From: Trametopsis cervina
Taxonomy: Eukaryota > Basidiomycota > Agaricomycetes > Polyporales > Irpicaceae
Assembly: GCA_022385755.1 (NCBI GenBank)
Contig: MU278364.1
Coordinates: forward strand, 1-64,000
Direction of reading: 5' to 3'
Length of the DNA stretch: 64,000 nt
The position numbers were made by a program, and so were the translations under genes. Positions within the stretch are counted from its first letter, which is position 1; each line of letters opens with the position of its first letter. Below, piece by piece: positions 1 to 64,000 of this stretch. The notes under the pieces were generated by a model. It searched no databases and was not told the DNA's origin. It worked only from the letters and a program-made list of their open reading frames with translations.

Positions 1-119
1 ATTATTTTGGTGAAGTACAAATTGTGAGCCAAATTAAGACCAGACTTTGAATTTTTACAAATATAAAAATAGTACACAAATCCGGACTTAAATCTAAATG
101 TAATCAGAGTAAGACTAAT

Positions 120-164
120 TTGTCCTTAAGCCGGACTAATTAGTCCAGGCCGGCTTAAGGACAA
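120..164. repeat. Nested perfect palindrome (15-bp arms)
   Basis: Two 15-bp arms, 120-134 and 150-164, are exact reverse complements separated by 15 bp. Overlapping the loop is a second perfect 14-bp palindrome at 133-146 (GGACTAATTAGTCC). The block sits about 120 bp upstream of the SNRNP27 start. It could extrude as a cruciform, be a dimeric factor site, or be the remnant of an inverted-repeat element; the sequence alone does not decide. Confidence 0.75.
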
Positions 165-285
165 GTATCGAGCAGACGACCACAGCCTTCTGCTAGTATC
201 CTCGAGGTCATTCTACTGCGCGGCTGCGGCACAGTCTATACGTGTACTGAAAGCCCTACAGTCAAATATCCTGCAGACTACACTC

Positions 286-1257
286 ATGTCCTCTCGTTAC
301 GATGGCAGACGCCGCGAGGGCGACCGTGATTACGACCGCGACCGGGATCGTGGCCCTCGGCACAGTGACCGGGACCGCCCACCATACAGACGCGACGGCA
401 GGAGCAGGTCAAGAAGTCCAAGACGAGGCGGACCAGATAGAGACAGAGAGCGCAGGGCGCCCGGTGAGTCGTCGTGGTCATTAGTGGCCACTTTCCGTGT
501 ATTAACGTTATTACAGAGAGAAGAGAATATGGAAGAGACGACCGAAGAGAGAGGGACTACCGTGGCGATGGGAAGCGCGATGACCGCGACAGAGACAGAG
601 ATAGGAGAGAGCACCCTCGAGATCACAGAAGAGACCCGAAAGACTCTGAACATGACCGGCGGGATCGTGGACGAGATGCAGACAATGAACGGGAAGCAGG
701 TCGCGGCGGTGCGGAAGGCTCAAGCAAGTCAGGAGGTAGAAGTGAACCTCCTCGTGGCGACAACGACGGGAAACGTGTAGGCATTGGTGTGTCGTATTAG
801 CTGCTTCAAATAGTTCCCGCACTGAACAGATTTTATGTAGGCTCCGAAGAGCCTAACTCGAGACAGGTTTCGGAAATGCCCACAGAAGACGGCGAGGAGG
901 GTGAAGCTATGGATGCGACTACAGAAGACGATTCTGCTATGATGGCCATGATGGGTCTCTCAGGCTTCGGGACTACAAAGGTCAGCACACGACTCTGTGT
1001 ATATGGTCTGGGCGCGCATTGAAGATACTTCAGGGCAAGCATGTTGAAGGGAACCAAGAAGGAACTGCGAATGTTAAGAAAATGCGAACATGGCGCCAAT
1101 ACATGAACAGGTCAGTGACTATATGGCTTGCGTTTGCACCGTCACCTGACAGACGTTTTCTTTCCAGACGCGGAGGTTTCAACAGGTCAGAACTCGTGTT
1201 TACTTTCAGTGTCCTTGCTCACAAATCTTCGTTAGACCCTTGGACAAGATCAAGTAG
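286..1257 (+). CDS. SNRNP27: U4/U6.U5 tri-snRNP 27 kDa protein (SNRNP27 family)
   Basis: Six exons keep frame: 286-463, 517-774, 841-980, 1034-1110, 1168-1185, 1236-1257 (230 residues). The N-terminal two thirds is an Arg/Asp/Ser-rich RS-like domain typical of splicing factors. The C-terminal tail is the family signature: MMAMMGLSGFGTTK, then GKHVEGNQEGTANVKK, then a YMNRRGGFNRPLD-like end. The last two exons are only 18 and 22 nt and restore the conserved C-terminus RPLDKIK, which supports the model strongly. The family is a component of the spliceosomal tri-snRNP and acts in the nucleus. Start chosen as the first ATG that opens the RS domain. An acidic patch precedes the conserved tail. Confidence 0.9.
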
Positions 1258-1678
1258 CGGACCTTGCGTTTTGTTTGGAGGTACTTTGGGCTCAGTTAAG
1301 TCGTGTTCTACAATTAACCCTTTCAGCCACTGCTATCCGTAATATAACAGCTTTTCCATTCTCTTCGAGATGTCGTAGCTGGATTTCACTCATGGGTAAG
1401 CTTAGACACACGTCCATCACTCAGATGCTACCGCTGCTGTCTACTGACCGTTGTGCATGAACATTGTTTTCTATCTCTCACTGCGGGTAAGATTCCTCAA
1501 TCTAATCCATCCAAAGAATCATAGAGTCCGATGAGTATTGGATACTAACTCGTACACACATATGGTCGATGAAATAGAGGGAGAATGGATCATTGCAAAG
1601 GGATTGGAATAAAATATATCATGAAGTGGCGGAAAGAGAGGTATCTCAAGCCGTCACAGCGACGAGCGCCTGGAAAGA
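1258..1678. other. Tail-to-tail intergenic stretch
   Basis: About 420 bp between the SNRNP27 stop and the eIF1 stop. It must hold both 3' untranslated regions. Short open frames here have no family resemblance and I see no RNA gene or repeat. Confidence 0.5.
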
Positions 1679-2242
1679 CTAGAAGCCGTGAATCTTGATA
1701 GTGTTCCTAGGGATACCCTCGTCAACAAGGAATGTGGTGATCTTCTGTCGCTGGTCGCCCTGCAGCTGAATGACTTGACCAGACTCCGCGTCGTCGACCA
1801 AAGTGCCGTTGCAAGCAAATTCCTGTGAGGTGACATCAGCCAAAGGCCATATGACTCCCATATGGCGAACAGTCGCCGATTGTGAGGCGATGAGGCAAAA
1901 TACCCACCTTCTTGAAAGCCTTCAAGAGCTTCTTAGCATCGTACTCTGTGATTGCCAACGGTGTCAGGGTCCCTCTTCAGAGTAAGAGCAGGTATCAAAA
2001 CGCACCTGTAGGAAGGCCCTGAAGAGTAGTCAGGGTCTTACGTCCGTTCCTCTGCTGGACACGGATATGGATATAGTTCGACTGAGATCCAACGTCGTTG
2101 TTTGCGGCGAGTGGGTCACCCTCTTCTGCGAAGGGGTCTGATAAAAGTAAAAATGCGAGGGATTATGTGAGCGGTGAATCGATAACAAAATGCGCGCTGA
2201 AAGAGGGAACTGACCGAAAGTAGCGAAGTTCTGCACGTTCAT
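1679..2242 (-). CDS. SUI1: Translation initiation factor eIF1 (SUI1 family)
   Basis: Four exons on the minus strand, 2215-2242, 2006-2137, 1908-1945 and 1679-1822, encode 113 residues, the usual eIF1 length. The protein starts MNVQNFATFDPFAEEGD and carries the SUI1 core: YIHIRVQQRNGRKTLTTLQG, AKKLLKAFKK, FACNGT, and GQVIQLQGDQRQKI, ending IKIHGF. eIF1 binds the 40S subunit near the P site and enforces start-codon selection during scanning in the cytoplasm. The 38-nt third exon is needed to join LQGLPT to EYDAKK; using a nearer splice acceptor would insert about eight alien residues. A TATA-like run near 2382-2392 lies about 140 bp upstream of the start. Confidence 0.95.
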
Positions 2243-2525
2243 GCGACGGACGGAAAGTACAGCAAGGAGAAGTGTTGAAACAAAGAAAGGCTGAGTAGGG
2301 GTTGCTTGGAGGGTGAGAGAGCTGAGTGAGAGGGCGCGGAAGATGAGCGACAGATGACGGAAACGAACACAGCGGGCAGACATATATATACCGATAACGC
2401 CTAGATTACGTAAGCATACAATAGATCCTCGTTCTCCTCTTTTCGCCTTCTACACTTTCCCAAGGCGTGCCGCTCTCGTCTTCATCCTAAGCTATATCTC
2501 TGACTCACATAACTACGAGGCGATA
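2243..2525. promoter_or_regulatory. Shared divergent promoter region
   Basis: About 280 bp separate the eIF1 start (minus) from the next start (plus). It contains a TATA-like run CATATATATACC near 2382-2392 and a CT-rich tract around 2430-2465 of the kind often found just upstream of fungal start codons. The assignment of each element to one gene is inference. Confidence 0.4.
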
Positions 2526-3340
2526 ATGGCGGACACAGCAACGGCAGCGACGCCCAGTCAGAAGAGAAAGAGGCCGCCGACGTTCCAGCACCTGCCCATC
2601 AATCGAGGTAAGGCTATTCCGCACAGCATCCGACAACTTGACTGAATGCTTGACTGGGTCTAGCCAAGAAGCTGAAGCAGTCATGGGTGGAAGTACAGAA
2701 GATGAAGAGTAAATGGAAGGCGCAGAAACGGAAAGAGGGTCTTGCTACAGCAAGACCACCGCTACCACCGTTTGAAGACCATCACAGTGCAGACGAAGAC
2801 TCTGAGAACGACGGAGATCGCCCTACCCGGTCAGACTCTCCAAAACGGTCGCAACCCGATGGTAGCAACTCCTCTTCTGAAGAGAACGACGCCGAGGAAG
2901 AAGACGAGAGTGAAGAGGACGGGGGAGACGGAGATAAGGAAGGAGAAAATTACAGCGTTGATGAGCTGCCGCAGCGAGGAGCGCAATCGTTCCGCGGTAG
3001 ACCACCGCACAAAACAAGACCGGCACATAATGGCCGTGGTAGCGGCGCGCGGGCTGGTCCATCGCGAAAAGAGACAGAAGCCAAGCCCGCGGAAGAAACA
3101 CCATCCCTACGAGAACTACAAAATCAAGCGTACTCTCGCTCTTCTCTTCATACCTTCAAGGCCAACTCTTCACGCAAACAAGGGGCCCCAGACGGTGCAA
3201 ACTCGAATCGCAGAGGGCGTGGGCGAGGACACGCGCCGACAAATGGGCGTGGGCAAGCTAGAGACCGTGGTCGAGGACAACCTGACATGCGCCTTCGAAT
3301 GAACGCTATGCTAGAGAAAATAAAGAGGGATATGGCATAG
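2526..3340 (+). CDS. Basic/acidic low-complexity protein, probably nuclear
   Basis: Two exons, 2526-2607 and 2664-3340, give 252 residues. The N-terminus is the most conserved-looking part: a basic block PINRAKKLKQSWVEVQKMKS followed by KWKAQKRKEG, predicted helical. Then comes an acidic Ser/Glu/Asp stretch around residues 55-105, an RG/RGRG-rich segment around 190-235, and a short C-terminal helix ending MLEKIKRDMA. The mix of basic helix, acidic patch and RGG-like repeats resembles nucleolar or rRNA-processing proteins, but I do not recognise the family with confidence. It is transcribed divergently from eIF1. Intron is 56 nt with canonical ends. Confidence 0.75.
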
Positions 3341-4389
3341 GGGGTGGGATCCCGTGTCGATGACGCCACAGCTCTGGACCATACAAGGAAAGGGCGGTAT
3401 TTCGACGATCTAGTCGCGGTGTCTTTATTTTGGGTGCATAAAGGTACCGTCTAGGCCATGCACGTCATCTACTGCCTCACAAAAGCCTCAAGCAGAAGCA
3501 CGGGTCGAGACCTACGATGGTTATTGCTCATATCCAACACCATCTTCACATCCTGCATTGTAGCTTCTAGCCTTGTAGGGGCTATTGCTATACTTGTGGA
3601 GAATGGCGGAGAGCCCGAAGTGGATCTGTAGTGAACTGTTGGCATGTCTACAGAGCAGTCCTTTCTCCCTTCAATGAAGATGACTCTGTAGTCTGTTCTT
3701 ATCCTATGGGCAGATGAGCGTACACAGCGAAACAAGTTTACGCCGAGCGTAAGTTCTCCATTCATCTACACCCGCCAGGCGGTAGAGCTTATTTAACGAG
3801 CCTTCCTCTTTTTTACCGCAGTACCTCCGCATCCTAAACACACATATGTCTCGCAAATTCTCGCAACTCTCCTCGCGCTCTACTGCCTTCATTCAGACAC
3901 GACACGCTATTTTTGTCGCTGGATAAAAATATAGTTTTGTATCCATGTCAGAAGGGCACAAATCTAAACACCGATGTGGTACTCTATGAAGTAATACAAG
4001 AGCCCGAGAGCTCTTGTGAGTTAAATGACCACCGTCATCCATTAGGTGAAACAAGCATCGCTATTGAGGGAACAACGAACTGTGCTTCTGTGTCAAGCAC
4101 GTAGCTTATTGTAATATGCGTCGACAACGCACAGAGGACAACTGTATTATGGCGCTCGGTTTTACCAGATGTCGTATATGCTCTGAACACGATGGATACG
4201 AAAACAAGAGCTGAAGTCTAAGCTGTCGAGCGACGACAAACAACGCCGCCTTCCCGTTCAGGAGTGTGCATTGATCGATCGATCTGAACCAGGGGCACGA
4301 GATTGTGCAGATGATGGCAGAATGACAGCATCCCCCGCGGCCAGTGTGCGTGACAAACCAAGCTGCCGTTGGCTCACACAGGCAGCCAG
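3341..4389. other. Intergenic stretch with one weak minus-strand ORF
   Basis: About 1 kb between the gene ending at 3340 and glyoxalase II. It contains only the 98-codon minus-strand frame listed separately (3469-3765). A GATC repeat run sits near 4264-4276. No RNA gene or repeat family is recognisable. Confidence 0.4.
3469..3765 (-). CDS. Possible small hypothetical protein (98 residues)
   Basis: A continuous ATG-started frame on the minus strand encodes 98 residues starting MNGELTLGVNLF and ending LLLEAFVRQ. An alternative spliced model is also frame-consistent: a first exon from the ATG at 3892, a GT-AG intron and a join at the CCCATAG acceptor near 3717, leading into IRTDYRVIFIEGRKD. Both models share the C-terminal 80 residues. 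Amino-acid composition is balanced rather than random-looking, but I recognise no domain. It may equally be chance. Confidence 0.3.
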   Translation of the reverse strand: MNGELTLGVNLFRCVRSSAHRIRTDYRVIFIEGRKDCSVDMPTVHYRSTSGSPPFSTSIAIAPTRLEATMQDVKMVLDMSNNHRRSRPVLLLEAFVRQ

Positions 4390-5479
4390 ATGCTCTCTTT
4401 GCGCTCTTCCAGATCGTCGTTCATCCTCTCGCGCAGGCTGTTCTCCTCCTCGTCTATCCGTAACATGAAGATCATCCCCGTTCCCGTGCGCTCAGACAAC
4501 TACGCGTACCTCATTGTCGATGAGGAGACCAACAAAGCTGCTGCCGTTGACGTCTTTGATGTTCCCAAGGTGCAGGCTGCTGCCCAGAAGGCCGGCGTGG
4601 AGATCATCGCAGGGCTCACGACGCACCATCATGAGGACCACAGTGGAGGAAACAAGGTACGTGGGTGATAGCGCATACCGTCGACACGTGCTGATGTTGC
4701 CCTGCTTCAGGCTTTTGTGCGTACCCATATTTACGCGTTCTGTGCCCGGAAATGATTGAGGCTGTGTAAAGGCTGCCGCATACCCAGGAGTACCCATGTA
4801 CGGTGGAAGCAACAAAGCACCCGCGTTGACGAACATCGTCGGGGACAAGGACGAGTTCAAAATAACTGAGAACATCCACGTTAAGTGAGTCAATTTGTCG
4901 TTGGAGAACGGAGAGTTGAATCACATACCTATTTCTCACGCGACTCTATCGCCTTATAGGTGTCTCGCAACTCCGTGTCATACCCAAGACTCCATCTGTT
5001 ACTACACCACGCCCTCGTCCACATCGTCCTCCAAGCACCCCGGCGGCGTGTTCACTGGTGACACGCTCTTCACCGCAGGTTGCGGACGTTTCTTCGAGGG
5101 TACAGCACCGGAGATGCACGCCGCTCTTTCCTACCTCGGCACTCTCCCCGGCGAGACCATCACCTACGTCGGACACGAATACACCCAGGGCAACCTATCG
5201 TTCGCGAAGAGCGTCGAACCCGACAACGCGGCGTTCGGAAGACTCGAGAAACTGGTGAGCGAGGGAGAGACGGCGGGCAAGAGCACGATCGCAGACGAGA
5301 AGGAGTGGAACCCGTTCATGCGACTGGGCAATCCTGCTATCCAGTGCGTATCCTTTCGAATCCTTGAACTGCTGGTAGAGTGTATGCTGAATATTTTGTG
5401 TAGGAAAGCGACGGGCAAGACAGACGCGGAAGGTGTTATGGCTACACTGCGGGAGCTTAAGAACAACTTTAGAGGGTGA
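4390..5479 (+). CDS. GLO2: Hydroxyacylglutathione hydrolase (glyoxalase II)
   Basis: Five exons keep frame: 4390-4656, 4720-4725, 4772-4884, 4960-5343, 5404-5479 (281 residues). It has the metallo-beta-lactamase metal site THHHEDHSGGNK near residue 80, a second-shell PCHT, FTGDTLFTAGCGRFFEGT, and the C-terminal substrate-binding GHEYTQGN and EWNPFMR. The enzyme hydrolyses S-lactoylglutathione to D-lactate and glutathione, finishing methylglyoxal detoxification. The first 25 residues are Ser/Arg-rich without acidic residues (mitochondrial presequence-like), followed by an in-frame ATG at 4465 opening MKIIPVPVRSDNYAY, the usual cytosolic start. Exon 2 is only 6 nt; without it the conserved GGNK-AFA-YPG join is lost. 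Confidence 0.93.
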
Positions 5480-5981
5480 GGGTGAGTTCTTCTATCCCTG
5501 TTATGTCGTGCTTTGTCTCATAACTACATCAGTCCGAGCAAACTATGACCCTCCCAGTGATCGTGAGCCGTGGGGGTACCTGCGCGGATGCGGGAAGTAG
5601 CCAATGTACAACATGCCATACAGTATGGGAAGCTCGGATATAAATGTACTCATTATCAACCCACAAGTAGCGTTGGATGATCCGTTGCAGAGAGTCCTAA
5701 AACCAATCTTATCTGTTCGCGCTATTTGCGGGCATACGCGGCGTCGCATCGCCTACCCGCATATATCCACTGACAACTAGTGATGAGTACTCTGCGCCGG
5801 GAGGTCAGGTTAGATGCACAACACGTATAAATTATGATTAATCCCATAGATGTAACAAACGCATATGTTCGCAACCGCAGAGTCGATATTCGTGAATCCC
5901 ATTACACAGGTCGGAATCCGTCCCTGCGCCTATCTTCCTTCCAATTCATTTTGATTCGAAACATGAGAGCATGTACGAGCG
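5480..5981. other. Tail-to-tail intergenic stretch
   Basis: About 500 bp between the ends of glyoxalase II (plus) and the SFT2-like gene (minus). Only 3' untranslated sequence is expected; I see no conserved frame or repeat. Confidence 0.5.
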
Positions 5982-6893
5982 TTACATGCCGAACACCTTG
6001 AGGACAGCCGACCGTGCATACGGGATGTAGGAGAGCGTGTACCATGTGTAAGCGACGTATTCGATGATAACGAAGACTGTGAAGGAGGGTGGTATAAGTC
6101 AGTTCCCGCAAGCATACGTTTCAAGAAACTCGAAGATGCGTACTGATTGATAAGACCTATAAGTAGCAGCACAACAGCATCAGAGGAAATCAAACAAGGA
6201 TAATGCACGATGTACTCACGTCGCTTGAGAGGACGAATGCACCAATAAACACAAGCACGATCGAGGCTAGGAAGACGATTGTGGCGAGGACTCGTACTGG
6301 CTTAAACATCTGCGGCGAGAGGTTAGCAAACAGCATCTCGGCACATAATTGAATCAGCATAGGGACAACGAACCATCTTGATTTGCTTAGCGAACTGGAT
6401 CATGCGTAGGTGCGTCAGTCTGGGGATGGTGCGGCAGTATTGAACGGTGACATACCCCGAGGAGGAAGCCAGTTCCGAGAAGAGAGACGACGGTGCCGAT
6501 AGCAAATAGGGCTAAAGCAACGATGTGAGAATGCATGATTATATATGCGACTGCGAACGATGCACGAACTTGCGAAGAGTCCGAGCTGCCCGATGAATAA
6601 CAGGATTGAACCCAACAAACTCAGAACAAAGCCAGTGACGAGACTAAGTGGATCGGTTACACATTGAAAGCGATAGTTGGCGGAAGAATGAATTGGACGG
6701 CAGAAGTATGCATATGTGATCAGTGGGGGTCTGGGAGGTAGCCACTGCTGTCTGCGTACCATCCGGCGAAGCCATACAGTCTCTGCTGCCTTGTCAAGCC
6801 CAAGAACTTGAACGCCGAATCGCCTTCAAAGAACTGTGTCTCTGGTATTGCGCCCCCGGCGGCCTCGAGATTGAACCAGCCCTTGGATGCCAT
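5982..6893 (-). CDS. SFT2: SFT2-like Golgi vesicle transport membrane protein
   Basis: Seven exons on the minus strand (6760-6893, 6570-6643, 6456-6511, 6374-6394, 6220-6309, 6144-6156, 5982-6076) give 160 residues. After a soluble N-terminus (FNLEAAGG) come four membrane helices: FVLSLLGSILLFIGQLGLF, FAIGTVVSLLGTGFLLG, VLATIVFLASIVLVFIGAFV, and IIFVIIEYVAYTWYTLSYIP. The loop FAKQIKMMFKPVR and the end YTWYTLSYIPYAR are hallmarks of the SFT2/GOT1 family, which works in retrograde endosome-to-Golgi vesicle fusion. Exons of 21 and 13 nt are required. GOT1 is the alternative, but the YTLSYIPYAR end favours SFT2. Confidence 0.9.
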
Positions 6894-7307
6894 TTATTAT
6901 CGTGTTATTCGGTTGCCTTTGCGAAGTTCTGTCGTCAGCGCGTCTCAAAGTGCGTGTAATGATACAGGTGTTCGGGAGGTTGCGTGCAGATCGTAGTCGT
7001 AGAGTCAGAGTACCAGCTGAGCTTTCGAGGAGGGGGGCAGGGGAAGCGGGGAGTGAGACCGTCGAGGTGTTTCGGAGGAGGGAAGGAGGGCGTGGACAGC
7101 AGAGGGCTCCTTGGGCGGATGCCTGCGCACGAGCGGATCTAGATCGCGTCGTTTCGTACGAAGCCTTGATGCCGGCGGCGTGGCGCATCAATCTGTGTCA
7201 ACTCAAAGTACGCGAAACACTTGGACCATCTCTCAGGTTGGTTCGTTCATTGCACCCCTTGCTTTCAAACGGTATATATGTAACATGCTAATGTCAATGC
7301 CTCAAAG
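6894..7307. promoter_or_regulatory. Divergent promoter region
   Basis: About 410 bp between the SFT2-like start (minus) and the plus-strand start at 7308. A purine-rich tract (GGAGGGGGGCAGGGGAAG...) occupies about 7027-7090. A TATATATG run lies at about 7272-7279, some 30 bp before the plus-strand start, where a 5' end could sit. No open frame here has coding character. Confidence 0.4.
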
Positions 7308-8195
7308 ATGAGCGGCAGACTTGCTTCGTTTAAAGGACCTTCGTCCCCCGCTCCGTCCCCGTCGAAAGCGAAGCAGGTTCAATCTCCCAGCGCCCCTGCT
7401 TCGCCGTTGCGTTCCACAGAGTCAACCTATCATCGCAAACTACGCACACTGCTTCAGGAGCTGAACACAGTAGCAGATAATTGGGACGATATTGTGTTAG
7501 TCAATGGTCTCAAAGCTGCGAAGAGCCTTGTGGATACAAGAACTGATCTTGAGTTCGTCATCTGCGATAACTCATTTATGGACCTTATAGTTGACGGATC
7601 TGTGGTTTCATTACAGCAATGCCCTGTCCATCATTCCTGGGGGGTCGCAGCCAAAATACAGGCTCGTAGAACCCAAGCTTACCGAAATGGAGACGCGCAT
7701 CGCCCAACTTGATGTGGTCATCGAGAAATTGGTATAGCGTATTCATCCACTCATTCTCAAGCGCATTTGTAATAATAATCCAATCAAAAGCGCAAACAGT
7801 TCTACAGGATGAACCTTATAGTGGACAACATAGAGAACCTTCTCTTTGATGCTCTCAAGACGAAAGGCTTGCAATTCGTGCAGGAGCCGCTATGGGTCAC
7901 CTGGTCATTGGAAAAGTTCGGCAAGTGCTCTTTGATTTTTCGTCTGCCCGGACACCGCTTACGCCAAGTAATCACAGCCACCACGATCCCAGAAATTCTC
8001 GTGCCGTATCACCGGTCTCTGGAGATGCACAAGGATATCGTAGAGACTCTGCGCAGCCATTCAGTGTCATTCGAGGCGTCGAGGGAGGCGATAGCTAACT
8101 GGGTTGCACAGCCACACTTAGAAGAAGGCAGCTGGGACGCACAGTGGGAGCCCCTCTGTGAGATAGAGATAGAACGCTGGAACAATGACAAATGA
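7308..8195 (+). CDS. Unrecognised helical protein, probably conserved in fungi
   Basis: Four exons keep frame: 7308-7552, 7617-7731, 7800-7920, 7978-8195 (232 residues). The first 35 residues are Pro/Ser-rich. The rest is largely helical with a Trp-containing core: LLQELNTVADNWDDIVLVNG, a coiled-coil-like segment EPKLTEMETRIAQLDVVIEK, then LWVTWSLEKF, and a C-terminal SFEASREAIANWVAQP. I do not recognise the family and assign no function. The third intron starts with GC (GCAAGT) rather than GT; splicing it joins EKFG directly to ATTIPEILVPYHRS. Retaining it also leaves an open frame that adds 19 residues. Confidence 0.75.
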
Positions 8196-8330
8196 GATGC
8201 GTTATGCCAGGCGGCCTCCGCATGTCATGTGCCTTGAGAAACGGCGTACAGGTTATTGCCGTGCCAAGAAATTACAGGGGGAGCTTAAGTACATTAGCAA
8301 CTAGGGTACAAAAAGCTATAACAGCTCCAT

Positions 8331-11300
8331 CTACAAGTCCTCATCGTCGGAAATATGTATCTCGTCTGCATTCGCCGCGGCCGGTTGCTCCTCCTGCTCT
8401 CGGATGTTGACGCTATGCTTGGATGCAACGAACGAGGGCCCTTTGACCCCTCCGGCCTGTCGCTCTGCGGCTGCCATCGCATCGACGGGACCTTCGTCTT
8501 CGTCATCGTCGTCTTGTGCATCTTTCTGCTTCGAAGCCATCTGGGCAGCAATATACGACGCCTCGGTGTTGAACTGCGCCTGGACACTGCGCTTGATACG
8601 CAGCATCTCTCGGAACGTATCCTCTGAGCCGGTCTCGATCTCGAAGGTGTTCCACTCCGCCCAGAAGTTCTGGTTGACACGGGGATCGCAGAACTGGGAC
8701 GCGTGTGCGTAGATGGCGCGGGCACGGTCGATCTCGCCGAGCTTGCGCTCCATAGACGCGAAGCGCAGACACATCTCGGCGGTCTGTTTGTCGGGAAGAA
8801 TCTCCAGGGCGCGTTCGTAGATAGGCCTTGTGGCCGTAAGACCGTAGTTGACGGCTGCTTTGGCGATGTAGACAGTGAATAGCTGTGATAGTCGGGTCAG
8901 CGAAAGGTTGATATGAGAGTACGACGAGATCTTACATCGAACTTGTCTTCATCCTTGACAACCTGGGTGGCCCGATCGTATATGGCCATTGCTCGTTTGG
9001 CGAGCCCATGCTCTTCCTCGAATGTGGCATACATGAGGAAGATCGGTTTACATGACTTCGGAGGGCATTTCTCTAAGGCTTGTTCGAAGAGGTCTCGAGT
9101 GCGCTCGATCTTGCTTCCTCCCTATCACCCAAATGAGGACAGCGGACATCGGATATAACGATGATGACTTACATATCGCTTTATGAACTTCGCAAGGTAG
9201 ATATTCCAGATTTCGAATGAGATGGGGAATGTGAAAAGCTCGACACCTCGCTCGTAGACCTGTAGTGAGAATGTTTTAGATACGTTCGCCACGCTATCTT
9301 TAAGGATGATACACACCTTGAAGCTCTCTTCGTAGTATTTATTTTCCTCCAAAAACGCCGCATAGTTCACTATGACCTGGGCATTCGCGATACGTAGCTC
9401 GAGAATCTTGTCATAGATGGCTTTGGTGGACTCAACGGTGCCTAGCGACTCTTCCAAATCGACATAAAATGACCACAGCTTGAGCGACTTAAATAGCCTT
9501 GCTTGTACTGGGAGAGTCTATTCTGCCAGTAAGACGGAATGCTGGGATAACGATGGTGCGTACACTCACGTGGTCATGGTAATTAATTTTAGTGTTCTTA
9601 GGAATAGCAGCGGCTCGCTGCATCACACGGATGGCTTCGTCATAGTTTCTGAAAGTCCAATCAGCATCTCACATCTCAGATTTGCATATAAACACGTACT
9701 CTTGTCGAATCTCAAACTCGGCCCATTCGCACCACACATCCGCCAGGTCTTCCACAGTCTTGAAGTTGACCTTGGTCGCCTTCTCAAGGATTTTGCGAGC
9801 ATTGTCAATGTCCGGTTCGGCGTCGCCTTTGGTGCCGCCCTCTTCGTAGAACTTGGCAAAGTTCACGTATAAGTGGTGGAAGTTAGTAGTCGCTTTCCGA
9901 GGGCCGATTGTTGTCAAGGCCTGGGTGTATGTCTCCGCAACCTTCTCGTCGTTATCGCCCCACAGGGCTATACGCTTCTCCCATTCCTGAACGTCGTTCG
10001 GGTTTCTCCTCAGAAGGACGTCGTTGACGAGGAACGGCCGTCGGTCCATGAGTTCTTCGAACTCCTTCATCTTGGCGTCGAGCTCCGCCTCCGTTTCTTG
10101 GATGTCGGCTTCATCCTCATCTTCGTCGGGTTCCGCTATGCTTTCCATCAAAGCGCTGATGAGACTCTCCGAGAACTCAGCATACGCGTCGAAAATCTGT
10201 GTGAAGTCCCTGATGGTGAGCACGGAGGCAATACCATCCTCGAAAGTAGACTTTGCGCGTTCAAATTCTCCACGTTTGATCCAGTAGGTAGCCAATCCAG
10301 TCCAAAAACGACCGGCCTGGTCTTTGTAAATTTGAAGGCCATCCTTCTTGACAATACGCTCGACGTTGAGTTTCCTCGGGCTCCTGTAGTCTTCGTCTTC
10401 GTCGTACGGCGGCAACACTTTGCCGTCGCCATCTACAGCAACAGCAGGGCCAGCAAACCGGATGAGCTGGCCATCGACCTGTGCCACCTCAGGCGGTTGT
10501 TGTGGCGCGGCTTGTTCCTCATCCTCGGCCTTTGCTATCGCGGCGTTCGATTCCAACGTCTCTTCAACGTCCAAGCCGACTTCCTCTGCGTGCTGCTCCG
10601 CGACCTCGAGCCACTCAATGAGCAATTGATAAGGACTCTTCCCCTCGGGGCTGGTATAGTCTCCCTTCGCGGCCTTACGCGCTAGAGATAACAGCAGCTT
10701 CGCAGCTTCGAGGGGACGGGGAGCCGGGTTTTCTGGTGCTAGCAATAGTGCCGTGTATCGTTCCGTGACACTTGGGTCAACGGCAAGGTACCGCCGGTAT
10801 ACCGCCACTGTTGTTGCACCACCCGTTTTCTCCGCCCAGAGCAAGTAACGCACCCATATGCGGGAGTGGATGGACGGCGGGAGGGTGCGCAGGGCACGGT
10901 CGTATGTACGACGGGCATGCGTGTGGGATATTTGGGGAGGACAGAACGGGTGGTTGAATATTGATAGATAGAGCAGCCATAGACGAGGCATCTAAAAGTC
11001 CTTCAGCATTGAGGAATGTCACTAATAGTGATTGACGCACCCTGGGCAGCCACATAAGAGCTCGTTCAAACGTCGCCACTAGCGACTTCCACTCTCCCCA
11101 TCCAACCACACCGTCCAGGCCGCCCTCCCACTGCTCCAAGTCCTCCTGCTCTTCCTCCAGCGCGTCCCGCATCTCCGGGAACTTCTTCTTTCCTCCTGAC
11201 TTTTTGCGCTGAACGAGCTTGCCACAGACGTAAGTCATGCGCGTCAGCAAGTACGACTTCCATAGTTTAAAAGATGTCGGAAAATGCACGAGCGCGGATT

Positions 11301-11616
11301 CGTACAGATACGTGAGACGTTGCAAGGATTTGCGCGCGGTAGGAGAAGACAATGGTCCGAGCAGAGCAGCCACATCCGGTGAGATGTCAAGAGGTCCCTC
11401 GGTTTTGAGAAGCGCGGAAGAAGCTTCCTTCGTCGTTTGTATCGCGGCCCACCATGTACGGAACGAGTATGGGTTCCGTAGCAGATCCTCTTCTCGTCCA
11501 AGCTCCCTAGTAGAAATAAGGTCCGGATGCGTGGCTGGTGTTGGCACCGGCAACGTCAAGGGAAAGTGAGCCTGCAGAGACTCCAGAGTCGCCTCTGTCG
11601 TCGTTGCAGTAGGCAT
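8331..11616 (-). CDS. SYF1: Pre-mRNA splicing factor SYF1 (HAT/TPR repeats; XAB2)
   Basis: Seven exons on the minus strand (11041-11616, 9700-10991, 9570-9648, 9317-9517, 9173-9259, 8936-9121, 8331-8882) give 990 residues, close to other fungal SYF1 proteins. It is built of half-a-TPR (HAT) repeats; examples are LRNPYSFRTWWAAIQ, IHSRIWVRYLLWAEKTGG, VEDLADVWCEWAEFEIRQE, and FEIWNIYLAKFIKRY. The C-terminus is acidic and ends HISDDEDL. SYF1 is a scaffold of the Prp19/NineTeen complex and is needed for spliceosome activation in the nucleus; the animal homologue XAB2 also acts in transcription-coupled repair. The last exon boundary pair was fixed by the TLPVQARLFKSLKLW join. Transcribed divergently from BET4. 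Confidence 0.95.
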
Positions 11617-11800
11617 TTTGAGGAAACGCGGTGGACCAACGTTTGAGTCTGGCAGCAGGAGAGGTGGTCGACTCCGCTCTCGAGATGGCTGCTGGAGGTC
11701 TGTAGGGCGTTTGACGCTCACAACAAACAGTAAATGGGCGCTAGTGCCGTTACATAGCGTGTTCCCGTACAATCACGGCGACCAGGGGTAGTCTTGAGCT
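11617..11800. promoter_or_regulatory. Short bidirectional promoter (SYF1/BET4)
   Basis: Only 184 bp separate the SYF1 start codon (minus) and the BET4 start codon (plus), so both 5' untranslated regions and core promoters must fit here. I see no clear TATA box. Co-regulation of the two genes is possible but is inference. Confidence 0.5.
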
Positions 11801-13232
11801 ATGGTATGTGCCGGACTTATGAGGCCAGTGTATGCACTTACATAGAATCAGCATTCAGTCAAGAAAGTTCGATACTCTCGGGAGGCGTTGGAAGCAAAAC
11901 GTACTCGCGATCAAGCGAAACTCAAGGAGTATCTCGTACTTACAGACGATGTGATTTCAAGAGTGCGTTGTGACTGTCTGTCCTATCTGAACGTGATGTC
12001 GAACTCCTTGAAGTAGAAGAAGAAGGAAGACTACACCCCCGAGGCGTTCGATCTCACTACCCGTATGCTGCGCATCAACCCAGAATTCTATACTGTGTGG
12101 AACTATAGGCGTATTATTATGCTCAAGGAACTGTTTCTAAAGAGGTACGTTCTTTGTGAGATTACATATACTGCGGCTGACACCAAGTGCGTCAAGCTCA
12201 CCCGAAGCTGTGAACCAGCTGCTCAACGAAGACCTGGACATGACGACTGCATTTCTTAAACAGCATCCGAAGGTGTACTGGATCTGGAATCATCGTCGAT
12301 GGTGTCTTGAGAATGTACCGGATGGCCCCTCAGAGGAAGATCCCAACGGCTGGCGAATAGCCAACTGGAACAAACAGCTATATCTCGTAGATAAGATGCT
12401 AGACGCTGATGCTCGCAACTGTGAGGACCTTCTCAGGAATCCCGCTCCTATGGCTCCTTCATCTAACACACAGAATCTACAGTCCACGCATGGAACTATC
12501 GCCGTTACGTTCTTGGGAATGTACCCACCCTTCGCTCAGAACAATCGGAACTTGTGTATACAACACGGAAGATCGAGGCAAACTTCTCGAACTTCAGTGC
12601 ATGGCATCAGCGGACGAAGTTGCTTACGTCTTTGTGGGACTCAGGAAAGCTAGACCCTGTCAAAAGCAAGGAAGAAGGTATGGGCATATTTTGAATCCGA
12701 GAGGAGCTGACTTATGCTGTGCAGAGTTTGAGTTGGTCAGGAATGCCATGTACACAGACCCCGAAGATCAAAGTGTGTGGATATATCACAGATGGCTTGT
12801 CGGCGAAGGTGAGCTGGGGTGGGCCGCGGCGGAGAAGTCGATATTGAGCATCCTTCAGGAAATGACGCATCTCTTTTGCAAACGGAGATATCATCCATAC
12901 AAGAGCTCCTCGACGAGCAGCCTGATAGTAAATGTAAGTCAGTTTCTTTGCATTATGGTTACGCAGGTCTCATTCTTTTTCTCAGGGTGTATGGAGTCCA
13001 TCGTTTACTACAAGCAGCTGTTGTTGAGTAAACATTCCTCCATGCTGGGGAAGGAGGATGAGAGGAACCTGAAGACGAGCTGTCTCACTCTGCTTAATGA
13101 GCTGCAGAAGGTCGATCCCGACAGGAAGCAGCGATATTTGGAGCTCGGTGCGTACTATTATTAAATCATGACAAGTATTCAACTCAAGATAATATCCACA
13201 TAGCGAATCGTATGCAGGAAAGCAGCCTGTAA
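11801..13232 (+). CDS. BET4: Rab geranylgeranyltransferase alpha subunit
   Basis: Nine exons keep frame: 11801-11803, 11852-11962, 12017-12144, 12188-12420, 12483-12677, 12725-12808, 12859-12933, 12986-13147, 13204-13232 (339 residues). Five prenyltransferase-alpha repeats are visible: NPEFYTVWNYRR, HPKVYWIWNHRRW, DARNFHAWNYRRYV, NFSNFSAWHQRTKL, DPEDQSVWIYHRW. With the beta subunit BET2 and REP it attaches geranylgeranyl groups to Rab/Ypt proteins in the cytosol. Exon 1 consists of the start codon alone: ATG is followed at once by GTATGT, and the next exon opens HSVKKVRYSREALEAKR, the usual family N-terminus. The choice between RabGGTase and farnesyltransferase alpha rests on the MHxxK-R-SREALEAKR start, which is typical of BET4. 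Confidence 0.93.
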
Positions 13233-13963
13233 GAGTAGTATAGGTTTTTGTATGCAATATGGGTGTACAATTCATGAATGGTGTATTCTGTGTAACGCGA
13301 TATTGGTCAAAGCCAGAGCTCAGTCTTATTTGATGCCCTTGCCAAATTAGGTATTCAAGAGCTTTGTGGCGCAGGCGCTATATCCATACGGACGGCTATG
13401 GTGCGTACTCACCCTTGAAAACACTTCTCAATGCACCAGAATTCACGCAAGTTGAGTTTTGAATCCTCCGCGCCTCTCCCAGAAGAATTATCTCGACGTA
13501 ATCACCCGTCACCGTCCGGGTCCTCACTGTCCGCAAGGGTACTCACCGCGCTGGTACCTCTCGTTTCCACGGGTGTCAGAAATTATGGCATTGACTGCTG
13601 AATAATATCCTTGTGTGAGAAAATAATGACCAACTTTCAGCTCAATTACCGGAGAGAATGAGCGGCAACCTGCGCTGTGAGATAATAAAATGTGGCACAT
13701 CACTGGAAGGAGCTTCACAGTAATAGACGCCGGAATAAACACCACCAAACAGCAGTTGTATTGGGCGTCAGTGTGACTGCGACTGACTTGTGCGGTTGCA
13801 AACTGTGAAGGTCCTCCATCCTCGAAATCAGTCCATATAGCTTCGGCTCGGTCATGCAAGGCTCCATAACGACACCTACATGCTTTCCTCCCTCTTGGCA
13901 CCATCGTATCCCTCGAGTAACTCTCGCTGAGCTCACGCGTCCTGCGTTCGCTTCAAAATATCA
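13233..13963. other. Intergenic stretch, no supported gene
   Basis: About 730 bp after BET4. A 126-codon ATG frame on the minus strand (13524-13904) exists but has no recognisable domain and overlaps no splice pattern I can extend. This opens the 8-kb gene-sparse block that contains the metallothionein cluster. Confidence 0.4.
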
Positions 13964-14698
13964 ATGGCGGAGCCCGATTTGAGGACAGGTCAACGCGCGG
14001 AAGTCTGGAACCTGGTACATCCGTGAAGTTGTCAACTGAAGACTTACAGCATATAGGGACCGCTACTCGACTCCCGAAGGACCCGTTGGATGCGTGGTTC
14101 TGTACAACTGAATCCGCCGTCTCTCGACATCCCGTTACGGAAAATTTCCAGCAAAGAATGTACCAGGCGATGGAGATGGTTGCGCGTACGTGATGGCGAG
14201 AGGACAGGAGTGGCATCGGTGTAGGGGTTGGCGGTGCAGCGTCTAGCTTGTTTGGTGCGTGATAGACATCCTCACGACTGCCGTTCTTGTTCTCTAATGT
14301 TTGCTATACTACAGTTCCCACCATCTATGACCAAGTATATGCGCATATATGCATGTCTGATACCATTCTAGCCAAATGATAACCACCGATTCCAACGCTT
14401 CGAAGGTGGTATGTCCTGGGCGTCTGTCTTTTCCCCGGCAAAGCGACTTCAGCACGGAGGTGGCCGGTTCGTAGCTTCGTCGCTGGGTTGGCGGTTACGT
14501 GCGGAGCTCTCTTGTACATCACACAAACGCGCTGTAGAGGAAGTTGGGTCTTGGGGGAACGATGGCGGGGTGAATCATGCTGAACGCACGGTGTTCCGTG
14601 CACGGGCCCCGCCATCCACGTGCAGGTAAGTGGATCATGGCCGTCCGTCCGTCAGAGTATCTAACTGACCAAGCTCGCAGTCTCCCAGCCTGTATATA
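13964..14698 (+). CDS. Candidate orphan gene (spliced, no known family)
   Basis: A hand-built model: ATG at 13964 with exon to 13988, then 14042-14185, a 15-nt exon just before the GTGCGT near 14257, then an exon from 14315, further exons to 14625 (donor GTAAGT), and a last exon ending TATATAG near 14698. The second exon reads LQHIGTATRLPKDPLDAWFC then TTESAVSRHPVTENFQQRMY, and a later stretch reads GGMSWASVFSPAKRLQHGG. Several junctions have good GT and AG ends and keep frame, which is more than chance usually gives. One proposed intron is only 37 nt. I recognise no family; it may be a real orphan, a decayed gene or coincidence. Confidence 0.3.
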
Positions 14699-14826
14699 GA
14701 CGTAAAAATAGCAATGCACACGCTCATCTGCGAGATGTCGACGATCATATTTGGCCCTATCGATAAGCCTTTGCCTTATCTTCTGGGCGAAAGTACTCAG
14801 CAAGATGCATCAGGTAATGGAGAGAA

Positions 14827-15322
14827 ATGCTGTGGATTAAGCAGCCAAGCCTCGCTTTCCGGGGTACGCTGGCTTGGCCCTGCGGACGTTCCAAGTTTGG
14901 ATGGGTTACAACGTTTGCGACCGGTGCGTTATCTCAAGTTCGGGCGAGATCCGTTCATGAGAGTTTGCTCCGCAGTCGCGCTCAACTCTGCGAAGAAAGA
15001 ACCCGAGTATGTGGGTCGACGGCTTCTCTTAGGGAAGACGGACAACCATAGCAAGCTCGTAGGGCCTGGGAACTGTGGCGTCAACAATACAGTGCTGCGA
15101 CGAGCCGATGGCTGCTCCGCGAGCTTCTGGATCGTACAAATGCCGACATCTTGTTGGAGTTCTGCCGGATGGATATGCAACAATTGGGGTATTCGTTTAT
15201 ACGTCTTCTCAAAAGTACGCCACCATACCATCTTCGTATCCATCTGTCACTCACATGTTGTGACAGCGCACGCAGCGCACCGTACCACGGGTTGGTTGGA
15301 AGCGATTATGCTGCGATTTTAG
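14827..15322 (+). CDS. Candidate orphan gene (132 residues if spliced)
   Basis: A three-exon model (14827-15006, 15052-15214, 15267-15322) has canonical splice ends and keeps frame. The central exon has strong coding character: Trp- and Leu-rich helices ARRAWELWRQQY, SRWLLRELLDRTNADILLEF, and MDMQQLGYSFIRLLK, ending TTGWLEAIMLRF. The same stop codon also closes an unspliced 202-codon ATG frame from 14714, whose composition is less protein-like. Upstream exons could exist, since the first 20 residues look poor. No family recognised. Confidence 0.35.
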
Positions 15323-15583
15323 TTAGACCACTATTGCGGTGCGTCAAACTAGTTCATCTGTGACACAGGTCGCTGATTCTAGCTCTGGCTCCAAGATGCA
15401 GTCGGACGGAAACTCGGCAGTAATGCGAGGCACGGCGTCATATCAAGCATTGCATATCAAATATGTGGGTCTCATAGTACAATCCGATTTCCGAACACTA
15501 GTAACGGCATTCTGCAGGACCACGCGGGCCATCAATGGGCACCCGAAGCCGCCGAGAGACGACAGGGTAGGCCTAGTGCTTGC

Positions 15584-15825
15584 TTAGCACTTGCACTCGC
15601 TGCCGGCGCAGGAGCAGGAGCTGGATGCAAAGTATGGGTAAGCGATGGTCGTCGTCGTCGGTATACCGCTACTCACCCGTTGTTGCAGGTGCTGCAAGAG
15701 GCGTTGGAGCAGCTGCAGCTGGAGCAGGCGTTGTCAACGGGGACGGCGACGTTCTGTGGATGCAATGGCCTTAGGTGAGTATGCGACGTCTGTACAGGGA
15801 TGGAGAAATAACTGACAGCAATCAT
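15584..15825 (-). CDS. Metallothionein 1 (9-Cys, 40 residues)
   Basis: Three exons on the minus strand: 15817-15825 (ATGATTGCT), 15677-15753, 15584-15620. All junctions are canonical (GTCAGT/CAG and GTGAGT/CAG) and in frame. The protein starts MIANVAVPVDNAC; its cysteine pattern is CxxCxC, CxxC, CxC, CxC, nine cysteines in 29 residues, ending SECKC. No aromatic residues or histidines are present. This is a fungal metallothionein: a cytosolic peptide that binds Cu(I), Zn(II) or Cd(II) through cysteine thiolates. Paralogous to the next two genes. A GATAAAAGC element lies 75 nt upstream of the ATG. Metal specificity cannot be read from sequence alone. Confidence 0.85.
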
Positions 15826-17054
15826 GTTGTTGGTAGAGTGGATGGTGGTGAAGATACAAGTAGCTGTTTGCTGCTGATGTTTTTCTACCATCGTGAGGCG
15901 GCTTTTATCTCTTCTGCGTTGTATGCGTGTATTTTGACGGCGCAAATTAAAAAATGCAGCAGACCCTAGCGCATGAACGGCAACGGCTTGTTTGGATCAG
16001 GTTGGCGGTGACTAGGGGGTGGCACATGGGGCCACGCCGCCGTTTGCCGCGCCTCGTTGTGACTCTCCATCTTTGATGATGAGTTCTGCCCCTTACAGCG
16101 ATTCAGACATCATTCACGTCGCAGACGGGAGCATCCCCCAAGCAGCTGCCTGGGTCTTCTGGTGCTGTCAAACAAGCTTTGCATTGCTATCGCACAGCCG
16201 CGGCCTCTTGCCCATTGGACTGAGCACTCCGACTCTGTTCCTCAGATAAGGGAGTCGCTATTCAGAGTATTCCCGAGCTTCGCGGCTTATGAAATTCCGT
16301 TCGCAGCACACTGCATCCTTGACAGTCGTGGTGTTCATGATGGACCCCAGACGACTCGCGTGAGCTGTGGAACGCGGTGTCTCTGCCCTCAAGTGATGGT
16401 CGAATTACCAACCCTTTTGCAAATTCCGTTTCATTTGGAAATACAGTCTCAGGACGTCGTTCGTCGGCCGTTCCTCTCGCAACCCATCGCACGAGGTCTG
16501 GGCGCACTTATGCACAGCTTACGATTTTTTCTTGTACTACGGCCATAAGACGATCTGCGTCGATTGATCAGCAGCGCTCGCCCTCAACGCACTACTGGAC
16601 TTTTCTGCAGGCAACGGTGGGAGCTTGGCCCTCAGTCGTACCGTCTGACTGGAAGCTAGACGGAACAAGCTGCCCAGATGCAAACCCGAACTTCTCCGCA
16701 GAAGAGAGGGATTCTCTCGGGAGGAGTGACCATGCCGTTATGGTCGAAGCCTACCAGCCTGTGGGACCCGGAGACTAGAGAGCCGTTTATAGTCTCTTAT
16801 CATTTGTCCTGATCTGTGTCACACTGCTCCCGTTGACGACGAAACGCCGATGGACGATGCTCTCCGCTTTTAGACTGCCAGGTAAGACAAGCGACACATC
16901 CTGAGATGGCGGGGCATTTAATTTTCTGACTATTTCTACTAAGAAGCATACATTCGAACTACAACAGCAAAGCGGACAACGCGAATGTGACGGGCCCTTT
17001 CGTATACGGGGCGTGCTCAGTCAGAGGTGCGCGGTTCCGAGCCAGCGCCCTAGC
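15826..17054. other. Spacer between metallothionein genes 1 and 2
   Basis: About 1.2 kb holding the promoter of metallothionein 1 (element GATAAAAGC at 15901-15909, minus strand). Two overlapping plus-strand open frames run through 16162-16778, but the one ending at 16778 lacks an in-frame ATG and neither resembles a family. No repeat recognised. Confidence 0.4.
15901..15909 (-). promoter_or_regulatory. Putative TATA box of metallothionein 1
   Basis: The nonamer GATAAAAGC on the minus strand lies 75 nt upstream of the start codon and is identical to one 81 nt upstream of metallothionein 3. Its position fits a fungal core promoter element. Confidence 0.5.
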
Positions 17055-17309
17055 TTAACACTTGCACTCATTGGTGCTGCAGGCGCACTGGCTGTAATCA
17101 CCGCAAACAGGGAGATGTTAGCGGATACCACTGTGCCGAGGTCAGTCGACTCACCCGTTGGTGCAGGTGTTGCAGCTCGCGTTGCTGCAGGAGCATTGGC
17201 CGCAGGCGGCATCGACGGGGACGGTGGTGTTCTATGGCAGTAAGCGCCAGAGGTGAGCACAATATTATAATATCAGTGAACGTATAGGGTCGTTACTCAC
17301 AGCGAACAT
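17055..17309 (-). CDS. Metallothionein 2 (9-Cys, 40 residues)
   Basis: Three exons on the minus strand: 17301-17309 (ATGTTCGCT), 17155-17231, 17055-17091. Exon lengths (9, 77, 37 nt) and intron phases are the same as in metallothionein 1. The protein starts MFANTTVPVDAAC and has CxxCxC, CxxC, CxC, CxC, ending NECKC; nine cysteines at the same positions as in paralogue 1. The 40-residue alignment with paralogue 1 is gap-free, which shows a tandem duplication. Expected to chelate soft metals in the cytosol. Upstream, GAATAAAAC lies 65 nt from the ATG. Confidence 0.85.
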
Positions 17310-18753
17310 GATGATACAGGTTTCGATGAGAGATATTTCTCGACGATGGGGGTTCAGAGCGAGTTGTGGGTTGTGTTTTATTCATAGTTCGTGTGTACCG
17401 TTGTTTACGCTGTCTCCCACTCGGCGGCAGTTCGTATTTCAAACAGGGCAGCTTGTAGGCTATCTGGCACCGGTGGGTCATAGGACTGTATGGTGACTCG
17501 TGTACTCGTCTCATGGTTCGACGTTTGAACGGCATAGGCAGTGAGAATCCCTGCACCTCCTCTGCGGCCGCAACCTTACGCGTTGAAACAGCTCGCCCGG
17601 ACCAGAGGAAAGGATCAACCCTCCTTATATGACCTGCACGCTTAAACAACAGGCTCTTTCGGGTGGATCTTTTACCTGTGGTCTCTTCCGAAGTCAGTAA
17701 GCTGCTGAATTCTGTACCCTGCTAAATAACGTTGTCTCTTGCGAATATTATAGTCCCATATTTCCTACAGACCCAAAGCATCCGTGATTGTATCACGGCG
17801 TACGCCGCCGGGACCCTCCACCTTACGAACTAAGTACTGAATCCAGAGTATGATCCGACCTGCAACTGACGTTCGTCCTCAGGTCGGGCAAACCGTGCCA
17901 TCGCTGTCGCGCTACGCCACTAGATTTGATCAGGATTTGCATTCGGATTTGAGGTTAGCGTACGTATACGCCGCACGTGTGCTCTCTTGCATTATCGCTC
18001 TGACATCTCGTTTCTAGATAGAAGGATCGATTACCTGTGTCGAATGAGGCAAGGGAGTACCTTCAGGCACCTTCCAAGCTCACGAGTTGCGCCTCGCTAG
18101 GGTAGCGTACGCGTACACCAATATTCTCATGGTACGGCTCGTCGGCCGAACTGTGCGCGACAAAATCTGTGATGATGGATGGTTGTGGGGTGGCTGACTG
18201 TTTGGTTGTTCTAGGATTCCTAGGAAACCAGCTGCAATCACGAGTAGCTGATTACGGTCTATTTGGAGATGCCAGTAAAACAGGTAACAAGCAGCTTCCC
18301 GCGAGTACACTCGTATTTGGCTGCAAACCTATTCAGCTTCCGTGCCGCCGGACACAAGTTTAAGTCACACGTTGGAAGCACAGGTAGGCGAATTTCATCT
18401 CTTGAGCGCATGTGTCAATGCCGCTGACTTACCATTATGTTCCCGCAGCGGCGCAAGCATTCACGGGCGGTGTATCAACGTAAACCGACTCTCCCAGTTA
18501 CGCCCCTGAGTCATAATCCAGTGTTTCAAATGACCTTCTACCGGCGTTATCAGGACACAGGGTGGTAGGCAGGCGAAGCAGGACAGGTCTTCAAAACAGA
18601 GGTGTGAGAAGCAGCAATTTATAGCATTTGATGATCATGATACAGATAATACAGGGTTTAGTAGCGCTGTGGCGAGAGTTCGTTCCGCGGGGCGGTCAGG
18701 ACAGGCTCAACATAGCAAAACGCTATCGTTGACAGTCGCCAGCAAGGGTACAC
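17310..18753. other. Spacer between metallothionein genes 2 and 3
   Basis: About 1.4 kb with no supported coding sequence. It includes the upstream region of metallothionein 2 with GAATAAAAC at 17375-17383 (minus strand). Short frames on both strands show no family resemblance. Confidence 0.4.
17375..17383 (-). promoter_or_regulatory. Putative TATA-like box of metallothionein 2
   Basis: GAATAAAAC on the minus strand, 65 nt upstream of the start codon, is at nearly the same place as the GATAAAAGC elements of the two paralogues. Confidence 0.35.
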
Positions 18754-18976
18754 TTAGCACTTGCACTCGCCGGGCTTGCACTGGCAGCTATACGAGATGT
18801 CAGAGAATGTCAGATACTGTATGAACAGAATGGTACGCACCTTGCGCCGCAGTTGCAAGAGTTCGAGCCGCAGCCCTGGGCGTTGGTAGGGACTTCAGAG
18901 GTCTACGACGATCCAAGAAGCGATGAGTATGCGTTTCATATCATGCAAGGGACTAGCGTATACTCACAGCGTACAT
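18754..18976 (-). CDS. Metallothionein 3 (7-Cys, Neurospora-like, 34 residues)
   Basis: Three exons on the minus strand: 18968-18976 (ATGTACGCT), 18841-18902, 18754-18787; 34 residues. The protein starts MYATSEVPTNAQ, then has CGSNSCNCGASCQC and ends GECKC: seven cysteines. The spacing C-x4-C-x-C-x3-C-x-C with Gly, Ser and Asn between is close to the classic seven-cysteine copper metallothionein of Neurospora. Intron 1 again follows codon 3 and the last intron keeps the same phase as in paralogues 1 and 2, so all three descend from one gene, but the middle exon is 15 nt shorter. GATAAAAGC lies 81 nt upstream. Confidence 0.85.
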
Positions 18977-20900
18977 GGCTATGGAGGATATTCTGGATAG
19001 ATAAGTGGGTGGTTGTAACAAGAGTCGCTTGATCTCAGGGCTATCGCGAAGCGGATTGCTTTTATCTATCATCTGTGTATACTTGTTTGCATCAGCGCCA
19101 GGCGGGACACTGCCGGATTAGGTAAGGAGCGTGAATTGTGCGCCCAGCCACTCCAAAAAATCGCTCATCCAGAAACTCCCGCCTATTCACATGCTGGCTC
19201 CAGTAGTAGGCGCCATTAGAACATGTGGTGACGGTGGCATTGTCAACAGTGAGACTAGCCGTCTACGATGTAGGTTTGAGTTGAACCTGTTCAATAGTGA
19301 CGGAAAGCCGCTTCTCGGACACAACTGCAAAGTTGACACAGAGCCGCGGTCCGCTGACCACGTGTGCTAACTACGCACTTGAGGAGAACTTGCCATAAGG
19401 GTATCGCAGCGCATTACTGAGGCTGACTCCGGGTTACGGACCCAGTTCATTATCGTGCATAACTACGAGACAATGCGTACTACGCGTACAAAAGATGACG
19501 CGCCAACATGCCTTCAGGTGTCTCCTTTGAGGGACCACAGGAGATGTAAGGCGGTATCGGAATGACATTATAGCCACGTCTCTTTGAGATGTCTCATGAT
19601 TCCAGACACAGGAACGCACCTAATTTTGACCCGATCCACCGGTGGAGATATGTCTTCTACGCCACAGTTACGTGAGGACTGAACAATGGGAGTACACACA
19701 CTCATATCTACTTGTTTCGATGTTTGCAACTACGCCTTTGATGTGCACAAGATGTCAATGTGCTATGTGGCACTAGGTTACGTCTAGCGGCACAGAAAAC
19801 CGCGCCGCATGTCCCGTTCAAACGAGTGTGGTCAGCAGGACGGAAGCCACTGTTTATATATATCGCTGTTCGAGACCGAAGCGATGGACTTACCACCCCT
19901 CTCGGCTCTGTGAAACGCGTAGAGCGTACAGCTTACAGACATGATCTATCAAGAATGCAGGTAAGATCACGGTACTGGCTCATGGTATTAGGATTATGTC
20001 ATACCTATGCCTGTGAACCCACCCCTCAGACGCTTTTATAAACCATATCCAGCGCCAAGATTGTAGACATGGTCTGCTATACGTAAAGTCTTCCGCATTT
20101 TCTATACTTACGCAGAACACGCCGTCCCACGCAGATAAGGTCTGTTTACGCAGCAGCGTCATTGCCTTCGCACGGTAGCATCTGCCGCGTGCGTATAGCT
20201 CACGTGAAGCACATATGTTATTCGATGCATAGTGAGCCTGCGAAATGCTGTTCGTGCGAGGCAAGCTCTGGATATGCGGATCAGTCACCACCAATCATGC
20301 TAAGAGTCGTTTTAGGCCAGCTACAGGCGCACCTCCAGACATGCGACCGACTTGAGCGGCCTCGCGGCACCAACGAGTTGTGCCCCGAGTCAACCTCGCA
20401 AAGAGGGATCAAGTGGGCCCACTCATCTGACGCAGGAAACAAAAATCATTTGTGTCTGGTAGAGGCAGCTCAAAAGCCTGCAGTACCGTATCTCGACATA
20501 CCCTCGCACACAAACAATCATTTGTTCGCGAAGATACGTCTTGGTACGAACATGTAGGAAGGCCACGTCGGATGATTATCGTAGGTACGCTCCTCCCGCG
20601 CTGCAACATGGGGGCTGGCATAAACGTGTGGACCTGGGTGGTGGTGTTATCTGAATGCACTATTAACGTGGCTTCGTGCAGGCAAGGAACAAATATGCCC
20701 ATCATATCTCCGACTGTCACAAAGGCACAGCCAATATTATGATTGGGCTCATCAACATGCGACGTCACCGTGGCCGTTTGCCCTGTCTCTTGAGCCAGAT
20801 TTCGACAATTGTATTTCTGCAATGTGTGAATGGGAGGCTGGCCAGACTCTTGTGGACCTCGGCTGGGGAAGCTAACACGGGCTGATCGCCACTGTCGACT
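18977..20900. other. Gene-free stretch upstream of metallothionein 3
   Basis: About 1.9 kb. It contains the metallothionein 3 promoter (GATAAAAGC, 19058-19066, minus). Around 19201-19270 the minus strand reads an acceptor-like TCGTAG and then TASLTVDNATVTTCSNGA, faintly like the middle exon of metallothionein 1 or 2 but lacking its cysteines. Otherwise nothing recognised. Confidence 0.35.
19058..19066 (-). promoter_or_regulatory. Putative TATA box of metallothionein 3
   Basis: GATAAAAGC on the minus strand, 81 nt upstream of the start codon, identical in sequence and close in position to the element of metallothionein 1. Confidence 0.5.
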
Positions 20901-20920
20901 CGTGGGCAGTAAGACGCAGA

Positions 20921-20965
20921 TTGCACTTGTTTGTGCAGGTGTTACAGCACACTTACAGCGAACAA
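20921..20965 (-). pseudogene. Decayed metallothionein copy
   Basis: Minus strand 20957-20965 reads TTGTTCGCT followed by GTAAGT, matching ATGTTCGCT|GTGAGT of metallothionein 2 but with the start ATG changed to TTG. Directly beyond, 20948-20929 reads GCTGTAACACCTGCACAAAC, which matches 18 of 20 bases of the metallothionein 2 middle exon (GCTGCAACACCTGCACCAAC). The body of intron 1 and the front of exon 2 are missing. This is an internally deleted relic of a fourth gene copy. Confidence 0.6.
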
Positions 20966-21293
20966 TCCAGATAGCAGTATCGCTTGTAAGCTGCGTATCG
21001 AATGAATGAACGATGCAATTTGCCAGCTTACTGTGCTTATTGAGGATGCGGAAGAACAGTGTCTCGAGCCGAGCTACGTGATTTACTCAGGCTTTTACAG
21101 TGACTTACAGTGAAGCGCGCTCGGCAAGTTGCGGATGTGCCTCGTGTTTGCAATGAGGTGCCCTCAAGGCAAAGGGTTACTCGCTCGCAGGACTTCTTCA
21201 TCTCTGGCCTCTTCACTCGACTATCTCTCCTCTTCCCCTCCCTCGAGGGCCCACATATCTCTGCGTTGAGTGCTCGCATTCATCGCGATCACC

Positions 21294-24200
21294 ATGGACC
21301 CAATCACCAGCAGAGACAACCTCTTTTCTCGTGGGCCATCTCCACCTCCTTCAGGACACCAGCCTTTCCAGGTGAACGCTCCGACTCAGCAGCCCGAGCA
21401 ACAGCCCGCTGCCTCACCATCTCAGCGCGAAACAAACACGACGGCTAACAATGCCCTCGAATCGCTTTTCCACAATCTCACCGCGCCGGCGCCCTCTGAA
21501 GTGAGCCCTCAGCTTCCCGCTGCAGTGCCCAATGCTTTCCAGGCTCCCGCGGATGTGCCTCAATCTGGCCCTGCCACTCCAGCTTCCGTGAACGCTGGAT
21601 CTGTTTCTTCATCTCATTCCGCCCCAATCCACGCGACTGCAGATAGGCAGAATGCGTTATTATCTTTATTAGGTGCTGTGTCATCTCCAACAATTTCCAC
21701 CACCGCAAACACTCAGCCTCTGGGTGGTGCTATCACCCCACAACAAGTCCCGACCCCTCCGGGTTCGGCACCAAGAGTTCCAGTCATGAACAGCGAGTCG
21801 CAGGGGAAGTTTTTGCTCGAGCAGTTGATGTCAGGGTGAGTGTTCGACAATAGTACGATTGGCGCGAGTGGATCATTCTGCAACCCACAAATCCCACATT
21901 ACAACTTTACTGACCATTACGCTCCCATCTACAGTGCCAAGTTCAGCAACGAGGCACAGCCGCCACCTTATTCCGTTGGTTCAGTAGCCTCGGGAGGCTC
22001 TCCGAACTATTTGCCCTCTCACCTGGAGCCTCAAGCGCAGGCTTCTGCAGAATTCTATGGAGACAACAACTCCTTCAGTTCTCTCGACCCGACACCTTCC
22101 AACGAGACCGCTCCAACACAACAGTCTCAACAGCGCCCACCTTCGCCAGGACGAAGGTCGATGTTTGATTTCGTTTCTCCTTTCGACGCCCTCTCGACTC
22201 CTCCTACCTCTCAACAACCGAAGAGGAAGCCTGTACCACCTCAGTCTTCGAACGCACCTAGTACTCCTGACGAGTCGTCTTCTTGGGCCGCTATTTCGAT
22301 GGATCCCAAGCGCAAGTCCGTCGAAAACCTGATGGACCAGCTGACGAGAGGACAAGGGCCTCTGGCTCCCCCCGCTCAGTCTATCACTGCCCAGTTCGAC
22401 CCCTACGGACCACTGGAGGATCTTACTCCTCAAGTAGAGCCAGCCAGGTCGCGTCCTCTGCCGCCACAGCCCATTCAGCAGGGTTCATCTTCGCCGCGCG
22501 CGTCGCCCCCCAAACCGGTTGTGCAAGCTCGTCAGCAGCGACGATCTGCGGACTCTCCTGTTGGGCCTCCGAGTGTGAACAGTTATCAAAGCGCTCCAAA
22601 GGACAATAACCAGCTCGCCCCTGGACCTTTCCGCCAGGAAGTTCGTGGCAAGGGTCAAGGACAGAAGGGTAAAACTAGCCCGAGGTATGTGGTTGATTCC
22701 GTCAACACTTGGGTAGTTTACTCACGATAATGTTTTAGCGTGACACAGCAGACGATCGTCTTTGATGTCTCTCAGCCTCTTGATGAGGTTCAGGCACCGC
22801 ACGACGCTGTGAAGTCGACCGCAATTGCGTTGGTCAAGGTAGATTCCACCTTCTTACCCGGAAGCACCATTGGAGCAACTCATTGGGTTGCCTACGCCAT
22901 GACGAAAGGTGAGCTCGTCTCTACCTCCCGTTATCACAGTACTAAAATACGCGTTATAGGGCGTGTTAGGGTTATCTCCCGATCTAGTGGAGATCGTACT
23001 TTGCTTCAGCTCCCTCCTGTGTTCGCGCCTTCTGTCGCCGTCAGTGATATGTCTGTTCATGGCAACAGACTGGCGGGTGTGACCTCCGACGGAGGACTGG
23101 TCGTCTGGGAACTTCCAGAGGTCATCAGAGACGATGTGGCGTGAGTACGCCGCGCTCATTTTATTGGACGGTATCCTGATCATATTCTTACAGAGGCAAA
23201 TTGGTGCTCTGCGTCCTTCCTGCTACCGATTTCGACCCTCTTCATGCGGTAAAATGGCATCCAAGAGAGCCAGATCTGATCGCTGTTGCATCCGAGACAA
23301 ACGTATTCCTCATCAACATTGCTGACGCCTTCCATGCGTTCGGAGGCGAGGCTGTCTCTCAGTCTGAACTCCAGCGAGTCGGACAGCTCTTCGCGGCGTC
23401 ATCTGTAAGCAACCATTATTATGTATGCCTGTAATGCTCTTTAACGCGCCCTGACAGCCTATCATCGCCTTCGACTTCGACGTGCCTCGCTCTGCGCTGG
23501 CCACCATCTCTGAGGACTCCACGCTGACGATGTGGAACATACGCGACAAGCTTCCCTTCTGGTCGCATCGGATCCGCGGCGATGATATGCCGTCGTCGCT
23601 GACCTTCGTTGATGGCGGCGTTGTCATCGGTCGCAGAAACGGAACTGTGTTCCAGCTTCTGACAGTTATGGGCAGGAACGTGCTATCCACGATTCATTTC
23701 GTGAACGGCTCGGGCGATGACCCGGACATGTTCGGGCATGTCAACTACGATGCCAGGATTCAGACCCTTTGGATTGCCAACAACCGCCGAGAGAGTATGA
23801 TCGCTTTCCGCCTGAACTTCGACGTCTCGACGCCGTCTCCCGGAGGTGAAGAGGTTCGCGGACCGTTCTTCGATCAAGTCGTCGAGTTCGCGGGACCTAA
23901 GCCTACGATTCACTTCGTCATCCTCACTGCCCACGCAGACCCACACGGCACCGAGGCTCAGGCCGCCTGCGTTGCAGCCAAAGTTCCTCCCGGCGACTTG
24001 GCTCTGGTTGCATTCGCCGTTCATTCTAGCGGAGTCGACCAGATCCTCATCCGCAAGGAGTGGTTTACCTCTGCTCTAGCCAGTACACCTGAGAAGTTCC
24101 CGACATATGCTGCCCCGGCTCCTCAAGCTGAGCAGAGAGGTGCACGTCAGCAGCAGTTCTTCGTTCCCCCAGCGCCGCAGGCTGTCCCACATCCTGCCCC

Positions 24201-26071
24201 AGTACAGTCCGCACCAGTCAGGCCAAAGACTCCTCCTGAGGAGGACCTCGAGGGCATCGATTCTCGCGAAGATGGACGTGTGCAGGAGTTCAAAGGCAGA
24301 GGCCAAAAGGGCAAGAACGCAGGATGGAAGAACAACAACAACAACAATGAGGAGGGTAACAGCAAGGAGAGAGACGTCAAGGGCAAGGCGGTAGACACTA
24401 GCGCCGCTGATTCGCCACTTGCAGTCGTCTTAACGAAGGAGATCAAGAAGGTCGAGGAGAGTCTCCATAACCGCATCGGTAGGATGCTCGGTAAGGAGCT
24501 CGACAGGCAACGTGAGTTCTTCATTCATTGCATCTGCTATCATTGTTTGCTAACCTCGTATTAGAACAACGTCTCGAGGATGCTCGCGTCAACGAACAAG
24601 CTGCTGATCTCACCCGGCAGGAGAAGATCCTCAAGCTCATCTCAACTGAGTTGACGAGGAACACGACCCGTGTGGTTGAGATGGCTGTCAAGTCGGAAGT
24701 GCAGAACTCTGTACTCCCCGCGCTCGAGAACATTACGAAGGCAGAGGTCAAGTCTGCGCTGAACAACCAGATTGCCAAGGGACTTGCAGACTCGATGAAG
24801 CAGGTACGTCTTTCCAGTTCATCGTCATCTTCCCCATCTCATACTTTCGTCAGAATCTTCCCAATGAGATCGAACGTCTTCTCCTGCGCCCTGATGTCTC
24901 GAACCACATCGCGCGTACGTTCTCGTCAGCAGTGACACCACTCGTTGAGAAGCAGGTCAAGGAAACCATCACGAAGAGTCTCATCCCTGCGTATACTCAG
25001 CAGTCATCGACCATGCATCAGGAGCTGTCGAGAGAGATTCATTCTGAGATCCTGAACCTGAAGAAGGAGGTTATAACCTGGCAGAGTGAAGCTCTTCGCG
25101 GCCAAGAGGTACGTGACTTGTGCGGTAAGAAGCACTCAAAGCTGATATAGTTTTTGTCTCAGACTCTCATTCGTGAACTCGAGCAATCTGTCCGCCTGCT
25201 ATCGGACCAGATCAAGTACATGTCGATGAACATGAACCAACAACAGCAAAATCATCCAGCGTCTCGTGGTTCCCCTGTCGCGTCAGGTAGCGGGCAGCAT
25301 CAGCAAAGCAATCTCAGCCAACTGCTCCGTCAGCCTCATATGGCTCCTGTTTCTCAGCAATCTTCGAATTATGGCCCAAGTCACGGACCCTATCCTCTCC
25401 AATCTCAGCAGGCAACCGCTCCTCCCTCTTGGTTTACGTCGAATATTGCCGCTCCTCAAGCGTCTCATCCCGCTGCACCTCCTCCCGTTCCCGCTCAATC
25501 TCAAAACATGAATAATTTGAACCGCACACCACCGCTCCTCCCACAGCAGTCAGAAGAGTGGGATGACACCTATCTTGCTGTGCTCGGCTCCCAGGACACT
25601 CGTCAGCTGCGTGAGTTACTCGCAAGGTCAAATCCGGATAGCATCATGCCTTTGGGAGGAGGTGGACCTCTCTCTCAAGCCGTCGTTCTCACCCTCGTAC
25701 ACCGAGTAAGTTGTCCAGCCAAGTGCTAAAACGTATGATGGTCTAACACATGTACTTCTAGCTCGCCGCTATGATTGGTGAGATACCTCCTTCTGATGAA
25801 TCGTTCAAGTCGTCCTTGTGGTGGCTGCAACGCGCGTCTGCGACTCTCAACACTAGTGTAAGTGACCAAGTTGCGAAATCGTTTCCTATTACTCACTCGG
25901 AGCTTCTAGGATCCTCTCATCTCGCCATACGTCTCGCGTGTCATGCCCAGTGTTCAGCAGATGCTGAACACCACGAAGCAACGTCTTGCCATTCTCCCTA
26001 CCAGCCCTCTCATCGACACCGCTCGCACCATCTCCGATGTCCAGGACATGCTCTCGAGGAAACCTCTCTAA
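21294..26071 (+). CDS. EDC4: EDC4/Ge-1-like mRNA decapping scaffold
   Basis: Eleven exons keep frame (21294-21835, 21935-22684, 22739-22908, 22960-23140, 23194-23404, 23458-24511, 24565-24803, 24854-25108, 25163-25705, 25762-25857, 25910-26071), 1400 residues. Order: a Pro/Ser/Gln-rich disordered N-terminus of about 430 residues; a WD40-like beta-propeller (KSTAIALVKVDS, GGLVVWELPEV, HAVKWHPREPDLIAVASETN, STLTMWNIRDKLPFW); a low-complexity acidic/Asn linker; a long helical coiled-coil region (KVEESLHNRIGRMLGKELD, SRQEKIL-like); and a C-terminal helical domain ending QDMLSRKPL. This is the layout of animal EDC4 and fission yeast Pdc1, P-body scaffolds that bring Dcp2 and Edc3 together. The ATG at 21294 has a good context (ATCACCATGG). 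Confidence 0.85.
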
Positions 26072-26801
26072 ACCATGCGTTATTTTGGCTTCGCCGCTCA
26101 ATCTCACCGGATACCTCGGACTCGATTTACCTCAAGCGTCACGTACCTCATATCCCATCGCTAGTGTTCACCGAGTGACACTATCAGGGATCTCTATCTC
26201 GTCACGGGAGAGACTGGATCCCGCCCTTCTGTGCCTGCCATGACTACCGCCAACAGCTCGTCAGGATACGACGCCGCGCGGAACGACTCTCTAATGATTT
26301 GCCGCGCTCAGCAGCCTCAAACCCCAAAAAGAAAATAATTCCTTACGAGAAAATTCGCAGTAAGCCAAAGTGCTATATACTATCGAAAAAATTGTTGTTC
26401 TGTTTCACTTCTCTTGCACCCATCCAATGTTGTTCACACGTCTTTTTTTTTCGTTATACCGTCACGCAAGAATGCTCCCACTGTAGCCCAATTTCCTGTT
26501 ATTTTCCACGATTGAACGACTCTTGATGATTCGAATGTCTTACGCTCGTTTTGCTTTCTTCGCATGGTTTGCTGGTAGCTAGAAGCTCTCGTACAATTTC
26601 CTGTCGACTATTGTTGTATCTCGCAATCTTGATATTCTTCTTGTTTCAATCCTTACGCTGCTGGAGTACAGTATAGCGAGGCTCGCCGAAAGTGGCTCAA
26701 GGGCGCTCGGCGTAGGGACGCTTTGTGGCGTCGGTCAGATATCCGCAAAAGGAAGTGCTGCTGGTGAAGACCTCTACTCTCCTCACTTCTCTCACTCGCC
26801 A
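26072..26801. other. Intergenic stretch
   Basis: About 730 bp containing the 3' untranslated region of the EDC4-like gene (AT-rich, with a run of T at about 26443-26451) and the promoter of the WD40 gene. No supported gene. Confidence 0.45.
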
Positions 26802-28470
26802 ATGTCAAAGCCACAGCCTCCAGATAAGTCTAGCTTCCTACGCGCAGAAGCAGAGCTTGCTCTTGAAGAGGTATCGTTGACATTATCGAATCCTGGTCTG
26901 CATGTACCCACGATCTTAGTGGTAGGCTCGCAAAGCGAAAGCAGAACGCATCAAGGAGCTTGGATCGCCTATCCAGCTGGCTGGCGTCGCCCTTAATCTG
27001 CATGTGCGAGGGAGGTATGCGTGGATAGCAGAGAACACAGCTGTGGTGAGGAAAGTCGATCTGGAAGTGAGTGGGCTCCTTTGGGTAACGTTGAGCGAGA
27101 ATGCGACGTGAACTGTCAGGCAGACGGGCAAAACTTCACAATTATTCAGAGGACATACCGCGCCTCTTACGGCGCTGACTTTCTGTGACAAAATAAGGGG
27201 GTCCGGGGACGAAAAGCTCTTGATCAGCGGGTCATGGGACAAGGTGAGTTGTCGTGGTCCATTGTGCAGAACGTCGTATGGTTTACTGTAGGATACAGTC
27301 AATCAAGATTTGGGACTCAGAGGTCTGTATTCATTCCATTCTCCTTGCTCGTTGTGGACTGATCTCTATTCAAGACAAAGAAACTGATTTCCACGACCGA
27401 CGCTCACGATGATTTCGTGAAATTCTTACTTGTCATACCTTCCATCAACGTGCTGGTGTCGAGTAGCTCGGATAAAATTGTACGATTCTGGTGCGTATCT
27501 CTGCTACTTCCTTCCCATGCATCTACGTCTAACTGACCTGCATAGGGACCTAACAACACTCGAAGAAGGGAAACCGCTGAAATCCTCAGGATCTATATCA
27601 GCCCATTCCCGTCCCGTAGAAGCGATCGTCATCGGTCCCTCAACAGCTACAACGGCGATCTTGTACACAGGAGACACGATGGGCATTATCAAGTCTTGGG
27701 AGATCGAAAAGGAGGACGGGCCTTTCCCCAGATGGCACGCGACGCTCAAAGCCGAGTTCACGCATCATCGCACGAAGATCTGCGAGATGCTCTACGGAAA
27801 CGGGCAGCTCTGGACTGGTCTGTCCCTATCTCTATGTCCTGCTCTCGTGCTATTGAGCTGACTACGGACGATCCTTGTTATATATTCTTAGGATCCGCGG
27901 ATGACACAGTGCAGGTGCACGACGACCCGCCCGTGCAGCGCAAATCCGGCGACCGCCCGATGCCGCCCATCACACACCCGACAGCCGTGCGCGCTATCCT
28001 GCCCCTCTCGCTCACACTACTCGCCGAGCCGTACCTGCTCACCGGCTCTGGCGACATCATCCGCGCGTACGACATTTCTTCGCCGGACGAGCCGGAGTTG
28101 CTGGGCGAGATCGACGCGCACTGGCACGACGTTACGGCGCTCCGGCTGTGGATGCGCAAGTCGCCTGTGCTGGATGCGCAGGGTAAGAAGACAGAGCATG
28201 TGGTCGTTGAGCCGTGGGTTGTGAGCGCAAGTTTGGATGGGACGTTGAGGAAGTGGCGGCTGACAGGTATGCTGTTGTTCTCTTGCGGAATGTAAGAAAA
28301 GGACTTATTATCTGGTAGATTTGTTGCAACCCGCAGCAGCGGCAGCCGCTGTGAAGGAGAAGCCCGCACCTGTGCCCGTTGAGGCTGAGAAGCCTATTGA
28401 GGAGGGAGCTCCTTTCGGTATGACTGAGGATGAGGAAAGGGAATTGGCGGAGCTGATGGATTCGGATTGA
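26802..28470 (+). CDS. WD40-repeat protein
   Basis: Eight exons keep frame (26802-26870, 26926-27066, 27124-27243, 27299-27322, 27375-27490, 27546-27817, 27892-28266, 28319-28470), 422 residues. After a helical N-terminus come WD repeats: KTSQLFRGHTAPLTALTF then KLLISGSWDKSIKIWDSE, FVKFLLVIPSINVLVSSSSD then KIVRFWDL, and a last blade VVSASLDGTLRKWRL. The C-terminus is Ala/Lys/Glu-rich and acidic (EEGAPFGMTEDEERELAELM). The 24-nt exon 4 completes one WD blade. WD40 folds are interaction platforms; I cannot name the orthologue. It is co-oriented with the EDC4-like gene. Confidence 0.85.
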
Positions 28471-28662
28471 GCAAACGCAAGCAATCGCTAACCTGTATAA
28501 CATATAACCTACGAAACACAAGTGAACCGGCACACCAACAAACCTCATTCTTGGGTCGGGATACAAACAAGTCACACGCGTGATATAGAACCAGATTGAT
28601 ACGTAACAAAACGCAAGACCATCCTCGAGAAATTAAAGAGCCGGAGTACCATCAGATACAAA

Positions 28663-30264
28663 CTAGAGCTTGCTTTTGGTCCCGGGAGTTGTTGGAAGTA
28701 TGTAGCCCGCAGACTGAGTAAGATACACTTTGGCTGTGTCTACCATCTCATCGACACTGCCAAACGAGATGAGTCGTGTGACATGCTCACTGAAGAGAGC
28801 AGACTTACATGTCTTTCGCTGGTTTGATGTCCTGTATGCCAAAGACCGGGAGTGTGAGCGCTGAGATTTCGGATAGGAAGGCGTAGACTTACGTTAATCG
28901 CGCCAGCAACCTTACCCATAAGCCCTACGAACGTATACAGCGTCAGTATCGTTGTTTTCACTCGACAGTAGGAATATGAAGCATACAGGCTATTCCAGGT
29001 AAAGATTTCTCTGGGTGCGACTGAAGCTCGACGTCGTGCGGGATCTTCCCCTCCGAGGTCAGCTTAGCGATGTCTGCCTGCCGGGTCCGCTCCCTATCAC
29101 GCGAAGTTCACAATGAGTATAATTCGGCACGGGTGATCTCTATGTGATGGGGAAACACAACGTACCATTCATCAACGTAGGGAGTTCGCCTGACGCTGAG
29201 CGGGCGGCCGGAGTAGATGAGAGTACGGACTGTGTCATCGTACCCAGCAGAGACGATCTGCTCCTTGTGCTTGGGCGGCGCACCGGCTTCCTCGCTGGCA
29301 ACGAAACGAGTTCCAACCCAAACTCCTGCCGCACCGTAACTTCCCCGAGTTAGGGCACGCGCATATATCTGAACAAGACGATGCGAAACTCACGCAAGCG
29401 AGGCAGCGAGACCGCGTCCGTCGGCAATACCGCCCGCAGCAACGACCATGACCGGCTCGCCCGTCAGCGGGGACTTCGCGTTCTTGCAGATGTCTACACA
29501 CGCAGGAATTAGCACGGAGAAAGGTGTGTCTCCCGTGTGTCCACCGCCCTCGCCGCCCTGGGCGCCGATGATGTCGACACCTTGTGCAAGGGCCTTGGCT
29601 ACGTGTTTAGGGTGACCAACCATGCTATAAATCATGTTCATGTTATTGCCTCTGCTGACAGCCATTAGACGTAAACTTACTTCATGACAACGATGCCGGC
29701 TGCATGCAGCTTGTCGACCATCTCTTTGGGCGGGACGCCGACCGCGCACACGAAGAGGGCAGCCTTGTTCTTGATGATCACGTCCGTCAGTTCAGGCAGT
29801 TGCCCGCCCGTGTAGTCATACTAGGGGGGAGGGTAAACGTTCATGTGATACTCGGCACCACTGGGGACATACATTCGTCTTTCTCGCACTGCCGCCGACT
29901 TGGGGAATGAGCAAGTCGACTCCGAATGGCGCGTTCTTGTCTTCAAGGTGCTCTTTGATCTCGTCTATCGACTTCTGCAGCATCTTGGGGCTTTGGCGAA
30001 GGCCACCTATTACTCCGATACCGCCTACATTCCAAGTCCTGTGAGACAACAGATTGCGAGCCGCATAACCGGCACTGCTCACCTGCGTTGGTGACTGCAG
30101 CGGCCAACTTGGGACCGGCGGCGACGTTCATACCTACGACATATATTGAACATCTACTCATACTGATAATTATGGTGCTCCGACATACCCGCAAGCATAA
30201 CGGGATGATTTATGCTGAACAGCTTGGTGAGCGGTGTGGAGAATACTGGCGGTGAGGACGGCAT
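28663..30264 (-). CDS. Nitronate monooxygenase family (2-nitropropane dioxygenase), peroxisomal
   Basis: Multi-exon minus-strand gene starting at the ATG at 30264 (MPSSPPVFSTPLTKLF). FMN-dependent TIM-barrel signatures: HPVMLAGM, GGIGVIGGLRQ, FGVDLLIPQVGGSARKTN, GQLPELTDVIIKNKAALFV, MNMVGHPKHVAKALAQGVD, the phosphate-binding GAQGGEGGGHTGDTPF, and MVVAAGGIADGRGLAASLAY. Members oxidise alkyl nitronates such as propionate-3-nitronate with FMN and O2. The last residues are GTKSKL followed by the stop, a textbook peroxisomal PTS1 signal. It is head-to-head with HCCS over about 310 bp. Inner exon ends not all fixed. Confidence 0.9.
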
Positions 30265-30573
30265 GACTGGAGGAGGGGAGGAGGGTGAGGAGAGAAGTGC
30301 GGGGACATGCTTGCTCCCGCTGCCAGGTCTTATAGTATCACGAGTTTGCCTGGGACTGGGACGCAGTGATGATGGTGAGACGTGCGAGAGTACTGTCACC
30401 GGACATGAATCAGATGCCAGTGAATGCCGGTTCTACTCTTGCCATCAGATGCGCCTCCCGACGCTCCCCGAAATGGCAACTGGGCGCTGAATCTCCCTGG
30501 TGCAAATACTGACTGGTCACCTTCTCTTCTTCTGCGTTCTAACACGCGGGCCTACCACTCGATTTCAGCAGCC
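30265..30573. promoter_or_regulatory. Head-to-head promoter (NMO / HCCS)
   Basis: About 310 bp between two divergent start codons. The plus-strand frame remains open from an upstream ATG at 30424 into HCCS, so a longer N-terminus with 50 extra residues is formally possible, but the ATG at 30574 begins the conserved CPV region. Confidence 0.4.
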
Positions 30574-31402
30574 ATGGCCAGCGGAGACAAGTGCCCAGTC
30601 GACCATTCAGCACTCGCGTCCTCGTCTTCTGCTGTACCTCAGGAGAAATGCCCAGTTGACCATAGCAGTATGCACGCTGCCTCGTCAGACGAGAAATGTC
30701 CCGTGGAACCCGCTGCACGGTCGTCATGGACAAGCTGGTTCTCTACCAAAGACAATGCTACGTCGTCGACGCCTACCTCTGCGGCACCCGCGAATACTTC
30801 ACGCCTTCCAACGGAACGGGAGATATCCTCAATACCTCGAGTAGACGGCACCAATTGGGTGTATCCCTCACAAGCACAGTTCTATGCTGCCATGGAGCGA
30901 AAGAAGCACAACCCTAATGCACCAGACATGAAGGTTATCGTCCCCATACATAATGCGGTGAACGAAAGAGCATGGGCGGAGCTGATGAAGTGGGAAGCCG
31001 GGCAGGGCGGAGATAAATGCGGTGGTGTAAAGTTGGTGAGCTTCAAGGGCAGACCACAAGACAGAACGCCCAAGGCGCGATGGAAAATGCTCATGGGGTC
31101 AGTCTCATATCAGTTTGCATCTTGAGAGCTATTAACATCGAAATAATAGCTATTCCGCGCCATTTGACCGTCATGACTGGGTCGTTGACCGTTGCGGCAC
31201 GCGCATGCGATATGTCATCGACTTCTACACCGGACATAGCACAGGGCCTTCCGCCAACAACGTATCCTTCTACCTTGACGTCCGTCCGGCGTTGGATAAC
31301 TGGGAGGGTGTGAGGTTGCGCGCCACCCACTTTTGGGAACGATGGGTAGGCAGCATATGGAATACGTCCCCGCCACCCAAGACAGCGTCCACGCAGCCAT
31401 AA
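30574..31402 (+). CDS. CYC3: Holocytochrome c synthase (cytochrome c heme lyase)
   Basis: Two exons, 30574-31097 and 31150-31402, encode 258 residues. Three Cys-Pro-Val heme motifs occur in the first 50 residues (DKCPVDHS, EKCPVDHS, EKCPVEP). The catalytic body shows REISSIPRVDGTNWVYPS, QAQFYAAMERKKH, PIHNAVNERAWAELMKWE, the PFDRHDW heme site with the key His, and YVIDFYTG. The enzyme attaches heme to apocytochrome c in the mitochondrial intermembrane space. CPV motifs are known heme-binding elements in this family. A third CPV copy is more than the one or two usually noted, from memory. Alternative start at 30424 is unlikely. Confidence 0.95.
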
Positions 31403-31502
31403 CCTCAGTATCAGCTCTCTCTCCTGTTTCTCAGTATTTGAAGAGTAAAACATGTATAGACGGAAACTACTACCACAGCTCTGCTACAACTAATGCACAC
31501 CA

Positions 31503-32999
31503 TTATCGTTTACCCTTATACTTCGTCTTTTTAGGAGGTGGTCGTTGAACCTCCTCATCTTCGCTGCTTTCAGTGGCAGCGTCGTCTTCTTCATCCTCTT
31601 CCTCGCCTTCGCTGATCTCTTCCTCGTCATCCCATGCACCTTCCTCGAACTCTTCTTCATCAGCTGGCTCCTCGTCTTCTTCGTCGTCATCACCCTCTGC
31701 ACCCTGAGTGTCCTCACCAGCCTTCTTTTTCCGTGCGACGTTTCTCTCCTGCTCCTCCCGTCTCTGCTTCCGCAGCTTGTCTTTTGCGGCGTGCTCAGCC
31801 TTTTGCGCAGCAGCCTGCGCTTTTGTTTTCTTGACTGTAAACAAGCATTTCGACAGTCAGCACAAGATAACGCTCTCTCAAAACGCTGCACGTACCGAAC
31901 TCGTGATAAATCACGTTCCCCTCTCTACCCGGCACCCCCTCCACGATCTTGATCAACTTCAACTCGATCCTCGGGCCCACCTCGTCCAGCCTCACGGCCC
32001 TCCTCTGCCCCTTCTTGTTATTCCTCCCCACGTAATCATCCGCCAAAGAGATATCCGCATCGTCCCCAGCCGCACTCGACGCACTCGACGCCGCGCTCTC
32101 ATACCCGTCTCCCTCGCTGCCCGGGCCCGGCTCTCCCTTCTTCCGCAACAAGAAATCCGCTACATCTTTCTCATTGCCCAAGTCAAGGAACCCATGATGT
32201 GAGGTGCTCGAGTGGGCCTTCGAGGTGGCGCCTTCGAGGACTTTGCGGACGCGCTTCGAGACGCCGTAAGGCTTAACTGTGATAAGGTAATGTCTCCAAT
32301 CGACGGTACCCCGCTCGGCGTTATATGAGACGAGGACAATGCGCCGCGCCGAAGAGAGAGAAAGCGTTTTGGGTGAAAGAGGAGGAAAGAGCGTTTGGAA
32401 AGTTTTCATGAGAAGCGGGAGGTGCGGAGGAGTGTTCGGACCAGGTGCAGGGAACGATGCTAGTACGAGCTGTATTCCCCTGTAAGCTAGAATATATGTT
32501 GTATAAGAATTGAAGACGTACCAGAGGCGGGCTCAGGTATTCCACCGTCCCCATACTCTTCGCCCTCCGGGACGCCTTAATAACGTCCTTCAAAAGACTG
32601 TACCGCTCAATTCTGAAGCTCAACGTCGGGCCCGCAGACAACCGGACGATCCTCAACGAGGGCGCAACGTCCGTCAGCGTGAACGCAAGCATGTGCGTCA
32701 CGCCCAACGCCGGGGCCATGGTCATGAAGTCCTTCAGCTTGTTACGTGCACGTTCCTTCACTTGCGAACCAGCAGTCAGCACTCTTCGCTATACCTACGA
32801 CACGGACGTTTGCACTGACTTTAAGCCGACTGGCCGTGTTGGGTTCCATGACCTTGCGCACATCCCGCACGAGTTGTGTGAGGGACGTCCCCACCTGTCC
32901 GTGCTTGATCACGAACGACTTTGGTACCCCTTCTTCTGTGCCTGGAGCAGATGCTGTGCCGCCCTTAAGATGCGTGCGGTTCTTTCGTTTGCGTGCCAT
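31503..32999 (-). CDS. SSF1: Ribosome biogenesis protein SSF1/Peter Pan (Brix domain)
   Basis: Minus-strand gene from the ATG at 32999, which opens MARKRKNRTHLKGG. Brix-domain signatures: KSFVIKHGQVGTSLTQLVRD, VRKVMEPNTASRLK, LKDFMTMAPALGVTHMLAFT, GPTLSFRIERYSLLKDVI, then TLSLSSARRIVLVSYN, RHYLITVKPYGVSKRVRKVL, and DEVGPRIELKLIKIVEGVPG. The C-terminus is Lys-rich and then strongly acidic, ending KKTKYKGKR. SSF1/PPAN acts in pre-60S assembly and 27S pre-rRNA processing in the nucleolus. Several introns of about 50 nt interrupt it; the last exon lies at 31503-31840. Tail-to-tail with HCCS over 100 bp. Confidence 0.93.
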
Positions 33000-33677
33000 G
33001 TCGAGGAAGATAGAATGCGGGGTGAAGAGGGAGGCGAATGTGGCAAATCTGCTCAAGCAATAATTTCGTTGAGCACTTCAGCGCTTGATGGGATGCAAAT
33101 TGGCGTTGTTTGCTCCTTGTTTGCCGCTTCGCGCAAACCCAAATCTACATAAGGTGCTCGAGAATATCCGAGCCACATGGATTATATCAATGCAATAACA
33201 AGATGCAGTAAATATCTGTGACTACGCAATGAATGCAATAATGTGAGATATTACTAGGATGGGGAGGGAGACGAGAGGTTATGTAATGAGAGTGGGGTGG
33301 ACCGATACGGTCACATCGAGGGCAATAAATACGGCACGCCGAGAGTCAAAAGGTTAGAATACAAGTCGGGGAGGAGGGAGGAGGAAAAGCGTCGACTGTC
33401 AAATTATACATCCCAACGCGAGGGAGTTATAAGATGGACGACGAACAGTAGGCTACAGAGGGTATATAGGTGCGCAGAGAATTATACGAGAGAGAAAAGT
33501 GGTCAGGGACCATTCAAAAGGTTAGGGGGGCCAGTGAACGAAGAAAATAAATAGGCAGAGTCCGAGTCAGAGAGCATAGAGAGCAAGCCAAGTCTCGTGT
33601 GTTGCCAGGGAGCATAATGGGGAGACTTCGCAAAGCCCCCCAGCCTCCGTAGACACCCCAGGTAGTGTTACCTGAGA
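33000..33677. other. Intergenic, purine-rich on plus strand
   Basis: About 680 bp between the SSF1 start and the stop of the PKA gene (both minus). The plus strand is conspicuously purine-rich over 33250-33560 (repeated GGGAGG and GAGAG), meaning a pyrimidine-rich strand in the transcribed direction. It could belong to the SSF1 promoter or the... PKA 3' untranslated region lies on the other side, nearer 33677. No supported ORF. Confidence 0.4.
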
Positions 33678-35208
33678 TTAAAACTCTAGGAATTGGTATT
33701 CAGCAGGTTCAAAGAGTTCGTGAATGTCTCTGGGACTTTCTTCACGCAGGAGACCTGGAATTTCTTCGGCAGGAGGGAGTGGCAGCCGGGAGAAATGGCG
33801 CGTATCTTCCAGTGAAGTTACGTGAGGAATGATTGGAGCCTGTAACCTTGAGTAAGATGAAGCTCTACTAAGAAAGGTGGGAAAACGTACTCGGATTTCG
33901 CGCCGCTCGAGGGCGCGCCAATCAACTCCTCTGAACCAAGGATGCTCAAGAATGTCCTGTGCGCCACCGATCAAATTACCCAGCCGTTTGCTACGGTCTG
34001 GGTGCAGGAAGGCCTTGATGATTTCTCGCGACAGAGGATCCATGTCCTTTGGCCAATGTATCTTGCCCCTCAGTATCTTCTCGTAGATTCCATACGCGGT
34101 CTCGTCGAAGAACGGTGGATATCCAACCATCATCTCGTATGCCAGGATGCCGCATGCCCACCAGTCAGCGGCTTTACCGTGACCATCAGACTGGATGATC
34201 TCAGGAGCGAGGTATTCTGGTGTGCCACACAACGTCCAAGTACGGTCGTCGACAATCTTCGCAAAACCAAAGTCTGTGATGCGTACATATCCATGCGAGT
34301 CGAGAAGGAGGTTCTCGGGCTTGAGGTCACGGTAGATGATATTGAACGAGTGGAGGTACTTCAATGCAAGAATGATAGTCGCAAGGTAGAACCGAGTAAC
34401 ATCGGGAGTGAACCGCTGGGCGCGACGCAAATGAGTGAAGAGTTCTCCACCGGGGACATAAGACAGCATCATATAGATGTTCATACTGTCTTGAAACGTC
34501 GCGTATAGGTCCACAATGAACGGATGTTGGACTCTGGAGAGGATGTAACGCTCTGCGTTCACATGTTCGACTTGTCTTAGTCGGACGATCTCGCTCTTGC
34601 GCAACACCTTCATAGCAAAGCAGTGATTGTGGGAGGTCGATGGTGAGTCGCGAAGCTTCACGAGAAGAACGCGTCCAAAAGTGCCCGTCCCTATTTAAAG
34701 CGAGCCCATTCAGCGAAGTCCTAAGGATGATTGGTGCCCATAGCTCACCTAATGTACCCTTCACCTCGAAATCAGTCAGTCGCAGAGACCCTCCTTTCTG
34801 TACATGGGACTGCTCGTCTTCTAAATGTCTTATAGGCGGCGCGGCTGGCCCAGAGACAGACATCCGCTTTGCGTCGACTTTCATGCGTTCTTCCGATTGT
34901 AGTACCTCTCTGCTGGCTCTCCTAGATCCCGGCACTGGCCGCGTAACCTGTAAGACCGCGGGTTTCACTGTGTCCTGTGGCATAGCTGTCTGAGTGTCAA
35001 TGGTATGGGGAGGGAGTACTTGATGATGTTCCTCATCCTCGCTGCGTGCTGGGGATAAAGGAGGGGTCATCGGCCCGTCGGTTATCATAAACATCGAATC
35101 ACGTTTTACTGAAACATTCTGGGCTAAGAAATCGCCAGCGGTTAGAGTCATAGGTATTGAGAGAGGTAAGGAGGTTGATCTAAAGGGCGGATAGGGGGTC
35201 TGATCCAT
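33678..35208 (-). CDS. PKAC: cAMP-dependent protein kinase catalytic subunit (AGC kinase)
   Basis: Minus-strand gene; start at 35208 (MDQTPYPPF). A Ser/Pro-rich N-terminal extension of about 150 residues precedes the kinase core: glycine loop GTLGTGTFGRVLLVKL (split by an intron), catalytic lysine in CFAMKVLRK, HRD replaced by the AGC form IIYRDLKPENLLLD, DFGFAK, activation-loop TWTLCGTPEYLAPE with the phosphorylatable Thr, and DWWACGILAYEMMVGYPPF. The C-terminal AGC tail ends YQFLEF at the stop, giving the terminal FxxF hydrophobic motif that is diagnostic of PKA. It is released from the regulatory subunit by cAMP and controls growth, nutrient response and development. Last intron is 33840-33890. 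Confidence 0.95.
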
Positions 35209-35828
35209 TTCGCACGCGAGGGGAATCTGGCAACCGTCCGGTTGGCGAACGTACTCTGCGAGAACGATGAGGTTATGGCTTCAGCTCATTAGACGCAACG
35301 TACACACCAAAATTAGAGGGGAATAAACCCAAGCTGCCTCTTGTTGCGATCGGGGTTCAATTATCCTTCCAGAACGTGTAGCTGAAAGGCGGTGCGAAGA
35401 TGGCAAGTCAAGGTAGTAGCGCCAGTTATATGGATTGACCGCCGCGACTTGCAGAGATTAGGTATCTCTGAAAAAGAGTAAGAGGATGTATTTTATGCGC
35501 CTGCGCAAGGCAGGGAGTCAGTAGGGCTACAGTGAAGTGAGAATCTTGTGCAAGGTTGGAAGAGGGAGAGTGGTCGTGGTCCAAGTTAGACTTCCATTTG
35601 ACGTCCATCAACCACAGGAATATCATTCCCACGTGCTATCAGCGCTCATTACGGCTGGTAACCACTTTAGGCAGCGGACGTGGTTAACATATCCGCCGAA
35701 GACTGTTGGCATGCTACTGCTGTGCTACACCCACCGGAGTTGATAACCGTGGTTACCAATTTGCAGGAAGTTGATTGTATTTCAATATTGCAGTCGTATA
35801 TGCCATTACATACTTAACACCGCGTGGA
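35209..35828. other. Intergenic stretch
   Basis: About 620 bp between the PKA start and the DODA-like stop. It must contain the PKA promoter. A CT/GA-rich stretch lies at 35360-35470. No coding frame supported. Confidence 0.4.
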
Positions 35829-37014
35829 TTACAGACCGAATGCAATGGTAGGCTGTCCGTATATACCACTGATAATCTTTACTCCCCCATCCTCTCCTGC
35901 GCCTGCGGCAACATAAATGGGAACAAAGTGATCAGCACGTGGATGGGCAATATGATACGCTGAATGGGCTGTAAGCTTCTTCAGGAGGTCTTTACGGCGG
36001 GGGCCCTAATGAGACACGTTACGGATTATATCAATCTGGGAGTGATTGCCTGCTACTTACGTCAGGTTCCGATGCTGCCGCGAGCACCGCACGATCAAAA
36101 GCCTTGTACTGAGCCGCGGCGGACTCCTCCGAGAAGGAAGCGAAGTCTCGCAGGTTGTGAATAGTAAGGCCTCCAGAGAGAATCAGGATCTTTTCCTCTC
36201 TATCAAGTAAGAAGATTAATAATGGGCACAAGGGTGCGAATATTGAAACATTGAAATACCTGAGCTTCTTGACTGCTTGTCCGATTCGCCAGTTGGCTTC
36301 TGGGTCCAGTGTACCATCGAACGATACTTCGATAATAGGTATGTCCGTGAATTCTTCGCCGAACATAATCCTAAACGGGACGAAAACTCCGTGATCCAAT
36401 CCTGATGACATCTTCTGGAGACCGTCAACTCCGCGCATTTCCGTTGCCGGAGATGTCCTGGCGGGAATCCCTGACTGGGTAAAAACTTAGTATGATCCAC
36501 GCCATATGTCACCTATACACGGACCACTCACGTCTCTAAACAACTGAACCACGCGCTGCGAGATAGCGCTATCTCCTCGAGATTTAAAATGAAGTTGATA
36601 AAGCGAAGCGGGGAACCCGTAATAATCATAGTATAACGGATTCACGTCTCCATAGTCGGATACTGGGTGTTAATCATTTCTATCTTGAGTCTTAGGCAAG
36701 ATAGCTGAGAATTTGAAAGCCACACCTAGTTGTTCGCCCTGGATGTCCCAATGTGCGCTAAACACAACGATAGCCTTCGGATTATATTTATCTAGCAATG
36801 TCGGGCCAAAATCCTTGAGGAACTTCGCCAGCGGACCATTAGGACCAAGGTGACTGAAGTCTTTGACTCGCTGAGACTCCTCAGGGAAAGCCATCATAGG
36901 CGAACCATGTCCGAAGTAGAACGCGGGAATCTTATTAGGATTGGCCGGAAGAGAATCGAGGGCGGCCTTCCATTCTGCGGACGTCCTAGGGCCCAATGTA
37001 GCTGCGTCCGACAT
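35829..37014 (-). CDS. LigB/DODA-type extradiol ring-cleavage dioxygenase
   Basis: Minus-strand, multi-exon gene. The first true ATG is at 37014, opening MSDAATLGPRTSAEWKAALD. Metal-ligand histidines sit in FYFGHGSPMM and VVFSAHWDI; further signatures are YGFPASLYQL-like, LDHGVFVPFRIMFG, ILILSGGLTIHNLRDF, and the C-terminal HPRADHFVPIYVAAG followed by YGQPTIAFGL. The last exon joins in phase 0 at GPRRKDLLKKL. The fold belongs to class III extradiol dioxygenases related to 4,5-DOPA dioxygenase, which open catechol rings with non-heme iron or zinc. The natural substrate here is unknown. Upstream of the ATG the frame stays open and would encode a hydrophobic helix, but no ATG supports it. Confidence 0.9.
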
Positions 37015-37412
37015 TACGATTTGACGATTTGTAGTTCTAAACAATCTCAGTCGCCGAAATGACCCTCGTAGGGATTGTACGTCGCGAAGGTGGAGAATGA
37101 TACCAAGAAAGATGACTGAAAGGGATACCCAAAGTAATTTGCTGAGTGCCAGATTGTCGGAAAGGACGAAGCAGGGGAGAATGGGGTCATTGCGATTCCT
37201 AGGAATCGAGTTCTCATATACGGTTGAGCTCAATGTCTTAGCAATATCCTAGATACCCTGACGCAGGTTATATCACGTAAGTGATCTGCGCCCAAATCAC
37301 GTGCCGATCAGCTCTAATTACACGACGCGAGCGACCTGTCACGGTTGTTCCTTGTCAGTGTACTCCTTGCAGCATCGCCGACCATTCCAGTGCATGCATA
37401 TTTGACAAAGAC
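37015..37412. promoter_or_regulatory. Head-to-head promoter (DODA-like / MAT1)
   Basis: About 400 bp between divergent start codons. CACGTGAT-like half sites (ATCACGTAAG, AATCACGTGCC) occur near 37273 and 37297, resembling E-box-type CACGTG sites. Confidence 0.4.
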
Positions 37413-38765
37413 ATGTCGAATAGACCTGGTGCAAGTAGTTGGTTACGGGGAACGATTGTCCGCAAAGGCGGTTCCTCACTCTCCAGTACTCGCACAAGCA
37501 CGCCCCAGATACAGAGCACATCGACCACGATATTCGGCGGTGGTGTAAAGGATCCTTCTGGGAGAACGTCGGAGTACTTTGTATGTATTTAGCCTTCGAA
37601 ATTATTAGGAAATATCCTCATTTATTTCATGGAACAGGCAATGGACGATCAGTGTCCTGTGTGCAAGTCGGATCGCTACTTGAACCCGAAGCTGCGACTT
37701 TTGGTCAGTGCTTGTTACCATAAGATGTACGTCCATTAAACTCGTGAGGGACTTAAGTGACGAGTGTGATACAGGTGCGAGTCGTGCATAGACCGGCTGT
37801 TTACTCTTGGTCCCGCACCTTGTCCAATATGCAACAAAACCTTACGAAAGTTGGCCTTCACTCCACAAACCTTTGAAGACCTCGGGGTTGAGAAGGAAGT
37901 CGCGGTCAGACGCCGCATAGCGAAAGAGTGAGCATGCTTCCATTTGCGTCCCGTTGCTTACTAACGTAGAGTAGCTTCAACAAACGATCGGAAGACTTTC
38001 CAGATCTCCGTTCATACAACGACTATTTGGAGGAAGTGGAGGATATCAGTACGTTATCTTATCTCGCCCAGAATTCACCACTTATGCATCCACACAGCGT
38101 TCAACCTCATAAATGACATTGATGTACCTGCTACTGAGGCACGCATTACCCGTTACAAGCAAGAGAATGCTGCAATCATCGAGATGAATATTCGCCGTGA
38201 GGAACAATACTCACAATACCTGAAAGAAATCGAGGAGTTGGATAGACAAGAGCGCGAGCAACGTGCTGCAGAGCTTAAACAGGCAGAGGAGGATGAACGG
38301 AACGAACGGGAGAAAGGCAGACAGGAACTCCTCGACAAATTGGAAACAAGCGACAAGGATGCTCTGAAGCTCGTTGCCCGTGCGCGCGCGGAAGCTCAGC
38401 GGCGTGCGTCTGCAAGAACTACAAGTAGCACCTTCGCAAGCAAAGGAAGAGGCAGACAAGCACAGGCTGTCGCTGTGCCCGACGTCCCCCACGTCCCCCT
38501 CCAGGACGACTGGTATGCATACGAAGACAAGATCACTCTGAGGGACACATACGACGATCCGCTCAGCGAAGCTGTAAGGCGTGACAGGGAAGGGATTATG
38601 CGTGCAGGCGGTTATTTCGTGGAGCAGGCTTGGGAGAGGGCCTTGAGATCGGCGGTTGCAGGCTTGGAAATCATGCCTCTAAAGGGGTTGCATGCCACAG
38701 CATCTTCTATCACGAACGTGTCTTCCACTTCAGGGGACGGGAATGTACCTATGACAGTAGGGTGA
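37413..38765 (+). CDS. TFB3: TFIIH/CAK assembly factor MAT1 (Tfb3, RING finger)
   Basis: Plus-strand, multi-exon gene. After a Ser/Thr-rich N-terminus of about 55 residues comes a C3HC4 RING: CPVCKSDRYLNPKLR, ACYHKMCESCIDRLF, GPAPCPICNKTLRK. Next is the MAT1 linker FTPQTFEDLGVEKEVAVRRR and FPDLRSYNDYLEEVEDITFN, a long charged coiled coil (IRREEQYSQYLKEIEELDRQ), and a C-terminus with the YFVEQAWERALRSAVAGL helix. MAT1 holds CDK7-cyclin H together and tethers the kinase to TFIIH; it acts in transcription initiation and nucleotide-excision repair in the nucleus. Exon 1 joins TSEYF to AMDDQCPVC in phase 0. Confidence 0.92.
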
Positions 38766-38878
38766 GCTTTGATCTGGTGAACTCGCAGATGACTGTGCAT
38801 TGTTTAGTTTAGTATATTATCACTTTATTATCGAGGAGTAGATGTAGATATAATGTCCGTCGCTAGTGAGTGAGATAT

Positions 38879-40841
38879 TCAAGCGACACGTTTACTTGTG
38901 ACAATCTTGCGGGCCTGGCGTTCCGCATCCGTCAAAGCTTCACTCATTGGAAAGTAAAGTACTTGATACTTGTCCTTTTTTCTGAGTCGCCGTCCAACAA
39001 GAATTAGTAGGAAAAGAAAGAGACATGTAGACACTTACCCAAGTGTTTTAGCCTTGACTCTGAAATGCTCTGCTATTTTGGACCAGTCGACTTCCCCCGT
39101 AGTCTCGTTACTCTTAGTAGTGTTAGTATCCTCGTTTTCGTCGTCGTCGCTGTCTATGACAATAACCTCATCTCCTGCGCGGACACGTTTGGCTCTATCG
39201 ATTTCCAGGAAAGAATTACTAGCATGGCGTTTCCGTCGGTTGTGATGAGGGTGTAAAACTTTATTGACAAGTTTTGAAGGAGATAGGCTATGTTTATTCG
39301 TAGGTTTCGAAGATCGTGGGGTATTGGAGGAAGGATGGTCGGAAAGCGCCGCTTGACGTATCCACGTAGGCACACGCCTGCGTCCGTGTTCCGTTTAGCT
39401 CGGCGATGGATGACACAAAAAAGTCAGCAGGTACCCACCTTGACGGATCAAACATGAGTAGATTGATAGTACCATCTCGTCTACGTTCAAACCCTACCAC
39501 TGTACGAGAATGGCCGGCGTGTTGTAGCACAAGAGGTAGCCGGTCGGTGATAACAACAGGGGAGGCCCCAAGGAGTGCTTGATTGATATCATTATGTCGT
39601 GCTTCACCTTGTCCAAAGTAGTCTATGATCCAGTCTATCAGAAGTTCTGGACCTGATCATTGCATGAGATGAGCAGCGGAACGAAGGTAAGACGGCATTG
39701 ATATCACCTCGTTTATTCAGCTCGAAATCAACCAGACGTGATCTATCAGCAGGTAGTTACTCGTGAGAGGGTCTGACAAGGGTAGATATGGTTCTGAGCT
39801 TACGGTACGCCACGATAACTGAGAGCGACATATAGCTCTAGCACTGTTTTAGTAGGTGAGACTTGAGGTCAAAGGAAAGTTGAGCTACCCGCTGTACCGA
39901 TCCACTTATTAGTGCCCAACAACCGATGATTCAGCTGCTGCGCCCCTTCTTCGTCATAGCCTGCAGGAGTGGAGGTAAGTTGCAATTGTACACAAAGAAT
40001 TTATGCAACAACAATACCTTCTTCCCAGGCCTGTTCTATGAGCCTTTGCAGCCTCCGAACCCCAGGTGGACTCGGCAACTCAAGGAGCCTGGAGTATGAT
40101 GGCTGCTGGCCTTGGTCCATGAGCGCCGTACAAGACATCAGGAAGTTAAGATAACTGAAACATCATCTCAATTACACTATCCGTGTGTAGAAATAGCGTG
40201 ACCCATACTCACCCGCACCCCCAACTTCTATCCCAGCTTTCTGTAGCAATATGGACAGCTGCGGCGGAGCATAGGTAAGCCTTCTGCGTCGCGCCCTTAC
40301 TATGAGATTTGGTCAGGGATTTCTTAAGGAGAGGTATCAATCCTAAACCAGTGGTTAAACACTATAACAACACATGATTATATATATTTGCCGCACCTGG
40401 AGTGAAATTGGGCGGCGGAGCGGTTGTTTGTGATGAACGCCAGAATACGTCTTTCTCAGAATTCATGGGTGCACTTTGGCCACCAAACGATCTGGGTTTG
40501 CGAATAGTATAGCCTTTCACCGGAATCGCGCTCTTATTATTATTCGTGAGTGATATACCGCTCGAAGGCCCAGCTGAAGGATTAGCAAGTAGTGAGACCT
40601 GTACGAACAACAGAAGACAGGACACGTACCTTGAACTTCTGGTTCGGAGGCAAAATGGTTGTTGCAGTGTTCGTTGCGCTTCTCAGGAGTCATGAGCGTA
40701 AGATCTAGAGAACATGAAGGGCATTCTATGGATGTTCTGGGACGACGATGATATTATTCCAAGTGGCCGCTATGGGTACACATTGAGTCGCACGTACTGA
40801 TATAGCGACTGCCCATCGACGTTGCTATATTTTCGTTCCAT
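38879..40841 (-). CDS. ZUP1/ZUFSP-like C78 cysteine peptidase with N-terminal C2H2 zinc finger
   Basis: Minus-strand gene; proposed start at 40841 (MERKYSNVDGQSLYQ), spliced in frame to a C2H2 finger IECPSCSLDLTLM ... NEHCNNH. A disordered basic region follows (KGYTIRKPRSFGGQ). The peptidase core has the catalytic Cys in RSWGCGYLNFLMSC, a middle segment LLELPSPPGVRRLQRLIEQA, and the catalytic His in LVLQHAGHSRTVVGFERR followed by NLLMFDPSR. The C-terminus reads KYQVLYFPMSEALTDAERQA. C78 peptidases include UFM1 proteases and the K63-ubiquitin-specific ZUP1, which acts in genome stability. The zinc finger plus the WGCGY/HSRT pair favours ZUP1. Inner exon ends are approximate. Confidence 0.85.
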
Positions 40842-41432
40842 TGACGAGCTTATAGCGTATCACAAGTTTGCAGCATGCGTGATGAACGAAGTGACGGTGG
40901 AGTAGTCGTCAGAGAAGTTCTGCGTAGAAGACAGATATATGAGACGCTCGGGATATATACTGTATGTTGACGCAAATATCACGTGAAATTGTACTAAATA
41001 GGCTATCTTTGCCGTTGTGGCGCCGTGAGGTATGTTACTCGCTTATAGCTGTGAAGGCATCAGTGAAGCGTGGTCGACTAATCATATACCTATTGAACTA
41101 GTCCTATCATTTTAGTTGGCTGGTAAGGCCAGTACTATACCATCCATATTTTCTCACACGTGACAAAAACCTCTACCGGCAACGGAGTGAGCGACTCCTT
41201 TCTAAGTGTTCAAATCTGAAGAACGAAGTAGACGTCTGTGATTTAACAAACACAAATCCATTCAAAGATTGCTTCGTCTTTGAGTACCGCTGAAGTGATA
41301 TGATGCTCACCACGTGGAGTCCACGTGATATCACGTGCTCCAATAACAGTGGGCGACGCAAGCTTCGTCGACGCGCGGCTTATTACACTCTTCGTGCTCT
41401 CCTTCCCCTTGACGTTCCAAAATCACTCACAA
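40842..41432. promoter_or_regulatory. Head-to-head promoter (ZUP1-like / proteasome alpha-4)
   Basis: About 590 bp between divergent starts. It contains several CACGTG-type sites (CACGTGG and CCACGTGA near 41310-41325, ATCACGTGC near 41331). No supported gene; the 62-codon minus-strand frame at 41173-41361 has no family resemblance. Confidence 0.4.
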
Positions 41433-42651
41433 TGTCAAGGTCTTATGATCGCGGTACGTACGCCTCTACGTGCTAGAAGCTACGCTCATACTGTTACGCA
41501 GCTCTCACGGTTTTCTCCCCGGACGGGCATTTGTTTCAGGCATGCTGCTCTCCTTCTGATGTCCTTATTCACGCGTCATCGTACATCCCTTTCGTGTTTA
41601 GGTTGAATACGCCCTTGAGGCTGTCCGGAAGGGGACGTGCGCTGTAAGTACTCCGCGCGTACGATGATTACATACTGATGGCTGTGGCAAACAGGTCGGT
41701 GTAGTGGGCAAAGATGTTGTAGTTCTTGGTGTCGAAAAGAAGTCCGTTCTCCAACTGCAAGACCCACGAACTGTGCGCAAGGTTGTCATGCTGGATGACC
41801 ACATCTGTCTTGCGTTCGCCGGTACGTATATCGAGCCTTCTATTCATCGTGTAGCTCAGTCTCTCTCTAGGTCTCACAGCAGACGGTCGTGTCCTCATAG
41901 ACAAGGCTCGGATAGAGTGCCAGAACCACCGCTTGACTGTTGAGGATCCTGTCACTGTGGAGTATATTACAAGACATATTGCAACAGTGCAACAGGTATG
42001 CCTTTCCAACGCGTGCCAATTCGCTCAAGTCTGATGATCCAAGAAATATACACAATCTGGCGGTGTCAGGCCTTTTGGTATCTCGACTCTAATCGTCGGC
42101 TTTGACCCGCATGACTCGAAACCTCGACTCTATCAGACAGAGCCGAGTGGCATTTACAGCGCGTGGAAGGTGAGTGATCCGACGCGCGTCCAGTCCCGTA
42201 TGGTTCTTAACAAGCCTTTATAGGCCAACTCCATAGGGCGATCATCCAAGACCGTCAGAGAGTTCCTGGAGAAGAACCACAAGGATGACTTGTCTCGAGA
42301 TGATGCGATCAAGCTGACAGTGAAGTCGTTGTTGGAGGTTGTGCAGACTGGCGCGAAGAATATTGAGATCAGTGTGATGGAAAGCTATGGCAAGATCACA
42401 GTACGTGCTCGCATATTGTCATCATATTGCTAGTTTTGACAACCTGCATTGCAGAGCTTGGAGCTCTCCGAAATCGAAGCCATAGTTACAAAGATCGAGC
42501 AAGAGAAGGAAGCTGGTATGTATTCCATCTTTTTGCTTACATTCAACTCTGACCATTATTATCAGACGCGGAGCGCAAACGATCTCGGCTTGCTGCAACT
42601 GCTGCTGGTCAAGCCGCTATGCACCAGCGAGTAGATACACCCACTCAATAA
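41433..42651 (+). CDS. PRE6: 20S proteasome alpha-4 subunit (PSMA7/Pre6)
   Basis: Multi-exon plus-strand gene with short exons. Start MSRSYDR is followed by the alpha-subunit signature [20 protein letters not shown], then [51 protein letters not shown], and the alpha-4-type [18 protein letters not shown] and [20 protein letters not shown]. The C-terminus reads [20 protein letters not shown] and ends RVDTPTQ. The subunit forms part of the alpha ring that gates the proteolytic chamber of the proteasome in cytosol and nucleus. Exon 1 is 22 nt of coding sequence. The VEYITRHIA segment separates alpha-4 from the other alpha types. Confidence 0.95.
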
Positions 42652-42941
42652 GTAGACATGTAATCTGGACTCTAAACCCTGTATATCAGTTCCTGCATTA
42701 TCATCATCGTGTGGCTCTTGTAGTAATGCTCATCTGGTCTGTTGCATATCTGCCATGATACTTCTGATGTTACAGTATGGGCGCCTGTGTACGGCTGTAT
42801 ACTGACACGTACTACGGTAAGGTCTGCTACTCACATCTTACCATCACGTTCGGTTTCCTCTCATACTCTCGTTCTTCGTGAAGATTCATTGGACAAACAC
42901 GCATTTTTGGCAGCATTGAACGTATCACCGCTGCTTCCGAC

Positions 42942-45900
42942 ATGGATCCCTCCGGGTCTGGGGCCATGTCGCCGCCACTTGCTTCCGTTTCTCTGAAGCA
43001 CATACTTCTCTCTGAGGTCCTTTCTGTAACATCTGTAATGCGGAAGAACTCCAGATGGGCCATGTCTACAAACTCATACAGCAGTTTTGGTGACTCTGCT
43101 CTCGCAAGCAGCTTTGGGCTTAGGCGGACTCGGCAGTATCCTATGCCTTACATCTCGGACCGCGGAAGTGTCGAGCAGGAACTCATGAGAGGCTTCCAGG
43201 AACTGCGGAGATTGGTGAAAGATGTTGAAGGTATGTTGAGAACTGCTGTTTGTGAATACTAAGGCTAAACAACGATCATGATATCAGATATTCGCTTACT
43301 CCCTCTTACTACTCTCCTTGGTCCCTTCTTCGCGATCATTCGGTCCCCACTATCAACAGGACCTATCACTTCGGCTGCATTGACCTCTCTGCATAATTTC
43401 TTCCAATGCGAGCTTATTCACCCATATGCCGTCGCGCTCGAGCCTTGTCTCGCAGAACTCAGCAACACAGTCTCAAGATGCAAATTCGAAGCCAGTGATT
43501 CGTCCGGCGACGAGGTAACATTATTGAAGATCATGACTGTAATTCAAGATGCTATGTGTGGCCCTGTATCGGACATTTTGGGGGACGTGGAAGTGTGCGA
43601 GATGTTAGAGACTGTCTTGACAACTTGCTGTCAAATGCGCTTGAGCGGTGGGTTCTTCAGCCGTTATTACGTCCACGAAATTGTACTCATATACCGCGTC
43701 CTATTAAGAGATATTACGACGTTCGGCGGAGGGCACTATGCATGCTTTGGTGAAGACCGCATTCGTTCGTCTATATGCGCTCAATCCCGTGGAGGAAGAG
43801 CGCAGGCTTGCCGATGGCGAGGTTCAGGGAGTGGACGGTGAAGTCAAGCTGTCCGTTTCTGCGAGTGCTTCTGTCCCATCAGCGACCTCTGTGGACGACT
43901 CGAGGACAGAACCAGAACTACCGATAGAAACCAAGGAGCCGACTGCGGACGTACCGCGACCCAAATGTGAGTGACCAGCAAGAGAGATTCCGGTTCATGT
44001 CTACATCTATGCACAGACGGACTTCCATCTGTTTTGGAGCTTCTACGCGTCCTCATCAACATTCTGGATCCAACTGATCAAGCTCATACCGACTCCACGA
44101 GGTTGACTGCATTGCGTATTCTCAACGTCGCGTTTGAGACCGCAGGTTCAAGAATATGCGACTATCCTTCTCTGTCCGCACTGGTGCTCGATCACGGATG
44201 TAAATACTTGTTCCAACTCGCTCGATCCGACAACCCTCCTGTCCTGCAAACCACTTTGCGTACAATATCCACCATGTTCGAAACTATGCGCAGGGACCTG
44301 AAGTTGCAGCAGGAGCTGTTTCTGGCCTTTACAGTTGACCGCTTGGCGCCGCCGATTGCTCCAGGTAAGGCTGGCTCGGCGAGATCCAGTATGTCTCCAA
44401 TGCCCAACACTTCTGTACCGAGTACGCCAAACGTCGGACCAGTAGGTGTGGAGGATTCCGAAAAGATGCCCTCTACACCGAAGCTGCTGGTCGCTCCAGC
44501 CAGAGGAGACACTCGTGAGCTGCTACTCGAGACCTTGACACTCATTTCACGTCATCCAAGTTTCATGGTCGACTTATATGTGAACTACGACTGTGACATG
44601 AACTGCGAGAACATGTTCGAACGACTGATTGATTTCGCGACGAAGGTACGTGACTTATGATTATATGTTGAGCATGTGTAGATGAGCATTGTAGGGCGTG
44701 TATCCTTCAAACGGACAAGAGTACCTGCCGCAAAACTCGCAATATCTTTGTGTAGACCTGATCCTTGCGTTTATCAACCACATGGCGTCAAGGGCAGAAG
44801 GTGTCAGTAATTTGTCCTGTCGCTTGTAAACATGTTTGCTGAACAGGACAAAAGCACTCTGTACCATGGCCAGAGGTATAATTAGACTACATTGCATGAA
44901 CATCCTACTTAAGATGCTTACCAGGATTTTACCTCTCCACAAGAACTCATGCAAACAAAGGCGCAGAAGAAGCTGGTCCTCACTGGTGCCGCCAAGTTCA
45001 ACGCTAAACCGAAAACAGGACTGGCTTTCCTAGAGGAGTTCAAGCTAATCTATACGAACCCTGAAGAGCCTCGTCCGCTGAGCCTTGCGAAGTTTCTCAA
45101 GAGCAGTACGCGATTGGATAAACGGCTCCTCGGCGACTTTATATCCAAACCTGATAACATCGAGGTTCTCAAGGCGTTCATTGGTCTATTTGACTTCAAA
45201 AAGGTACATGATCTTATGTTATGCTGCATACCTCACTAATTATTGTTCAGAAAACTGTGGCTGATGCGATGCGGGAACTTCTAGAAACTTTCCGTCTTCC
45301 CGGAGAGTCTCAACAGATCAGCAGAATCACAGAGACATTCGCAGAATGCTATTTCGCTTCAGAACCAGGTATTGTCATTGCCTTAGCTCATCGGAAGAAC
45401 ATAACTAACAAACTATACACAGCGGAAGTGAAGTCACAGGACGCGGTCTATGTCCTGGCTTACTCCATCATCATGCTGAACACTGACTTACATAACCCCC
45501 AAATACGGGTAGGCCTTCACTTCGTGTGCTTATGAGCGACTCTGATCTAAGAATAGAAACGCATGACGATTGAAGACTACATGAGGAATCTCCGCGGTGT
45601 CAACGATGGCAGTGACTTTACTTCTGAGTATCTGGTATGTTCGTATTAGACTTTGATTCGCCTTTTGCTGATGGAACCACTTGAAGCTCGACATCTACGA
45701 GTCTATCAGAAAGAGGGAGATCGTGATGCCGGAAGAACATACGGGGCAGCTTGGATTCGAGTATGCCTGGAAGGAACTCTTAACGCGTACCCGGCTAGCT
45801 GGTGAGCACGCAGTGGTCTTTTCCTGGCAGATTCTCATCCATACATAGGAAAATTCGCATCTTGCAATACTTCATTGTTCGATCTGGATATGTTCAAGAT

Positions 45901-48360
45901 GGTATGGAAGCCTGTCGTGTCAGCAATGGCCCATGCGTTCATTAGTTTTGATGACGACTATGTCATCGAACGTGCCATCTCCGGTTTCCGTCAATGCGCC
46001 ACGCTCGCGAGACATTTCCAACTACCCGACGTATTTGACTATATCGTCGTCTCACTTTCACAAGCTACTGGTCTTTTGTCAGAATCATTGCCATCTCAAA
46101 TTCCCAACTACCCCGTCGTTGAGGTAGAAGGGCAGTCGGTGACGGTATCGACACTATCAGTGAAATTCGGCACGAATTTCAAAAGTCAGCTGGCCGCAGT
46201 AGTTTTGTTCAACATTGTCAATGGTAACGGAAATGCTTTGCGAGAAGGATGGACACAGGTAAGTTGCCCGAAACGTACATAAATGATTACTCTATTCACG
46301 ATGTCCCAAGATCTTCGAGATGTTTGAGAATCTGTTCTTCAACTCCTTGTTACCGACGAGGATGCTACAAATGGAAGATTTCCTAGGTGGTATATCAATC
46401 ATACCTCTGCGGAGCAGCCAGCCTTCCCGCGCACCACAGCGGTCGGACGGTCTGCTCTCTGCTCTATCTTCCTACTTGATGACACCTTATGGCTCCAGTG
46501 CGGAAGCGTTGGTACCAGATGCTACTGATTCTGATGTCGAGAACACACTGTGTACTATCGACTGTATCAGCACTTGTCGGCTCGATGAGCTCTATGCGCA
46601 AATCATGTACGTGTGAACCTATGATTCTCAAATTACACCACTAAAATTTGCTCAGGCAACTGGAACTCGAACCTTTGGTCGCGGCAGTGCGGGCTTTGGA
46701 GGCGCTTGCGCATGAAAGGACCGTTACGCGGCTGAAACAGGGAGCCGGTGAACCCGGCTATGATCATGTCGATGAAGAGGCGGCCTCGCTACCGTATGAT
46801 CCAGTTTCTATTTTCCTACTGGAGACTATGGTCAGTATCACCTGTCAGAGACCTGACGCTATCGAAGATGTCTGGTGAGTGATATCTCTGTGATGGTGTA
46901 GCTCAATTCTTGATGTCTTTTATAGGCCTGTGGTGTTCGAGCACTTATCTGCTCTGTTGTCGACACCAACGCAATATAGCATACTGCTCATCGAGCGTGC
47001 CGTTGTCAGTCTGCTGAGGATATGCTTGATACTAGCGCAGAAGGCAAGCGGCCAGCAACTCTGAAACGTTGTCTCTTATTGACGGTGTTAATTAGCCTTC
47101 TCTCCGCGATCAAGTTTATGTCTCCTTCGATCTTCTTGCCAGACAACCGCCAGCAATCTCTAGTGCAGTTGCGGAGCAAGTCGCAGCTGGTCTCGTGGTT
47201 ATTGCTTCCAAACACCAGCACATCATCAGCTCGCAAACAGAGTGGAACGTTGTCTTTGCTCTGGTGAAATCTACGATCGGCCACCCGGAAGCCTCCCGGC
47301 AGGCATTCGAGTTTATCGAAAACATTATCAGTGATCCATCTCAAAGAGTGACCGTGGATAACTTTGCGGGACTGGTATCTGTCCTCGATGATTACGCCAC
47401 CGCTGCAAGTATTGCCACCGAGGCACAACAACAGGGCCGACGCACCCAGGCACTGAACATATCGAAGTATGTTATTTCCTTGAGTATGTTGCCTCATTGA
47501 TTAACGATTACCACTACAGCTCGCCCATTGTTCAGCGGGGCAAGAAAGCCGTCGATATCCTGTTCGATCTCAAATCCCTCTGGGCTCCGTTAAGTCAGGC
47601 GCCCAATGTTCAGGGTAAGTGGACAGCATTATCACCATCAGTTTCGAGACTAACGGAGGTACGAAATAGAGTGGAGACAATTAAGCCTTCCGCTCCTGTC
47701 ATCCTTGTCACGCCAATCTTCAAACACGTCAAGAGAGATCCGCCATGGAGCGATTGTCCACCTACAGCGAATCATCCTCGGCCCGCACCTGCTGGTCAAC
47801 ACGGACGAACAGTCCGCAGTCGAAGAGTTGTTCAACCGCATCATCTTCCCCTTACTGGATGAATTACTCAAACCGCAAGTTTTCTTACGAGACCCCATGG
47901 CCATGCCGGAAACTCGTTTACGGGCATCAGCCCTCCTCTCGAAGGCGTTCATGCACCTCGAAGCCCGGGACGGGATGAAAGCGGACATCCGCGTTCTGTG
48001 GATCCAAGTACTGGACCTACTAGATCGCCTCATGAATCTCGATCGCAGAGATCAACTCGTACGTCCTCGCCGACCCTTACCGTCCGATAGCCATTATTGA
48101 ATTGTCTTGCGTCATCTTAGCACGAGGCCATCCCTGAATCTCTGAAGAACATCGTGCTCGTCATGAATGCCACGGGCTCGTTGGTGCCTCCTCCGGTTAA
48201 CGGGGACGATCAGCGATCGGACCGCCAGAAAGCCCTGTGGGCAGCTACGCATGAACGCATCGAGCGTTTCTTGCCAGGGTTCTTGGCTGAGGTACTTCCG
48301 GCGCCGCCACCCGCACCAGCTGTTCCGCCACCTGGGCCTCCAGCAGCCCCTTCATCATAG
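42942..48360 (+). CDS. GEA1: ARF guanine nucleotide exchange factor, GBF1/Gea type (Sec7 domain)
   Basis: Large, many-intron plus-strand gene, about 1,450 residues. N-terminal DCB/HUS regions ([59 protein letters not shown]). The Sec7 domain lies at about 44.9-45.8 kb: [17 protein letters not shown], the glutamic finger [35 protein letters not shown] and [18 protein letters not shown]-terminal HDS regions and a Pro-rich tail ([15 protein letters not shown]) follow. Gea/GBF1 proteins activate Arf1 at the Golgi and ER-Golgi interface to recruit COPI. Sec7 residues matching the brefeldin A-sensitive set are present. Inner exon ends are approximate. Confidence 0.93.
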
Positions 48361-48817
48361 TCAAAAGCGTCCTTAGTGCCACCCATATTTATTCGTATTA
48401 GACTGTGAATAATCATGCACCTCGAACAGTTACTTCCCACACGCGATAGCGACACAATGACATCCATTATACAGTTCCACAACAAAACACTACTATTAAG
48501 TCAAACATGGAAAAGGGCTAAGGAGCAGAGACGGAAATTAAAGATTAGGGCGTAATGAGAACTGCCAGCCACACCGACTATAGCGTTACCGATCGTGGCT
48601 CCCCAAACGCGTAGTAGGTGTACGGAATCCAAAATAAGAAGACAAGCGATAGAAACAACCAACAACAGGACGCGGAAAGAAAACGAATGGGTAAGTATGG
48701 ATTCTTGCAATGGTTAGTCCGTCCCTCCATCCAGACCATCTAAGCGTGGTGCCCGTGGAATTCATCAACGATTTTACTACAATTTTTTCATCTGGCCGTC
48801 GTGAAGTCATCCAGGCA
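48361..48817. other. Tail-to-tail intergenic stretch
   Basis: About 460 bp between the Gea stop (plus) and the SDR stop (minus). Only 3' untranslated sequence is expected; nothing recognised. Confidence 0.45.
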
Positions 48818-50724
48818 TTACGTTGCCGCCGGGGGCAGCTTGGGCCAATTACCTTCAGCTTGCGCCTTCTCGATAATGTCCTTAACAGTTTCGTGCGTGA
48901 CGAGGGGCTTGCGGAGCTGATAACCGATTATTGTTTTGATTTTGTCTGCGGGGAAGCTGATGGTGTGCTTCCGAAGGGCGTAGAGATCCATGTAAGCGGT
49001 GTAAGGGGAGTTGACAACGGGAGGCGTTGATAAAGTGATCATTTCTGTCCAGCGCGTGACGTGCGACTCGTTGATGTCTTCTACCATATCCTCCAGCTTG
49101 AACTGATGGGTTGATGTTAGTTTACACTCTTCGGGTAGCTGGCATACACCACTAACCTTTGCCATTTGGTTGACCAAGACATTATAAAACTCGAAGGTGG
49201 TGCCGAAGTACGAGGTGAACGTCTCGCCGAGGAAGCCCATTGTCGCGTTGCTGTCGTCCTCCTACAATAAATGTCAGCATGAGTCAAGTTCATGTGCTTC
49301 TATGCGGCAACTGACAATGTTGAATATAGGCGCCACAAATTTGTCATCCGGGTTACAGAGGCCCTCGGTGCCCTCTGCTTGAAGTTCTTTCACCCTCTTC
49401 TTGTCTGCCAGGCAGTACAACTCTTCTCCTGCGATAGAATCTGCCTGTGCACGTCCCGTCTTGACCATCCACTCGGCACACGCAAACAAACTGCCTGCAA
49501 CATCTTCAACGTGGACGGTATGGGTGGCGTGCTTTCCAGGGCTCCAACTGCGAGACATAACAGTCAGTCGGTGTTGACATGCAAGCAACTGGCTACGACT
49601 CACAGTGCTTTCATAGGCTCCTTGGCGTACCCGTATGTTGAAGCCACGGCCAAGAAGCTGATAACCACTGAGGTAGATGTTGATCAGCATCCGGTCGCCA
49701 ACGGTAGATTCGCGAAAAAGGAACGTACTGCCATAGTTGATATACGGGCCGTACACCAAAGCTGTTCGAACGATTACGAGGTTCAGGCTGGTATCAACAA
49801 CAGTTAATCAGTAAGCGCGCAATATAACACTGCAAGACTAACTCCTTGATGGATGCAAGCATCCTGGCAGTTTCATGCCACCACACACCCAGCACACCAT
49901 CTGCCTTCAATGCTTTCTGGTCGTCTGACTTCGATTTCTCCTTGCAGTCATAAAACGGGTGTTGCAGCCTAACGTATGCTTTGACCTTCCGCTTTGCGGC
50001 TTCATGACCCAGAAGACGGGATACGTGGAACGTCGTTTTGATCAGAATCTGGTTTAACGACCACGATGCATAAGAACTAGGAAGAATGCAACAGAAGGTC
50101 ACGCACCGGTTCCTTCCAGTCCCATTGTGTCTCTCCCGACAAGTCAAATACATATGAATAAGGCTCCTGGCCGGCGGGAGGGTCAAAACATGTGGCAACA
50201 ATGGCTGTGCAGGAGACAAACAAACAGAAGGTCAGTAAGTGTTGGACACCTCGAGTGATGTACGATGGCGGAGTGTTGCGGGAGGACACGTCTGCCTGCC
50301 GATATGAGAAAAGCACGCACCAGGGATCTGCAAGTTGGCCTGACGGTATTCTACATTCGGCTTGGCCAATATCTGAGGGAACTCTGCGCCGATATATCTG
50401 CGCATAAAGGGTCAGGTATGCAGGCGATTAAATACTGAGGCGGTGTTAAGCGTACGTCGTAGGGGGATAAACTGAGTATTTGTCGACTATCCGGAGATTC
50501 TGTGCGCAAAGAGAGGGCGATGAGCATGTTGTATATAGAGAGGGAAGGGTAGGAGTAGGTGCGCACAGATACAAGAGGCTCTCCCTCAACTGGAACAAGC
50601 AGAGCAGCAAGAGCGCGGGCGCAGGTGCTGAGACCGCCTGAAAGTATATCTGTTAGAAACTGGAAGTTTCGCATGGGGCAACGGACATACCAAAGATTAT
50701 AGCCGACGGCTTTGAGGTCGCCAT
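48818..50724 (-). CDS. Extended short-chain dehydrogenase/NAD-dependent epimerase-like protein
   Basis: Minus-strand, multi-exon gene. Start at 50724 (MATSKPSAIIF) spliced to GGLSTCARALAALLVPVEG, a degenerate dinucleotide-binding glycine motif after a short beta strand. Later segments: YVFDLSGETQWDWKEP, KVKAYVRLQHPFYDCKEKSK, VWWHETARMLASIKE, TALVYGPYINYGS, and HATHTVHVEDVAGSLFACAE. The region IVRTALVYGPY and HVEDVA match extended-SDR landmarks. The C-terminus FKLEDMVEDINESHVTRWTE and LRKPLVTHETVKDIIEKAQA is helical. Substrate unknown. The catalytic YxxxK is not obvious, so an enzyme role is not certain. Confidence 0.82.
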
Positions 50725-51585
50725 CGAGGAGGTGAGAGAAGGGGAGGAAGGGAGGGTTAGTAGTGGTGGTGGGTGCAGACCAGAGCAGAGGGGGCAGCGA
50801 TTGAGCAGATCAGGTAAGTAAGTAGGAGATAGATTCGTCGGGACCGGCTCGGGAAACGATTGCGGGCTATACCGAAATTGGTAGCGACGGTGAGAGCTTC
50901 GTCAGCTGTGCCAGTGAATCCGAAGAGAGTTGAGAACAAGTACAGAGACTCTGGAGAGATTGAAGCTGTGCTAGTCACCGACAAAGCTAGCTCAGCGACG
51001 CAGCGGAGGGTTGGGCAGGAAACACGCGGAGAGCTGGCTGGAATTAAAAGACATTTCTTCTCCGCCAAGCAATATTTAATGTGAAAATTGGGAAACTATA
51101 AGGCCTTATCTGGCTAGCAACCGGGCCATATTTACAATCTTTCCTTCTATTTTGTGCCTCCGAGTTGTTCGGGGGATGCGTACCAAGCTCTCTCCCTGGC
51201 CTGTGTCAATCATATCGGAATTTGGACCCTGTGCGATTTAAGCTTTTAATGTTTCATGCTGACGCTTCTCATTTACAGTACAGTGATGCCACACATAGCG
51301 ATGTTGTGTACGGGCTTCAGACGACACTCATGTCCATACATGAAGACATTACATGGTATACAGATAGCACTGAAATCACCCAAATGTCCCCTCCGTTTCT
51401 CCCGAGTGAAAACAGACCATTCTTCGCGATGCAAGGAACTGATGCGATCTTGCAGCTCCGGCACAGTTCTCTGCAGTGTTGGATCCGTTGTCCCTGTGTA
51501 CGTAAATGATTTAACCACCCAAGATATCGGCGGCGCTGTGCTTACTACGTGCTGATCTCACTGTGCATAAAACTAGCTCACAGGA
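50725..51585. other. Intergenic stretch without supported gene
   Basis: About 860 bp between the SDR start and the HIBADH stop, both minus. A 103-codon minus-strand frame at 50757-51068 starts with TTG rather than ATG and looks like chance. It must contain the SDR promoter. Confidence 0.4.
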
Positions 51586-52798
51586 TCACAGACGTTCAGA
51601 TTGACCTGGTTGCCCCTTCCTTGTTTCGTTGTCTGCGGCAGCCCGCAGATACTTGTACACAGACGAGAAGTCCTTATTCGCGAGCTCGGGCGCCGTCGCA
51701 ATAGCCTCCGCGTATATCTTCTCCGCCGCCTCACCCATTGGGAGCGGACAACCCACAAGGTCGCCGATTTCCGTCGCTAGGCCCATGTCCTGTCAAAAAT
51801 TTCATGATTTTTGCCCTAGAATGCAGAAATCCGTGAGACTTGCTTACCTTCAGCATCAGACTCGTCGCAAACCCAGGCTCAAAATCTCTCGCAGAAGCCG
51901 GCTCCTTGTCAGGCAAGGCTCCGGCCGCTGGGTTGTTCACCGAGCTGGCCCAGCACGCCCCCGTCGAGTTGTTGATTACATCGGCCAGCACAGCAGGTTC
52001 CAGCCCCAGTTTCTGACCAAGGAGCATCGCCTCGGCAACGACGATTTGTTGTACCCCAAGTATCATGTTGTTACAAATCTTCGCTGTGAGGCCCGCCCCA
52101 CTTGGACCGCAGTACATTATTCGTTTCCCCATGCGCGTGAGGATGGGCGAGGCCCGTTCGAATGCTTCGTCTGTACCACCCACAAGGAAGCTCAGTGTGC
52201 CGGCTTTGGCACCTACGACCCCGCCGCTGACGGGGGCGTCCACCATTGTAGCCCCAGTTTTGTGAACTTCGGCCGCCACATTCCGTGCGACTTCCACGTC
52301 TAAAGTGGTAGAGTCGATGCAGAACGTTGAGGCTGTTTCATTGGGCGCAAGCGCACGCAGTGCCGGGATGATGCCTCCGTCTTCGGTGGCATACACTGTC
52401 TGCACATGTGGAGATGAGGGAAGCATAGTCACTACGGTCTGAGAGGCAGCGACTGCACTGTAAAATGGTCATCTTGGCTGTAACATACGCTATATACATG
52501 TCACTCACTCTGCAGGTGAAGCCACCATCTCAATTCTCGCACCAGGGAAATGGTGGTGGAAGTTCTTTATGAATGCTATCGAGTTTTCTTCTCGTACATC
52601 GCATACTACAAAGCGTGCATTCCCTGCTGTCTCAACCAGTGTTCGCGAGAAGAGGTTGTAAGCCATCTCGTAGCCCATTCTCCCAAGGCCGATGAACGCC
52701 GTCGTGCGTGACCTCGAACTAGATGCACCCTGTGTCGAATATGTCCGTGCGAGGTTAGTTAGCATACGTGTGCTCGTCCGCATCATGGTTGATTGCAT
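51586..52798 (-). CDS. HIBADH: 3-Hydroxyisobutyrate dehydrogenase, mitochondrial
   Basis: Minus-strand gene with a few exons; start at 52798. The first 30 residues (MQSTMMRTSTRMLTNLARTY) are Ser/Thr/Arg-rich, mitochondrial presequence-like. NAD-binding motif FIGLGRMGYEMAYNL follows, then VVTMLPSSPHVQTVY, substrate motif VDAPVSGGVVGAKAGTLSF, catalytic lysine in GAGLTAKICNNMILG, and NNSTGACWASSVNNP. Later exon reads ATEIGDLVGCPLPMGEAAEK; the end is KGQPGQSERL. It oxidises 3-hydroxyisobutyrate to methylmalonate semialdehyde in valine breakdown. The ATG at 52798 was chosen over upstream non-ATG openings. Confidence 0.93.
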
Positions 52799-53140
52799 GG
52801 GTCGCCTAGTGTAACGACAAGGTGGTCTGGTCCTGTCAATGCAACCAGAGTGCAACTGCGGGGTAGAGCAAGAGCTTCGGAGTGCGGGGAAGAGCGTCTG
52901 CTATCCGGCATCCGGAAACCGATTGACCTCAGGCACGTGAGTTCGTTAAAGCGGGCCGCGAGATCGTGACATTCATCTCTCTACATACTGTATTCTAAGG
53001 CCATAGTATTGAGTGATAATACATTATGAAGAGTCCCAGTGTTCCTTTGAAGCTTAAACATCCATCTACTGCCACAAAAGCCAAGAATATAAACCCAATG
53101 TACAGCACTCATTTTAGTTCCGTCCTCAAGCGCACGGATA
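52799..53140. other. Intergenic stretch
   Basis: About 340 bp between HIBADH start and arrestin stop; HIBADH promoter expected. Nothing else recognised. Confidence 0.4.
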
Positions 53141-54664
53141 TTAGTATTGGGGTCGCAGCGTAGTCAACCCCAGCGCGGGTGTGCCCCGAGCATCCAGCAA
53201 AATCTCCATCTCAGGATCCTCATATCTATCCGTAGTGAGCTGCACGACTTCGTCCACTCGAAACGTCGGCAGGTGCCGTATATCCGGTGGGGGTCGGGCA
53301 ATGACGCGAACGACATACTGAAACGAACACGTCAACTTTGCTGCGGGTGGTGAATCCGCCAAAGCAAACACGTACGCTGACTTCGATGGCCCCATTCACC
53401 GCAAACCCTGTTTCGCAGCCAGGCTCCCCGGCACCAAGGTTGAACGATAGGCGCGACGATCCGAAGGTACTATCGCTTTTATGACTCGACACCCCCGTCG
53501 CTAGCACGCTTTCCTGGATGTTGACTGCCCGTCCGTCCGCCACCCAGATTTTTCTCCGCTTTATGAGAAGGACCTGGACACCGGGGGCATATAGTTTCGC
53601 GAGGGCAGGGGAGGACGCGCAGTTGATGTCCACAGCGAGCGGTATTGAGTCGCCTGAAGGGAAACAACGGGGCATGGGAACGAATAGCTGAAAATTCATG
53701 AGTATGACGGTTGAAAAGGGCAAATAAGGTACTATGATACCTACCTGAATACAAGGGATCTGCGCACCAACCGAGGAGCATCGTGCGCCTTCGGGTTTAG
53801 GCCACGTAGGGGCGAGGACCACTGGTTTCGCCATTTGAGCGAAACATATCGGAGGGTCCGTCGACGTTGGGCTCGGTGGATGGCTTTTAGGAAGATATAG
53901 CACGGGTATGTGCAGTCTGCGAGCATATCCAGCGACAATGACGGTAAGAACGTCAGCACAGGGACGCGGTGTAAGTGACTCCATCGACTTACATTTCGTT
54001 CCGGCGGAGCATGCCTTTTCGTTTGATTTCCACTTGAAGGCGGTAGTCTATATGTGTCGAGACACCCGGATGTATCGCAGCATATGAGGGAGGGAGGGGC
54101 ACAGGTCTGTCGGCTGTAGTGTGCGTAGGAAACGGAATCGAGAAGGGATATGTGCTCCCTGCAGATACAGTGCGGGCTGTATCCCGGGTTTGATCAGAGA
54201 CAAGTTGCACGGTTTTTGAGAACAGAGCCATCCGCTGCAGGGTTGGTACAGCGACGCGTGCGTTTTCTACAACAGCAGTTGAGACCAGGCCTTCCAGCTG
54301 TATACGAGCGGCGTGAGTACATTGTGCAGTGTATCAGTTGAGGAGAAGGTACCTTCACAGTCACTGCGGAGACATAGGAGCACGGGTGAGTGAACTTCAA
54401 GGTGCCACTGACCACACCTCTTGCGCCATACGCAGGATGCATCAGGACGTAAGGGAAGTCCCCCATGTCAACCTCGAGGTGATCTGTCCTGTGCACAAAC
54501 CGCCGTATCGGATTGTAGCTCGAGCTAGACGGTGAGGAAGGGGCAGTATGGATGACTCGTTCTGTGTCAGATGCATTCTCGGAATACAATGGAAGACCAT
54601 ATCCCTGCGCGAGGGAGGTCGCGTAAAGCGGGGGCAGGGAGGAGGAGGAGGAGGAAGACGACAT
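53141..54664 (-). CDS. Arrestin-fold protein (alpha-arrestin-like) with PPxY motif
   Basis: Minus-strand, multi-exon gene; start at 54664 within a GGA repeat that encodes eight serines. Residues 10-14 read LPPLY, a PPxY WW-binding motif, with a similar LPLY shortly after. Arrestin N-domain strands: ARGVVSGTLKFTHPCSYVSA, VTVKLEGLVSTAVVENARVA, GSTYPFSIPFP, PLPPSYAAIHPGVSTHIDYR, LQVEIKRKGMLRRNE. C-domain: PRCFPSGDSIPLAVDINCAS, GVQVLLIKRRKIWVADGR, and the end RHLPTFRVDEVVQLTTDRYE. Fungal alpha-arrestins link membrane transporters to the Rsp5 ubiquitin ligase for endocytosis through PPxY. Partner unknown. Confidence 0.82.
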
Positions 54665-55294
54665 TCTTATTCAACGCGAACAGCGACGACGGTCGCGGTG
54701 GAGAGATCAGCACAGCAGTGCACGAATGTAGACGAATGAAACGAACGTATCACACGAAATGCGTACCTCCCTTATAACAAGGTCGTGCCCCTGTATAAGC
54801 GAGCCTCAAGCACGTCGGAGTCATTCGCCAAAGGGAGACTAATAGGTCACGTCTTCCTGCCTGACGCCTAACGTAGCACGGTCTCAGTTCTTCAGAGTCA
54901 TATACCACTCGGATTGGTCGGACGGTTTCTTGCATGGGTGCGGCCCTAGACGCAAGGCTGCCGGCTAGATCCCGGGGGCATTACTAAGTGGTGATCTGGG
55001 ACTTGCCGGATGCCCATGGGAACGTTTCAAGATACAGGCCCATCCGCTCGCTCTCCGTTGATATGAGCGGATCTTGGAGCATTTTGTTGCTGAGCGTTCT
55101 ATGAGAGAGTCCTATATCCGCCTGCGCATTGCCTCAAAACAAGAGAGGATGGGGGTCTACCAGATATCAGATAGACACGTACTCATAAGCGCCAATCAGG
55201 AGCGCGCGGCCGTCCGTCCTTCCAGCACCGTTTGGCGTAAAGCGCGACAAAAAATACGAAATCGTGTTGTCATTATGCTAAGGGGGAGATCCCT
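54665..55294. other. Intergenic stretch
   Basis: About 630 bp between the arrestin start and the b561 stop. No supported gene; a short plus-strand frame near 55074 has no family resemblance. Confidence 0.4.
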
Positions 55295-56537
55295 TTAGTG
55301 CCACAAACGTGGAAGGTTAATCACGTAGCACATCGCAGAGGCTGAGTCATACAGCAAAAAGATCTCCCTAGAAGAATTGCATCTTGGAGGTCCTGTAACG
55401 ACGCAGGTCAATGACACATAACAACAAGCTGTGACGTTCGCGCTCCGTACCTTACGCGGAAGCATATAGCGAGGGCGAGGGCAACGGGTGCAAATGAGTA
55501 AGCCAGTACGCGTGCAATGAACGCGATGTGCTCGTTCGCCCAGCTTGACCATGCTCCACCCAGATGCAACGTGATCAACATCAGAGTGAAGGCTACATAT
55601 CCGACCGCCCTGTATCAGGTTGGCGAATCAATATATGGTGAGTCAACGATTGAGGGCGCAAAACGGAAGCACCTGTGGTACTTCCACAACAACTTGGCCC
55701 CAGGATTTCCGCCGAAAAGTGCACCATTGAACCATACGCTGCCACCGCCTAGGATGATCTGTACAAGCATCGCAATGAAACTGAGCAGCCCGAAAATCTA
55801 CACGCATGGGAGTTTAGCCTGAATCCACAAATATGTAAGAGATAACCCCTTACGCCATGCCAAGTAGTAAAGTGAGGGCGATCATGAGAGACTTTGGTCG
55901 CATAGATCGCTGAGTAACCGAGGAAGGCGGAAGGGAACCCTAGAACGATCATGGCAAGCTGATGTCGGGTGAGCCCTGCTGCTTTGGATTTCGCTTGCGA
56001 AGTAGGCTGTAACGTGAGTATACCTACGGAGTTTTGGTGGATTTTGACTTTAGCTAGGAACGCGAAGACAAAGACTGTACGAGACGCACCATAGGAGAAT
56101 AATGTGATACTCAAGCTCTGCAACAGGGGATGCCAGGAGAACCACCGGAAGCTCGTTCCGCTTGTCAAAGTCGCAAACCATGTTACAATCAGGATTGTCT
56201 GACAATGGAGTGCCTAAGTATTTGAAGACCTCGAGTAGAAAGGCAGCATACCACAACCGATGCCTACGACGTGTACTCAGAGCGTATGCACAGTGCAGAC
56301 TCTATGAACACTCACAAAAGCGATCGTCCGTGCAGGGATGTCACCCCGTCTTCCTTCGGGCTTCTGGTAATAGTCTGCAGATCCCATCGATGCAGAGTCT
56401 GCACCGTCCGTAGTCTGTAACTCTTGTGTCTCTGGTTCGGCCACTGTGGCGAGAGGTTGGTAAGCGTCTGAGGAGTTTTGCGTACGTGTCCCAAGGGTGC
56501 CGCCCAGCCGCAGTATCTTTCCGAGCACGTCTGTCAT
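55295..56537 (-). CDS. Cytochrome b561-domain membrane protein
   Basis: Minus-strand, multi-exon gene; start at 56537 (MTDVLGKILRLGG). A soluble N-terminus of about 75 residues is followed by membrane helices: TILIVTWFATLTSG, SWHPLLQSLSITLFSY, RHQLAMIVLGFPSAFLGYSA, FGLLSFIAMLVQIILGGGSV, and KYHRLSGYVAFTLMLITLHL. Four histidines at WHPLLQ, TRHQLA, TTWHG and KYHR are in the places of the four heme ligands of cytochrome b561. Such proteins carry electrons across membranes, usually from ascorbate or to ferric reductases. The C-terminal exon (REIFLLYDSASAM to RLWH) is the least certain part; a stop a few codons earlier is possible. Confidence 0.8.
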
Positions 56538-57164
56538 TAGTTATAGCAGGGTTGCGGAGGAGGTGTGGGAGACGGCTGTTGTACCAGCGATGGCTCTGAG
56601 CCTGGGTGAAAGAGCGAAAGTACACACGGGTTGCTGTGCGCGAGACAGAATGACAGACAAGTTTGATATCATTCACCGGTATAGTTGCATGCCAGACACT
56701 GCCGTGCGCTGCGGTGAAAAGCCTGAGGCTCCCAGGACCAGGCGACGAAGATGATGAGGATGCATGCAGGGGCTAATCGCATGCGCGAGTCTCACACTTG
56801 AGGCAGCTTGAGTCTTCCACGATTAGTCCGGCACGTGGCACATTCAATGGGTGCCGTCACAGTGAACACAACAGATTATTGTCAACGTATGAACTACGCT
56901 GTTCGCACGTTGAATATACGCAGAATAGAGTCAATTCTGAGACAATGATATAGCCCCGTGTTGCGTGTTGAACTGAAAAGTAGATCAGGCAAGGACTCGG
57001 TGTTGCACTGGTGTTGCTAACTTCCGAAGAGACTTCGTACGGTACCGTCATTGCTGTGCCAAACCGTAGAGCGTTCAGCGTGCAGCCATCTCTATCTGGA
57101 TTACCACCTCCAGCGCGTTGCTCTTATAAAATCTGGACCTCTTATCAAGTCTGTATTCAACGCT
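56538..57164. promoter_or_regulatory. Head-to-head promoter region (b561 / SCYL)
   Basis: About 630 bp between divergent starts. No supported gene. The frame upstream of the SCYL ATG is open but begins with a non-ATG codon. Confidence 0.4.
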
Positions 57165-60100
57165 ATGCTTGCCGCTGCATCATCATTCTTTGGTCGTACG
57201 AACATTTCGCAAAACTACACTATTGCGACGAGTGGACCTGGCGCATTTGGGAGCAGGTCGTCAACCCCGGCTCCGTCATCGTCGTCTGTAACTCTACCAA
57301 CTGCAGCATATGCCCCACCATTTAATGTCGGCCCCTGGCGGGTTCAATCTGCCACCCACAAGGTTGTCTTCATCGGCGATCTGAAGCTTGGAGTTGATTC
57401 TGAACTGGACATATATAGGTTACGGGGAAACGCGTGAGCGTATGGAGTGCGGACAAGAAAAGTCCGGAGATGGACAAGATGGGGCCTGTATCAAAGGAGA
57501 GGACGATAGAAGTGCTGAAAGCAGAAGTGCGTAGGCTCATTAATGCACTCTCACTCTCTATAGTTCCTAACACAGAGTGTAGGCCACCGCGTTAAGCCGG
57601 CTCAGGCATCCATGTATTCTAGGTGAGGTTCTACAGGATCGCCTGAGCAGCTGTGCTTACATGATAGTATTCGCAAGAGGTTGTTGAGCCACTCGAGGAG
57701 ACCAGAACAGAACTAGTTTATGCCACGGAGCCTGTCCTATCTTCGCTGCATCTTTCAATTCCTGGATCTTTGCAATATGTTCCTCTGGTAGAACTGGACG
57801 AGGTTGAGGTACGAGTAAACCGTCCATGATCTCTGATCATAACTAAAAGCCCAATGTTATATAGATTCAGAAGGGAATCCTCCAGCTATGCAAAGGCCTA
57901 ATATTCTTACACACGTCTGCACGCCTCATACACACGAACATCACGCCCGAAAGCATCATAATCAACAGTGCTGTACGCTCCTCTCGCGCTCACTCAAAGA
58001 AGTCATACTCAGCCGCTGTTCCTTCGTTAGGGAGATTGGAAGCTCTCTGGTCTCGGACTGACGATTCCTCTCGCAAAACCGGACGGATCACCCTCACGTT
58101 GGGAATTTCCAACATTTGACGGCCGTGTACCTGCCTATACGCAACGCTCGTTCGATTATATAGGTATGCATATACCCTCTATGCTGCTGCTGTTTTGACT
58201 CAGTGGCCTCTTAGCTCCTGAATATGCCCTGGATGAAGTTTTAGATCCTGCATCCGATATGTACTCGTTAGGATGTCTAGTATATGCGGTTCATTGTAAG
58301 GGCGTGCCTCCGTGGAAAACCCATGGAAGCCTGGGCGGAGTGCGTGAAAATGCGGGCAGAACCCCTCAGGGCATGGACAGGTTAGATCCAGACTTGAAGG
58401 GTATGGCAGCACTATTCGTATCGTATCAATGGTTATCACTCACGAACTTTTGATTGCTAGCTTTGCTGACCTCGCTCATCACGCGACATAGTCAAAGCAG
58501 ACCTTCGCCGAGTACATTGCCCTCTCATCCTTTCTTCTCCTCTCTGCCCATCTCCACTCTCAATTTCCTCGATCGATCCAACTTCGCAGCCAAGTCACGA
58601 GAAGAGAAGATCTCATTTATGAAAGGGCTCACTAATGTGCTCGACAAATTTTCTGAAGGCCTGCGGACGCGGAAGATCCTTCCATCTCTGTTAGAAGAGA
58701 TGAAGGACACTCATCTTCTACCGTACATTCTTCCAAATGTCTTCGCGATCTCGCAAATCCTGTCACCTGTTCAATTCGCTGCGCTCGTCTTGCCGAGTTT
58801 AAAGCCACTATTTATCATCAAGGAGCCGCCGCAAAACATGATCACCCTGCTGGACAACTTACAGATGTTGCAAAACAAGACGGAGAAGCCCGTATTCAGA
58901 GAGCGTACGTTGATCGTATTGACAGAGAACATCAGACGACTGTCGTATTAATATGCCTTTTATAGATGTGCTCCCGCTTGTGTACAACGCGCTTGAGTCA
59001 GAGCACTCCATGGTAAGTGTCTGAAGACCACCGAGCTTTCAAGCGCGTAGCTAATCCACCTCAGGTTCAAGAACGTGCCTTGAAATGCGTACCAGATTTA
59101 TGTGAATCTATCGACTATGCGGAAGTCCAAGGTGTACTATTCCCCAGAGTAGCAGTAAGTATCATTGCATTGGCGTGGTGATATGTAAACTCATTGTCCT
59201 GTTCAGCTCGTATTCACGAAAACACGTGTGCTCACGGTGAAGGTTGCCACCTTAATGACATTCCTCAGCATGGTGAACACATTGGACCAGGTAATTATGC
59301 ACTACGACATCATCTCGAATGACCACTAAATATCTTCTAGTCAAGCCTCACACAGAAGTTGGTACCATTGTTGGCGAAAATCCGGACAAAAGAACCGGCT
59401 GTCATGGTATGTTCCACTATTGCTCAATGAATGATCGTGATTCTTATTAGAAGTAGATGGCTACTTTGTCTGTTCATGAAGCGATGGGCATGAAGGTTGA
59501 TCGCGAAGCTGTTGCTACACTCGTCTTGCCACAATTGTGGGCAATGTCCATGGGGCCTCGTGAGTGACGTATTTCAAACTCTTATCATGATCTCACAATT
59601 TTGGTTCCCAGTTTTAAGCATCTCTCAGTTCAAACGCTTCATGGACGTCATACGTAAACTTGGCGATCGAGTAGAACGAGAACATGACCAATATCTTCGA
59701 GACTCGCAGAGAATAGAGGACAGATCCACCACAGCCACGGAAGGAGTATCCGCACCTACGTTAGGCGGGGCAGTCGATTTCGAAAGCTTGGTCAGCGGTG
59801 GCGCTGCAAATTCAGTTAAGGCCGACACCGTAGTCGACACCAGTCAGCAAGGTTGGGATGACGACGTGTGGGGAAGCATCTTCAGCGGTAAAGAGGTGTG
59901 TACTGATATGTGCAGGGATGATCACGTGCTAACAGCAGTTGGACAGCCGGGTATGACAAGTCCGACAATCACCGCACAGAGTCCACCTGTGCAGTCTGCC
60001 TCATTAACTTCATCACCACCAAGCTTCAGCCCACCTCCGTCGCACGCTCCAAGACCAGCACCGGTCACTAGACCCACTCGAGGTTTGGGCGCGACCTCCG

Positions 60101-60489
60101 CCCCTCAGGCGTCTTTCAGTTCGTTTAGTCCGCCTCCACAATCCAGGCCATCATTGGGATCCCATACACCGAGAACATCAATGGCCGCGTCGTCTCCTCT
60201 CGTGCCTCAAGCTGCAATGCAACAGCCGAAATCAACAATTCCCGCTCCCAACTACAACATCAGCTTGCCGCCTACGCCTGCAGTGCAGCCCTCGCTGATG
60301 CAACCTCTGGCCCCTGCCATGCCTTTGATGTCTGCCATGCCTGCAATTTCTCCACAACCTGTCTTTCAGCCGGCTTCGATGAGTAGCATACTTGCGCCTT
60401 CGAAGCCCGCCCAACCGAGCTGGTCGACTAATGGAGCGTCTAAGACGTTGTCGAAAGACGATTGGGGAGATTTTGATCCACTGTCATGA
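57165..60489 (+). CDS. SCY1: SCY1-like pseudokinase (SCYL2 type)
   Basis: Many-exon plus-strand gene from ATG 57165 (MLAAASSFFGRTN). Kinase-like domain: VSVWSADKKSPEMDK (beta-3 lysine region), ALSRLRHPCILEVVEPLEET, LIHTNITPESIIIN in place of HRDLKPEN, and KLSGLGL in place of DFG, then FDYIAPEYALDEV. The loss of the HRD Asp and DFG Asp marks a pseudokinase. HEAT-like repeats follow (LPSLLEEMKDTHLLPYILPN, RALKCVPDLCESIDYAEVQ, LPQLWAMSMGPLLSISQF). The C-terminus is Pro/Ser-rich and ends KDDWGDFDPLS. SCYL2 works with clathrin/AP adaptors in trans-Golgi and endosome traffic; yeast Scy1 is the counterpart. Confidence 0.9.
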
Positions 60490-60559
60490 ACGCCATGCCA
60501 TAGACAAGTATGATACGCCATTATATAGATATGCTTATTATTATTATATAATATACCCT

Positions 60560-63500
60560 CTAGTCTGCTTTCTCGATTTGTACACCCTCTATGGCGCGTA
60601 CTGGCTCTGCTGCGACCACCGTCTCATGCTGAGGAGCATTCTCCGCAGGCACGAGTAGATCAATGTCTATGGGTTGACCCAAGAGAGCTTTCAGGACAAT
60701 CAGAGCTCCTCTCTTTGACGACACCAGATTATTCTCTCGGCAATTGGGACTAACGATGCCTGCAATTTCTCACTCAGACAGTGTGAAACACGACAAGTGA
60801 ACTTTTTAACTTACAGAGGGCACATCCTTCTTCACAGCTACATGCTTCTGTGGTGTCGTGTGCCTGATGCAGTATTTCGGATACTTAAATCGGCAGTGAG
60901 GATGTCAACATGAATTGTACGGGGCCCTGGGGTTACTCACCGTGATCAAAAGCTTTGCTTGCCACTCCTCCATTGCTCCCTGATGCCTCATAGAATATCA
61001 ACCTGCCCAAAGAGTGAATTCATGCGTTTTGTCTGTCTGACGATGGATGAGGCGCACCGGGCAGGCCGTTTTCTGGCCGTTGGAGTGGATTTGTACTCCT
61101 TCTCCGCCGCTTTACACTCCGTCCCAAGGTCTGCATTGAGCGCAAACCGATTCAAGAAGGCATGCTCAGCAGCGTGGATGGCTTCTGCCGGGTGGATTCC
61201 ACGCTCAATCATCAACTGCAATATGGGCTTAGGAACATCCAACCAGAACCCTGTGGTCTCGCGTTCATATGGCGGAGTGTCTACATCGACCGCGTCAATT
61301 ATCTTCTTGTTCCTGAGATATTGCCCTTAGTAAGTGTACGTTCAAATGGCCAGTATTGATGAATACACACCTGATTTTGAAATATCCTTCGGTTAAGAGG
61401 GTTGAGACGCTTTGAGTAAGTTAATCGCCAAAACAAGAAATTGAGTTACCGAAGACCAGTGTGTAAAGTTCGATGCCTTGAAACCAAGCTGGTCAGCTCG
61501 AACAAATACTTTCAGAATTCGAGCTTACGTCCGTAATATGCCCGTTGGGGTGAGTTTCTTAATTCTCGGATACGGTGTGTTTGTACCGCGTCCACATTGG
61601 TGAAATCCCTTCAGTATACCAATTACTCAACGAGGACACCAATAAACTCTATCGGCAACCCACCTAGGCTCCGTGGTCCAATTTACATCCGATTGGATGA
61701 GTTTAGCCATTTTGGAGTCGTGGCTAACTTCTTGGATCTAGGCCAGGTTAATAGTGCATTGCGGAGATGGGGAAGAACTTACGATGAATGTGGTACCCTG
61801 ATGTATGAACTGTTGGACCGTGGGTAATCATGAGTCCATAGGGGCACTTCGTAAATGGAGCATACCACTGCGCCCTCATACAACTCAAACAGTGCCCTCG
61901 AGGTTTCCATGTGTTCAAGGATCTTTGCAGCTCCGCCGGGTCTGCCCATCTTGCTTATATCCACTACGGTGTACTCATCTTCTGTATTGCCTCTCAGGGA
62001 GATATGCCTCGCAGGATGCGGCAGAAATTTCGGGTGAGTGTGATACCTAAAAAAATCATTATCACAGCTCTTAATTAATGAATTGGACCAACATGCCACC
62101 CATCATCATCCTTCTTCAAACTTGTCTCGCATATATCTTTCATCTGCGTTCCGAAATATTTCGCGTCGTCCAAACATAGTGGCATCTCTTGACCAGCACA
62201 TTGGAGATGTGCTTCTATGATGACTCGGCTGTCTAGGTCGATTGCGAGTTCATTGATAGGTTTGTCGAAGAGCTCGTCGGGATAAGCAATGTAGTGCCTA
62301 TCTACTGGGTATTCACTGGCCACAAAAACCGCGAGGGCATCTCTTGCACGACGGCCAGCACGACCTGCCTGCTGTCGCTGAGCGAAGGTACACCCGCAAT
62401 TAGATACGCGGGAGTTGGATAACAAAGGTTGCGCTCACAAAGCTCGCTACGCCGCCCCGAGGGAAGCCAAACATCATAACTGCATCCAGTATTCCAATAT
62501 CTACACCCAGTTCAAGAGCGTTTGTGGCAACGATGCCCAGTAGGCGTCCATCAAAAGCCTCCTTCTCAATTCTCCTTCGATCCTGTGAATATCAGAGATG
62601 TTATAAAGAGATCCGCGATTTGATGCAGATTAACATACTGCTGGAGTATAACCTGCCAGGGCATTGTGAGTCTACAATTAAATCAGAAGGATGCAGTATA
62701 CGTACCCCCCCGATAGGACATGACTCTATCGAGGATATCCACACGTCCATGTGCGGTCAACTCGGCTCTCATGGCCTTGAAGAACTACCAAGGGCGTGAG
62801 ACCATACGCTTCTAGAAGAGTTCCAAAACCGCTTACCATTTCACATGATTTGCGAATCTTGTAGCCAACTCAGAACGCTACGTCACAGACACAACGAGAC
62901 CCACTCACGGGACAGAATACAATCAGACGGATACCGCGTTCCATGAGAAACCTCGCTAGACGCGTGGCTTCCTTCGTGGTACTTCGACGACCTAATGTAG
63001 GGTCCATCTCATCGACAAGCGGTGTATCCCACACGAGCAGATCTTTACGGCCGGCAGGGGCGCCATCCTCTGTTACTTCCACAACATCCTTGTTCCTTCG
63101 TGAGCACGTGGCGAAGATGTCTCTGCGGAGTAACTTACTTCTACGCCAAAGATTTGCTTCATGTACATCGCGGGCTTCGCAATGGTGGCGCTACAGGAAA
63201 TGAACTGCAGGCGCCTGTCTGAAAGCAAAAAGTCAGGTTGGTACGCAACAGATTGTCACAGCACCCTACTTCCGACCGCTGCACATATCCGCCGGAACCG
63301 ACGAATAATCTGGGCGACATGGCTGGTGAAATAGTCAAAGAGGTTTGCTAGGCATGTCTTAATGAACCGTACCTGCCGAAAGTACCAGTGTAATAATGCA
63401 GCTCATCAACTGCGAAAATCTTCAAATTCTTCAAGAACCTGCATCAGGAGGATGAGTTCTGTGGTCATAGATCAACTTGAATCGAACCTTCTCCACATGT

Positions 63501-64000
63501 CTTCATGGGGTAGAATCGAGAAATGGACCATGTCCTAGCACAATAATAAGAGTTCGGCTCTCGTGAACAAAGGATAAACGCACAAAGTTCGTGAAGATAA
63601 CAGAGGCCGTGTCGCGAATGTCTATCTCATATCGGTCAGCCGGCTACATTCGTTATACACGGGGCGACATTCACGTTTCCGTTCATCCTGTGGGGTGTCC
63701 CCATCGTAAGTGGCCACCTTTCTCGCCGACAATCAGAACGGGTGAGGTATATGAAGTGGGTAACAGACCTGAGCATGGCTGAGACCCGGGCAAGAGAAAA
63801 GCAATTGCTGTAGCGCTTGCTTTTGATCTTGAGCCAACGCCTATTTCTTGTCAGTACACAGCATATGCATATCTTGAGGAAACAGGTCGCGCGCACTTTT
63901 GTAGGGTATATGAAAATGGCCGTAGACTCAGGGTTCGCTTCCAAGAATTTCAGAAACGGGACCTATGTATACTGAATCGCAATACCATTGATCACAATTC
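60560..64000 (-). CDS. HRQ1: HRQ1-type RecQ4-like DNA helicase (partial, N-terminus outside window)
   Basis: Minus-strand gene running off the right edge; the 5' part is missing, so motif I is not in view. Visible: motif Ia PTKALAQDQKQALQQLLF, TYDGDTPQDERKREC, FTNFDMVHFSILPHEDMWRR, motif II as IFAVDELHYYTGTF, then ISCSATIAKPAMYMKQIFGV, ATRLARFLMERGIRLIVFC, motif VI QQAGRAGRR, and DALAVFVASEYPVD. The C-terminal DUF1998-like part has a cysteine cluster (ACSCEEGCALC ... NCREN) and ends EGVQIEKAD. Hrq1 is a 3'-5' RecQ4-family helicase with roles in crosslink repair. Inner exons are approximate. Its stop lies 70 bp from the SCYL stop, tail-to-tail. Confidence 0.85.

Follow-up and report, generated by a model that had tools for sequence, protein, structure and literature searches.

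Three small cysteine-rich genes sit in tandem on the minus strand of the window, the whole 64,000-nt stretch of DNA that we analysed. MT1 (15584..15825; exons 15825-15817, 15753-15677 and 15620-15584) encodes MIANVAVPVDNACSSCSCSNASCSTCNNGSCSCAGSECKC, 40 aa with 9 Cys. MT2 (17055..17309; exons 17309-17301, 17231-17155 and 17091-17055) encodes MFANTTVPVDAACGQCSCSNASCNTCTNGQCACSTNECKC, also 40 aa with 9 Cys. MT3 (18754..18976; exons 18976-18968, 18902-18841 and 18787-18754) encodes MYATSEVPTNAQGCGSNSCNCGASCQCKPGECKC, a 34-aa peptide with 7 Cys of the heptaCys type. All three translations are free of internal stops, and the original prediction of three minus-strand, three-exon genes with 40, 40 and 34 residues and 9, 9 and 7 cysteines was reproduced base for base. 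Each gene has its first intron after codon 3, as predicted, and its second in phase 2. The architecture, described earlier as identical, is shared in intron number, codon-3 position and phase but not in exon length: exon 2 spans 77 nt in MT1 and MT2 and 62 nt in MT3, where exon 3 is also shorter, at 34 nt against 37 nt in the other two. Likewise, the reported lack of aromatic residues holds for MT1 but not for MT2 (Phe2) or MT3 (Tyr2).

Both the scan for the gene architecture and the splice signals argue against a chance origin. Cysteine codons in non-coding DNA could be joinable through GT...AG sites, and each exon, at 9–77 nt, is weak evidence alone. Yet a scan of both strands of the 64 kb requiring at least seven cysteines returned MT1–MT3 as its sole sites and nothing in 200 dinucleotide shuffles. 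Relaxing the threshold to at least six again recovered only these three, and at least five added one further, unrelated site. The three copies share intron phases, and all six introns (53–69 nt) run from GT to AG and carry a CTNAY branch-like site 8–45 nt from the 3′ end, which 8 of 2,000 shuffles equalled. A relative in Irpex lacteus, at E 5e-12, is strong counter-evidence as well. Although changes between MT1 and MT2 show no excess at third codon positions, as chance would allow, we regard a chance origin as vanishingly improbable. Codon usage also points to coding sequence: TGC supplies 24 of the 25 cysteine codons, and GC3 is 0.82–0.90. Scans of the window for tRNAs, Rfam families (gathering threshold) and tandem repeats gave no matches.

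The array probably holds a decayed fourth copy, judging from two short remnants at 20929..20965 on the minus strand. One resembles exon 1 and its donor (20965-20951, 15 nt) and has TTG at the start-codon position; the other, two bases beyond it, resembles the end of exon 2 (20948-20929, 20 nt). The exon-2-end remnant has 2 mismatches to MT2, with no other match in the window except MT2 itself and 0 expected from 100 shuffles. The exon-1/donor remnant also has 2 mismatches, as does a site at 52077. The relic's local alignment score was reached by 1 of 100 shuffles and is one of 24 tests, so it calls for the same caution as another match, a 14-nt plus-strand likeness to MT3 near 18.0 kb that no shuffle of 100 reached and that we put down to chance, given that it was one of 24 comparisons. 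A weak likeness to the start of exon 2 at 20631-20653 was left uncounted. The relic lies outside the coordinates of the three-gene cluster, 15584..18976.

Divergence between MT1 and MT2 is greater in introns than in exons. Identity is 71% in exon 2 and 70% in exon 3, against 54% and 45% in introns 1 and 2. Substitutions number 13, 13 and 9 by codon position and the NG86 dN/dS is ~0.84; given this value and the missing third-position excess, the pair gives no demonstration of purifying selection. That ratio, the relic in the same array and the first donor of MT1 (GTCAGT, the least usual of the first donors; the other five donors in the array are four GTGAGT and one GTGCGT) would fit a reading in which at least one of the three genes has become a pseudogene, either silent or in decay like the probable fourth copy. 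We consider this unlikely: all frames are open, all splice sites are GT-AG, and MT1 and MT2 have each kept all nine cysteines.

More than the number of cysteines speaks for a metallothionein identity, as far as predicted peptides can tell. Metallothioneins are broadly defined as small proteins with ~20% Cys in CxC or CxxC and few or no aromatic residues. MT1, MT2 and MT3 have this composition (Cys 9/40, 9/40 and 7/34), with one aromatic each in MT2 and MT3. The spacing of MT3, C-x4-C-x-C-x3-C-x-C-x4-C-x-C, is an exact fit to the heptaCys motif of functionally tested Agaricomycete metallothioneins, given in PMC12508003 as a C-terminal C-x4-C-x-C-x2,3-C-x-C-x4-C-x-C. The same paper sets the limit of the short heptaCys type at 35 aa and describes a short gene, AcMT2, with three exons and introns of ~50 bp (PMC12508003). 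At 34 aa, with three exons and predicted introns of 65 and 53 nt, MT3 is predicted to be a metallothionein of the ordinary short heptaCys kind found in Agaricomycetes.

MT1 and MT2 follow a different layout, C-x2-C-x-C-x4-C-x2-C-x4-C-x-C-x4-C-x-C. The heptaCys motif fits neither of them, nor the Irpex protein without its insert, since C-x2-C and C-x4-C replace C-x-C and C-x2,3-C. By their predicted peptides, MT1 and MT2 represent a variant with nine cysteines, in which two extra cysteines precede the core and two spacers are each longer by one residue.

Database searches recovered a single deposited protein with the nine-cysteine layout. Queries built from alignments of 2, 3 and 4 sequences, with 1, 1 and 2 candidates scored, each gave the same Irpex lacteus hypothetical protein (BC629DRAFT_1463815; P0001), 58 residues long, in one search at E 5.2e-12 among 5.8 billion proteins; these searches found no relative specific to MT3. 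Once an 18-residue insert is removed, the Irpex protein has nine cysteines as in MT1 and MT2 and matches MT2 at 32 of 40 residues. Across the three proteins all 9 cysteines are invariant, versus 17 of 31 other positions (Fisher p 0.016). The insert falls at the intron-2 junction, and its ends, Y-V...I-S, are compatible with GTAYGT...AG as read from the protein. It reads as a retained 54-nt intron in the deposited model. Short exons often cause such genes to be misannotated, according to PMC4755600, with which the Irpex model is consistent.

General profile libraries recognize none of these peptides. Pfam and NCBIfam returned no family for any of the three, although NCBIfam targets bacteria and archaea, and profiles perform poorly on proteins this short. 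A sequence search of the PDB with MT2 and MT3 (two queries) matched no chains. Protein queries with MT2, MT3 and the Irpex-derived sequence against the genome that contains the window matched this cluster only; the MT2 query did not recover MT3, so divergent paralogues may exist elsewhere in the genome. A search for DyP peroxidase, as a pointer to taxonomy, gave 0 matches.

Taken together, the locus very probably comprises three intact metallothionein genes in tandem and a probable decayed copy, produced by duplication of one three-exon ancestor, with MT3 of the heptaCys type and MT1 and MT2 of the nine-cysteine variant that Irpex lacteus also has. The predicted metallothionein identity stands, resting on the exact motif in MT3 and the nine-cysteine relative of MT1 and MT2. 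The predicted cluster keeps its three genes, but its description did not tell the two cysteine layouts apart and left out the decayed copy.

Upstream sequences offer little support for common metal regulation. TATA-like elements, by consensus resemblance only, lie on the minus strand 84 nt upstream of the MT1 ATG (GATAAAAG, 15902..15909), 72 nt upstream of MT2 (ATAAAA, 17376..17381) and 90 nt upstream of MT3 (GATAAAAG, 19059..19066). No 7-mer is common to the three 400-nt upstream regions. Within 500 nt upstream, MRE-like TGCRCNC sites number 0, 1 and 1 for MT1, MT2 and MT3, with ~0.5 expected each, and GCTG cores number 10, 5 and 6 versus 4.4, 4.0 and 3.9 in shuffles, a mild excess mainly at MT1. 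With MRE-like sites at chance level and GCTG only mildly enriched, we claim no regulator site. The genome has two copper-fist loci, C7 and C11. Frames at C7 contain Cys motifs of 11 aa with 4 Cys, 12 aa with 5 Cys and 10 aa with 4 Cys, sizes matched by Cryptococcus Cuf1, which activates a metallothionein gene.

These genes would act as a metal buffer. Transcripts with a 9-nt first exon would be spliced and yield cytosolic peptides, whose cysteines may enclose Cu(I) or Cd(II) in thiolate clusters and so buffer excess metal; this genome's Cuf1-type copper-fist factor might mediate induction of the genes by copper. In fungi of this kind, the way metals are handled matters for wood decay. The peptides could instead be cysteine-rich without buffering metal, for instance supplying cuproenzymes with copper or acting in redox scavenging, and PMC12508003 discusses AcMT1 as a possible chaperone or radical scavenger. 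We judge such roles very unlikely, given the CxC-rich composition, the lack of other domains in Pfam and NCBIfam searches, and a motif in MT3 identical to that of peptides with a protective effect in yeast against Cd and Cu: in the family table of PMC12508003, which covers Agaricales and Boletales only, 17 of 17 relatives protected from each metal.

An M3S9 cluster, the arrangement in the vertebrate beta domain, takes nine cysteines to hold three divalent ions. We tentatively entertain, as a possibility short of even, that the nine-cysteine genes form a separate subfamily in wood-rot fungi resembling Irpex, that two spacer insertions and an added C-x2-C-x- converted the heptaCys type into it, and that the array pairs a copper-type seven-cysteine peptide with a Cd/Zn-capable nine-cysteine one. 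If so, the array offers a natural experiment in the way the spacing of cysteines determines metal preference. Two layouts, a probable relic and a common exon plan in one array would permit a direct test of the effect of spacing on Cu versus Cd/Zn binding. The locus also brings a characterised mushroom family into a genome that is Irpex-like and encodes peroxidases, and it exposes a form that has no Pfam or NCBIfam name and whose one deposited relative is unnamed and seemingly intron-retaining.

Known metallothioneins resemble these genes to varying degrees. Among matches listed in the open-licence PMC literature, judged by titles and abstract starts, we recognised neither a nine-cysteine metallothionein of this spacing nor metallothioneins of Irpex. 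The Irpex protein itself differs from MT1 and MT2 in keeping the insert at the intron-2 site and lacking a metallothionein name. Neurospora crassa and Agaricus bisporus have Fungi-I Cu-thioneins that are likewise short and CxC-rich, with 7 Cys as in MT3. Their family 8 pattern, X2-CXC-X5-CXC-X3-CXC-X2-C-X3 in PMC4755600, differs in spacing and fits none of the three peptides. Another group is the short heptaCys proteins (AcMT2, PiMT1, AsMT2, LbMT1, PaMT1 and ShMT1/2; PMC12508003), which MT3 resembles in seven-cysteine spacing, length, exon number and short introns. MT1 and MT2 share their C-terminal C-x-C-x4-C-x-C but have nine cysteines, with C-x2-C-x- added in front. In long metallothioneins with an internal duplication (AcMT1, HcMT1/2, HmMT1-3 and LbMT2a/b), likewise paralogues, extra cysteines precede the C-terminal core as in MT1 and MT2, although these proteins span 49–59 aa rather than 40; the comparison is with the paper's text (PMC12508003). 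AcMT1 is there described as having four exons and a C-x-C-x2-C-x5 gained by internal duplication (PMC12508003), whereas MT1 and MT2 have three exons, the added C-x2-C-x- and shifted spacing.

Three minus-strand genes in this window encode short, cysteine-rich, metallothionein-like peptides. As the original prediction held, the interval 15584-18976 contains three three-exon genes, MT1 (15584-15825), MT2 (17055-17309) and MT3 (18754-18976), whose joined exons encode MIANVAVPVDNACSSCSCSNASCSTCNNGSCSCAGSECKC, MFANTTVPVDAACGQCSCSNASCNTCTNGQCACSTNECKC and MYATSEVPTNAQGCGSNSCNCGASCQCKPGECKC, respectively. Intron 1 follows codon 3 and intron 2 lies in phase 2 in all three genes, bearing out the claim of a shared intron plan, and intron lengths are 53-69 nt. 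The supposed lack of aromatic residues stood for MT1 and failed for MT2 and MT3. The longest hydrophobic run in the peptides is the first three residues.

This architecture is rare. We scanned both strands of the window for gene models with seven or more Cys, built of ATG plus 6 nt, a donor, a 45-90 nt intron, a middle exon, a second intron and a last exon whose final codons read C-x-C-(3 to 5 x)-C-x-C-stop; only MT1, MT2 and MT3 were returned, and 200 dinucleotide shuffles gave no match, a measure of rarity rather than discovery since the scan was modelled on these genes. With a looser terminal exon and at least six Cys the same three genes were found, joined at five Cys by one unrelated site. 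At seven or more Cys, the looser scan found none in 34,902 bases from other loci of the genome, L001-L004 being excluded because they overlap the cluster. A CTNAY site lies 8-45 nt from the 3' end of all six introns, a result equalled by 8 of 2000 shuffles. TGC accounts for 24 of the 25 Cys codons, and GC3 is 0.82-0.90. MT1 and MT2 differ 13, 13 and 9 times at codon positions 1, 2 and 3 (NG86 dN 0.36, dS 0.42), so this pair alone does not demonstrate purifying selection, although a strong preference for C constrains third positions.

A relative in Irpex lacteus lends second-species evidence, read from protein alone, for both the nine-Cys form and an intron site. A combined MT1 and MT2 profile matched one of 5.8 billion proteins, the hypothetical protein BC629DRAFT_1463815 (P0001; 58 residues, E 5.2e-12), which two further profile searches recovered again; such searches score only proteins with shared exact words, here 1, 1 and 2 candidates. 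P0001 consists of MFANTSVPVDAACSSCSCSSASCNTCTNG, 18 extra residues and QCTCKPSECKC. The extra piece falls at the intron 2 site of the MT genes and corresponds to 54 nt, inside the intron size range of MT1-MT3. Back-read from the protein, its start (Y-V after G) fits G/TAY GTN, a GTAYGT donor, and its end (I-S before Q) fits ...AG/C CAR. The deposited model thus appears to retain intron 2 as a 54-nt in-frame intron. Without this piece P0001 has 40 aa and nine Cys, with 32/40 identity to MT2 and 29/40 to MT1. All nine Cys are invariant across MT1, MT2 and P0001, versus 17 of 31 other positions (Fisher p 0.016).

The array has the profile expected of an old duplication with constrained exons: MT1 and MT2 are 71% identical in exon 2 and 70% in exon 3, whereas identity drops to 54% for intron 1, 45% for intron 2 and 40% over 200 nt upstream. 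From the coordinates, ATG-to-ATG spacing is 1484 nt for MT1-MT2 and 1667 nt for MT2-MT3. Protein queries of the genome returned no additional copy beyond the cluster; the MT2 query misses even MT3, so divergent paralogues may exist elsewhere in the genome.

Upstream by another 2 kb or so, continuing the line of the array (20929-20965, minus strand), lies what is probably a fourth metallothionein copy in decay, which would have lost its start codon and the greater part of exon 2. Piece 1, TTGTTCGCTGTAAGT (20965-20951), differs at two positions from the start and donor of MT2; piece 2, GCTGTAACACCTGCACAAAC (20948-20929), begins two bases past it and differs at two positions from the final part of MT2 exon 2. 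At up to three mismatches, the piece 2 pattern matches only here besides MT2 itself, and never in 100 shuffles. Piece 1 is weaker: its pattern occurs 8 times in the window where 2.3 would be expected, four of these occurrences falling inside the array (MT2 included), and a site outside it, 52077-52091, likewise has two mismatches. A local alignment over the region gave a score reached by 1 of 100 shuffles in one of 24 tests made, so the call rests on the piece 2 pattern together with how the two pieces are ordered and how close they lie, both pieces having been spotted ahead of testing. Separately, 23 nt at 20631-20653 (minus strand) weakly resemble, at 74% identity, the end of MT2 intron 1 and start of exon 2; this may be chance or a further relic piece.

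The window is C17:1-64000 in a 29.4-Mb, 59-contig genome. A search for the class II peroxidase extension gave 10 matches in the genome, 9 above cut-off, which point to a wood-rot fungus; taken with the Irpex relative, they suggest that it may be a polypore close to Irpex. Of the matches, four are grouped at C6:538443-562835 and two at C10:456320-460406 of this genome (G000). One flank of the cluster holds a Syf1 splicing-factor gene (PDB match) and a prenyltransferase-alpha-like ORF (under the Pfam cut-off). The other holds a plus-strand ORF series from 21270 onward, in which the two ORFs tested, 21840-22727 and 23482-24561, had no Pfam match. Pfam likewise gave no match for ORF 14714-15319, adjoining the cluster.

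Two loci of the genome, L005 (C7:885211-888297) and L006 (C11:15246-18341), contain a Pfam copper fist, and the PDB sequence nearest to the copper-fist query is the metallothionein activator AMT1 (E 9e-6). At the C7 locus, the frame adjoining the copper-fist frame, assumed here to be an exon of the same gene, contains CHCKDVWSCRC (11 aa, four Cys), CTCGFDCTCPGC (12 aa, five Cys) and CGCPGDECSC (10 aa, four Cys); Pfam assigned this frame no family. According to PMC13343922, Cryptococcus Cuf1 has three motifs of equal sizes, the first required for activation of the CMT1 metallothionein under high copper. The upstream regions of MT1, MT2 and MT3 share no 7-mer and their MRE-like sites are at chance level, so that the C7 factor might control the array is a guess. 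GCTG cores are mildly above chance, and an ATAAAA element lies 72-89 nt ahead of each ATG.

MT1-MT3 would be cytosolic peptides binding Cu(I) and Cd(II) in thiolate clusters. Relatives listed in a table of PMC12508003 protect yeast against Cd (17/17) and Cu (17/17), with varying outcomes for Zn, and PMC4755600 and PMC13107397 give five to six Cu(I) bound per seven-Cys fungal unit. Mechanisms of this kind are already known; the finding is unsurprising in principle, but useful and easy to test.

MT3 joins an already known family as a new member, and the nine-Cys type of MT1 and MT2 is a variant. The Agaricus crocodilinus study divides Agaricomycete metallothioneins into short forms of at most 35 aa and long forms of at most 59 aa, defined by a C-terminal heptaCys motif, C-x4-C-x-C-x2,3-C-x-C-x4-C-x-C, the short AcMT2 having three exons and introns of about 50 bp (PMC12508003). 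The fungi-I (family 8) pattern as quoted in PMC4755600 matches none of the three peptides. Among the papers listed by our literature searches, judged by titles and abstract starts, we recognised no description of the nine-Cys type; we found it in one database protein record, the unnamed P0001. MT3 matches the short heptaCys proteins in motif, length and number of exons. MT1 and MT2 depart from the motif as given there, having the layout C-x2-C-x-C-x4-C-x2-C-x4-C-x-C-x4-C-x-C; all three genes share the terminal C-x-C-x4-C-x-C, an aligned M-x-A-...-V-P start and the intron plan.
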